DNA from: Diplonema papillatum
Taxonomy: Eukaryota; Euglenozoa; Diplonemea; Diplonemida; Diplonemidae
Reading direction: 5' to 3'
NCBI GenBank assembly: GCA_030068145.1
Contig: JAPJBO010000293.1
Coordinates: 1 to 64,000 of the forward strand
DNA length: 64,000 bases
Below are positions 1 to 64,000 of this stretch, in pieces. The translations under genes and the position numbers were made by a program. The notes under the pieces are model-generated. The model had not been told where the DNA came from. It searched no databases and saw only the letters and a program-made list of their open reading frames with translations. How positions within the stretch are numbered: the stretch's first letter is position 1; the number at the start of each line of letters is the position of its first letter.

Positions 1-172
1 CCTCTTGGGTCCTCTTGGGTCCTCTTGGGGGTCCTCTTGGGGGTCCTCTTGGGGTCCTCTTGGGGGTCCTCTTGGGGTCCTCTTGGGGTACTCTTGGGGG
101 TCCTCTTGGGGGTCCTCTTGGGGTACTCTTGGGGTCCTCTTGGGGGGTCCTTGTGGGATCCTTCTGGTGTCC
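1..172. repeat. GGTCCTCTTGG minisatellite
   Basis: A tandem array of an 11-12 bp unit (GGTCCTCTTGG with one to three extra G) fills the start of the window and probably continues outside it. All three forward frames are open, giving Gly/Leu/Trp-rich peptides, but this is an effect of the repeat and not a gene. Confidence 0.9.
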
Positions 173-1650
173 TTTTGGACCACCCCCCCAGGGAAGTAAC
201 TCCGAATCCCTCCACCCCGCTTCGCATGTCACTCGACTCAAACATACCGACATGCACCGAAGCAGATCGTCGGAAACGCAGAAAATTAATACGAATCTCT
301 AGGTTCAATCGGCCTAAACAAAATATAACCACCCCGCATCCTGCCTCATCTGAAACTGTAAAATACGTTACGACAAGAGAGAGAAACGATACATTCAAGA
401 AAAGCGCTGAAGGTGAAACCTATCCATATAGCAGCTCTCTCTTGATCTGCATCCGGATCACGAAAACCCACCGTAGAAATCAACGGCTACCGTCTGACAC
501 TTCAAAAGGTCAACCGGAGACCTAAAAAAAACACCGGTTCTTTAAACCTCAAACCACTCGAAAACTTCTTTTACTTTTCAAAAAGATTGACCAAGTAGAA
601 TCCAACCAAAGAAAAAAGAAAAAGAAAAAGACGGTAACACAAAAAAAAGTGTATTTCTACGGATAATTAAGCAAGAGCCTGGAGACAAAGCGTCAGAATG
701 GGCCACCTGGCTGAATTTCTATTTGCAAAAGGCAGTAAACTGATTGGTGAGTGGGGATTGTCCCAGAGGAAGAAGTTTTTGTTTGAAAGGAGGAAATCAA
801 GGTCCACAAGGAAAACAAAGCAAGCAAAGCAACAAAGTCGTCAGACATCAGAACGGCGTATATCGTCGACCGCACAAAAAAGCAAAGACTTAAGCAAATT
901 CTTCTCCACAAGCAAACTTCCGCCAAAATAAAATCAACCGCCTTCGGGTGGGCTAGTCTGACGATGTCGTTGGAAAGTAAAAAGAAAACGTCACACTGCC
1001 TTCTGTTCAAAACTACGCAGTTCTTTGGAGTTGGGCTTCATCAGTCTTGTGGTGGGCCGTCTCTGCCCCGAACGTATACTGGCGCGGTTGTTTGACTGCA
1101 TCCAGCGTGGCGCGTGCCTTCAAGATTGTCAAGCTAATGAAATGCGAGAGCCCCCCCCCCCCTATCGGATCCCGAACGGGGCTGGGACAGTGGGGGCTTA
1201 TCACCAAATGAGACAAAAAGCCTGCCGGGCTACAACCAACAGCTTCACCGATTTCTCCTCTTCCATCCTTCGCCTCTCTTTTTCTACTCCCAAAAAAACT
1301 TGGTGTTAGCATCAAGAGCATGAAAGGCACACAGCACTGCCTACACCAAACTAAGATCTCCCCCATCAAGAGCGCGACTCGAGAATGAGAACGAGGTGCA
1401 CAAGGTCGTCGTAAACATTCTATCTAATAATAAACGCTAAACACAAGAGCAGAGGGCCCCAGTCTGCTTATGGGTTCGTTCCTTGCTTTCGGAGTCACGG
1501 ACCCTCTTTTCTTCGAGGTTACACCCCCCCGCGCACTCTTTCATTGCATTAAACAAGTTCTTCCCCCACTCAGGTACGCCACCATTATCTCATTTCTAAC
1601 CCTTGTGGATGAATCAGTGCAAAGATTCGTTGTGACAGCGAAAGAGTAAA
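173..1650. other. intergenic stretch without a recognised gene
   Basis: No ORF here looks protein-like. Two pieces recur elsewhere. A GGTCAACCGGAGAC motif near 510 recurs near 17845, 30595 and 43555. The stretch GCCTTCGGGTGGGCTAGTCTGAC near 937-959 recurs near 17215. A C10 run lies near 1150. Confidence 0.6.
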
Positions 1651-1675
1651 CACTCTACTCTTTCAATTTCTTTAG
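1651..1675 (+). promoter_or_regulatory. putative SL trans-splice acceptor
   Basis: A pyrimidine-rich tract ends in TTTCTTTAG, and an ATG follows two bases later at 1678. In euglenozoans, mRNA 5' ends are made by SL addition at such AG sites, so this is the likely acceptor for the gene at 1678. It would leave only a 2-nt gene-specific 5' UTR. This is inferred from sequence alone. Confidence 0.45.
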
Positions 1676-1677
1676 AA

Positions 1678-2319
1678 ATGGTTGACGATGCTGCCCGACA
1701 AAGAACAGAAGAGATCCCAAGTGCTGTTACTACCGAACCTCGTGTTGAAGCCCTGAGTGAGAAAACAACACACGCGGCGAAAGCGAAGAACAAATCAGAT
1801 TGTGTTTGTATTGTATTTGCCCCTTACCTACCCCCCCCTCCGTGAACATGTCACCCCCCAAAAACCCCTTGAGTATGTCACCCCCCAAGGCCTGAGTCGG
1901 GGGGGTGACATACTCAAGGGTTTGCCCTGTTGTCCCAGTGGGGGGGGAGTGGCCCCCGCGCAGCGGATTTCTTTTTTGAACGGGTTTTTTTTGTGAGTTT
2001 TCCGCTTTCACCGCCGCCTTCCGCACCAGTGAGCATGCACAGCAGCAGACTACAATCGGAGCGGTCATCCTCGCCTCTTTGGTTGCTAGCGCGACCGCCA
2101 AAGTGACACGTGGTCTTGAAGCAGCCAACAACGTTGTAAACAGGAGGTTTCGCGGGATTCAAAACTTGGGCAACAGCTGTTACTTGGGGGCCACCCTACA
2201 GTTCCTTCAATGTACAACATGGTCAACCGCATCGCGTCGGTCTGCAGATGACGCTTGCAACAACCTCACGATTATTCTTCAGCAAGACGTGCTTCGACTG
2301 GAAGGGAAGAAATATAGAG
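1678..2319 (+). CDS. ubiquitin-specific protease (C19), N-terminal exons
   Basis: Probable N-terminal part of a ubiquitin-specific protease, a cysteine peptidase that removes ubiquitin from proteins. The first exon starts at ATG 1678 (MVDDAARQRTEEIPS) and can end at 1803 in phase 0. The next can start at 2043 in phase 0. The second exon encodes RFRGIQNLGNSCYLGATLQFLQ, the USP Cys box (GxxNxGNxCYxxxxLQ), with the catalytic Cys in NSCYLG near 2179. The exon may end at 2319 before GTACCTAC. Alternatively it ends earlier, near 2226, and joins a piece at about 2467-2485 (SPTYVEYFLG), a USP-like continuation. No His box or later exons were found, so the gene is incomplete, or its remaining exons are unrecognised. 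The exon borders are inferred; the Cys box itself is clear. Confidence 0.55.
1826..1925. repeat. palindromic intron element, copy 1
   Basis: Starts TTACCTACCCCCCC, then GTGAACATGTCACCCCC. The arm CCTTGAGTATGTCACCCCCC is followed by its complement GGGGGGTGACATACTCAAGG. It lies between the first two USP exons, and a shorter relative sits directly after the second exon. Confidence 0.75.
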
Positions 2320-2416
2320 GTACCTACCCCCCCCGTGAACATGTCACCCCCTTTTGTGCAAAAATCCGCTGGGGGGTGACATACTCAAGGGGGGTGACAC
2401 ACTTAAGGGTTTGCAG
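2320..2416. repeat. palindromic intron element, copy 2
   Basis: Starts GTACCTACCCCCCCC and GTGAACATGTCACCCCC, carries GGGGGGTGACATACTCAAGG, and ends GGGTTTGCAG. It therefore begins with GT and ends with AG, as a 97-bp intron would. It shares the left block and hairpin arm with the element at 1826-1925. Confidence 0.65.
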
Positions 2417-2485
2417 AGGTCATCTGAGCCTCGGCTGGGGGGGAAACGTCCTTAGCAGCCCGACCTACGTCGAGTATTTCTTGGG

Positions 2486-3935
2486 CGAAGAAGACTTGAT
2501 GCTAGTATCGACTGTACACGGGCGTATGATTTGCTCCCCCCCATTTTTTAAAAAAGCCGACGAAGGAAGGATGAATAATAGTGGAATAGATCATTGTGTA
2601 CAACGCTTTTGAACATGGTCGAAGATCCCCATCAAAGGACCTATGCTGAGCTCCGACTTTGCGCGTCTGACGACAGTGAAGGAAAGCAGGAACTAGCCAA
2701 CGGACACCGCGACCTTACTAACTCGCCCCTGTGTTCCCAGCACTACACCTAAATATTCCACCCCGGTTCGGTTGTCATCTATTTCCGGGCAGGTGTGCTG
2801 TTGCACTCGCCATCTGATACCTCCACCGACCACCGTGCATTCCAAATGAACCGACACCCTGTACTGAGCGACCACTCAGACACCACCAGTCAGCTCTCGG
2901 TGCATCCCACGTCGCCAGTCCTGCTCCAGAAGTTTCACACTTTGAACCAGGACTTTACGTCAGGGTTCAATGCAGCAACGCCATAAAAAGTTTGAGAATA
3001 GGTCGAGGAGGCCATTTCCCCAATGACTTCAATCATCATTCGCTTTACCTTGCGTAGACTCTTCTTTTGGTTCTAGCTTTCGTGAGGGAAACTTCGGAGT
3101 GAACCAGCTACTGGATGGTTTGATGGGCCTTTCGCCCTTCTGCAAGTCACGAAACCGTCCAGAAAGAAAGGTTGGGCCCTCTGGCTCTATTTTTTTTTTG
3201 TTGGGCTCCTCTACCGCTAGGGTGCCAGGGAAAGCCTGCTACACGGGAGCCAAGCTTCACGTGTTCGGCGGTACTGCAGAGCCACGGGCCTACGGGTCAA
3301 GTGGCTACCGATTTCCCAAACTAAAGCATCAAGGCGTGGCGCACCTTGGGGCTTGGCGCTCGCGCTGAACACAAGCTCGTCGAGACGGTCAGCCACAGGG
3401 CAAGGCACTGTGCTGCCTCCGACTCAAGCTTTGCAAGCTGTGGTTGACCGTCACGTTCCTGGACCAGGAACGGCCTTTTTCTTTTTCTTCTTCTTTCTTC
3501 TTGGGCTCCTCTTGCGTTGCCTTTACGAAGAAAGCATGCACAACCTGGCCCCCGCTCCACCTCAGGTTTGTCTCGCGGTTAACTGAAGGTTTAATGTCGG
3601 CTAATTTCGTGCAAGCGTCGGCAGGAGCGAATTCTACCAAACAGTATCCTTCGATTTTGTTTTGGTGTCTCGCAACTGTTGCTTGTAGAACAGCGCATTA
3701 AACACGAGTTTAATTCGCACACCGGTTCGACGCCTACGGCTCCAAAGGCAACCGCACCGAAGGAGCATTAAACGGAAACGTTTAAATACCGGGCTTCTGA
3801 ACCTCAAACGTACTGGCCGGGGGTCCCACGGAAACTTTCACTTTAGTGCCAGGGGGCTTTCCGGACTGTATTTATCCGCTCTCAATTAGTCGGCGGGAAA
3901 AAGGTTGTGGACCAGAGCCGGACTCCTTTTTCTTT
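2486..3935. other. repeat-rich gene-poor stretch
   Basis: A dispersed repeat (GAAGACTTGATGCTAG followed by a CGTGCATGAGAGGCAG-like block) begins near 2486. Better copies lie near 18075, 33710 and 36700. Poly-T tracts lie near 3190 and 3480. No protein-like ORF stands out. Confidence 0.55.
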
Positions 3936-3939
3936 TGTG

Positions 3940-4195
3940 TTGAGACAGTTGACAACGCACTGTTGGCACTAAAAATTAGTAGTTGGCAGCGTGCTACGTG
4001 AAACTTGCCAAACGAGTGAGTTCCGCCAGTGCGCACAAGCAAAATAAAGTGCCATACTAGTTTTTTGTGTTAACAATTCATTGTTGGTACTAAGGATTAG
4101 TATTTGGCAGCGTACTGAAAGCAACTCACCAAATCAGGTGAAAAGCCGCTAGTGCGCACAAACAAACGGAAGCGCCATACTAATTTCTTTTGGTC
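3940..4195. repeat. two tandem copies of a ~127-bp repeat (H)
   Basis: The block TTGGCACTAAAAATTAGTAG...AGTGCGCACAAGCAAAATAA...GCCATACTAG is repeated directly (about 3940-4066, then 4067-4195). Relatives lie at 20262-20375 and, as a 3' end only, at 11210-11250. It runs directly into the R1 repeat. Confidence 0.7.
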
Positions 4196-4400
4196 ATCTG
4201 CTTTTGTAGGAAATACTTGAGGAGGCTGCCTCATCTCAAAGGAAGTAAATGTGCTGCAGCCCACACGAAACACAGGAAAACTGAGTTTAGTGGCGGACGT
4301 AAGCATTCAACGAGAAGACCCACTTTGCCACTTTGTACTTGGTTTGCTTCTCCCCCTCTGTCAAAACATGCACAGGGCAGCCCCTCGAGGAGTTCTCTTT
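4190..4400 (+). mobile_element. R1 dispersed SINE-like repeat, copy a
   Basis: R1 is a dispersed repeat of about 220 bp. Landmarks in order are: a T-rich start with GTATAAGCACCTGCTTT, GGAAATACTTGAGGAGGCTG, GTAAATGTGCTGTAGCCCAC, ACGAAACACAGG, GGCGGGCGTAAGCGTTCAAC, and an end near CAGTCCCTCGAGTATTTC. This copy is diverged. Others lie at 11280-11365, 15768-15915, 19695-19772, 27372-27605, 27953-28175 and 51936-52065, all on the + strand. It has no coding capacity; SINE-like is a description and not a proof. Confidence 0.7.
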
Positions 4401-5744
4401 TTTTCTTTTTTTGCTTCAAAAAAAGAGAAATGTGCCTTCCGCAGCTTACCTTCTCCAATAAAACTGCGTATTCCCTTGGTTTCTAAGGGAACCGACAGCG
4501 TCGCACTCACTGCTCAAGCAGGATTGCGGCTCCGTTTACCTTGGGACGGGCACGGCCTAGTTCCTGGCAGCCGAAGCATCGGAGATTTGATGCCCGACGT
4601 TGTGTTGTGTCAAGCCTAGCAGTGCCCGCTCCGTTTTTCATACAATCAAATCGGAAGAGGCTGTCCCTCTGCGGTGGGCGTATCCGCATTTGGCGCCCCG
4701 AACGCTAGTCTCTACTGTCTTCTCCCTTCGCACTACCATCCGTCTGTTTCTTTTTCATGGTACCAAACGCGTTTGTCACTATCAAAAAAGTGACGGATGA
4801 CGGCGTATCGTGTTGTAACTAACTTCTAACTTCAAATGGTTGATTACACACGTGCGCACAAACAAAACTACTTGCTTCGAAGAAGTAGTCGAAGAAGCCG
4901 CGTTGCACGAAAAGCAAAGAAAAAAAAAAAAAAACGTGATCGACGGTAACACAAAAATTTCTTCCACACGGGAGTAGTGGCGTTGGCACGTGATACCTGA
5001 TATTTCACGGATCCGATTCGTATACCAGATCCCGATTTGGCGTGTCAGATCCGTATGTAGCGAGATGTCACCGGACTGCGCAACGTGTGGTGCCCATCGG
5101 CTGGGCCAATGCGTCACTCCGATACTCCAAAAAAAAAAAAAAAAAAACAAGGGAACAAGGGAGCTGGGTGTGTGTGTGTGTAAGCGTTCAACGAATTTTC
5201 GTTCTTCGTGTGCCATCCGGCGTCGCCGAAAGTATCCATCGCTAGGCCTGGGGGCCCTTTGGCAAAAAGCGGGAGTAGAACGGATGCCACAGCACCCATC
5301 TGATTTCGGGCAGGCTGAATTTTCTTTTGGACACCAGCAAATCGGACCAAGATATCCCTAGCTAGACCCCGGCCCCCTCGAACCCATCCCAGACGGGGCC
5401 GCACACTCAAGGTATCTTGGCCAGGTTTCTGATGTACCCAAAACAAGTTCAATTGGGCCGAAATTGGGGGGGTCGGCCGCCTGCTGCCTCCACCTCTCTT
5501 TTGCTTCAATCTCCCTGCGTAGCACCAATGCCGCCGTATTCTCAAGCGCGGCTTGGCCCTGTCCCGAGAGGGTGGGCGTGTCCCATATGTATTTTTAGCG
5601 GTTTCAGCCATTGTCCACGGTCTCAACGGCTTTCACCCCAGCGTGGTCCCGTTTCCCAGGGTCTTCTTTTGTGTCATGGCCGCCTCGCTCGTGGCATTAC
5701 AACGAAGGTCACTCGGAGACAGTATCACCTGCTGTGTGTCCTTC
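4401..5744. other. no recognised gene
   Basis: Homopolymer A runs near 4920 and 5130 and a short TG run near 5170 interrupt unremarkable sequence. Open frames overlap on both strands without domain-like content. Confidence 0.5.
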
Positions 5745-6215
5745 TCGTGATGCTGCTGTGTATGCTACACGCAACGTGCGGCTACGTGCACCTACACTGT
5801 GTAGAGGAGACTGCAGTGCGTATGTCCTCGTGGTGCTGCTGTGTATTCATACACGCAACGCGCTGCTACGTGCACCTACGCTGTGTAGAGGATGCCACAG
5901 TGCGTATGTCCTCCTCGTGGTGCTGCTGTGTGGTATGCACAGCTGCGTGCTGCTGCTACGTGCACCTACGCTGTGTAAAGGAGACTGCATTGCGTATATC
6001 CTTGTGGTGCTGCTGTGTATTCATAAACGCAACGCGCTGCTACGTGCACCTACGCTATGTAGGATTCCACAGTGCGTATGTCCTCCTCGTGGTGCTGCTG
6101 TGTGGTATGCACAGCTGCGTGCTGCTGCTACGTACACCTACACCGTGTAGAGGACTACGTATGCATTCGCCCCTACACTGCTACGTGCTGCTGCTACGTG
6201 TGTGAGTACACTGCA
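5745..6215. repeat. ~85-bp minisatellite, about five units
   Basis: Units begin GTGGTGCTGCTGTGT, pass through CTACGTGCACCTACGCTGTG, and end CAGTGCGTATGTCCTC. Adjacent units differ by small indels, so the Cys/His/Val-rich reading frames across the array are not preserved and it is unlikely to be coding. Confidence 0.85.
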
Positions 6216-6284
6216 TTGTAGAACTCAGAAGTTACAAGATCCCGGTCACCTCCTTAGGAGCAACCCTTCGGGTTGGGACCGTGT

Positions 6285-6400
6285 GACAGCTCCTGGCCCG
6301 GTCGAATTTTTTTATTCCGTGAACTGAATGAGACCTCGACCGCTGAAATAAGTACCCGTGTCAAGGGGGGCGGCCTTGTAAGGAAACGTTGGAAACGTTT
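6285..6400 (+). pseudogene. possible degenerate SSU rRNA fragment
   Basis: The stretch GCTCCTGG...TTCCGTGAACTGAATGAGACC...CTCGACCGCTGAAATAAGT...GGGGGG aligns by eye with the end of the clearer 18S fragment at 19940-20060 (GCTCCTGG, TTCCGTTAACGAACGAGATC, GGGGG). The resemblance is patchy and could be chance. Confidence 0.25.
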
Positions 6401-6704
6401 CCGTCTGGGAACCGGTGGTAACCCTGCTCGGGAGGCCCCGCGTACGAAGGCAAAGCTGCAATGCCGGGTGAATCGTTCGGAGCTTGGCGCTTGCGCCGAA
6501 CAACGAACCTGCAAGCAGCCAGGTACAGAATATGTGAGAAATGAAAGGAAGGTTGGCCAGTCATAACTTGATGACAGCTCTCTGCCTTCTGTTGGCGACT
6601 TCGCGTTCTGAAAAATGGCGGTTGTGCGTGGCAACCTTTTAGCCGCCCCGCAGAGTTCCGCCGTTGATCCCAACGAAAGGAGTCGAGGCACGAATATCCG
6701 CCCT

Positions 6705-6840
6705 ACACTAGTAGTGCACTAGTAAAAGTGAAAAAGGTGTTTTGACTAGTCATTTTTCTAGTGAAAAAGCATGACTAGTGCACTAGTAAAAATGACTAGT
6801 GCACTAGTCAAAATGACTAGTGTCCTAGTAGAAATCCACC
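6705..6840. repeat. ACTAGT palindrome cluster, left
   Basis: Repeated ACTAGTGCACTAGT palindromes are separated by short A/T tracts (for example AAAATG). A more regular array of the same motifs lies at 9090-9250. Confidence 0.8.
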
Positions 6841-7225
6841 TGTTCCGAACCGAAATCCGGGCTATTTTGTAGATTTCAGAGGGTCGGTCCCACGGCACAA
6901 CTGTACCCTACCGTTGCGCTTACAACCGTGTTCGGAATAATGTTGGACCGGGAAAAAGTCGAAGTACTTTTCAAAACCCCCAAAAGTCCAAAAAAGTTCC
7001 GGTCCAAATATTTTACAGTAGGGTTCACGCCCTCAAGGAAGTTTAGAATCCAAGAATACGATAAGATATGATACATGTGGTGCCTACAGTCAAGGGCGCG
7101 CCCAAGTCCGTTAACAGCGCCCTACAACTTGGAGGTCGCTACTTTAGCCAGACGCAGAAGGTGGCGAGTCGCTGAGCGTAGTCGGCACGCGGCGTCGCCG
7201 GGCCATACGGAGCAGGGCCGGCGGC

Positions 7226-7380
7226 ATGCCCGCGGAAGGACTCGACCTCGGCGAGCTCGCAGTGAAGCGAGCGTCGCTGAGTGAAGGCGACGTCCTGGCC
7301 GCCGAGTGGCGGTCACGCGCGTTTTTGACGGTGGATGCCGACGACAGCGGGCTGCTGGCGTTCAAGGAGTTGATCAATAT
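7226..7380 (+). CDS. EF-hand containing ORF (partial or exon)
   Basis: ATG at 7226 opens a GC-rich frame whose residues 37-48 (7334-7369) form a canonical EF-hand calcium loop: Asp1, Asp3, Ser5, Gly6, Leu8 and Glu12 in DADDSGLLAFKE. A helix-like stretch (DVLAAEWRSRAFLTV) precedes it. After about 7385 the frame continues with no recognisable content, so the exon probably ends there. Only one loop is present, whereas calmodulin-type proteins have two or four. It could be one exon of a calcium-binding protein, or a captured exon fragment between the two ACTAGT clusters. Confidence 0.4.
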
Positions 7381-7499
7381 AGCCAGTCCCGGACGTCGTG
7401 TTCCGGCACGTGGTCGGCGACGGGGGCAATCTCATGAGTCGCCCCGCCATGCTCACCCGAGCTGCTTGTCTACGCGACCCAGGCTACGCCCATAGTCAT

Positions 7500-9085
7500 G
7501 ATCATGCAACCACGAGTTTTAAGGACGAACAGAAATAAAGGTAACCTGAACCAATTTGGACGCGTTTGCGGCCCGGAATTCGGGAAGCTTTGGAATGTTC
7601 GCACAATCTGCCGGTCCCATCATTGGTGTAACGGAAACATGAAACAGTGCAAAAGCTGCTTCGGTCAGACTTCAAAATACCGCCAAAAACTGAAAACCCC
7701 AGGGAAAAGTCCAAAACTTTCAGAACCTCCAAAAGCCCAAAACTTTAACTCTAAAAAGTCCAAAAAGATTCCGGTCCAAAGAAGTTCCGGTCCAATATTT
7801 TTCCGAATGCGGTTCCCAACGCGATTCCTTACTGTGCGATAGACGAAAGCTGGGGGTCAGTTGTCTGTCACGAGCATCATTCAACAAAGCCAGTTCTGCA
7901 GGAATAAGTTACGATTACTCGTCGGTTTGTGTTTTGCGGCTGAACATGCAGAACTGTGGTCGCTTTTTTGGTGGGCCACCCCGACTCTTCCCCCACAGGA
8001 ACCGGGCTGAGTATTGAGTTCTAGAAAGTGCAAGTGCCATGAAGGCAAGCAGCACCACAGCTGAGGACGGGGAGTTTCTGGGAACTTGTTGCCTACTGGG
8101 AGCGTTATACAGCTTGCCTGCCTCATGCTCTTCCGCACTTACTACTAGTAGCTCTCAATGCCCGATAGACAGTGCGTTGTGAATTCAAGCTAATCCGAGG
8201 CGGTGATTTTTATTGTCGTTGTGAACAACCGAAGATGCGAAAGAAGCTGCTTTCACAAATAGTACACCGGCTACGCGATTCACCTTACTGTGCGGTAGAC
8301 CCGACGAGTAGAAACCAGAACCTGCTGGTGTCCCACCCGACGAAAGCTTTGAGCAGTTGATCGGTGGGCTCAATGGTCGTTAGCACGTCCCGAAACTACA
8401 AAGAAACGTGACTTCCAGGCATTCGAAATGCCTGGACAAAGCACCACGACGTGTTGACTGGCACACAACGCGCGCGCCACAGGCTACAAGACTGGTTTTC
8501 CGCGGCGGCGTGAAAGAGGAAGCACGCAATGGGAGAGTGCCTCCAACACTAGAAAGCGGAGCACATAGCAGTGAGCAACGACACTATTTGTGGAATGTGC
8601 GCAACACAAAGCCTTGCATGCAAACAGTTCACAGGCGGACAAAGCCAGCACCTGTTGCACATTCATGTTGGGAAGCTCGGCAAGAATCGTGGGTTTTAGG
8701 GAACCCACTACTGTAAATGCACTGTGTCCGGTGCGATGCCAAGGCGATAGGAGCGCTATGAACGACAAACCGAATCTACGGACCAGAGTTTGAATGTGGT
8801 CGGAAGCCCGCATTATTCCAGTGTCTGAAACCTGTCACGACATGTCTCTGACCTCACCGTGCAGGGATAGCACTGTCGTTTGCACTATGTTTGCTAAGCC
8901 ATACAAGCTCAGGGACTTTCCCAAGAAACCAACCAAAACCCTCGCAACTCGGCCTGTCTCGCGAAAACTGGGGTTGCCCAGGTGGTTTGTGGTGTCTGGG
9001 CACCGGTGGTCACGGTAGTGCCGTGGAACCCCTCGAAAACTCTCAAAACACCCAGGACTTGGGTCCAGGTTAGGTGGATTTTGTC
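7500..9085. other. repeat-derived, no recognised gene
   Basis: AAAGTCCAAAAA and TTCCGGTCCAA motifs near 6985 and 7760 are direct repeats. A GCGATTC...CTTACTGTGCG motif occurs near 7822 and 8276. Nothing protein-like was found. Confidence 0.5.
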
Positions 9086-9089
9086 TAAA

Positions 9090-9250
9090 TCACTAGTCAT
9101 TTTTACTAGTGCACTAGTCATTTTTACTAGTGCACTAGTCATTTTTACTAGTGCACTAGTCATTTTTACTAGTGGCACTAGTCATTTTACTAGTCAAAAT
9201 TTTGACTAGTAAAACCACTAGTCAAAGTCAAAAAAGTCCTTGACTAGTGC
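9090..9250. repeat. ACTAGT palindromic minisatellite, right
   Basis: About six units of ~21 bp, CACTAGTCATTTTTACTAGTG. Each contains two ACTAGT hexamers and a shared GCACTAGTGC-like core, so the array can fold on itself. It shares its motif with the cluster 2.3 kb upstream. Confidence 0.85.
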
Positions 9251-10210
9251 ACCGTGTATCTACCCCCCCTCCCCCCCCCAGGGTGCGCACTAAGGGACGT
9301 TGCCCCCGTTGCACGTTGCACCCCCCTTTTGGGGGGGGGGGGGGGTCGTTTTGGGGGCTGTTTTTGGGGTGTTTCCCAGACCCCCCGGTGCCGAGTGGGT
9401 ACTCCGTTTCCTCCAGATGAATCCGTTCTCCTCGTTTTCGAAATCGAAACCCACTTTTGCGGAAAAAAAGGTCATTCCCCACCAAAATGTTTTCCTGCAC
9501 TTTTTTGGCAGGGAAATGTACTTAGCAACTTTTGAGCAAAGTCAGTTTCCCCGAAAACCAAGATTCCTGCAATGCACTCAAAAAACAGCCAAAATCTGGA
9601 AAATTGGCCCAAAAAGTGAAAATTCGGGCCGATTGGGCCGATTTACCATGTGCTTTCCCCAAAATGCCAATACCCCCCAAAAACTGTTTTTCAGGCAAAT
9701 CCGCTGGGAAACGTACTTAGAGAATTTCGAAAATACGGCACCAAGAAAACCACGAAAGGGCAGATTTTCCCGGTTTCAGCCTGTGTTTTGCACGTCAAAT
9801 TTCAGGCCTCACAGACGAACTGAGGACGGAGTGGAAAGATCCATCGCGAAAGAGCGCGTTTAAGGGGGTCCCCGGAAAAAAGGGTGGGGGGGTGTCCGGC
9901 CACCAGGTGCACCAAACAGGACCCCCCCCCCTTCCAAATTTAGCAGACGTTGACGTTGCCCGTTGCACCCCCCAATCCTTAGTGCGCCCCCTGCCCCCCC
10001 CCCCGTGCATAAGATGGATAGCCAAACCCCCTTGATTAAGATGGATAACGGGCGAGAATGCCAATCCATCGTAAACACGGGGGTGAGGTACCCCTGTGTA
10101 AGGCGACGACACTGTAGTCTACAGTGCCCCCGGGTTTAAAATGGATACCTCCTTGATTACGATGGATACCGCCAAAACCCGAGTTTTTCATCCATCTTAT
10201 GCACGGACCG
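9251..10210. other. C/G-tract region with inverted repeats
   Basis: Contains C and G runs of 8-14 near 9265, 9275, 9338, 9928 and 10000. GTGCGCACTAAGG (near 9284) and CCTTAGTGCGC (near 9977) form an inverted pair. A second inverted pair, GTGCATAAGATGGATA (10005-10020) and TCCATCTTATGCAC (10191-10204), encloses about 170 bp rich in GATGGATA motifs. No gene is supported. Confidence 0.6.
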
Positions 10211-10669
10211 ACAAAAAGAGGCAGCTTTCTGCTCTCAGAATTTCTTCTATTGTGACAATCCCGAAGTGAGTTTTGTGTGTACGTGTACCCGCGCCGCCAA
10301 AGCCAGTGGGTGCCGTGCGAAGTGTGACCCTTCAAAACAGGGTGCGCGGCCACATCGCCGGTCACACATAAAACCAGACCTCAGACGAGAAGTCTTCGCG
10401 CAGAAGAGAATGCTCTTACAAAGCGTGAGAAGTCAGTCGGAGCGTGCTGTGCAAGGTGTACCCCTTCAAAACGGGGCAATTTCACATCGTTAGTATGAAA
10501 TTCATTTGGACAGTGGCCAAAGACCGCAAACGACCGATACCAATGATACCAACGATACCCACCGATACTTTCCGCTCGCCGTGCTTACCTGCCCGAAAGT
10601 TATCCGATTTGCCAAAGGTTACACGGCGTTGCGCGAACTTTCCCTCTATTCACCGCGGACTATTTTCAG

Positions 10670-10742
10670 CTCCGCGACGTTGTCTGCTCCCTGCGTGACG
10701 AAAAGCGGCAGGCTGAACACAGGTTCTCAAGGGATGTCTCAG
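10670..10742 (+). CDS. possible short coiled-coil exon
   Basis: After ACTATTTTCAG there is a 73-nt open stretch encoding LRDVVCSLRDEKRQAEHRFS, ending at CTCAG before GTCTTG. The charged, heptad-like content suggests coiled coil. The exon borders fit GT-AG, but the donor lacks the GTATGC seen in confident genes and no partner exons were found. It may be chance. Confidence 0.2.
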
Positions 10743-10859
10743 GTCTTGCACTAGAAGCATGCATCTTTGTCCTACCACAAAAAAAGAATACTGCTCTCGA
10801 AAGCCGACCTCCTGCGCGCCTCCGGAGCGACTTACGCCCGCCGTAGCAGCACGAAGAGA

Positions 10860-12795
10860 AGTGAGGAGACCGGAAACTCCCCGGAGAGATGGTGCACTCT
10901 AACTCGTCTCTCTCTCCCTCAACAGGACACACAAACCGGGACCTCAGAAACGAGAGGGCTTTGAGCAGAAGATTTTAACGGTGGGTGGTGACCCCTCCGA
11001 ACAGTCTCCCTGGCCCTGGCCCACGCCTGATGCCGCAACCCCTTAACGGCGCTTTGGCATGAGCTAGGAACCTCAAGGGGAGACAGCGCGAGAGGCATCA
11101 TCCACGCTTCAAAGGCCCACACACACACCGCGGACCACAACAGAACGCATTCCAGCAAACGTCGTTCCTCCCCCCCACACAGCGCTCTCATTTTTCCATG
11201 TGTTTGCTTGCTAGTGCGCACAAACAAACGAAAGCGCCGTATTATATTTTTGAAAGTAAGATTCTCATCAAAGAAGAAGTTTTTTGCTTTTTTTAAGAGT
11301 TAAAGCACACAAACAAACTCCAGCCTCCATCGAAAGCAGCACAAGGCAGTCCCTCGAGTATTTTTTGGTACAAAATGGTACCCCTGAAAACCGAAGTAAC
11401 GAAGTACGCAAGAACTCCGCACAAACTACGCAGGAACTACGCAATACGGGGGTTTCGGGGGTACCACAAAAGTTGCGACCGCGCGACGATGTTCCAAATG
11501 CGTGCGATACACGACTCGGTGCGCGCAGAGAGCCACCGGAGTGCAACTGCAGATCTCCGCCCTGCAGACCATCAGGGTCTATCACTATCACAGGGGTTCA
11601 TGACCTACCGGCCGCATCACAGTACGGGTGGACCGGCTGTGAACAAATCGCATATTTACTCCAACAACAAGTGTTTTTTGCGAATCGCTTTGATACTCGC
11701 CGTGCTTTGCACTTTTTTCTGAAACGCAGGCAGCAACCAAAATATGCACAAAAAGCACCTGGAATCCGCCTTTCCTTCAGAACCCTTCCAATCTTGCCGG
11801 TTGCCCTACAATGTATTGACAAGGCTGAAAGGACGTAAGCAGCGTGTTTCGGTGGTTGATCAGAAGTCCTACCCCCACAAGGATTATCCTGCATGGTTAA
11901 ACAAAATTTCTTCACCAAAAAAAAAAAAAAAAAAAAAAAAAAAACACAATTCACAAGCATACAAAAGGTCGAAAGACACCAATCTGTACGTCCATTCGGG
12001 ATCGTCGGAAACACAAAAAAAACAAAACTATTCTCAAAACAGGCTGGTTAAAAAAGGGGGGTTCCACTTTCCCGACGACTTTTCTACACTGCTCGTAGGC
12101 TACTTTTCTTCAGTGGGCGTACTGTTCTTCACAGTGCACTTTTGGTTTTCTGTACCAATTCAGGCAATTCCAACACAATCTTGGGTGGGAAGATGCCAAC
12201 GTCAAAGAAAAATGTTGTGTAACTCACTGCCGAAGCTCGGAAAACGTGCTGCTCCTAAAAGACCCCTACTTTTCCAAAAAAATGAGCAGCCCAAAACCAG
12301 GATCCTACCACTTGGGTGGTCCTAAAATGCTCGGGAAATTCAAGATAACTGGTCGGATGCTCGTTTAGGCTGAAATAACGGCTGCAGAATGCAAAAACAA
12401 GACAGAATCACCTCCCACAAGGCAATTCCAGGGCATGGCGAGCCAGGAAAAGTACGAACGGCGCCACAATCACACCACAAGGGCTCAAAAGTCCTGTGCC
12501 ACAAGCCAAAAGTGCACAGTCACAACTGCGCCTGTGCCACAAGCCGTAACAGGCCAAGCTCGGTCGTGCACAATATTACGGTAGGCAGCGGCCACTGACC
12601 ATCAGCACTCAAGGCGCATCACACCCCAGGAACAGCGATCATGTGACACTGACTCGTGCTCTTCCGAGTAGATCACCCTTATTTCTTGCACAAATACGGC
12701 AACTTTCGTATTGTTCCAAAAAGTAGCCTCTCGCAGTGTCTCAAAGTCGTCGGGCAGAGGAAAAACTATCTTCTTGCCTCAAGAAGTTAATAGCT
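10860..12795. other. nested dispersed repeats, no gene
   Basis: In order: an R5 copy (GGAAACTCCCCGGAGAGATGG, near 10870), a block also found at 38230-38305 (AGGAACCTCAAGGGGAGA..., 11065-11122), the end of an H repeat (11210-11250), the 3' part of R1 (11280-11365), and a repeat P (GGATTATCCTGCATGG...TTCTTCACC followed by poly-A, 11880-11945) that recurs at 12970-13018. A block at 11963-12015 recurs at 22000-22053. Confidence 0.6.
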
Positions 12796-12945
12796 ATTTA
12801 ACCACAGGAGTTTCTGTTGATGTTGTTCGGTTCTGGTGACAACTTTTTTGTGCTTGCAAGGTCAGGCTAGAGGACCCGCAAGACCCACAAGTGGGGTCTA
12901 CAACAAGGTGGCGAAGCAGCAACACGCTCGCATGCCAGGCTTCCA
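12796..12945. repeat. dispersed repeat Q, copy 1
   Basis: CCACAGGAGTTTCTG...AACTTTTTTGTG.TTGCAAGG...GACCCACAAGTGGGGTCTAC...GCAGCAACACGC. Copy 2 is at 16308-16432 with small indels. Confidence 0.7.
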
Positions 12946-13378
12946 TCATCAAAAAAACCTCGCTCAACGTCAGGGATTATCCTGTATGGTTAAACATGAT
13001 TTCTTCACCAAAAAAAAAATTCTCAAAACAGGCCGGTTAAAATAACTGGGTGTGGTGTGGTCGGTGTAGCCAGGGGGAACTACGGGGGAACTACGGGGAA
13101 CTGACCTTGGGGTGTCTTTTTTTTTTTTGTAGTGGACTTTTTCAAACGCCACGCACCGGCGCCAAACCGGGAGCTTTGGAGTGAGCAAAACGGTTCCTCT
13201 TGCTTGGGCTTTCCACAGAAGGGCCAAGCCTTTTGAAAAATGGAGCCGGTGGTGCTTTCGTGGCGCCGTGACATGAAGGATTCGTTGGAAAGTAGACTCG
13301 AACGCTATCGTAGGACTCGCAGAAGTCGGTTGGCTCACGCTTGCAGGAGCCTACGTAAAGCTCGCTACCGGGCCCCTT

Positions 13379-13800
13379 TCAACGTTCCCCAGAGGACTGA
13401 AGGAAAAGCTCAGTTGCTAGGGCATGCAGTTTATCAAGAAGTAACTTCTTATCAGCTTCCCTTCCATGCAGACACAAGTTGGACTCAAGCACATCCTTTC
13501 GTCTATCACCGGACTCTTGATTGCGTGGTGCCATTACTACATACACTATCTGTGGGCTGTCCAAGATATCCTGCAGATCTTGATCAGGCCTCTGCCACCC
13601 GTCACGACTAACGCGATTGTTTTCAAGGACCAGTACAAGCACGCAATGGTCACCCGAAGCATGCCATTCAAGGCTAATGTTGTTGTGGGCAAACTGCTCT
13701 ATGATCTCTGGAACAGAAGGATGCAGAGCCCGAAGAACCCAAGGCTTTGTCGTGTCCGAAGTCTTCCTCTCGCCAGCGAAAGAAGCAAACAAGCCAGCGC
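13379..13800 (-). CDS. hypothetical ORF fragment
   Basis: The minus strand is open from about 13800 to a stop at 13379. It gives a mixed-composition peptide (for example SLEWHASGDHCVLVLVLENN, then DLQDILDSPQIVYVVMAPRN). The frame continues upstream into the F element, so its 5' part is repeat-derived. No family is recognised. The + strand is also open over part of this stretch, so coding on either strand is uncertain; a transposon-derived ORF is possible. Confidence 0.2.
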
Positions 13801-15235
13801 CTCTCCTTGCGCGCCATTCCGACACTCCAATCCCTCTTGGGTTTGGGCAAGAAGGTGATCCGCAATCACGTTCAGAAGCCCAGGTGGCGTTTGCATCAGC
13901 TCCTCTACTCTGGGAGAAACCGGAAGCTCTCCGGTGCATTCCAACTCGTCGGAAAGGCCAGTCGACGGCTGTATGCAAGCGGGCGGAGGTCCTGGGACTG
14001 CGAAGGCGCGACTACCCCACAAGAAGGACTCACTGTCTCTCTGTTCTGCCCCTGCGGCCATAGCCGTCTTATCCTCGGCCAAGCACCACTTTCTCCTCCT
14101 GCAACGCAACCTTGCCTTCAGCCAGCCATTATGACTGTCACTCTGGTTATCAACCTTACTCCTCGCTCGGGTTGCCGTCTTCGACCGCGACGGCCTCTGA
14201 TAGTTTGGGTTAGAATGCAAATAATCTGTGGCGATTAGCGGTGTCGCGGTTATCTCTTCGTACGTGATGTGTCATGCTTTTCTTGCCTCTTTAGCTCGAC
14301 TTGATCGTCGCGCTCAGGCGCGCGTTTGGTGCCTCGCTTCTTCTTCGATTGCTCGTCCGGTTCATCGGTTGCTGCACCGGCGCTTCATACGCCGCACTTC
14401 ACTTTCTGGTGCTCGTGGCACTCCCGCTCACTCCACTTTTCGTGTTCCGTAGCGTTGAACACCGCCCATCTCGCCGCACGCTCCGCCCTTCCACCTCCGT
14501 ACGTAGGGAAAAGATCCATCCCCCACGCCTCGCCGCTGAACTCGTGCCGTCGTCAGCTATGTCTCGAGCACTTCCATCGTCTCCGTACCACCACGGAAGA
14601 TCGGCCTCATCTCGTACCCCGTGAGGCACGGCGGGGCTCCCACCGTTCTCAGCGACCCTATCTTCTCCAGTTTCCTGTCTGGCAGAAGCGGTCCGTCGCC
14701 GTTTCGCTCCAGCGCATCCCCGACGGGTTTTAAAAGTTTTGCGAGTACCCTCGCACACATGCTCAACGGTGTCCCGTCCGTCGTCGCTACGACACTGTCC
14801 GGAAGATCCAGTTCGGTGCACACTTCAAAGTCGACGGCGAGCTCCACCATCGAGACGTCACCCGCCACCGACCAGCACATCCCATCCAGCCAATACTGCA
14901 GCGCCCGGAACCACCTCTCTCCTCCGACCGCCGCGAAGGTCTCCGGTCTCGCTTTGAAACCCGGCCGGCGCGGGGCCTCTGATAGAACATTTCCCGCTCT
15001 CCTTACCGCAGCTGATCCTGTCACTACCTGTCAAACCGTGACTCCCAGTCTGTCCTTCCTTCTCATCCTATTCCTTCCTCTTCGGGGCACGCATAGCACA
15101 TGGCGCTCTGCGCAAGTTGGGGCCGTAATACTGCACCTTTGTAGCTCTTCCGCCCCCCCTTCGCCAGGGCCGACTGCAGAAAGTGGTCGCCACAAAGGAA
15201 TTACCCCCCGAAATTCACTGATTTTGGCCTGCACC
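13800..15235 (-). mobile_element. retroelement remnant F, copy 1
   Basis: This 1.4-kb block is shared in order and orientation with 45870-47610. Shared landmarks include CTCTTGGGTTTGGGCAAGAAG, GGTTATCAACCTTACTCCTC, AAAGATCCATCCCCCA (AAAATACGTCCATCCCCCA in the other copy), CCAGTCTGTCCTTCCTTCTC and CGCCACAAAGGAA. On the minus strand one frame (15024 to 14557) encodes a protein-like segment with WFRALQYWLDGMCW and MVELAVDFEVCTEL. This has the feel of the region C-terminal to reverse transcriptase in protist non-LTR elements, but that is an impression from memory. The copy is degenerate. Confidence 0.5.
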
Positions 15236-15462
15236 AGGTGGCTTGTCTCCTGGGGTCTTTGATTTTGATCCGCTCGAATAACCCGAAACTGTCCTTATTT
15301 TGTGACGAAAAAGTGCAAAGTAGCTTAGAAACGCTCTCCAGGACCCAAAGCTGCATCCCTGAAGCACTCGGCAAAAAACAAGAAACGAAAAAAAAAAAGA
15401 CACTCCCCCCCCCATGTTGAACTACGGGGGAACTACGGGGAACTGGCCCACCGACCACACCA

Positions 15463-16285
15463 GGGTGTGTACTTTTTTTCCCTCCTCCCCATGTATCGGT
15501 CCATAGTTCCCGGGACGGTAAAAAACGGTTTGCGGGAAATAAAGTTACTTTACGTCCCGCCAAAAAGTAAAATTTTCCGCTAAAGTAAAATTTCCCGCTA
15601 ACTGCTAGTGCTCTCCTGTGGCAAAAATCTGCACAATAGGTCACAAAATCAAGTGGATGCCGACTATGCGTCGTGCCAAGAGCTCCTTGTCCAGCTCCAG
15701 CCCCACAAGTCTTGGCGATGTGCATGAATCTTGTGAAATACTCCTGCACTGCAGCAGAGGGTTGTACTTTTTTTTTGTATAAGCACCTGCTTTGAAGGAA
15801 ATGCTTGAGGAGACTGCCAGTTGCAAAGATCAAAGGAGGTAAATGTGCTGTAGCCCACACGAAACACAGGTAAATCTGGGTTTAGTGGCGGGCGTAAGCG
15901 TTCAACAAAAAATGCCGAAGCAACTCGACAGGTCGGGCGCGGTGAGTTGGGGAAGAGGGTGGGCGGGACTGATGTCCCGCCCCTTTTTCAACAAACCGCC
16001 ATTTTCCGGTCATTCCTAAAGGCAACCTGCAGGCAATGGATGTCCAAAAGAGATAGTACCCACGACAACCTGCCGACAGAGCGTCATACCAAGAGCTCCC
16101 CGTCCGGCTCTGCGTCCGGCTCAACTCGCCCTCCCGGGCGAGTCTCGAGAAAAAATCGATTCCTCGGGGGAAAAGGCTTTTCATTTTCCGTTAATAAATA
16201 GCTATTTTTTCCCGGAAAGAATTTTTTTTACCATCCCGGGAACTATGGACCGATACACGGGGAGGAGGGAAAAAAGTACACACCC
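15463..16285. mobile_element. 823-bp TIR element (MITE-like)
   Basis: Left end GGGTGTGTACTTTTTTTCCC...CCGGGACGGTAAAAAA (15463-15525) is the near-perfect complement of the right end TTTTTTTACCATCCCGGG...GGAAAAAAGTACACACCC (16224-16285). Weaker complementarity continues inward. There is no transposase ORF. An R1 repeat lies inside at 15768-15915. No convincing target-site duplication was seen. Confidence 0.75.
15768..15915 (+). mobile_element. R1 repeat, copy c (nested)
   Basis: Has the 5' part of R1 up to GGGCGTAAGCGTTCAACAAAAAA but lacks the CAGTCCCTCGAGTATTTC end. It sits inside the TIR element, so it inserted later than that element or was carried by it. Confidence 0.75.
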
Positions 16286-16307
16286 GAAAAAAAAAAGGGT
16301 TTTTAAC

Positions 16308-16432
16308 CACAGGAGTTTCTGGTGAAAACTTTTTTGTGATTGCAAGGCCAGAGACACGGAGGTTGCAGGACCCACAAGTGGGTCTACAACAAAGCAGCAA
16401 CACGCCCACGAAGGTCGCATACCAGGCTTACA
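16308..16432. repeat. dispersed repeat Q, copy 2
   Basis: Matches 12796-12945 from CCACAGGAGTTTCTG to CATACCAGGCTTA and lies just outside the right end of the TIR element. The two copies bracket 3.4 kb. Confidence 0.65.
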
Positions 16433-16545
16433 GGCAGGGTTTAAGTTAGGGCCGGTTTTCCGGTTTCCAAAACCGGCTTTCGGCTAAACCCGGTTTTGGA
16501 AAAAAAAAAAAAAAAAAGTGGAATTCGCCCCAGCCCGGAACCGGC

Positions 16546-16749
16546 TTGTTCACTACTACACTGCACTGCTGCAGTGCACTACTATTCTGCACCGCGGATG
16601 GCATTCCAAATGACGTTCTTTCCTCGTACGTAGAGACCTTTACTTCTGGGGAAAGAAAGCTTGCATATACGTCTCTCGAAGACCTCAAAGCTGCCCAAGA
16701 ACACGCCATGACCCTGAGAAAGAGTTGTGAAAAGAGCTGGTGGATCTGA
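16546..16749 (+). CDS. possible short exon or ORF
   Basis: The frame encodes a peptide with a protein-like segment (DVLSSYVETFTSGERKLAYT, then LEDLKAAQEHAMTLRK) and stops at 16749. Its early residues fall in a palindromic GCAGTGCACT stretch, so only about 16592-16749 could be real. No family is recognised and codon use is not GC-biased as in the confident genes. Confidence 0.2.
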   Translation: MFTTTLHCCSALLFCTADGIPNDVLSSYVETFTSGERKLAYTSLEDLKAAQEHAMTLRKSCEKSWWI

Positions 16750-16799
16750 TGACCAGCGGTATTGCTACACGTAAACAAAGATTCCGAAGCCATCGTCTA

Positions 16800-18300
16800 C
16801 CTCCCTGTTTGGGTCTCTGCTGTTTCCTCCCCTGACTTGCAGTTTACTTGTTGCACCTGTAGGCTTCTCCCGTTCTCTGTTTTGCAACTGAGCGGGCACG
16901 CTTGGGCGCAGCGGCATGGTGTTACCACGTTGCAGCATCGCTGGTGAAATGGCGGGTACATGTGTAGGGCAAGGAGGCGCGGCCGAAGGCCGATGCCGCC
17001 GCAGGCCGGAAACGTGGCCCCGGGGATGCGAATGAGGGCCGGGAACGCGTCCGAACCGCAGTGCAGCGCTGACAGGCAAAAACCGGGAAAACCGGGAATA
17101 GAGCTAAAAAGAAAATCCTAACTTAACCCCTGCTTACAGGCCATTCAAAAAAAAAAAAAAGACGTTAACCCAAACAACTTCCGCCGGTAGAGAAATCTTG
17201 CCTAAAGGAATCAACTGCCTTCGGGTAGGCTAGTCTGACACTAGTTGTCGTCGGGAAAAAAAAAAAAAAAAGCTCGCTCAACGCAGATTTTTTTTTTTCC
17301 GGCCATACTACAGTCTTTTAACCATGAATTTCCCGAATTTCGGGGATTAGAATACTACCCCCGAATAAAAAAAAGAATCAGGGTAAAACCACGTAAGATC
17401 ATCCGACACGCACAAAGAAAACGGGGTGTCCGGTTTCTTATTGAGTAAACGTATGCAAAAAGCGCAGGGGGTAGTTGATCAGATCTCTCATGTTTGTGCT
17501 GCTACGGTAGCAGGAGTAGAAGAATCTGACGAAGCTAAGACCACCTTCTGTGCTTCAGACAGGTGCGCTCCACTGAGAGATTCTTAGTGGAAGAATGGAA
17601 GCAATCTGAAGAAGCTTGTGCTCTTCAGTCAGGTCCCCCGTAAAACCGGCAGCTTTCTTTCTCATTGCAGCAAGAGATGCGATTCAACTATCCTTCTTTT
17701 TAGCGTTATTTTTTTATCGGAAGAGGACACACATTCATTCTGCGATGTTTGCTTTGCTTACTATGCGCTGACGAAAGTAATCAGTGACGAGTGAGCCACA
17801 CCCCACACCTTCTTCCTCCCCTCACCACCTCCAGCCGCAACGGTCAACCGGAGACTCTGCAAATACCGGTCGTTTATACTTCAACAATACTTCAGAAACT
17901 TAATCACCGCTACTTTAAATGAACCCCGTAAATAACCCTGTACGGAGGACGAATTCTCGCGTTTCACTTTGAAGACTCAAGAGTTTTCTGACTTCAAAAA
18001 CGGGGAACCCGGAACTCATCTCTTCACTGCAGCAAATAATAATCCGTGTGCGTCCAAGCCGATCCATCCCCCCCCCGCTGCTAGCATCAAACATGCATGA
18101 GAGGCAGTGTCCTGCCTAAACATTAAACTAAGATTTCCGACCGTGATGGTTTGGGTTCGGTATTATGTCCCCGTCCGTACAGGGTTAATACGTGACGCAT
18201 CCTTCGCTACGACCCCTGGCACAGGTGATCAACTCGCTATGTCGCCTTGACTCCTCCACTCGAACGTCTGTGCCGGGGAAACAACACACCGGGGGGTGTG
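16800..18300. other. no recognised gene
   Basis: Contains poly-A runs near 17150 and 17255, a stretch recurring at 930-975 (GCCTTCGGGTAGGCTAGTC, near 17217), and a GGTCAACCGGAGACT repeat near 17845. Near 17500-17640 two imperfect copies of an AGAAGAATCTGACGAAGC-type stretch lie 90 bp apart. Confidence 0.5.
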
Positions 18301-18309
18301 GGGGGTTCT

Positions 18310-18482
18310 TCAACACCAAAGTGGCACACTGGATTTGCGGGTGTGGCACACTGGATTTGCTGGTGTAGCGCACTGGCTTTGCGGGTGTGGCACACTGGCT
18401 TTGCGGGTGTGGCACACTGGCTTTGCGGGTGTGGCACACTGGATTTGCTGGTGTAGCACACTGGCTTTGCGGGTGTGGCACA
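18310..18482. repeat. 22-bp minisatellite, about eight units
   Basis: Unit GTGTGGCACACTGGCTTTGCG(G), with GGATTTGC(T/G) variants. The period is not a multiple of three, so the Cys/Trp/His-rich peptides read from it on both strands are repeat artefacts. Confidence 0.9.
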
Positions 18483-19009
18483 CGCCAAAGCGCAAGCAGA
18501 AGGAAGTGGCGAGTGGGGGCGAATAGGGCGCGTCGCGCGCCGCATATGCTCAGACCGCAGATGGGTGGAACCGCCGGTCCCACGCGGAAACGGACGACGA
18601 AACTGTTCGAAAGCGTCTTTGAAAGCGGAAGCGGAAAAAGGAGCGGCGCAGTGTCACGGCCAGTGTCCGCGCTAAGGAAAAAAGCGCCTGATTTCAGCCG
18701 GAAAAAAAAATTATTGAAAAACTGACCGGCTGATAATCAGCCGGCTGAGTTTTGGAAGGTCTGCCGATCAGCCGGGTTTTGCGACAACATCTTGATTCAC
18801 ATCTTGCCCGGTTTGGGTGTCAAGCTGATTCCGCTCCATGGGCGGCATCGCCAAAGCTTACACTTGAAAATCGGCTGATCGCGCGCACACTGGCCACGGC
18901 TCGCAAAGAAAAAGCCGGCGCCTTCGCTGAATGATAAAACTAAGCCGTCCACCCCTCGGGGGGGGGACCGCGATATACCGTCCAAGTCAGCTTCAGCAAT
19001 TGTATGCTA

Positions 19010-19345
19010 GGGTTTGATTTGATAGACCGTGGCGCACCTTGATAGTTTGCGGTAAATGCAGAATATCTGTGCAGCAATGGCCTGCACTAGTCGCTAGGCG
19101 ACTACCACCTCAATCGTACCGTGTCGTGCTTTTTCAGGCGTTTGGACTCATTTGGGTCCTCGCCTTCGCGCGGTCGGATGCGTCCTTTCCCTTCCTCGCC
19201 GGTGTGCATGCTTCTGCGATCCTGCTTCTGATGTCACGCACCGCTTCTTCTTCCGTTGGGATTGTCGTCCCTCGTCTTCACCTCGATAGTTTGAGGTTAG
19301 CATGCAAAGCATCTGTAGCTACAGTCTGCTTTACACACCTCGACA
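19010..19345 (-). mobile_element. F retroelement fragment, copy 3
   Basis: Contains GATAGTTTG followed by GGTTAGCATGCAAAGCATCTG, and a CTCGCCTTCGCGCGGTCG-type stretch, resembling 14200-14400 and 46470-46520. It is a short and diverged piece of the F family. Confidence 0.4.
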
Positions 19346-19694
19346 GATAGCGGCAGGCAATTCAATGCAGTTTGCAGGGGATAGTGTTCCAGAAGACGCA
19401 AAACGCACCACCCCGGAACCGGAATGCGGGTGTATAGTCGGTTCGGACCCCATCAGCGGCCCGTCACCTAGTGACTACTGCAGGCCATCGCCCCAGAATC
19501 TGTGAATTCTCTGCTTCAAACGCTTTGATCGTTTACCGCGGAATACATAGGAATGGACCGGCTAGAAAGAAACCGGAAGCGTTCCTCGTTTCCATCCGAC
19601 TTCTCAACGCAGCTTTTTTTTTTCGGCGCTCAAACGACGTTCACCAAGAAGGAGCCACAATTTCAAGCACTCGTTTGCCGACACTCCTTCTGCT

Positions 19695-19772
19695 TCTTTT
19701 GTTTGCATAAACACCTGCTTTGAAGGAAATACCTGAGGCGCCGCCAGTTGCACATTTTCGAAGGAGCAACAT
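19695..19772 (+). mobile_element. R1 repeat, copy d, truncated
   Basis: Runs from TTTGCATAAACACCTGCTTT through GGAAATACCTGAGGCGCCGC to CCAGTTGCA, then diverges and gives way to the 18S fragment at ATAAATCAAAG. R1 normally has GATCAAAGGAGG at about this position, so the junction lies at an ATCAAAG microhomology. Confidence 0.65.
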
Positions 19773-20033
19773 AAATCAAAGATTATGGGTTCAGGGGGGA
19801 GTACATTCGCAAGGCTGAAGCTTAAAGGAATTGACGGAATGACACCAGGCGTGGAGTATGCGGCTTAATTTGACTCAACACGGGGAATTTTACTAGGTCA
19901 GGACGATCTCAAGGATTGACAGATTGAGAGCTCTTTCTCGGTGAATTGTGTGGTGGTGCATGGCCGCTCCTGGTTGGTGGAGTGATTTGTCAGGTTGATT
20001 CCGTTAACGAACGAGATCTCGACCCTTAAATAG
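19773..20033 (+). rRNA. 18S (SSU) rRNA internal fragment
   Basis: A 260-nt piece of nuclear small-subunit rRNA. Universal blocks in order are: GGGGGGAGTACATTCGCAAG, CTTAAAGGAATTGACGGAA, GGCTTAATTTGACTCAACAC, GGATTGACAGATTGAGAGC, GGTGGTGCATGGCCG, TTGGTGGAGTGATTTGTC and CCGTTAACGAACGAGATC. The preceding and following parts of the gene are absent, so this is an inserted fragment and not a functional gene. It abuts a truncated R1 repeat upstream. Confidence 0.9.
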
Positions 20034-21137
20034 GTGGGCGTGTCGTTGTAGGGGGTGTAAGAAGAACCGACCCCCCCTATATATTTTTGGTAAGAAAATA
20101 GCGTATCGAGAGCACCGTTTTTTTTCTATCTGTTGTCGAGCTGCGGCACAACTATGCTCTTTTGCCGCCGAGGCCCGCTGTCTCGCCCATCTCGCACATC
20201 GTCGCAATCGCAAGCGAAAACCGACCATTTCGACGCAGTCTTGCCCTTTTTCTGTCCCGCTTTTCTTTTGTGTTGTTGAGAACGAAAGGTTTGTAGTTGA
20301 CAGCGTACCACATGCAACTTGCAGCAGCAGGTGTGTCCGCGAGGCTTACGAAAGCGCCGTACTAGTCTTTTGAAGTGGAGCGGGTGCTGCAGTTGTTGAC
20401 GACCAGGAAAGAGTAGCCAAATCTCGCAAGGGGGACCTTGGCAAGCGTCCCGCCCCTGAGCTGCTGGACGAGGTTTGCACATCATCAACTCCTTCGAAAT
20501 CGCACGAAGCACGTGAGGCTAGCTCTCTTCGCCGCCTCTGCCAGTGTTGCCAATGCAGGCAATCGGCGTCCACCTGCTGCTGGTAACCGGATCAGTCCAG
20601 TTTGCTGCCATTGGCGATCAGAAAACGTCAACAGTTGGCGTGTCACGCACAGAGCTTCCATCCTGTTTATTATTTTGCCAACCCACAACAGACTACAGGT
20701 CAAAAAAAAAAAAAGAAAAAAAAATCAGCGGGGGGAAACCGGCGTCTTTTTCTCTTCTTCCGAAAGAAAACGATTGGTCCGTGCTGTGGACCGTGGGGAG
20801 GGGGGTCAGTTTTCCTGCGCAGCTTGCCGTCGGCACACAAGAAGGAGGCACACCCCCCAGTATGTTGCCCAGCCGAGGGGCCGCATAAGACGACGTTTCC
20901 TCTGAGAAGCTCTCCTCCACACCTCCCCCCTCCTCCCCACCCTTGGTGAGAGGCGTACGCAGCCTTGCCCGCCGAATTAACCTTAATTCCATCCCCCCCC
21001 CCCCCTCCCCACCCGCTTCAATCGTTGGGCGACAACAGCCGTGCTGACCGCCAGTTGTTGGATCCGACTGCGTAGCCTCGCATCTCCCGCCGACCGGCCC
21101 TCGGCTGGGGGGCGCATTCGGAGATACACCCGGAAAG
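20034..21137. other. upstream region of the SPF45-like gene
   Basis: Contains an H-repeat copy at 20262-20375 (TTGTAGTTGACAGCGTACC...AAAGCGCCGTACTAG) and a poly-A/GAAA tract at 20700-20725. A C12 tract near 20993 is followed by CTCCCCACCCGCTTCAATCG and two AG dinucleotides (GACAACAG near 21040) that could accept the SL upstream of the ATG at 21138. Confidence 0.5.
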
Positions 21138-29060
<7,923 letters not shown>

Positions 29061-30949
29061 AGCCCAGGCACGCGTTCGGGAGGACGAGATAAACCGAACA
29101 CAGGGCCCGCCGCGCAGGTTTCCCCAGCGCAGGGGATTGCCGCCGTCATTGCCACACCGCAGGCGGCGTGCGATGCGAACCAGCGAACGTCATGCGGGCA
29201 CCCAATGGCGAGGGTGCTGGGAACAGCCGGGCACGAAGTCGGCGTGCCCACCCCCCTCCTGAGCCGGCCACCCCCTGCTGATAGGCTGCTGATAGATGCA
29301 GCACGTGTGAGCGTGAAGGTTTGCTGCCCAATCAGCGGGTAAACTGCAGGTGCGAAGCTTCGAACGTCTCCTACACGAACGATCGGTCGAATGATCGTAG
29401 GCGCCGGGAGACGGAGTCGGCACTCATTGTCCTTGACAGGACGCGGTAGAACTTAGCCGGTGGATACACCGCAGCCGCGAACGACCCTCCGGACGTCCCA
29501 GTTCAACGGTACCAGAGAACGGCCAGACACGAAGCCGGCAGAGCCCCGCTACTCTCAGTGCAATGGTGATCGGGGGGCGGGCTGCGGGGGTCGTCTTCAG
29601 CGGCAGAACCCAGCCTGGGATACACCGCAGCGCCGCGCGATGCGAGGCTGCGGACGTCCCCGCACACGTGCGTGAAGATGCGCCGCAAGAACACCGGAAG
29701 AACGGCAAGGCGCAACACCACGGCGATACCTATATCAGCCCACCCCCCATACACCTGCACACCGCATTCGCCCGTGCTCTTGTAGCAAGTGGCGGTGACG
29801 AGCTACGAACAGCCGCCTGACAAACCAGACTCACACCTGTCCTGTCCGCAGGCACTCAGGTTCCGCGCTGATGACGGTCCGCCTTGTGCGTCTGTGGCTT
29901 GAACGCGAAACACGGCGCAGACGGGACCAGTGCGGCGTTGAGCTCATCAATTCCAAGCACGTTCTTGCAATTCTCCCCACACACCCGCGCGCCGTTCACC
30001 CCCCCCCCCCCCCCCCCCGAGGCACAGCGACTTCTTTCCTTCTTTCAAGTTCTCTGATGAGCACCGGGCCCGTTCACTGTGCTCGGGAGGAAGAACAGCA
30101 GCAGCGACAGCTGCTCTACAGTGCCGCGGGACACAGCAGCTTTGGCTCCGCCCACCCCTGTGTGCACGATGTAGTCGGAGAACCTACCATAGGACCGACC
30201 CCCTTATGTGCTTCGTCTTCACCGTCGCGTGATGAAAGAAACTGAAGTGAGGCCACAATGTTTTCGGGACAGCGAAGGGTATTATTGTATTACCTTGTAC
30301 AAGTATTCATCACTCCAGCCCCAATGCCCACAGCTGGCACTATGACTTACGTTGCAAAAGCGTGTGTCACACCCGCTATTCGGGTGCGCGTTTTGGGTGA
30401 CTTGGACGTACCTTCTTCCTCGGACACGTCCTCTTTAACTCCAACTTCTACTTACGGCCGTGTGCAATTGCTTCGAGACAGCTACCAGCCTATCAACTAT
30501 CAACTTGTGTGTGTCTGCACTCATCTTTTTAAGTATACGCCAGCACCCGAAACGAACGGCACCCCTCACTTTTCTCAATCCAAGCCTCTACGGTCAACCG
30601 GAGATTTAAAATACCGACCTTCTAATCCACTAATAACGCTATACGAGCAACGACCCCTTGGACCTCGAAATACTTTATCAGTGCACGTGAAGGGTGGGCT
30701 AGCCTGAGCTCGCCATTCGAGAATAGAGCACCGCAGCGGGGAGAAGGTCTGTCCAAGGCTGTGTGTTCAAGAATTGGACTGAAGGGTTATCTTCCTCCTT
30801 TTCTTCCGCCTCGCGCGTTTCCCTCGCTGCTTTCGTCCTTGCGTTCCATATTCGCTCTGTCCCACGGTCATCGCCGCGCAGATTGAAAAGGCTTGCAACT
30901 GACGATACCCCCCTCCACCCCCACCCCAACACCCCCCCTCTACCTCCAG
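29061..30949. other. gene-poor spacer with repeat K
   Basis: A copy of repeat K (ACGAGCTACGAACAGCCGCC to CCAAGCACGTTCTTGCAA) lies at 29797-29975 and is followed by a C18-20 run near 30001; two better copies are at 40841-41609. A block at 30560-30635 recurs at 43497-43607. The frame at 30258-30707 overlaps that repeat and is not supported as a gene. A pyrimidine-rich tract at 30785-30945 precedes the next entry. Confidence 0.55.
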
Positions 30950-31069
30950 ATGGATCAGCGCCCGTTACCGTTTCATGCGACGGAAACGGTCGCCTTAGTC
31001 TGCATCACACAAAAGGCCTTGGGCGTTCGAAGGAAGAAGCGGTTCCTTAGCGAAACAGGGCTGTTTACA
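30950..31069 (+). CDS. possible first exon of an unidentified gene
   Basis: A long pyrimidine-rich tract ends CTCTACCTCCAG, directly followed by ATGGATCAGCG. The frame encodes MDQRPLPFHATETVALVCIT and continues to TGTTTACAG, where a GT follows. The acceptor-plus-ATG arrangement resembles an SL site. No homology is recognised and the donor (GTGGGC) is atypical. A second open stretch at 31170-31403 could belong to the same gene but cannot be joined with confidence. Confidence 0.25.
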
Positions 31070-31589
31070 GGTGGGCGAAAACGGCGTTCCCCCTGCACGA
31101 GGAAAATAGGAAATCTGTGTCCTTGCATTCTGCGCTCAATTTTCGCGGAGGCTGCATAGAACCGGCGTTTTGAACGCGGAATCGGAAGCGGTTTGCGGAG
31201 GCTTGGAGCCGGAGCAGGGGGAAGCGTCTCGGTCATCCGGCTTGCAAAGCGAAAAAGGGTTGGCAGCACAAAAGCGTTTCCCGCGAGTTCCCGTGGTTCT
31301 TGAGCCCCGCCCTACCATGACGGGCACCCTCGAAAGGGCCGGCTTCCGACGTGGGCAGCATCGATTGGCGACGACCCAGCGGAAGAACGAGCTCTTCGCC
31401 TAAGGAGCTTCTCTCAATGACCGCTGAGGTTTGTGTTTCAGGCTTTCGTTCTACTTTTAGCCCCCAACCCAACGACCCCCTCCCTTTTACTACCGACTTC
31501 CAATGGTCTGTACGAGACCGCGCCCGTCCTGGTTCACGTGTGCGGGGAATCAAGGAGCAGACACCTGCCTGCCACGTCGTCCAATAGTG

Positions 31590-32165
31590 CAAGCTGGGCA
31601 GGACTTGAAGTGCATACTTGAACTATCCATCAGTGAAAGCTGGGAAGGACTTGAAGTGCAAACTTGAGCGATCCACCAATGGAAGCTGAGCAGGACTTGA
31701 AGTGCAAACTTGAGCTATCCATCAGTGCAAACACGGCAGGGCACTGCAACGCGTCGGTGAAATGGCTGGTTCGTTGAGCAGGCGCCTTCCGCCGAATCCA
31801 GGCAAGCCCCTTTTTCCGCTGCCACCTCGGTAGCCACTTAAGGCGCCCGCGTCCACCTGCTTGGCGCACGCGATCGGTGAAGTGGCTGGAACAGCAGAGC
31901 AAATTCCCGCCGAGTTCTATAATTATTGATGGTGAAGCTTCTTTACCCGGTTGCCAGCTGCCGCATAAGACTTGTTGTATCAGCGCACTAGCTACTTTAT
32001 GACTCAAGCCAGGCATCGCGTGTCAGATGCTCGTCGGTAAGATAGCTGGCGGTGAAGTTGAGTCCTATCCGTTTACCGCTGCCGCATAGGGCTTGTGGCA
32101 AGAGTGCGCTAGATACTTTGTGGACTCCAGCCAGACATCACGTGTCAGATGCACCCGTCGGTGAG
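31590..32165. repeat. two short tandem arrays
   Basis: A 52-bp unit (GCAGGACTTGAAGTGCAAAC, CTTGAGC, ATCCATCAGTG) is repeated three times at 31590-31730. A ~130-bp unit (GCGCACTAGCTACTTTATG, CATCGCGTGTCAGATG, GTCGGTAAGATAGCTGG) occurs about twice at 31985-32165. Confidence 0.7.
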
Positions 32166-35100
32166 ATGGCCGAGTCACTGAGCCATCGAAGCCCGGTAGC
32201 TGAGCGGAAGTCTCTTCGCCAGACAGACGAAAAAGGAAAAGACCGTCCTCGTTTTCTAGGACGGATGCCATCGGCAAGAACGTATCAATCGTCGCAGAGA
32301 GCCGGGCAAGCTGAGGCACTCACGGCAAGAAGAGCTCCCGCGGAGAAGAGGCACAGCCGTCTGTTCTTCTCAGCGTGACCAGCAAACCGGATCTGGCGCT
32401 TCCTTTGTTTGTGCGCTTCTTTCAAAACCTGTTTTCTTCAAGCAGCGGGAGTGAAAATTGCATTTGTTGAAAAGGATCTCTAAGTGAACTTGCACTCTAA
32501 AAAAGAAGTTTCCAATCGTCGGACTGCGTCGGCGACCATATCTTCCCCCCACTGGCACTTCTTTCTTCTTCTTCTTCTTCTTCTTTTTCTTCTTGCCACC
32601 ACAAAACCCCGCCTTCCTGCTGCCGCACCTGCATTTCGCGACTGCGAAAGACGCCGCCGACTGCCGCCGTGTTACCCACGGCCGTCTCGCCCCGACGAAC
32701 CGCGCGAAGGCAGGGCTTTTGCCACCCGGGGGAAGGCGTCGCGCGCCGGACGGCGAGCTTTGCTGGGGCAGTCCGACGTTGCCGAACCGGGATGGGGGTA
32801 GGGGGGTGGTAAGGAAAGGGCGAGCAGTACGATTTTCACACCTTTCAAACCGAATCTCCCTTCCGCCCCACCCGGGGAGAGGGCACTCGACACGTGCGAT
32901 CACACGAACATGTGGCGGCAAGCAGCGCGCTCGACGTCTGCCGGGTGAACTGTCATGGCAGCCAACGAGGTCGTCAACGTGCAGCCGTCACAGCCGAGTA
33001 TGCTATTTCAAGGGAGGTGCACCGTGGCCTTTCTCCCATTCTTCCTTTTCAATCCCATGCGTATATAGCTAAGCGAAGGGCATGAAGGGAGAGCAATTCC
33101 ACTTTAACTCGTGAGCCACGTATAGCACGAACAACTCTGCAGGATTGTCCAACGTCATTCACAAGTGAATATACAATCGAACTCCCACAACGGGTGCTTT
33201 TCTTTTGCGACAGATGTACAGATGTTATTCACGGACGCTTTCGTGCGACAGCGTCTTCACGCCCGCATCTCAACTGTCGGATTGTATGGAATTGCGTAGT
33301 GCAAGACTAACATGCGCTAAGTTATAGCCAAACCTCCGACCCGATTTTCAGGCTGGAGCCTAGCTTTGTCATGTCTTCCGAGCCCCCAGCAAGGGGCGTT
33401 GCCGCGCTTCCTCGTCCTGGCAAACCGCACTGCGGCGTGTGCGTGTGGGGGGTGGGAGCGGGCTCCGCGCGCGCGATTTCCAAAGCCACAACAGAGCCGA
33501 CTTTCCTGCGAAGTGCCATCCGTTTTGTTTCGAGGTGCGGCGCTGCCGCAGAGGTTCCGATGTGCTCCGCTGGTGCTCGTAAGCGCTCTGGAGTGGCCCT
33601 GCCCGCAGTCGGGGGGAAAAAAAATAGTAAGAGGAAAGAGCGGAACAAAAAGAAAGAAGAACCCCCAAAAAGAAAAGCTGCACCCTCTCTCTTCTATACA
33701 ACATCTTCTTCGAAGAAGACTTGATGCTAGCATCGACCGTGCATGAGAGGGTCCTGCCTAAACATTTATTAACCTAAGATTCCCCCCTCTCAGCATCTTC
33801 ACAAAATAGAACCTTCCAGCACGCTTCGTTTCGTCCCCCTTGTCTGATGAAGAGCAGACCGCAGGACCGCACCGGGCAATACTCTTGCGAAGCTGGTGCG
33901 TTCCGGGCGGCGGGCTGGCTGGAGGCGAATCGCAGCGCACCGACCAAAAACAGCCGGAGCAACTGGCGTACTGGGTATGTTGTCATAAGCAACCGTTGCG
34001 TGCTGCATTGGCGCACATCCTGCACGGGCGTAGATTGGCCAGACCTTCTGAGTTTTTGTTTTAAATAGTACATCTGTACTGATGGAACATTTCCGGAACA
34101 ACGGTTGCACATGAAAGAGAAAACGAAGCCAACGAAAAAGTGCTAATACAGGAAACCCCCCCCCAGAGAGGTTTATACCCTGTACACGCGAAGAACAAGA
34201 AACTTTTGCCTTATCATTTTCATCACCTTTGGTCAGTTGATGCTGATCGTCCGTTGCTTCGTTTATCAGTGCAAGCCCCAACTCCGAAAATGTTCTTATT
34301 TTTTTTTTGCGCACCCCTGAAAGTTCGCGCGGGCACCGCAACCCTCGTTCCACCCGTTATCCATTAAAATACACACTTCGTTCCATCAAGAACCGCGCCT
34401 TGCAGTAACCGCTACAGTCCGTTCGGCGCATCCTGCTGGCAAACTGCCAAACCGGTGCTGGGGGCCGCTGCTGACTACAGCATATCCTGCCGGCAAAGCA
34501 GCAGCATCGCGTGCAGCCAATGCCCGGGGTGGTGCAGTGCCCGCTACTCGACCGCGCACCGGCGCGTACTTCTGCTGTGCAGAACCTCCTGCGACCAGAA
34601 CTGCTGATGCAACGCTCTGATGCAACGCTCTTGGCAGTGCTCGAAGGAGCGCCTCGCGCCCGGAAGTGAAGCCCGGCCGCAAATATGCGGCTCGTTGCTG
34701 CAGAGACGTGCGCTCGGCTAGCCAACTTTGAACGCAGCACCGCGCGCAACAACAAGAATCAGAGATGGTCCGAACGTGCGGCGCCCTGCGTGTGCCGCCA
34801 CGCCTGCTTTTTTCTCATCATGTGCGAGGAAACTGAACCGCCCGAGTAGGACCCTCTGATCATGTTCAATTTCCAATTGCCACCTGAAACCACGATTTGA
34901 GTTCAAGTGCGCGTCGACGAAACATAGCATTTGCACTGAAGGCAGCCTTTTCGGAACAACGGTTGCACGAAGAGTTACCCCAAAGCCAACGAAAGAGTGC
35001 TGGTGCGGGAATTGCGTTCTTGAGGGTAAAAGGTGCGGCGTATTGGAGTTCCCGGTTGACCATTGAGGCGGGGAGTCGTCTTGATGAGGCGTTTCAACTT

Positions 35101-36740
35101 TATCGTACAATCTTCATGGTTCCACAACATTTTGATCAGTTGACGCTGCCTTCGTTTCAGTGCAAGCCCCAACTTCGTAGAGTGTTGTGCCCTGCCGGGT
35201 CTGCCTGGAGTAGACCCGCGCGGAAACAAAAAAAAAAAAAACGTTCTGATGACAGCTCTAAGCCTTCGCCGCGGAATTGCAGTTGCTTGCTTATGGGACG
35301 CTCGGGCGAGTGACTGGGTGGCTTGTAGGGCTGACTTGACATTGAACGGTTTTCGGGCTGAATCCAAAAAGAAACGGGAACATGAACACGCTCACAGTCG
35401 GATCGGAGGGGAGGGTGTGCCACGGGCGAGCAGGGTTCTTTCTGCTTTTTTTCCCCCTCGAAACCGTTTTTTGTTTTTCCTTCTCGATTCTTCAGTTCTT
35501 TCGTTTCTTCTTCATTCTTTTTCGCTTCCTCTTGCCGCGTTAGATACGCCCGGGACGGCACGTGCCGGTGACAATCCAGCGTTCATTTCATTTGTAGCAC
35601 AGCGAGAACATTCCCGGAAGAACGGTTGCACAGGAAAAAAAGACTTGCCTGCAGCCAACGAAAAGAGTGCAGGGGCAAACATGCTTCCATCTCATCCCTG
35701 TTCAACATCGATTCGTATCAAGTTCACCCCTCATGTATCAACGTTGATGCTGATCGTTCGTTACTTCGGGTTTCAGTGCAAGCCCAACTCCGGAAATGTT
35801 CGCGGATCCCGCGGCGAGGCCGCCTTCACGGCGATGATGTTTGCAGCATTTTTTCTTTCCCCAGCCTTTTACCTTTCCCTTCTTTCAATTTGTTCGATCT
35901 TTGCTAATCGGGCGTGACCTCGCCTTTGACAATCGCAAAGTGGCGGTGCCGGCCTTCCACGTTGTCGCGGTTTAGAGGAGTATGCGTACACTTCTCATCA
36001 CAGTCGGCGCCTGCGGATCATCGAAGGTCCCAAGAATACTGCGGTACCACTCGTCGATGCCCATGACGAGGGTCTCCACGGATTTCGACAGGGGGTCGGT
36101 TGCCCACACCGGGTTTGCTGGCGCGAGGAGCGGAGCGAACCACCAGAGAAAGTCCTCGACTTGCTCGTGACTCAACCATACACACTCAACCATACACACT
36201 CAACCATACACACATGCGCACGCCAAACGAGTATGGAGTGCGACCTCCGGCACGTGGCTTAAACCAAGGCAGCAGATTCCACCAGCCATGCAAACCCACA
36301 CAACAAAGCTGCGACCGGAAGAAAAGACTGGACGCTCAACGAGAAGAGGCAAGCGAAGTGCTCGAAACTCAACGCCCCCCTGTAACAGAAGGCGTCTCCC
36401 TCGGATACACGTTGTAGCCAGCAGCTCACGGGACACGAAGCAGGAAGCCTTAGTCAAACGAGGCCACAGTTCCGAATAGCGCGTGTTCACGAAGGGCAGC
36501 TGAGGAATAAGCTGTGCGATTGGTCATAGAGAGCCAAGCTGGCGAGTAGACGGTGAGTAGACATCAGGCATGATCAGCAAACACCATCGGAAGCGCCCCA
36601 CGACAACCAACCTGGAATAAAGACAACCCGTCCCCCAGCGGCATCAGACCTCCCTCCGCATTATCACCCCCGATCCCACCCCACTCCCCCCTCTTCTTCG
36701 AACGAGACTTGATGCTAGCATTCACTACGCATGAGAGGCA
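32166..36740. other. gene-poor, repeat-derived stretch
   Basis: A (TTC)n pyrimidine tract lies at 32550-32595. Overlapping GC-rich frames at 32600-33070 and 33320-33750 show no domain. Copies of the GACTTGATGCTAGCATCGACC repeat lie near 33717 and 36703. A 14-bp array CACACTCAACCATA is near 36166-36210. Confidence 0.5.
34075..35800. repeat. three dispersed copies of repeat R4
   Basis: GGAACATTTCCGGAACAACGGTTGCAC, AAGCCAACGAAA-AGTGCT, GTTGATGCTGATCGT-CGTT and CAGTGCAAGCCCCAACTCCG occur in the same order at about 34080-34295, 34925-35180 and 35605-35800, spaced 700-850 bp apart. All are on the same strand. Confidence 0.7.
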
Positions 36741-37097
36741 GTGTTCTGTCTAAACGTTAAACCAAGATTCTCTGCATTAGTTTCTCCCCCAACCCCTTTA
36801 TCCTCCACCGAAAGTCATCATTCCTCTGCATCAGCCCCGCACCACCCCGCCCTAAGCCCCATCCACACACCGCTCAGCATTCGCAGAGCTCCGCAGCAGA
36901 TCAGCAGCAACTCTAAGCAACTTAGAATTATCGAGCGCCAATCAACACCGCCCGCACGCAGTCCCAGCACAGCGTCTGGAGCCCGCGGCTGGGGAATCGA
37001 CGGCAACACCGTACCAGCGAGGGGCCCGACACGGGGGGGGGGGGGGGGGGGGGGGGTGCCGCGCCCAGCGGTAAGGGCGCCACCCATTGTGTGGGGC

Positions 37098-40000
37098 ATG
37101 GAAAATGATCCCGAAGGGTTCCAGCGCGCGCTGCTCGGCTTGCAAAGCTGCGCAGACGCGTGGCGGGAGATCGGCTGGACCGGCGTGAAGAGCCGCATGG
37201 ACGAAGCGGCGAAGCAGATTCTTACCGACCACCGCGAGAAAGCCGCCGAAGGCCGGAAGGAGCTGTCCAGCCGCACGAAGCACTGGGTGGCCCTCTGCGA
37301 CGACGAAAAGCTAGCCGGCGTCAAAGGGGACGCGGGGCTTATCCGGCAGTACCAAGAGTACATCAACGAGCTGACGAAGCAGCTCCGCTTTGCGGAGGTT
37401 GCGTTCGTAGAGGTGTACCGTGCCGTGTCCGACGCACCGGATCCGGCCCAAGCTGCGCGGGGCGTTTTGAGCGAGACAGGAGCCGTTACGCGGTGGCACG
37501 AGGCTGAAGCGGAGTGCAAGCATCTCCGGTCTACATGCACCGCCCTCGAGAAAGAGCTGTCCGAGCACGTGGCCGACAGTGTGGTCATCCAGCGGCTGGA
37601 GGACAGCCTTGCGAGGTATGGAAACCATCCAAAGCGTCGTCGTGGAGCCGAACGGCTAAAACCTTATGTTGGGAAACGGCGTGTGTGACAGGGGTTGCTA
37701 CTTTTCAGCAGCGGCGGCACCAGCCGCACCGGGTCAACACGGAACGACACGGACAGGCACTCCTCAGCTTCAGCCCTGGAGAGTGAACCTTCCGGAGATA
37801 CTTAGCGAAAGGCTGGATCCTGGATTCTTGAGCGAATTCTATTCGTGCAATTTGACCTGTTAGAGTTTTAGCCACATGCAATCGGTTCGGAAACCGAACC
37901 GCCCAAGTAGGACCTTCTGATCATGATCATTTGCCGATTTGCCACCTGAAACCTCTCCAGGATTCGAGTTTAGGATAGTGCGGTCAACGAAACTTCTAGT
38001 TTCCCTTCCTCCTACTCTCGGTTTCAGATTGTTTTCAGATTGAAACAGGTATGAACGAGTAAGCTCTCTACGGAGGCAGGTACTGGTTAACTCCACAACA
38101 AGACTGCTTGGGATGTTGAGTTAAAATCTTGAACGCATACTACAGGATAGTGCATTGCTCAGGATAGTCGACGGCCTGACAATCACACCAAAGCACCAAA
38201 TTCATACTACAGTTGTCCTTAACCCGGGCGGCGGCGCTGTGGCATGAGCCAGGAACCTCAAGGGGAGCAGCGCGAGAGGCATCATCCACGCTTCAAAGGC
38301 CCACCTAATGCAACAAATTCACAACTACTACAGGTGTCAGGAACAAGCCGAGGTGTCTATCGCCGAGGCGCTGGCCAAGAGGGCAGCTGAGCACGCATTG
38401 GAGCGGACTGATCTGCTGGACGAAATGAGACGGAAAGAAGACTCGTTGACCACACGTCTCGCGCGCGTGGAAGAAGAGCGCGAGAAACAGCTACGCGTCA
38501 GCGAGGATGTTCAGCAAGAGGTCTGGTCGTTCTTCTTCAGGACTAACCATCTTGCGGCTTGCCCTTCAATGTATTGTGCAGACTAAAAAGAGGTAGACAG
38601 GGTGGTTGATCAGAATTCCTTATCTGAAAACGACAGGGTAAATCCGAGTGGGGAAACGATCAACCGACACGCACAAACAATCTTGCGGGTAGTCTTGCAA
38701 TCCATTGTGAAGCAGCGCGTTACTGGGCACAAACGGAGCGTAGCCCTGTCTCATTTTCTTTTAGCCACATTCAATGATTAGCGAGGAAACTAAACCGCCC
38801 AGGTGGGACCCTCTGGAATGATCAACTGCCAACCACGTCCGCGATTAGGGTAGTTCAGCCACTAGAAACCGGCAGGAACGGAAAGAGACTTCGCCGATTT
38901 CTCAAGCGAACATTCACGTAACGAATCAACAACAACCGCAGCTAATGAAAACGCAGTCTCGGCTGGCGGAGCTCACATCGGGGCAAGACATGTGCGAGAC
39001 AATGCTGGCGAACGATCTCGAGGCCGTGTCGAGCCAAGTGGCCGAGCTGACAGCGGAAAAAATGCTGCTTTCAAAACGTGTTGCCGAATCTGTATGCCGT
39101 CATGTTCCTACTCCGGCCGCAGCAACTGCGAGAAAACCGGAAATTCTCCGGAGAGATGGTCCCTGCACTTTCTCTCACTCGGAAAAGCCAGCGGGGTAGC
39201 GATGACCACGAGAACACATGCGGGTGGGTGGGAAAATGCCCTGGGACTGCTACGTGAACAACCACACCCTTCGGCTTGCTTTGATGTGTTCTCTCTCTCT
39301 CACTTGATGTCCACCGGCCGTGCAGTTGCCCTACGAAGAAGAGAGCCCGTGGCATATAGAAACGGCGCCGAGCCCTCCGACGAATCGTGAGTGAGAAGAT
39401 CAGAGACTCCCCCTACCTGCACTTCGACTCGTCTCTCTCTCTCTCGGAAAGATCAGCGCGGTAGTGATGACCCCGAGAACACGTACAAGGTGGGTGGGGA
39501 GAGGCCCTGGGACTGCTAAGGCGTGACTAACACCATTTGACTTGTTTTGATGTATTCTCTCTCTCTCTCTCTGTGGCATCTCTCGCCGTGCCACGGGTGG
39601 ACACTGCTGACACCCCTGGCGCTGTCAGAGCGTAGAAGTCTATCAGAGCACCACAGAGCTCTGTCCAGCCAGCTAGAAAAACGGATCTGGCGCTTCCTTT
39701 GTTTGTGCGCACTTACGGTCTCTACTTACTTTGTTGCACTTCCTTCAAACCTGTTTTGTTCATCTAACGGGAGTGAGGATAGTACGCTGCCATCGATCTG
39801 TTTTTGTTCTTGACAAATTGCATTTGTTAGACACAAAAAGTGGAAACATTCGAGGGAATGCCAGTTGGCACAGGCAATCGTTTTTGCTCCCCCATCTGAC
39901 GACTTGATGCCTGAACACGAAACTAAGATTTTCTTCTGTTGTTGGTTCTCAGTCGACTCCTGCACCCCCGCAATTCCATAACAGTTCTCGGCGCAAGAGC

Positions 40001-43000
40001 GGGCGCAGCTCGTTGAAGAACTCGGGGAGCAGGGCAAACGAGCGATGCTTCTCGAGCAGATGACCGCACAGCTCGAAAGCAGCGCCGCCGAGGAGCAAAG
40101 CCGCAGGCTGCAGGCTGAGGCTCGGGTGACCGCTCTGTTGGAGAGCCAGGCGTCACTGCGAGACGCACTCAACGATCTCCGCGACCAGCAGCGAGTATGC
40201 CATTGCCAGTTCTCTTCCGTTCCCGGCGAGCTACGAGGGAAGTTAACAGAAAGAGTGCCAACACTCCTCTTTCTACACAGTAGTTAATTCACAAAAAAAC
40301 CAACTACACATAGAAGGTGTAACGGGAGAAGCCGGCAGCCGCTGCTTAACGGCATGCTGCTGATCCATGTGGTCCATGTCCTTCAGAGTTCCCAATGTGT
40401 TTAACGGCTTTGTCACGTGGGCACCCTGATATTATCCCTCAGGTGACACCACTTTTTATCTTTAATCATACTTCAACTCTTTGAAGCGTGCAGAGTGCTG
40501 CCCACCGGTCGTCGCTTGTAACTGCGGCTTCCGGGGTTCAATGATTGTGACAAACATACCAAAATCCCTCTTTGAGGGACGTGTTATGTCAAATACGACT
40601 CTTTTCTATTCTTTATTCTGCACGCCGGTCGATCGTGTTTTTCCACTTGTATTTACCCTGTGTCATTCACGCAAGGAATTCTGATCAAACACCAAAACAC
40701 GCCGCCTATGTCTTTAGCCTGCGCAATACATTGCAGGGCAACCCGGAGGATTGTTAGTATTAAAAATGAGAAAATACATAATTGCTCAACACAATATATG
40801 GTACGATGCCAAACCCCCCCCCCCCCCCCCCCCCTTTTTTTTTTAACTGATTGCTCATACACGGTTGTAGGGGCCTTCTCCCCGTGACGGATTCGCCTGT
40901 GCTCTAGTAGCACGGGTGGTCCTGGCTGTGACGAGCTACGAACAGCCGCCTGACAAACCAGACTCACACCGCAGTCCTGTCTGCAGACACTCAGGTTCCA
41001 CGCTGATGATGGTCCGCCTTATGTGTCCGTGGCTGAAAGGACCGAAACACGGCGCGGACGGGACCAGTGCGGTGTTGAGCACATACCCATTCCAAGCACG
41101 TTCTTGCAATCCCCCCATTCCAGTAGGGTACTTCGCGTAACGCGACTTGCTGCCCTCAGCACGCAGGATTACTTCCTCGCACTCTTTTCCTTTTGGTACT
41201 TCAACCATTGGTGCTGCACACGGCAACCCCATGTCCACTGTGCTCTGCGGAGTTTACTTCGCAGATTGCCACCGTAAAAAGAAGACAAGTCAGTGCTGCC
41301 TAGCGAGTCGCAGTCACAATCAGGGCGAGTGACCTGAGTTTTTTAACTGATTGCTCAGACACGGTTGTAGGGGCCTTCTCCCCGTGACGGATTCGCCTGT
41401 GCTCTAGTAGCACGGGTGGTCCTGGCTGTGACGAGCTACGAACAGCCGCCTGACAAACCAGACTCACACCGCAGTCCTGTCTGCAGACACTCAGGTTCCA
41501 CGCTGATGATGGTCCGCCTTATGTGTCCGTGGCTGAAAGGACCGAAACACGGCGCGGACGGGACCAGTGCGGTGTTGAGCACATACCCATTCCAAGCACG
41601 TTCTTGCAAACCCCCCCCCCCCTTTGCACTAATAAATCTTTTTTTGATGTCACCCCATACTGGCCCCGAAACCCCACTTGTGTGGCCCAAAACGGTTCCC
41701 AAACGGTTTTTGGCGGGCTGAGTCGAGATAAAGGGGTCTCTGAAGGCCCACGAATAGGCCCAGGTGGACCCAGGAGCGGGCACTCAGTGCGAGGGGGGTG
41801 CTTCCAAAATGGGGTCATTTTCAAAGCCTCGCCGCTTCTCAAGCTAGTCAAACACCTTCTGGCCTCCAGCGGGAAACCCAGACTACACAACGACAAGATC
41901 GGCTGTGTTCCGCTGTAGATAGCCACCAGCGGGTCCTCTTGAAGCCGAAGAGTGTTCTCAGGGGTCTCAGATAGCCCTACTTGGCCACCCCGCCTGCAGC
42001 GCCTGCGGTGGGCAGGCACACCTTGTAAATAGAGTGGGTGCAGCAGGTGCACCCTGCCTAGAATCCGGCTTTACCAGCAATACGAATTAAGGATACAGGT
42101 TGACCCAGGAAAACGGAAACTAAGAGAGGGAAATGTCAAAGATCACGGGTCTGGAGTTCGTGGAGTCATCGGTGAGAGCAATGCAGAAGTTGTCGCCGTT
42201 TCATGAGGAAACGAGACGTGGTCAGTCCATGCAGAGACGACTCGTAGCCAGCAGGACCTTTTGCGAAAAGGTCTCTGGTGAGGACCTGATCGGTTTCTTT
42301 CTCGCCCTAATGACAGAGGAGGAGAACGTTGACATCTGGAAGCGCCTTTCTGGTAGGCTTTCAGAAGCCTTCAAACAGCCTTGACGACGAGGCGAGCCGG
42401 CATCGTGAGCGGTTTGGACTGGGCACGTGCCCGGTACAGGGCTGTTGGAATGGTCGTGGGTGACAATCTCTGAAAGAACCGGGGAAAGGCTGCCGAGATT
42501 GGCGTTGGCGGGGGGGCCCACAGTCCTCATCTTGGTTCTTTTGCATTTTTCCACCTTATATTCTGCGTTTTCCTTGTAAGCACTGTGTTCTCAAAAGCGG
42601 GTGAAGCCGGATTCTAGGCAGGGTGCACTTGCATACCACACATTCTAAGCGTGTGCCTGCCCACTGCTGGCGCTGCACACATGGGGCTAACTGTGACCCC
42701 CGAGAGCATTCTTCGGCTTCAAGAGGACCCGTTGGTGGCTATCTACGGCTGAACACAGCCGATCTTGTCGTTTTGAAGTCTGGGTTTCCCGCTGGAGGCC
42801 AGAAGGTGTTTGACTAGTTTGAGTAGTGGCGAGGCCCGAAAACGACCCCATTTTTGGGGGCTCTCCCCCTCGCGCTGAGTGCCCGCTCCGGGGCCCACCT
42901 GGGCCCACCTGGGCCCATTCGTGGGCCTTCGGAGACCCCTTTACCTCGACTCAGCTCGTCAAAAACCGTTTGGGACTCGTTTTGGGCCACACAGATGGGG

Positions 43001-44288
43001 GTTCGGGGCCAGTATGGGGTGATGTTAAAAAGGTTTTTATTAGTGCAAAGGGGGGGGGGTTTGGCATCGTCTCATATATAATATTATATATATTGTGCAG
43101 AACGTGGGGGGCCCAAGACTACACTCGTCGAAGGAATGTACTCGGTGTCGGTCACAAAAAGTCCCGGACATGGCTAGCCATAGCCCATAACGAAAGCGTG
43201 CACCAAATATACCCGTACCCATGTGGCCCTTTCTTGCCCTAAAAGAATCCATTTATCAACGGTCACACGGAGACCCCAAAACCCCGGTATTTCAAGCGAA
43301 CTTTAACTCTAAAAAGTCCTTCCTGACGAGCACGCAACCCGACAGAACCAAGAGTCGAAGATTAGTATCGAAACTTCCTGGCTTTTCACGCCGCAGCAGA
43401 ACGACCACACCCTGCCCAATCCCAAACACCCCCTGAACGCGTTAGGGGACTTCACAAGGTTTCACAACGGAGTGACACATCACCCGCAACGAGCGGCACC
43501 CTCTCACTTTTCCCAACCCTCTCAACCCCACTCCACACCCAAGCCTCTACGGTCAACCGGAGACTTTAAAATACCGACCTTCTAATCCACAAATAACGCT
43601 AGATAAAAAGGAGCAAACCATCACGCAGACGACGTGGCGAAGTGGTTCGCACGAGGGCAGCCACGCTGAGTCTGCGAGGCTCCGCTCGCTGCTGTCGGAG
43701 AAGGACCGAGGGATTGCCGTGTTGGAAGATGCGGTGGCGCAGCTGAAGAAGGACGCCGCCGCCGAGCGGCGCTGCAGCGGCTGCGACGGCAGCCGCGGCG
43801 AAGCTGCCGCCGTCAAGTCGCCTGCGGCCATCGACAACTGCCCGCAGCCGGAGGAGGCGTTCCGGCTGTCGGATCTGGTCAGCCAGGACCCGCCCGGCAG
43901 CCCTCAAGCCATCGCCGTCGTCGTCGAGCAGAGGGACCGGCTGAAGCAGCAGGTCCGGCGCCTCGAAGACTCGGTCGCAGCCGCCGGCCAGCGTGCGCAG
44001 AGCCTGCTGGAGGAAAACCAGCGGCTGCGCGCCCGTTCGCAGGCGGGCGACGCGTTTGCCGTGCCGCCGCGGCACGGCCACCCGGGCCCCGCCCCGGGCG
44101 CCGCGTTCGACCGGCTCTCGCTGCCCGTCGTGCGGCTGGCGCTGTCGCACGGGCCGTTTCGCGTCGGGGCGCTCGCTTACGTTGCGTTTCTCCACCTGCT
44201 CGTCTTCACTCTGTCGTACAAGCTCACCCACGACATCCACGAGCGCTCCGCGCTGCGATACCCGCATCACGGCACCGCACAGTTCTGA
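37098..44288 (+). CDS. CASP: CASP-like Golgi membrane coiled-coil protein, five exons
   Basis: Exons 37098-37615, 38334-38520, 38942-39091, 39985-40194 and 43629-44288 join in frame (one phase 2 junction, then phase 0) to 574 residues. Donors are GTATGG, GTCTGG, GTATGC and GTATGC. Exon 1 encodes the conserved CASP N-terminal region: LIRQYQEYINELTKQLRFAE, then VEVYRAVSDAPDP, which matches the family's xxAFLxVYxxLxxAPDP pattern. Exons 2-4 are coiled coil. Exon 5 ends with a transmembrane helix (AYVAFLHLLVFTLSYKL, about 534-553) bearing the Tyr and His that CASP, giantin and golgin-84 share, and a short lumenal tail. CASP is a tail-anchored golgin tied to intra-Golgi retrograde tethering. An upstream in-frame extension to 36741 crosses a G24 run and is not believed; ATG 37098 is preferred. 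The last intron holds repeat K and a fold-back element. Confidence 0.88.
39128..39580. repeat. two R5 units in the third CASP intron
   Basis: GAAAACCGGAAATTCTCCGG...GCGGGGTAGCGATGACC...TTTGATGTGTTCTCTCTCTC at 39128-39305, and a second unit at about 39395-39580 with the same order. They match the tandem units at 28190-28700. Confidence 0.7.
40841..41609. repeat. repeat K, two direct copies 497 bp apart
   Basis: Both copies run from TTTTTAACTGATTGCTCA through GGGGCCTTCTCCCCGTGACG and AACAGCCGCCTGACAAACC to CCAAGCACGTTCTTGCAA (40844-41110 and 41341-41609) and are nearly identical. The first is preceded by a C22 run near 40815. The second is followed directly by the poly-C edge of the fold-back element. 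Confidence 0.9.
41610..43062. mobile_element. 1.45-kb fold-back element with ~460-bp arms
   Basis: The left arm (41610-42071) starts with a C run and TTTGCACTAATAA and ends GCCTAGAATCCGGCTT. The right arm (42604-43062) is its complement, ending TTATTAGTGCAAA and a G run. Shared blocks include CCCCATACTGGCCCCGAA, CCAAACGGTTTTTG, GCGGGCACTCAG, CAAACACCTTCTGGCCTCCA and GACAAGATCGGCTGTGTT. Roughly 85-90% identity by eye. The ~530-bp centre holds an 83-codon ORF. No target duplication was seen; the flanks (GCAAA and TTTGGC) look complementary instead. Confidence 0.85.
42133..42384 (+). CDS. 83-aa ORF in the fold-back element centre
   Basis: ATG at 42133 opens a frame for an 83-residue protein, with LEFVESSVRAMQKLSPFHEE near the start and GEDLIGFFLALMTEEENVDI near the end. 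Composition is that of a small helical globular protein. No transposase motif is visible and no family is recognised. It may be a captured host exon, a remnant of a transposase, or a small factor of the element. Confidence 0.35.
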   Translation: MSKITGLEFVESSVRAMQKLSPFHEETRRGQSMQRRLVASRTFCEKVSGEDLIGFFLALMTEEENVDIWKRLSGRLSEAFKQP

Positions 44289-44409
44289 TTCCGACTGGCA
44301 GCACGCAAAGGTAAAGCGAACGCCAAGCTAAACAAGCTTCTTTGTTCGTTTTCGGTAAAGCGAACGCCAAGCGAAACAAGCTTCTACGTTCGTTTTCCCT
44401 AAGTGCCAA

Positions 44410-44825
44410 CTTTGGATAGACATCATCGAGCACTCTGCACTCTAGTATCCGCGTCATGGTACCGCACAAATCTGACTTTGACTGGCAACACGCACATTCA
44501 AGCGAACACCAAGCACCGCAGGCTCCTTTGTTCGTTCATCTCAAGTGTCAAGGTCGGATATACCACCCATCTGCCAAACTCGAGTAGAATGCATCCATTT
44601 GCGAACTCATCCAGGACATCCGCGAGCGCTCTGTACTCGTACCACGGTGCCGCACAATCCTGATTCTGTACTGGCAACGTGCAAAATCAAGCGAACGCCA
44701 AGCTCCGCAACATCCTTAGTTCGTTCATCTCAAGTGTCAAACTCGGATAGAAACCATCCACCTGCTGCTCTTTACTCTTTACTCTGTCGTACGAGCTCAT
44801 GATATCCACAAACTGACAAGAATTG
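44410..44825 (+). pseudogene. degenerate tandem copies of the CASP 3' end
   Basis: Downstream of the CASP stop, pieces of the last coding bases and 3' UTR recur. TCATCGAGCACTCTGCACTC...ATGGTACCGCACAAATCTGA appears at 44424-44476. CATCCGCGAGCGCTCTGTAC...GGTGCCGCACAATCCTGATT appears at 44619-44664. ACTCTGTCGTACGAGCTCA...GATATCCACAA appears at 44778-44815. Between them AAGCGAACGCCAAGC and TTGTTCGTTCATCTCAAGTG recur. All have indels and none stays open. Confidence 0.75.
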
Positions 44826-45869
44826 TACCTTCTGTTACTGCTTGTGGAAGTAGCCCAACCCACCCACTTCCCACCATGGCGGCCTATTTCGACACGAACG
44901 TTTCCACGTGCTCTCCGCTTGTCTTCACCAAGCCTGACCTGACGTTCCTTTTCTACCTTCACCGGGAACGGAAAGCGAACCCGGCCGCACCTTCTACCGT
45001 CTTGCCTACACGCGACATTCCACAAAATTCCCATCGCGGTGTCGTTCTCGTTTCAAAAAGTTCTGCTGTTTGCGGGTGCTTAGCCGGACTCCTTCGGCTT
45101 GGGCGGCCGCACCATATGGCTGGCTTTCCTCTGCCGAACTTATGCCGTGTCATCATGTAGCTCAAGGGGTCTGAATGCCAGCCCACCACAGTGTGCTACA
45201 ACCAATGCCGACCAAGGCAGGACAAAATCAGCACCAAAGCAAAAGAAGGCTGCTGCAAAGGTATCGAAGGTCGTAGTTGACGTCAATTCTTGCAGTAGCA
45301 GTTCTTCCTTGGGTCTGAATGAGAGTCCCCCTATGTGCAGTTCAAGAGGTCGGCGCCTACCTCGAGCTTTTCCGGATCCTCCAAAACCAACACATACTGG
45401 TACTAAAACCACCTGGTCCGGGATCCTGGTAAGTTCCCCGAAACTCCCCGACACTTCCCCGAAACTCCCCGATACTCAGCCCGATTTTTGTGGGAAAAAC
45501 TGAGGCTGCCGGTGGGTGGGCAGGTGTACAGGTTGGTAGTTGAGTGGACAGATGGGTGGATGGGCGTCTTCCTTGGCCACCTCGACAGCTCGCAGGGTGT
45601 TTTTTAACACCGTGCGAGAGAACTCAGATGCATCTACCAACTGTAGCTTAGACTCCTGGACAGTTGTTGAGGCATACCCTGCAGCCTGCGGATTCGGAGG
45701 GTCTCAAGGCGAACCAGCAGTTGCTGGAAAACCTGCAGGACCTGCCTTTGAGTCCTTGGACACAGGGAGGAGTCTGAACAGGACGCGTCTTGTGCATGTG
45801 CACAGGTTCAACCATCATCTGACTCTTCTGTTTGCGGTTGCAACCTTCGGTACCACGAGTTTGCCATTC
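44826..45869. other. no recognised gene; short direct repeats
   Basis: GGGTCTGAATG occurs at about 45168 and 45313 as part of a ~145-bp imperfect duplication (both followed by CCCACC or CCCCC and TGTGC). An ACTCCCCGA array near 45430-45475 recurs at the F2 end (47540-47600). The Lys/Ala/Ser-rich frame across 45100-45500 is not convincing. Confidence 0.45.
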
Positions 45870-47610
45870 TTATGTCAAACTCTCCAATTCCCTCTTGGGT
45901 TTTGGTTTGGGCAAGAAGTATTCGCGCCCGCCATCTTCCGATGACCTTCCCACTTCTCCACGCTGCAGCAGGCACGCGTAAGCCGGGCAGACCCAGTCGT
46001 CCCCCATCTGGTCCCGAACGACGAGCACCGCTCCTGCACCCGAGTTTAGCCTTCGATGATTGGAAGCCGCATCGGAAACAGTGGGTCAACCCATCCCGGA
46101 ATTCTGAATTCGTGCACCCGGTTGAAAGGAGTGTCCACTTCGGAGTCCACGTTCACTTATGTGGGGAGTTGTAGAGTACGGGAGGAGCCGGAAATCTCCG
46201 GAAAGATGGTACCCGCATTCCAATTCGTCTCGGAAAAGATCAGTCGACGACCGTATGCAGGTGGGTGGAGGCCCTGGAACTGCGAAGGCGTGACCACCCC
46301 ATATGGAGGACTCTCTATCTTGCGTTATCTCTCTATCCCAGTCGCCATAGCAACCTTATCCTCGGCCGAGCATCATCCTGCAACCCTGCTTTCAGGATGG
46401 CCATCGTGCCTCTCATTTTGGTTATCAACCTTACTCCTCGCTCGAATTGCCGTCTTCGACCGTAACTGCCCCTGGTCCTGGTGGTTAGGGTTAGCATGCA
46501 AAGAGCCTGTGGCGATAATCTGCATCTGCTCTCTTTCGTGACTACCTCTTCGTGCTACCTCTCTTCGTGCTACCTCTCTTCGTGCTACCTCTCTTCGTCA
46601 CTGGTACCTTATCTTGCACCTCTGCCCGCCGCGGAGTGCACGTCTCTGTCTTCGATGATGGCGAGTCCTTACGCCGCCGCTTCGTTGCAGCGGCCGTCCT
46701 AGTGTCGTCGCCTTCTGCGGCGTTCTCGATGGCGGTGTTGGCGCCGGCATCCGCCGCTTCCCTTGTGGCGCTTTGGGCCGATGGTCGCAGCTTGCGTCTT
46801 CGGTGTCGCTTCGGGCGTCCCCGGGGGCGAAGGCCCGCGCTTCCGTGTCTTCGCCGCCGACTCCGCACATCGGCATATCGTGCTGCAGGCATCCGTGGTG
46901 TGAGTTCCTGCAGCATCCGCGATCGTCTTGCACGTACCGCACTGCGCCATCCTGTGCTTCTCGCAATACTTCACGGCAGGGCCGTCCCCTGCCGCGTGGT
47001 GTGCCTCGGCAGCAGCGCGCTACCGACGCTTGCCGATGCTTGCTCTTCGCATTTCACTTTGTAATGTCTCGTGCACACGCTCTCGTCCTTGGTGGTGGCC
47101 TTGACACGCCTACCTCCATGCACTGGGTCTCCGCCGCCACTAAATTTACCCTCTTCTGCCCCTTCTTGCCGGAGGTGCGTCTTCGAAGGCGTCCCACCAG
47201 CACGTCCGATCCTTTCCTCCCCATACGTGGAAAATACGTCCATCCCCCAGACCTCATCATTGAAGGCGTGCCTGTTCGTCCCCAGCTGCGACTCGAGCAC
47301 GAGCATCGTCTCTGTATGGAACGGTTCCTGCTCTCCTTGCCGCAGCGGATCCTGTCGCTACCTGTGTCAAACCGTGTCAACCTGTACCTCCAGTCTGTCC
47401 TTCCTTCTCAGCCTCTATCTTCGTCTTCGGGGCGTAGCCAAACACGGGACCGCTCTGCGCAAGGTAGGGCCATAATAGCGTAGCCCCCTCCCCGCCTTCG
47501 CCAAGGCCAGCTGCAGGGAAAGTGATCGCCACAAAGGAAATACCCCGAAACTCCCCGAATTTCCCCGAAAACTCCCCGAAACCCCCCGATACTCCCCGAT
47601 ATTTTCGTCT
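45870..47610 (-). mobile_element. retroelement remnant F, copy 2
   Basis: Collinear with 13800-15235 and in the same orientation, 300 bp longer. Near its left end is a three-unit TACCTCTCTTCGTGC array (46555-46600). On the minus strand a frame at 46974-46699 encodes a Cys/His-rich segment (CEKHRMAQCGTCKTIADAAG, then CSTICRCAE) followed by a basic tail, which could be a zinc-binding end of an element protein. The remainder is frame-broken. The right edge is the ACTCCCCGAA array and ...GGACCAGGTGG, as GCACCAGGTGG in copy 1. Confidence 0.5.
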
Positions 47611-47685
47611 GGACCAGGTGGTAAAAGTGTCAATCGACGTAAGTGATCCAAATGGCACCATGAAAGCGTCTGTTGTTGTTGCAGG

Positions 47686-48074
47686 TATCAGGACAACTGC
47701 GACGGATGAGAGAAGACTGGTTTGGTCCAATCAGAAGAATTACTAATTACAGTAATTCCTGCTTTTCAAACGCGGCTGTTCAGCTTGTGATACGATCAAA
47801 ACGGTTCAATGCTTCTTTGTACTCTTTGATCAACCCTCAGGGACACAACTCGTCGTTTGTCCCTGCTTTGTACTGGTCTGGCCCGACAATAACTTTTCAT
47901 GACCATGTGGTCAAACCTGGGACTGCTCGGAGAATGTGTTTGTTGGCCCTTAGATGTCACCAGCAGAAGCCAGAGGCTCAGAGCACTGGGATGCATGCGA
48001 AGTATTCGCGAATGCCTCTGAGGATGACGCAGTCCTATCCTTTTTTCTGTTGTGAGAAGTCACAACAGATTTGA
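47686..48074 (+). CDS. possible USP-like Cys-box exon
   Basis: After GTTGTTGTTGCAG a frame opens with a DWFGPIRRITNYSNSCFSNA segment and continues AVQLVIRSKRFNASLYSLIN. Asn-Ser-Cys-Phe-Ser-Asn-Ala-x-x-Gln fits the core of a ubiquitin-protease Cys box (NxGNxCxxNAxxQ), although the Gly before Asn is replaced by Ser. Only the first 40 residues look family-like. The frame ends 48074, just before a broken copy of the pentatricopeptide exon. It could be a USP pseudogene, a diverged exon, or chance. Confidence 0.3.
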
Positions 48075-48172
48075 AGAGCAGTCAGGTCTGCACATCGTAT
48101 GCTATTCGGTAAGCAGAAACAACACGAGGATCGAAATTGAAGCCTGTAATGAACACACCGGCTCGCTAATGA

Positions 48173-48340
48173 AGAAACCTACCAGGGGAGTGCGGAAGCG
48201 CGTCCTCGGGACGTACGCGGAGAGAGTGGCGGAGTTCGACCCAAGCCGGGTCGTCGGCGACCTCCTGCAGCTCGCGCACGACCGCCGGTAGGCAGCCTTC
48301 CCCGGCGCAGCTGAAGGACGCGCAACTCGCGTTCCTGCTC
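48173..48340 (+). pseudogene. broken copy of the PPR-like exon 1 start
   Basis: CCTACCAGGGGAGTGCGGAA through GGCGGAGTTCGACCCAAGCC matches 48607-48690. A ~40-bp deletion then removes the segment equivalent to WFPFESERDLPHP, and the frame hits TAG at 48289. Similarity resumes with CGGCGCAGCTGAAGGACGCGC to about 48340. The offset from the functional exon is about 430 bp. Confidence 0.8.
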
Positions 48341-48602
48341 CAACAAAGCAGACAGGGCAGACGGCCGACGAGTCTTCCCGTTTCCAGAGCATTTGAGGTT
48401 TCTAACACCGTACCAGAGCGTCCGATTGACCGTTAAAGCTGCCGGGAGGTGCGACATGAGGATGCCATGTTCAACAAAGCGTTTGAGTTGAAAGCTTGTT
48501 TCAAAACCGAAGGAGGGGGGAAACTTCGTTGGAACACCTTGAAAAGAAAAAACCAAAGACAAGGCGGCTTGGGCATGAGGCAGGGTCGCGCTGTTCCTGG
48601 CG

Positions 48603-51600
48603 ATGGCTACCAGGGGAGTGCGGAAGCGCATCCTCGGAACGTACGCGGAGAGAGTGGCGGAGTTCGACCCGAGCCAGGTCATCGGCGACTGGTTCCCGTT
48701 TGAGTCGGAGCGGGACCTGCCGCACCCCCTGCAGCTCGCGCGCGACCTGGCCGGCAGGCAGCCTTTCCCGGCGCGGCTGAAGGACGCGCAACTCGCGTTC
48801 CTGCTCAAGCAGTGCCAGCGCAGGGCCCGCGCCGGCGCCCACGCTTGCAAGGCCGCCGAAGCCGACAAAGCTGGCGAGCTTTTCGACCTGTGCGGGGGCC
48901 CGCGGATGCGGGGCGTGCACGCGAAGACAGCGCTGCTCTCTGTCTACGCTGCGGCCGGCCGCTTCAAGCCGGCGGCGGCCCTGTACAACGGCATGCGCGC
49001 CCAAGGCGCGGCGGACGAGAGCGTGTTCGTGAACATGATGGTCTGCGCCGAGAACGTCCGCGACCTCCGCGAGGTTTTCCGCACCGTCTTCCAGCTGTTT
49101 TGGTCGGGGCTGACGGCGACGAATTCGGTGTACAGGGTGCTTTTCCGGGCCTGCTTGGGCGAAGGGCGGGTCGACCTGTTCTGGCGCGTGTTCGCGTCCT
49201 TCGCACGGAGCCGCGGACCTGGCCCCCAACCCTCGCTGCCTGCTGTGTGCGCTGAGGCAGACCGTCTCGTGCAAGGTGGGGGGCTCCGGCTGGCTGTGGT
49301 GCTGTCGTGCGGGCTGCGTGACGTCAAGGTTGTTCTGCGGAAATTCGCGGGTGCTGGGGGGGGCCCGGGGCGGGTGGCGCTGGACCCGGCCGTTTTCGAG
49401 GCGCTGCTCGGGAAAGTCGCGGCGGGCGGAACTGTGCACGACCTCAGGGCCATGGCGGGCTGCGACGCGGCGTCCCTCGCACTCGAACGCAGCGACGAGA
49501 CCCCGAACTTGTTCGCACGCGGCGCAGCCGCCACCACCGTCGGCGACCGCATCCCTCCGAGGGTATGTCTTCTGCTGGTTATGCGCGCCTGTTTCGTTCA
49601 AAAACACGGTTGTGATACGAATTGTTTATTGTATTTTATTGTATTTTTATTGTACAGATTTTCGTACATTATTGTATACAATACTGTACAATAATACAAT
49701 AATTTACAATAATTTACAATAATGTACAAGAATGTACAATAATATACAATACATTATTGTACGACTGCAGTCCCAGCGATCCTGATGCTCCAGCAGCAAT
49801 CAGGCACTCTTCTGATATCCTAGAAATGACGGGAACTGCCTCCCTTTTCTGCAAAATAGAACACATGGCCCACGGTTCTGAGGCCAAACTCCTGCAGAAG
49901 GGAAGAAACTCCACGAAAAGGTCAACGAGCAAACTGGGCCGCAACAAGAAACTGCCCAGTGCACTTAAACATCTGCGAGATCGAGAAAGGATTGAGCAGA
50001 ACAGCAAACTCGAAAAAGGCTTTCCCAGATGTTGAAGACTGGAATACACAGTCCGAGCATTTACCAAAAATGCGCGTACTCCATAACCCCTTTAGGCGCA
50101 TCAGGCACCTGGATTTACCTCCCAATTCAAAAAGTTAGTTTGCAGAGATGTATATTCCGTTGCGGGAAGCTTCTGACAGCTATCTCGCTGCGCCCAATTG
50201 CAGCAGATATCTGAATGAAAGGGGCAGTATTTCCGTTCACGCCCTGGAGAGCATGCTCGGTCGGGGAAACGAGAAAGAACGAAATACGATGTATTTCACT
50301 TCCCTGCTGCGTTCGACCCTGAAAACGTCGTTTTGAAGCAAACGTCTGTATCAAGGGTCTTCACCTCGGGAAACCTTCACTTCAATTTCCGGACTGAACT
50401 GAGTCCGAAGTGAAGATTGCCGAAGTGACGATTGTCGAAGTGAAGATCCACCAAGACATCTCGCCACGACACCTGTCGTGGGCAACTGCCTTTCGAATGT
50501 TTGTCGCTCTTTCTGGTAGCCCATGATATGACACCTGCTGCATCTTCACCCTCTTGAACTGCAACGCTGTCTTTTTGCGCTCGAACACCCATGACAAAGA
50601 CACCATGTTCGGAAGTCTGTCGAGTTCATCGGGTCATTCCGTGTAAAACCTGTCGTGAACCTTCCACACGCCTTACCTCCTGTACCACTGCGTGTACAAT
50701 AATGTACAATAATCGTACAATAATATACAATAATGTACAATAATGTACAATAACGTACAATAATGTACAATAATATACAATAACGTACAATAATGTACAA
50801 TAAAAATACAATAATTCTTGGTCGGCGGGGGAAATACAATAATGTACAATAATCCATTCGTTTCACAACCGTGCAAAAAGCAAAATAATAAACCAAAACT
50901 ACGCATTTCTTCTACTTTGCACATGAGCGTGTGCCGGCTTCGTCCTGAAGCGGGGACTTCATAATAATACAATGGCCATCCAAAGACTACAAAACCCCGG
51001 ATCTCTAAGAGAACTTGCACTCTAATAAAGTCTCTGCAGCGTGAGGGTCGCGTTTCAAAACTCGTTTACTTGTATATGTGCAAGGATTTACTTCTCATCG
51101 CAAAGTAGTACATATGACCCTTTCGGCGACGGTCATCCGCTGACCTCAAACCAGCGTGAGGGTCGCGTTTCAAAACTCAGGGTCCTTACCGGAATCTGCA
51201 CGAAGACACCGTCCAACAACGACAGGAGTTGCAAACCAGACGCGTGACTGTGGCAGGCGTGTTGTTGAAGCACGGGCTACTCGGTGAGGCAGACGCCGTG
51301 CTGGCGAAGCTGGCCCGGCCGTCTGCGGAGCACTGGTACTGCTGCGGCTGGTAGACTGCTACGCCGCCCGGCATCCTCGTCGCCGCCGAGCGGGCAGTCG
51401 CACAGTGCGCGCTGTGAAAAAATACGCACAATTTATTGTCACGCACCGTAAGCCATTTCAACAGACAAACAACAGGAAATATATTTTTTTTTTTTGTATA
51501 AGCAGTTAGGTGTCATGGGGGCCTTCACGTGGCGACACTGTTGACCGCACCTTAATTGAGTCGCGGTCGCCGATCCCCCAACCGCCAGCATCATGTACTT

Positions 51601-52746
51601 GGTGCGACGCGGAACAAGTGCTGACAGCATCGCCCGGCGAATAGAGGGCCACAAAAGTGACCGGTCGGGGGGTGCTTAGCAGCCAATGGCTTGATGGCTG
51701 AGTGCACACCTAAGCAGGGCTGCATCCTCGTGTTGTAGCCGTGTTGTGTATAAGGCTTCGTGGGGGCCTGGTCAACCACCTCATCACAATAGGCGCAACC
51801 TTCTCGACAGTGATTGGACAGACGGGATGCCGGGGGGGGGTCTCCATGAAGCAGAGAAAAGTAAAGCAAGACCTGCCCCTGCGCCTGCTGTCTCCGGCTG
51901 CTTCGGCAGACGACACATACTACTACTACTACTTTGTACAAGCACCTGCTTTGTAGGAAATACTTGTGCCAGCTGCAAAAGATCAAAGGAGGTAAATGTG
52001 CTGTAGCCCACACGAAACACAGGTGAAACTGGGTTAGTGGGGGGCGTAAGCGTTCAACAAATATCTGTTTGTGTTAGCACCCATTTGCCATGAGGGTTCA
52101 TAAGTTGGGACTTAACAATTGACTTCATTGATAGCATGTTATGATAATTATGAGGGAGGGTCTGTACCGGAATCTGCGCGAAGACACCGTCCAACAACGA
52201 CAGGAGTTGCAAACCAGGCGCGTGACTGTGGCGGGCGTGTTGTTGCAGCACGGGCTACTCGATGAGGCAGACGCCGTGCTGGCGAAGCTGGCCCGGCCGT
52301 CTGCGGAGCACTGCGAGCTGCTGCTGCTGCGGGCGCGCGACGACGCCGCGGCGCTGCGGCGGGTGCTCCCGCTGCTTGAGGCTGCGGGCTTCGATGACCG
52401 GCGGCTGTACTCGCCGCTGATGCTGCTGCGGCTGGTCGACTGCTACGCCGCGACCGGCATCCTCGTCGCCGCCGAGCGGGCAGTCGCGCAGTGCGCGCTG
52501 GCCCGCCACGCGTCGTCCAATTACGCCTCGCTGCTGGCTGGGTACGCCCGGTTGGGTGACTTCGAAGGCGTCGAGTCGGCCCTGCGGAGGCTCGGCGCGT
52601 GCACCCTGCAGCCGCTGCACTACGGCGTCATGTCCGCGCTGGTGGAGTTCTATTCGACGACCGACGTGGCCGACCATTCCCCGGAACCGCCGGCCGTCCC
52701 TCGCCTCTTCGTCGTTTGGACTCCGGAGCTCGCTCTGCTGACGTAG
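48603..52746 (+). CDS. pentatricopeptide-like helical repeat protein, two exons
   Basis: Exon 1 is 48603-49562 (320 codons, donor GTATGTC) and exon 2 is 52159-52746, both phase 0, giving 515 residues. Helix-turn-helix repeats of about 35 residues are visible: TALLSVYAAAGRFKPAAALY, the LREVFRTVFQLFWSGLTATN segment, and in exon 2 YASLLAGYARLGDFEGVESA. The Y-x-x-L-L-x-x-Y-A-x-x-G-x-F-x-x-A pattern is that of PPR proteins, which bind single-stranded RNA, mostly in mitochondria. Diplonemid mitochondria are known for heavy RNA editing and trans-splicing, so such a role is plausible but inferred; no clear targeting peptide is seen. The exon 2 acceptor (GGGAG) is weak; the degenerate copy at 51181 has a better one (CTCAG). 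The real end could lie in one of the downstream exon copies. Confidence 0.65.
49605..50873. mobile_element. TIR element with ACAATAAT-rich ends, in PPR intron
   Basis: Left end CACGGTTGTGATACGAAT (49605-49622) and right end ATTCGTTTCACAACCGTG (50856-50873) are complementary. Inside each lie arrays of ATTGTA/TACAAT (49623-49765 and 50693-50845). The centre holds two short open stretches: 49757-50035 with SSDILEMTGTASLFCKIEHM, and 50148-50336 with SYLAAPNCSRYLNERGSISV. They may be parts of one broken ORF. A 15-bp CCGAAGTGAAGATTG array lies at 50395-50455. The transposase type is not recognised. Confidence 0.6.
51181..51415 (+). pseudogene. broken copy of the PPR-like exon 2 start
   Basis: After TTTCAAAACTCAG the sequence GGTCCTTACCGGAATCTGC through CTGGCCCGGCCGTCTGCGGA matches 52159-52310. 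It then jumps by a deletion of about 110 bp to CTGCTGCGGCTGGTAGACTG and stops matching at GCGCGCTG (51415). In-frame stops are present. CAGCGTGAGGGTCGCGTTTC occurs twice upstream (51038 and 51153). Confidence 0.8.
51936..52065 (+). mobile_element. R1 repeat, copy g (5' part)
   Basis: GTACAAGCACCTGCTTTGTAGG to GGCGTAAGCGTTCAACAAA, lacking the CTCGAGTATTTC end. It is preceded by a short TAC triplet run. It lies 95 bp before the PPR-like exon 2. Confidence 0.75.
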
Positions 52747-52837
52747 TGTCGTCGAAAGACATGATAGCTCCTCCTCCGCGAAACCACGAGGTCAGAGGAC
52801 AGCGTGCCTGTAGAATACTCGTTAACCGACGCTTTGC

Positions 52838-53660
52838 CAGGCTGGGTACGCCCGGTTGGGCGACTTCGAAGGCGTCGAGTCGGCCTTGCGGAGGCTCGGC
52901 GCGTGCACCCTGCAGCCGCTGCACTACGGCGTCATGTCCGCGCTGGTGGAGTTCTATTCGACGACCGACGTGGCCGACCTTTCCCCGGAACCGCTGGCCG
53001 TCCCTCGCCTCTTCGTCGTTTGGACTCCGGAGCTCGCTCTGCTGACGTAGTGTCGTTGAAAGACATGACGGCACCCCCTCCGCGAAACCACGAGGTCAGA
53101 GGACAGCGTGCCTGTTTACGAGTACTGTAGAGTACTCGTTAGAGTACGCGTTGCCTGCTGCTGGCTGGGTACGCCCGGTTGGGCGACTTCGAAGGCGTCG
53201 AGTCGGCCCTGCGCACCCTGCAGCCGCTGCACTACGGCGTCATTACCGCGCTGGTGGAGTTCTATTCGACGACCGACGTGGCCGACCATTCCCCGGAACC
53301 GCCGGCCGTCCCTCGCCTCTTCGTCGCTTGGACTCCGGTGCTCACTATGCTGACGTAGTGGCATCGAACGACATGCGCGAACTGCGAGGTCAGATTGTAG
53401 TAGGTCTGTAAGTGTGATGGGCCTTTCTTCGGAGGAGCCCACGCACTCAACGTTCGACTTATTTGCAGTAGGCCTGTAAAGTCTGCTTTGCTTGCTGTCC
53501 GCACATTTGGAAATCATTGAAGCAACCCATGCACGTTGCGGCCGCTGCACTACGGGCGGTGGAGTTCCATTCGACGACTGATGTGGCCGACCATTCCCCG
53601 TCTTTTGCCTCTCCGCTTGGACTCGTACAGCTCGCTCTGATGCTTTGGTATTGGGTGATG
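52838..53660 (+). pseudogene. three extra copies of the PPR-like exon 2 end
   Basis: The block from GGGTACGCCCGGTTGGG to GAGGTCAGAGGACAGCGTGCC (52538-52812) is repeated at about 52842-53113, at 53165-53395 with a ~20-bp deletion, and, degenerate, near 53530-53640. The first extra copy is nearly identical and open over the same frame, including FEGVESALRRLGA and the final LALLT stop. Periods are about 303 and 323 bp. They lack an upstream partner exon but could serve as alternative terminal exons if an acceptor exists. Confidence 0.85.
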
Positions 53661-54499
53661 GCATGCGGGGGCCAATCCAGCATGAACGAATCAACAGACA
53701 CAGCTGTGTCCAGATTCGCTAGACACCACGTTCGAACCCCGCGCTTGCGAGACGCGACGAGAAGCCTTGCGAGGATCATGCCTCTGCCTTTTCCGCAAGA
53801 AAAAACCGGCCCGCAGGTCGTGCTGTTTGCTGCTTCACCGCGCCCTTCCCTTTCAACTCCAAGAATACCCCCGGCGACCGAGGACGTCCCGTGCATCCTG
53901 AAAGAGAGAGAGCATGTTGATGTGCCTGGCGTCAAAAGACAAGAATGAGGAAGGTGAGACTGACATGTCTACTTGCAACCCCGGCTAGTCCCAAACCTGG
54001 GGTTGGTTCGGGTAGGTGCTCATCCTGCCATGCGCTTTGCTCCTATTCCCACAGTAGACCATAGAAGCTGCGTTCCCAGCGCACCCCATCTCGCGTCGGG
54101 CGGAACACGGACGACATGCGGCCCCAACGAAACATGCATGGTGGAGTCCAGCACCAGGTGGAGGAGTGCAATACGAAGTCTCCAAATGCGGGTGTGGCAC
54201 ACCCGCAACTTCCTTCAAACCTGCTTTGTTCATATAACGGGAGTGAGGATAGTACCCTCCCATCGATCGGCTTTTGCTCTGTCAGCAACAAACAGTACGT
54301 GGTCACTGCACATCCGCGAACATGACTGACAGAAACCACCTGCGTCGTAATAAACCGTTCCGAATCGGTCATGAACTGTGGGCCCCCTAGCCAGTCCATG
54401 GCTCTTTGTCTTACCTACCTTCCAGCAATGCCTCCAAACAAAGCGAGAGTTCCTGAAATATCCGCATGATATCGTGATGTGTATGAGCGTACCCACAAT
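53661..54499. other. no recognised gene
   Basis: A dispersed repeat (CTTCCTTCAAACCTG-TTTGTTCAT, AACGGGAGTGAGGATAGTAC, CCATCGATC) lies at 54205-54275, with relatives at 39738-39805 and 32410-32470. The frame 53517-53948 begins in a degenerate PPR copy and has no domain. Confidence 0.5.
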
Positions 54500-54550
54500 C
54501 AGGGATTTTCCCCTTTAGTGAAAAAAAAAAGTTCACTAAAAAAAAAAAAA
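54500..54550. repeat. 51-bp target-site duplication, left
   Basis: CAGGGATTTTCCCCTTTAGTG, poly-A, TTCACTAAA, poly-A. It matches 60238-60288 with only a small A/G difference. The two copies flank the LINE exactly. Confidence 0.8.
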
Positions 54551-54551
54551 T

Positions 54552-54637
54552 ACCAACGATTTAAAAGCTACAGTTTCTGTACTTTATTGTTTCTGTACTT
54601 TATTGTTTCTGTACTTTATTGTTTCTGTACTTTATTG
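54552..54637 (+). other. spliced-leader exon plus three truncated SL copies
   Basis: 54552-54589 reads ACCAACGATTTAAAAG, CTACAG, then TTTCTGTACTTTATTG. From memory this is the Diplonema SL exon. The final 16 nt are repeated exactly at 54590-54605, 54606-54621 and 54622-54637. The repeated unit is precisely what follows the internal CTACAG of the SL. No SL intron (GTATG...) follows, so this is exon sequence captured from a trans-spliced RNA and not an SL RNA gene. Confidence 0.85.
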
Positions 54638-54673
54638 CGAACTTTCACTCAAAAAAAAAAAAAAAGTACCAAC

Positions 54674-55788
54674 ATGGCAAGCGAGGGAGAGATGCGAACT
54701 ATTACAGCGGAGAGCCTACACCAACAGCTAAAGGGCTGGATGTGCTTGAGCGGAGACGTCGCCCGGTTTGAGGCGGTGCTGCATGATATGGCCGCGTACG
54801 TTGACTCCGAGGGGCTGCTGCATTGCGGCAACCTCTATGCGAGGTGCGCGGCCAAGATGGCACCCATCCGACCGGGAGCCAACGTCGAGGCGGTCCTAGA
54901 GCTGTGCGCTGAACGGGGTTTTGCGGCCTACGTGGCCGAGTGGGCAATGGAGACTCAAAAAACCAACTCGACATCTGGGTCCGAAAGACCACCCGGGAGG
55001 ATGGGTTGGTCAAACCCTTCAAAGAGATCCGACGCGCGATGGAAAAGGAAGGCCTAAAGGGGCACGTAGTACGACGGACAGGCGCAAAATATGAAGTCAA
55101 GCTGACAGACGACAGCAGCGAAGCGCAGTGGTGCGAGTTCGCAGGACGCTTAGACTTGTGCGGACTGGGAGTTCAGTACCAGGGGACCTGGATAAATACG
55201 GTCGAAGGGCAAGAGCGACGCAAAAGAGAGCGGGTCGAGAAGGAGGCGAAGAGCTACGGGGCAGTGGGCTTGGACTCGCACTTCGCACGCTTTGAAGTAA
55301 ACGCCATTCTCAGTGAGGAAGGGTGGAAAACCGAGGACGTGCAGGTGAGACCCGTCTACGCACTGGGAAGAGGAACTTTCCGAATCGAAGGACTGACCGA
55401 AGAGCAGCAGTTGGAGCTAGCCAGGGGACCGTACGCAACCCCGTTCGGAAGCACAGTGCGTTTCGGCACCCTCGAACACCTGGTACCCAAAGAGCCGCAG
55501 TGGAGACGAGCGAGCGACACAACACCAAAGGCAGGCGAACGGAGCGAGCAGAAGACGCAGGAAGGGCCGACCGCCGCCGACGCCGCAGACCCCCCGCAGG
55601 TAGCCGAACTACCCGAGGACGACGAGCCGACAAAAATCATCGAAGACGCCGACCCGAAACCTACGAACAAACGACCCCGAGACTCAACCGGAAGCACCGA
55701 GCAGGAGAAGAAAAGACCGGACGCGGAGAAGGGACGACTGAACGGCAAAGGGCAGAAGGGAGGTAGGGGCACACCTAGACGAAACTAA
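54674..55788 (+). CDS. LINE ORF1 protein, one frame break
   Basis: The ATG at 54674 follows AGTACCAAC; the protein starts MASEGEMRTITAESLHQQLK. The frame runs to about 54957. The continuation lies in the -1 frame (KNQLDIWVRKTTREDGLVKP onward) and ends at 55788. The switch coincides with an A6 run (CAAAAAACC, 54956-54961), so a lost A or programmed slippage are both possible. The middle part alternates strands and helices like a nucleic-acid-binding fold. The C-terminus is Lys/Arg/Asp-rich. No zinc knuckle is seen. The position before an APE-RT ORF marks it as the nucleic-acid chaperone-type ORF1. Confidence 0.65.
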
Positions 55789-57350
55789 GCGCAAAAGCTA
55801 CCCAGACGGACAATCCCAACGTGGTCGTAACCACGGAGGGAGCAACCAACAAAATCTATCACCTAACTCCCTTCCCCCCTACATCAACGAGCGGAGAACC
55901 CCACAAACAACAACGGTTGGTAGTACTAAGCGGGAACGTCTGCTGCAAGAAGCCCTTGGTTCTTTTCTTTCGACTGCTGCCGGAAGCAGAACTGCTCGCT
56001 GTCAACGAAGTTGGTTTTCCCCGCCAAACCTTCGAAAACGAAGCACACAAAGCCGGGTGGATGGTAGTAGCGGCAGCCTGCCAAGAGGAGCGACGAGGTC
56101 CGGTCGTAAGAAGCGCGATCCTAGTCCGAAGCAACTCGCAACTCACCTGCACGCGCACCGGCTACAACGCAACGGCATGCTTTGCAGACCTACAACACAG
56201 AGGGACAACCCTGAGGTTAGTGAGCGTCTATGTACCCTGCAATAAACCCGCGCATGAAGTTGAAAAGCTGGCAAAGTGGATAATACACCGAACAAAACGC
56301 GCCAACGACTTCCTAATCGTGGGAGATTTCAACAGCCGCACGACCCCGCACGTAGAAAGCGCCATACGCACAGAGCGGTACAGGGAACTAGTACAGGGTC
56401 GGACGACGTTCATAAGAGGGTCCGCGATGACAACGCTTGACCGGGCCTACACACCCCGACGCTCTGCAACGACGCTAAAGGAGATAGCCTTCACGGGCGG
56501 AAGTGACCACGCAGTACTCGTACTCGAAACACAGCACCTCAGCGCAACGCCAATTCCAACTCAACGCCACCCCAGAAAGAACTTCCACCTGCCAGCGGAT
56601 ACTTTCTCGAACATCACAAAGACCATGAAGGACGAATCGCTGCCAACGCCCATAACCGTGCGAAGTACGAAACAAGCTCGGCTCGAGAAGGGCATAAAAA
56701 CACGCCTGCAACAACGGATATCCTTGAGAGCAGCCAGCAACATCGAGGAGGTACAAAGACTCAACTCCGAGATACGCAACATACGAAGGAAGCTCATCAT
56801 CCACCTCAACACACACTGCGACGAAGTCAAGCCACCACGGCTCCCGTACAAGCCACCGCCAGCCGAAAATGTCACCACTTTCATCGACTTTTTCAGAGCA
56901 CGTTTCAAAGCGACCACCGACCCCGCACCAACACCACCAGACGGTGGGTTCTGCACCATCGATGAGGACCAAGTTCTTGAAGCAGCGAAGACCATTAAAA
57001 CCAGAGCGCGAACTGCCGACTATTCCGCCACATATTTGACGAAAATGAAACGCGACGAAGCAAAGGTGATTGCGGACGAGTTCAATCGCTGGCTTGCCTC
57101 TGGAATACCAATGGAATTCGCCACAGCATGGACCTTTCTGATTCGAAAACCAAGAACCACCAGCAACGACCCCTCAAACTACCGGCCCATCGCCATCCTC
57201 ACCCTGTTCGTGAAGCTCTACCACACCGCCATTTTCCTCGCCTTTCGGGAGACAGCATACGAATCTGTGAAGCAACATACATTCCAGTACGGAAGCGTCA
57301 AGGCGAGCGGGCTCCACGAGATAATCGCCCAGGCGCAACAATGGCTGCGT
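55767..57350 (+). CDS. LINE ORF2, endonuclease and N-terminal RT part
   Basis: The frame opens at 55767, overlapping the end of ORF1 by about 20 nt in the -1 frame. No ATG occurs until about 56061, inside the endonuclease domain. Earlier residues are conserved-looking APE motifs: VVLSGNVCC (Asn) and AVNEVGF (Glu). Later motifs are VSVYVPC, IVGDFNS and GSDHAVLV, so all catalytic APE residues are present. RT begins near TAWTFLIRKPRTTSNDPSNY and YRPIAILTL. Translation therefore probably enters from ORF1 by frameshift or reinitiation at a non-AUG codon. The frame is lost near 57345, where the RT continues in the +1 frame; it stays open as nonsense to 57653. Confidence 0.8.
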
Positions 57351-59181
57351 GGTGCTCATCACAGACGTGCAAGCGGCGTACGACAATGTAGACCACGACA
57401 CGCTCGAACGGGACGTCAGGCGAACGATGGGAGCCCAATGGGCAAACACAATCCGCAGTGTCATCACAAACCAGTGGTACAGTCTCACACTCGAACCAGG
57501 TTTTACCACGCCAATGCGAATGACGAGAGGCGTAACGCAGGGCTCTGTGCTGAGTGTTGCACTGTACCTTTTCTACACGCGAAAGCCTCCCGAAACCCGT
57601 GCGGACTACACGAGAGCGATCGTCGACGACATCACAACGCTGACAACCGCTGAAAACGCCGCCAACGACCTACGTGCAATCGAAGGCTGGGCAGAGGAAA
57701 GACATTTCACGCTTGCTGAGAAGAAGACGAAGCTCGTCTCGAAGACCCCGTGGACCCTCACAACAACAACGCGTGCCATAAAGACGATCCAAACGACAAG
57801 ACTCCTCGGTGCATGCTTACACGCAACGGCAACAAAAACCTGCAGCAGGAATGAAAGGGTCATCGAGGCGTACTGCCGGACAACGGACCTGATCTCCCAG
57901 GCAAAGTACAAACCGACGATCCGAAAAGCAGCAGAGCACCGAACTTACGCAGTCGCACGCCTCTCGTTACACTGCCTGTCCGTCTGCTTCGACCCCACCG
58001 CACAGAAAGTACAAGCAGCGGGCTGGAAGCTAGAGCCAAAGCACTATGGAGGAAGGGGGATCAAGGGGTTCGGAACGTGCAAAAGCGGATACGGGATCAC
58101 GAACATCGCAGACTACACCACCATACAACGAACCCGCGCCCACCTTGCCAGCGGCTCAGACAGGCCAATCCCAACAAGAGGCATCACACGCCGGAAACCA
58201 AACCCAACAAACGCACCTGCGTTCCTCAACGCCCTGCGCGAGCTCCTGGCCAACGCGCCCACACAGACGAGCGACTGCGAAGTCGCAACCGACGGAGGCT
58301 GGTACGCGAACGAGTCAGTGGGCACGATCGGCATCGCTATCGGGGGAAGACGACTCGGTGCGGTAATAGTCGGAAGAGTGAGCTCGAGCACACAAGCCGA
58401 ACTAGCAGCCATGCTCTGCCTCGCAACAGCGCTGAAGATGACGCAAATCCCGCGAGAACGCGTGCACTGGTGGACGGACTCGCAGACAGCCCTGGCGCGA
58501 CAACGCCACGAAGACAAGGAAGACCTGTACTCGCGCGCCCTGCACGACGAAGCGATTCCGCAGATCCAGTGGACAAAGGGACATGCTGACTGTGTGACCC
58601 TCAACCAAGCCGACAAAGCAACGAGGGAAGCTTACACGGCGGGGGAGTACCACATGGAAATGGAGTACTGCTTCCACTACTGGAACGAGGCGTACATCTA
58701 CCTGCACCCGGAAGGTTTGCAATGTGAAGCACCCGCCGACTTCGTGAAGAGAATCTTGCGCGAGCAGCGAGAAGCCCACGTGATACGTGCCATCGAAGCA
58801 CTCGTCCCGCGAAGTCTGGCAGAGCCGAAGCGCATGCGAAGACTCGGAAGAATACCGGGTGCAGCAGACCTGCTACAGGCGATCATCAGACGCACCATCC
58901 TACAGCAACAAACCCGCCAGATGTGCAACGTCCGACATTGCACCGCGTATGCAACTGCACAGCATGTGTTGCTAACAGACGACCCAGCACACAATGAGGG
59001 CGGCCGCGCACCCACCGACGACTGGAAGACCCTCCACGGCCTCCTCGAAGCATACGCAAAGAAGCAGGTGGCAGCAATAGCTCTCGTCCGCAACAGACTC
59101 AGCAGACAATGCACAGAAGACAGGGCCGTTCAACGATGGATTGCAGCATGCCGACTATCAATCAACCAACTCCGCTCATAG
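57349..59181 (+). CDS. LINE ORF2, RT core, RNase H and C-terminus
   Basis: RT motif A is VLITDVQAAYDNVD, motif B RGVTQGSVLS, motif C AIVDDITTL (Asp-Asp, with Val replacing the usual Ala/Val-x). RNase H has all acidic residues: VATDGGWYANES, STQAELAAM, WWTDSQTAL and the His-Asp of WTKGHADCVTLNQADKA. A terminal MCNVRHC...AQHVLLTDDP resembles the Cys/His end found after RNase H in this superfamily. The protein copies LINE RNA onto nicked target DNA. The single +1 frame break at about 57345 separates it from the endonuclease. Confidence 0.85.
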   Translation: MVLITDVQAAYDNVDHDTLERDVRRTMGAQWANTIRSVITNQWYSLTLEPGFTTPMRMTRGVTQGSVLSVALYLFYTRKPPETRADYTRAIVDDITTLTTAENAANDLRAIEGWAEERHFTLAEKKTKLVSKTPWTLTTTTRAIKTIQTTRLLGACLHATATKTCSRNERVIEAYCRTTDLISQAKYKPTIRKAAEHRTYAVARLSLHCLSVCFDPTAQKVQAAGWKLEPKHYGGRGIKGFGTCKSGYGITNIADYTTIQRTRAHLASGSDRPIPTRGITRRKPNPTNAPAFLNALRELLANAPTQTSDCEVATDGGWYANESVGTIGIAIGGRRLGAVIVGRVSSSTQAELAAMLCLATALKMTQIPRERVHWWTDSQTALARQRHEDKEDLYSRALHDEAIPQIQWTKGHADCVTLNQADKATREAYTAGEYHMEMEYCFHYWNEAYIYLHPEGLQCEAPADFVKRILREQREAHVIRAIEALVPRSLAEPKRMRRLGRIPGAADLLQAIIRRTILQQQTRQMCNVRHCTAYATAQHVLLTDDPAHNEGGRAPTDDWKTLHGLLEAYAKKQVAAIALVRNRLSRQCTEDRAVQRWIAACRLSINQLRS

Positions 59182-59190
59182 AGAAAATCA

Positions 59191-59694
59191 ATGAAAACTC
59201 GAAACTTGCTAGAGCACATCATCAACAGACACAACGAAGTGAACGATTCGCGTTCTCGTATGCCGTTGGGTCAAACAAGGACAAAAAAAAAGAAGAAAAC
59301 TCCACCAAGTCATAGCCACGAGGCGACCGATTGGCAAAAAAAAACTGCCGTCATTAAACAAAAAACCCCCAAAAAACGAGAGCTCCCCCCCCCCGAAAAA
59401 CGCCTCAGCACCCGAAACAAACCCGCAGGCACCTCCCCCAAAACGAGAGCCACTCCCCCCGAAAAACGCACCAGCACCGAAAACAAACCCGCAGGCACTC
59501 AAGAGAAAAGACCCCCCGGTGGGACTGAGCAACCCACAACTCTTGAAAAAACCGCGCCCCCCGGGGGACGACCAGCCACCGCCGCCCCCCCCGAAAAAGG
59601 CTCCCTCCCCCCCAGAAATAATAATAATCGCCGCCCATCAGCCACCGCCCCGGCTGAAGCGAAAAGACCCCCCCTGCTCCATACTCCTGGGTGA
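59191..59694 (+). CDS. Pro/Lys-rich frame after LINE ORF2
   Basis: An ATG lies 9 nt after the ORF2 stop and in the same frame, opening 167 codons of Lys/Pro/Thr-rich low-complexity protein. It includes a direct repeat of about 67 bp (AAAACGAGAGC to AACCCGCAGGCAC, from 59373 and 59440). A second Pro-rich frame (59519-60091) overlaps it. This may be a read-through C-terminal tail, a third ORF, or simply C-rich 3' UTR. Low complexity argues for caution. Confidence 0.25.
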   Translation: MKTRNLLEHIINRHNEVNDSRSRMPLGQTRTKKKKKTPPSHSHEATDWQKKTAVIKQKTPKKRELPPPEKRLSTRNKPAGTSPKTRATPPEKRTSTENKPAGTQEKRPPGGTEQPTTLEKTAPPGGRPATAAPPEKGSLPPRNNNNRRPSATAPAEAKRPPLLHTPG

Positions 59695-60237
59695 GAAATA
59701 CTGCCCCAAAAAAGCCCGCCTTCAGGACCCCAGCCTGAGCAAGAGCGCCCAAAACACCCAGGTGCAGCAGCAACCTCACCCGAGGCACTCTCCCAGACCG
59801 GTCGCAAGCCGGTCGCTTGTGGAGGGTGTCTCCCCGAGTGAGTTGAGCGGCGTGATCGTACCCTTGCCACAGTCTGCCGGTTCAACCGGACTCGCCCAGA
59901 CTGGACGATCACCAGGTACCCCAACGACCGTAGAAAAACGGAATTGGGGACCGCCAAGCCGCGCCACAGCGAGCGCAGGGGTTCCGACGCAAGATCCGGC
60001 TAGCCACCGGGCACCCCTGCGGCAGACAGCGCAAGGACTGGCCAAGTCCCGCGTGGAGGGTGGCCCCTCCATCGCGCCGCGTACACGGTGAGAACCGTGG
60101 GTAGCACCCTCTGCATCTCTCGAATCTCTGAGTTAGGTGGTTTTAGTGGGTAAGTCCCGACGGAAAAACGGACAGTCCCACACTCACAAGTTTGGTCCGG
60201 CTTGTGGTCGTGCGTCATGCATTTCCCCCCTCAGATA

Positions 60238-60288
60238 CAGGGATTTTCCCCTTTAGTGAAAAAAAAAAAATTCACTAAAAAAAAAAAA
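60238..60288. repeat. 51-bp target-site duplication, right
   Basis: Same sequence as 54500-54550. Beyond it the locus continues TTTCCCAAAATGGGC, as in the paralogous stretch at 60741, which helps define the pre-insertion site. Confidence 0.8.
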
Positions 60289-61326
60289 TTTCCCAAAATG
60301 GGCTTGGTGAAAAAACTTTTTTCACTAAAGGGATTTTGCGTTGCTGGGTGTAGGTGGTCAGGGCGCGGGTTGTGGTGGACAGTGTGGGTGGGCGTGGGTG
60401 GTGGGCGCTGGTGGTGGAGTGGGTGCGTGTTGTGTGTGGTCGGGGCGTGGGTTGTGGGTGGTAAGGGCGCGGGTTGTGGTGGACAGTGTGGGTGGGCGAG
60501 CTAGCACCCCAAACTTGAGTGGGGTGAAGGGCCAGAGGGACCCCCGCTTATGGGGCTACGAGGTCAACGACGCGTACCACACACAGACAGACACAGGCAC
60601 GTGTCGACTGGCACCCACACCACACCACACCGGCAGAAAAACTTTTCTGCCGGAGTGAAATTTTTTTTCACCACGGGTTTGGCCCGAAACTGGTGAGTGG
60701 AAAAACCCCTGCTCAGATACCAAAAAAAAAAAAAAAAAAAATTCCCAAAATGGGCTTGGTGAAATAACTTTTTTCACTAAAGGGATTTTGCGTTGCTGGG
60801 TGTAGGTGGTCAGGGCGCGGGTTGTGGTGGACAGTGCGGGTGGGCGTGGGTGGTGGGCGCTGGTGGTGGAGTGGGTGCGTGTTGTGTGTGTTCAGGGTGT
60901 GGTTTAAGCGGCCCAACAACAGGTCTGTATGATGCGGACCGTATCCAAGGCGGAAATCGAGTCAACCAGTGTCCGGATTTGACGACCGGATTCAACGACT
61001 TCAACGACTTCAACGACTTACTTCGTTCACGGCATCATGTGTAGCTGTTCTGCATGTTCTCTGAATCCGTTTCCTGCTTGATCTGAAGAGGAGCAAGGGG
61101 GTAGGGAGTGAGCTAGCACCCCAAACTTGAGTGGGGTGAAGGGCCAGAGGGACCCCCGCTTATGGGGCTACGAGGTCAACGACGCGTACCACACACAGAC
61201 AGACACAGGCACGTGTCGACTGGCACCCACACCACACCACACCGGCAGAAAAACTTTTCTGCCGGAGTGAAATTTTTTTTCACCACGGGTTTGGCCCGAA
61301 ACTGGTGAGTGGAAAAACCCCTGCTC
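60289..61326. repeat. X-Y-X-Y duplicated blocks
   Basis: Block X (TCCCAAAATGGGCTTGGTGA to the GGTGGTGGAGTGGGTGCG G/T-rich part) occurs at 60289-60497 and 60741-60904. Block Y (217 bp, GAGCTAGCACCCCAAACTTG to GGAAAAACCCCTGCTC) occurs at 60498-60714 and 61110-61326 and is almost identical. Y carries hairpins GGCAGAAAAACTTTTCTGCC and AGTGAAATTTTTTTTCACC. Each Y is followed by a short spacer and a long A run. A 10-bp TTCAACGACT array is at 60988-61018. Confidence 0.85.
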
Positions 61327-61635
61327 CACAACCAGCAAAAAAAAAAAAAAAAAAAAGACCCGCACCCCCACCCCCCCAACCCCCCCCCCCCCCCTCCCAA
61401 AACCCCACGCTTCCCCGCCGGCGGTTGTCTCCTCGAGCCGCGCGCCGCCTGTCTCGAACCCGACGCCAGCCTTCCGCCTTGTCGCGGTGCAACCGAGGCG
61501 CCCGGCAGTGGGCGGGGTTCGGGGAAGGACGCACCCGTAAGGGGCGGCGAGGGGGACCGGGGATAGAAGAAGCGAACCACCGTGTCGTCCAGGCAGCGTG
61601 CACCCGTGAGAAGGGGGTGAGCGACCTGGGGTCGG

Positions 61636-62726
61636 ATGGACGGGCCTGGCGTTGAGGATGCGGACAACGCGGCGAGGGTGCGGAGCACGATCGGGTGTCT
61701 CCGGGATTTCGATGGGGTTTGGGGGACGCCGACGGGGGGTGGGGACAAGGCGGCGGACGACTTGAAGGACCTGCCGTTCGCACAGCACTTCCGCGGGCAG
61801 AAGGACCAGCTGTCGCAGAAGCGCTCGCAGCTGCTCGACTTCTTCCGGCCGCCGCCGGAGGACCCGGCTCCGCAGGAGATCACGCGCCCGGCGACGCCGC
61901 CGCTCATGTCGACGAACTCGGTCCCGCGATCCGAGTCGGGGTGGCCGCACTCCAGCTACGGCGAGCCGTCCGTCGTGACCCTCGGCTGCATCCGCGATCT
62001 CTTCGGGCCCCGGTGGGGCAAGAACAACGCGGCCGACGACCCCGACGACGGCATGGACGCCGACGAAAAAGAGTTCCTCGACGCTCTCCGCGACGCGTCA
62101 GGCGAACCGCTGAACCCGAAGTTCAACTCGATGCAGGACTGGCTCGGCGCCCGCCCCAGCTTCAACACGATCTCGACGGGGTTCCGCGACGTGAAGCCGG
62201 ACCTCGCGTCGCTCTTCCAAGACGTGCCGGCCGAGGACGAAGCGGAGCCGGAGAAGGAGAGCCTGCCTCTCCCAGTGCTCGTCGACGAGGAGGCCGAACA
62301 GCCGGCGCAACCGTCGCCTGCGTTCGCCACCGCGATACCCCCCGTGCCAAAAACGGCCGCCCCGCTGGGGCTCCCGCCGATGCAAGCCGAGCGGCCGTAC
62401 AGCACTACCTCGCCCGTCGACCCGTCCATGCAGCCGGCAGTGCACGCCTCTCACCACCACGCGATGGGCGCGCTCCCGTTGTCGCTGCCGCAAACCGCGT
62501 ACGGGAACCTGGCCGGGCTTCCGAACGCGATTGCGAACCTGCCGCAGGCCATGCACCTCCACAACAACCAGCAGCGCCCCTTCATCCCGTCGAATTTCCC
62601 TCCTTCGGCGTACATGCCACCTCCTCCACCCCCTCCAGCCAACCAGCACCAACACACCCCCTACCACCACGATCACGCATCTAGACCGTCCATCAACAGC
62701 AACGACCCGTACAACACCCACGGTTC

Positions 62727-62771
<45 letters not shown>

Positions 62772-63889
62772 GCAGCAGCAGCAGCACTCTGTTGACAATG
62801 CGTCTCAGAACCCTTCTCAGCAGCCTTGCTCGCCCCTTCAATACGGCCCCCCGCATCCTTCCAGCGAGTTGTCGCAGCCGCCGTGCTTGCACAACAACTG
62901 GGACAACGTGCGGGTGAAGAAAGGGTTCCTCGGGCTCCGCTGCCGGAACTGCAACTCGAACTGGAAGGTGCCCAAGTACGTCGTCAAGTGCCCCGCCTTC
63001 TTCAACGGCTACTGCCCCCACGGCGTCAACTGCCCGCTGCCGCACATCCACCGGTACAAGAACCCCGACAGGGAGAAGGAGAAGGCGAAGCTGATGGTCG
63101 CGTCGCAGATGCGCGCACACGAGGCGGTGGCAGGGCTCGAAGTGCTCGTCGGTGGCGACGCCGCCGCGACGCACCGGGAGCCGCCGCCGGACGACGAAGC
63201 GAGCGACGCGAACGACAACGCGTGTGACAGCATCAACGACGACGAGCCACAGTTCGTCGAAGAGGACGTGCCTCTCACCGTTGGCGTTGCGGTGCACATT
63301 GCGCCGGATGCGGAATCGGACGTGCCTTTCTTAAAGACAGGCGGCATCGGCACGATCGTCGAGCCCGGACACGACGCCACCACCGACACCTGGCGCGTCG
63401 AAACCCGCGAAAACGGGCTGCTTTGGGTGGCCGCGGCCGCCGTGCGCGCCGCGTGGAAGCGCGGGAAGGAGCCGACGCAGCAGGAGCAGCTGGAGGCGAC
63501 TTTCGCGGTGCCGCTGTCCGTGTACTCGGGGGCGCCGGCCGACGCGCAGCGGCTGCCGCCCGAAAAAGCGGAGCTGCTGCAGAAGCTGGTGTCGGAGAAG
63601 CTCGCGGACCCCGTGTTCACCGTCGCGATGGCGAGCCGGCCGTGCAACCACAACAACTGGGACAACGTCCGCATCGTAAAAGGCAAGATCGGGCTGCGGT
63701 GCAGGTCGTGCGGGACGCACTGGAAGGCGGAGATCAGCGCCATCATCAAGTGCCCGGCGTTCTTCAACGGATACTGCCCGAACGGCGTCAACTGCCCGCT
63801 CCCCCACATCCACCGGTACAAAAACAAGGCGAAGGAAGCCGCAAAGGCTCGCATGGTCGCCATGACTCTGCAGCAAGCCGCCCAGGCGA
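61636..63889 (+). CDS. duplicated HNNWDNVR/Cys-rich domain protein, first exon
   Basis: A 2.25-kb exon from ATG 61636 to a GCGA|GTATGC donor at 63889 (phase 1); the rest lies outside the window. Residues 417-476 and 670-730 are two copies of a ~60-residue unit: CxHNNWDNVR, then GLRCRxCxxxWK, then KCPAFFNGYCPxGVNCPLPHIHRYK. The last part has CCCH-like Cys-x5-Cys-x5-Cys-x3-His spacing, the middle a Cys-x2-Cys knuckle. Between them (about 560-620) lies an SH3-like stretch (GVAVHIAP, TGGIGTIVEPG, LLWVAAAAV). The N-terminal 400 residues are disordered, with a run of 19 Gln at about 362-380. Similar HNxWDNVR/CCCH combinations are recalled from kinetoplastid proteins; an mRNA-binding or post-transcriptional role is inferred. 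Confidence 0.7.
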
Positions 63890-64000
63890 GTATGCCCCTT
63901 TTCTCCTGTAGAGAAGAGGGGGGGGGGGGTTTGCGGGTGTGCGGGTTTCAGCTGGTCCCCACCTAAAAAATGCAGAACCTCACGAAACAAACAAAAGGTC

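Follow-up and report, generated by a model that had tools for sequence, protein, structure and literature searches.

How does a LINE come to carry, at its 5′ end, one spliced leader (SL) followed by three pieces of the same leader? The question is raised by positions 54552-54637 of the window, by which we mean the whole 64,000-nucleotide stretch of DNA of the marine flagellate Diplonema papillatum analysed here (Table 1). The 5′ ends of LINEs are readily lost, and an internal promoter is generally held to be necessary for their survival. Relict SLs and mRNA recycling were reportedly described in dinoflagellates by Slamovits and Keeling in 2008 (as cited in PMC3229502 and PMC6050394). The first-pass annotation of the window explained the array by serial capture, in which LINE RNA was trans-spliced, reinserted together with its SL and trans-spliced again at the AG inside the old SL, implying four cycles.

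Table 1. Features of the SL stack and its LINE in the window.
Feature	Position	Strand	Description
Upstream flank	54502..54551	+	Repeat ending in an A-run and T, host of the element; near copy at about 60236-60288
SL nt 2-39, youngest SL	54552..54589	+	5′ junction of the insertion; compared with SL RNA genes L070/L071
Internal AG of youngest SL	54572-54573	+	Inside the window SL
SL remainder 1 (SL nt 24-39)	54590..54605	+	Exact 16-mer
SL remainder 2	54606..54621	+	Exact 16-mer
SL remainder 3 (oldest)	54622..54637	+	Exact 16-mer
Probable captured flank of an earlier insertion site	54638..54667	+	CGAACTTTCACTC, A-run, GT
LINE ORF1, frameshift-broken in window copy	54674..55788	+	ORF reading and copy alignment
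LINE ORF2, broken near 57347 in window copy	55821..59181	+	Weak apurinic-type endonuclease match, reverse transcriptase, probable RNase H
3′ UTR and element 3′ end	59182..59365	+	Similarity to three other copies stops; long A-run follows in C179 and C1070

The array begins with ACCAACGATTTAAAAGCTACAG joined to TTTCTGTACTTTATTG (54552-54589) and continues with three further exact TTTCTGTACTTTATTG units up to 54637, all four units being identical in sequence. In SL RNA genes of the same genome, read in C1335 and C317, the exon is AACCAACGATTTAAAAGCTACAGTTTCTGTACTTTATTG, 39 nt long, and the intron begins with GTACTTTAAC; L070 comes from the C1335 array with its 1,240-bp spacing, L071 was the second gene read, and three more were found in the sample of one-unit loci described below. 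The published SL of the species has an exon of 39 bp and an intron of 75 nt, and 110 SL RNA genes are given, in arrays with 5S and U2 (PMC10161547, in part). This check against the organism's own SL RNA genes gave a match and favours the reading as an SL stack. Since the genes specify a 39-nt exon, the window SL is without its first nucleotide only: the top of the stack corresponds to SL nt 2-39 (38 nt) and is preceded by a T instead of the SL's A, so that the annotated full SL falls one base short of a complete exon, while the three exact repeats stand. Each 16-nt remainder is exactly SL nt 24-39, the part of the exon after the internal CTACAG, as had been noticed. The remainders therefore start immediately behind an AG of the organism's own SL exon, with the fuller SL upstream and the shortened units downstream, which is the arrangement of relict stacks in reinserted cDNA. 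A tandem array on C91 was rejected as a set of SL RNA genes; its repeat units of 1,994 bp (L040, C91:16500-23500) each carry an SL-like sequence changed to GATACAG, without the SL intron.

The probability of an ordinary minisatellite or a chance run of repeats is practically nil. With up to two mismatches allowed, the 16-mer occurs in the window at these four places only, compared with a mean of 0.01 in 100 shuffles, and the units are SL sequence according to the SL RNA genes. The genome searched comprised 271,365,524 bases in 2,910 contigs (the published assembly has 6,181 contigs and 280 Mb; PMC10161547, in part), and all counts from these DNA searches are lower bounds; the 16-mer gave 701 matches and the reversed 16-mer none. 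A variant SL RNA gene with an exon already stacked is exceedingly improbable, as a single unit is seen in each of the five SL RNA genes read and none of 20 exact stacks in the genome is followed by the SL intron start. Microsatellite, chance and variant SL gene were thus all rejected on the basis of the shuffles, the reversed control, the SL gene match and the missing intron.

These exact stacks, defined by at least two exact units, derive from 22 overlapping matches. Their 40-nt upstream flanks are of 19 kinds and their downstream 12-mers of 17, some of these coming from a single family; an AG precedes the first unit at the 20 sites. A search allowing up to three mismatches returned 25 matches and added a third unit at C1253 as well as the sites C1718 and C1763, and C173 (L161), probably also C772 and C1895, carry imperfect or cut stacks. 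SL ends lying 0-30 nt apart form 27 pairs, 24 of them (at 21 places) with a period of 16; the others are C1127 and C1648, with an A-run between the ends, and the irregular C1895. Because none of the 27 pairs showed a simple 22-nt unit, which would start from the SL's other AG, or a 39-nt SL duplication, the unit border is tied to CTACAG. Variation of a microsatellite kind, unrelated to the AG, which the annotation had named as the outcome to look for against its reading, was not seen.

For comparison, we examined 88 one-unit loci, a non-random sample consisting of the first 100 of the 701 places in contig order minus 12 (three near contig ends, five from the C91 array and two each from the C171 and C179 stacks). 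Three of these are SL RNA genes, leaving 85 one-unit relicts, among which L161 is a cut two-unit stack counted as one. The SL starts at nt 2 in 35 relicts, at nt 1 in nine and at nt 3 in six, and seven have no SL upstream of the 16-mer; as many begin at SL nt 1-3, cDNAs reaching the 5′ end of the mRNA were often inserted whole. A run of eight A's within 60 nt downstream was found at 9 of the 20 stacked sites, not all of them independent, versus 9 of the 85 one-unit loci (Fisher p 0.001). Four stacked sites were probed downstream for domains, with RVT_1 found in three and an endonuclease domain in one. The commonest SL-led start in the one-unit sample, GCTGCTCACGCG (17/85; L001, L005, L095, L101 and others), is absent from the 20 exact stacked sites.

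Based on the published number of SL RNA genes, multi-unit loci make up an estimated 24 or so of 569 relict loci. With these 24 loci and 110 SL RNA genes taken, a constant chance per round predicts about 0.04 four-unit loci, and family differences or slippage could explain the excess represented by the window. Slippage would here mean two captures followed by tandem growth of the 16-bp unit during replication or reverse transcription. We consider this unlikely: the identity of the four window units, the rarity of four units relative to a constant rate and the fact that intermediate copies of the window element were not found all agree with it, but it leaves the first remainder unexplained and does not account for a border at the AG in 24 of 27 pairs. 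Moreover, the number of exact units stops at two in 19 of the 20 exact sites, and a third unit beyond the window is seen at C1253 and possibly at C1895 but at none of the other exact stacked sites, so that the unit does not appear to be expansion-prone. At C173, and probably at C1718, the first unit is cut but the second is complete, which means that these stacks predate the insertion. Decay of older units is not uniform, as one substitution lies in the oldest of the three units at C1253 and another in the youngest unit at C1763.

Stepwise series of the kind predicted by serial capture were found in other families. The junction SL|GTACCGAAAAA marks a LINE family with four places, where one unit follows a 5′-cut SL at C2064, the 5′ part of the unit is missing at C1182, and two and three units stand at C368 and C1253, respectively. 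At C368, the DNA 2.4-3.7 kb downstream contains an open frame of 433 codons and matches RVT_1 with 138 bits. For the junction SL|KTGGCGGGATTATGG we counted 14 copies. One unit is present in ten of them and two units in three; in C2098, an SL is followed by the 7-nt GGATCCC and then by an SL from nt 3. By eye, the one-unit copies have six different flanks, the rest resembling duplications of one insertion, and the two-unit copies have three. Since the two-unit copy C2182 shows zero substitutions relative to several one-unit copies over the 380 nt compared, and C1358 and C1763 differ from C2182 at four sites each, the two-unit forms probably arose more than once. A Pfam scan of one member of this family (L025) gave no match. 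The GTATACAC family has two units at four stacked sites with three flanks, two sites sharing the same flank; a genome search for an exact one-unit copy or progenitor found none.

A further class of loci preserves the sequence between two captures. Scanning for SL ends separated by 31-61 nt yielded 14 matches, nine of which (C298, C593, C772, C1127, C1178, C1443, C1868, C2098 and C2876) we interpret as SL, flank and older SL piece; this reading was made with context for C298, C1127 and C2098 and from the matched string for the other six. The five matches left out comprise the window, the tandem repeats at C10 and C765, which are unrelated, and the two unclear cases C492 and C554. At C554:46097-46169, the matched string runs from an SL end through the SL 3′ part in inverted orientation to another SL end. 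The flank contains a long A-run in seven of the nine loci, and C1648, with a 27-nt spacer, is an additional site of this type and a sister of C1127. An inner part, CTGAAGTACTTTATTG, is common to C298, C772 and C1178, whose outer flanks differ. Likewise, L018, L091, L142 and L149 have related ORF1 starts, yet the A-run-containing leader that joins the SL to the start codon is different in all four, the pattern predicted if every copy had been spliced at an AG flanking the A-run into which it had inserted.

SL-flank-SL loci require a DNA-resident stage between captures, which bears on another explanation, namely that the AG in the leader of an SL-capped mRNA received a second SL by trans-splicing, with no DNA stage. 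We judge this very unlikely. The AG is indeed present in the SL exon itself, and DNA intermediates, none of which were found for the window element, would be unneeded; but a purely RNA-level process does not agree with the SL-flank-SL loci, with the enrichment of stacks before A-run leaders or with one, two and three units at the same junction, none of these points being decisive for a single stack. Taken together, the stacks tied to the AG and the one-two-three series elsewhere uphold serial SL capture through repeated trans-splicing and reinsertion, which we consider a very probable origin of the window stack, whereas the annotated four cycles are not proven for the window copy: four rounds is the minimum under the serial model.

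The window LINE matches RVT_1 with 39.1 bits (cutoff 29.6) and, weakly, the apurinic-type endonuclease domain Exo_endo_phos_2 with 21.8 bits, below the cutoff of 27.4. The genome DNA search gave at least four near-identical copies including the window, the others being C179, C417 and the 5′-cut C1070, with about 98% identity to the window, gaps counted, over 4.5-4.8 kb and pairwise substitutions of 0.26-0.43%; a fifth match, C391, has 80%. The 5′ truncation of C1070 and the long A-runs at the 3′ ends of C179 and C1070 are as in apurinic-type LINEs, while the 3′ A-runs of C417 and the window are short and interrupted. Contrary to the annotation of an active-looking element, both ORFs are broken in the window copy: ORF1 runs for 127 codons to a stop versus 371 in C179 and C417, and compared with its sisters the window copy lacks one base near 54953 and about 23 near 57347, five of which are missing in C179 too. 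No target-site duplication was assigned to the window LINE, whose end A-runs mask any. A 50-bp direct repeat (54502/60236), which could be taken for a target-site duplication enclosing the LINE and 0.9 kb more, was not adopted as such, because copy similarity ends at about 59365, with an A-run in two copies, and because CTCAGATAC precedes both the repeat at 60236 and another copy near 60718. The roughly 870 bp between the LINE 3′ end and the second copy of the upstream repeat (59366-60235) may be a 3′ transduction or a later insertion.

Upstream of ORF1, the leaders of the copies differ. The window has the SL, three units, CGAACTTTCACTC and an A-run, C179 has the SL, one unit and CAAAAAGAAGAACGAGTCGGAAC, and C417 has A-runs and no SL. 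Counting SL remainders per copy, as the annotation had advised, thus gave three, one and none, but no copy of the window element with the CGAAC leader and one, two or three units was found in the genome, nor was a second copy of the C179 leader. The leader 19-mer has 18 genomic occurrences and is joined to an SL only in the window and at C298, a different LINE, where the SL ends at the same CGAACTTTCACTCAAAAAA junction. The oldest window unit adjoins CGAACTTTCACTC(A)n. Among the 17 other genomic places of CGAACTTTCACTCAAAAAA, AG stands directly before CGAAC in ten, AGG in three and neither in three, so the oldest remainder is joined where a genuine acceptor seems to lie; by eye, some ten of the 17 resemble each other further upstream as well. 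Over the stretch common to all in the four-copy alignment, private substitutions number eight in the window, four in C1070, three in C417 and one in C179, and three sites split window and C179 from C417 and C1070. Eight versus one gives p 0.04 for equal rates and is compatible with rounds of 4:2 (p 0.29); the excess in the window agrees with more rounds, which is suggestive only. The ACCAAC at 54668-54673 equals SL nt 2-7 and precedes the ORF1 ATG; it also lies near A-runs in several LINEs (also L037, L019), and at C298 AACCAAC is joined to GTACTTTATTG. The motif could serve as context for the start codon or be what remains of an SL 5′ end after the reverse transcriptase jumped.

Under serial capture, the LINE would reside in DNA beside a sequence containing an AG, polycistronic transcription of the host would read through it, and the SL would be trans-spliced to the nearest usable AG. 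A LINE reverse transcriptase would then copy the capped mRNA back to the SL and insert the copy, frequently into an A-run. One round later, the AG inside the inserted SL would lie nearest, and the new SL would replace the first 23 nt of the old one, leaving the 16-nt remainder. For the window, a genomic repeat of the kind TTTCAAG|CGAACTTTCACTC(A)n may have supplied the AG for the first capture, and the internal AG of the preceding SL may have served in each of the three later ones, which would make four SL additions and, with the present one included, no fewer than five residences in the genome. Extended to the genome, there is about an even chance that a fixed 5′ end is lacking in many Diplonema LINEs and that these borrow transcription and a capped leader from the host, each round either keeping the SL as a portable splice acceptor that leaves a 16-nt tally mark or capturing the flank of the last site. 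The leader would then record, as a minimum, how many generations have passed and where the element has resided, with the SL exon acting as a 3′ splice site that spreads itself.

Relict SLs also form stacks in dinoflagellates, where the repeats are cut after SL nt 7 at an AG and reach a fourth repeat in one EST (PMC3229502, in part; a further source on relict SLs is PMC8045281, in part). As in Diplonema, the remainder starts after an internal AG of the SL, and tandem stacks have the oldest unit downstream. Two or more relicts are given for 5% of dinoflagellate retrogenes (PMC12014239, in part) versus our estimate of about 24 of 569 relict loci. The dinoflagellate data concern genes, mostly as transcript counts, with an SL of 22 nt and a remainder of 15 nt according to the portions of these sources covered, whereas Diplonema has reverse-transcriptase-encoding LINEs in a euglenozoan genome, an SL of 39 nt, a remainder of 16 nt and SL-flank-SL records. 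As mobilising element, LTR elements are favoured for dinoflagellates (PMC6050394, in part), and LINEs have been suggested for viral inserts (PMC10235124, in part).

Among Euglenozoa, trypanosomatid LINE-type elements are also non-LTR retrotransposons but have the Pr77 promoter in their first 77 nt and abundant unspliced transcripts (PMC8190864, in part); in contrast, upstream of the region where ORF1 starts, no sequence is common to the three copies of the window LINE that have a complete ORF1 start. SLACS, CZAR and CRE are SL-linked LINEs as well, which insert into SL RNA genes and encode a restriction-like endonuclease (PMC12278014, in part). Unlike SLACS and CZAR, the window LINE has the SL at its own 5′ end with no SL RNA intron after it, and thus does not lie in an SL RNA gene. 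LINE and SLACS-like genes of D. papillatum are mentioned in PMC10161547, and the parts covered of this source and of PMC11453091 make no mention of SL relicts. The suggestion that the stack was possibly undescribed is thus narrowed by the dinoflagellate stacks; for SL stacks on LINEs or in Euglenozoa, a literature search covering few subscription papers found no report. Similarly, the principle of the proposed generation counter is not new, since dinoflagellate papers describe stacks and the SL number as giving the number of retropositions (PMC6050394, in part), but a counter on LINEs, in a diplonemid lineage and with captured flanks between the marks, appears to be new.

Serial capture would mean that a LINE can be renewed by host trans-splicing and that the trace counts retrotransposition rounds, which are otherwise inferred from divergence, so that part of the ancestry of a jumping gene could be read from its first 90 letters. 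Given reads, such a counter would allow a direct test of the error per round by comparing substitutions with tally marks. SL-tagged recycling, described for dinoflagellate genes, would also be extended to LINEs in an unrelated group, in which the element itself codes for a reverse transcriptase. As a separate observation, L006 (C11:365927-368942, minus strand) has a one-unit SL directly before an open frame of 500 codons with an Astacin peptidase domain (39 bits) and is possibly an SL-tagged retrocopy of a host gene.
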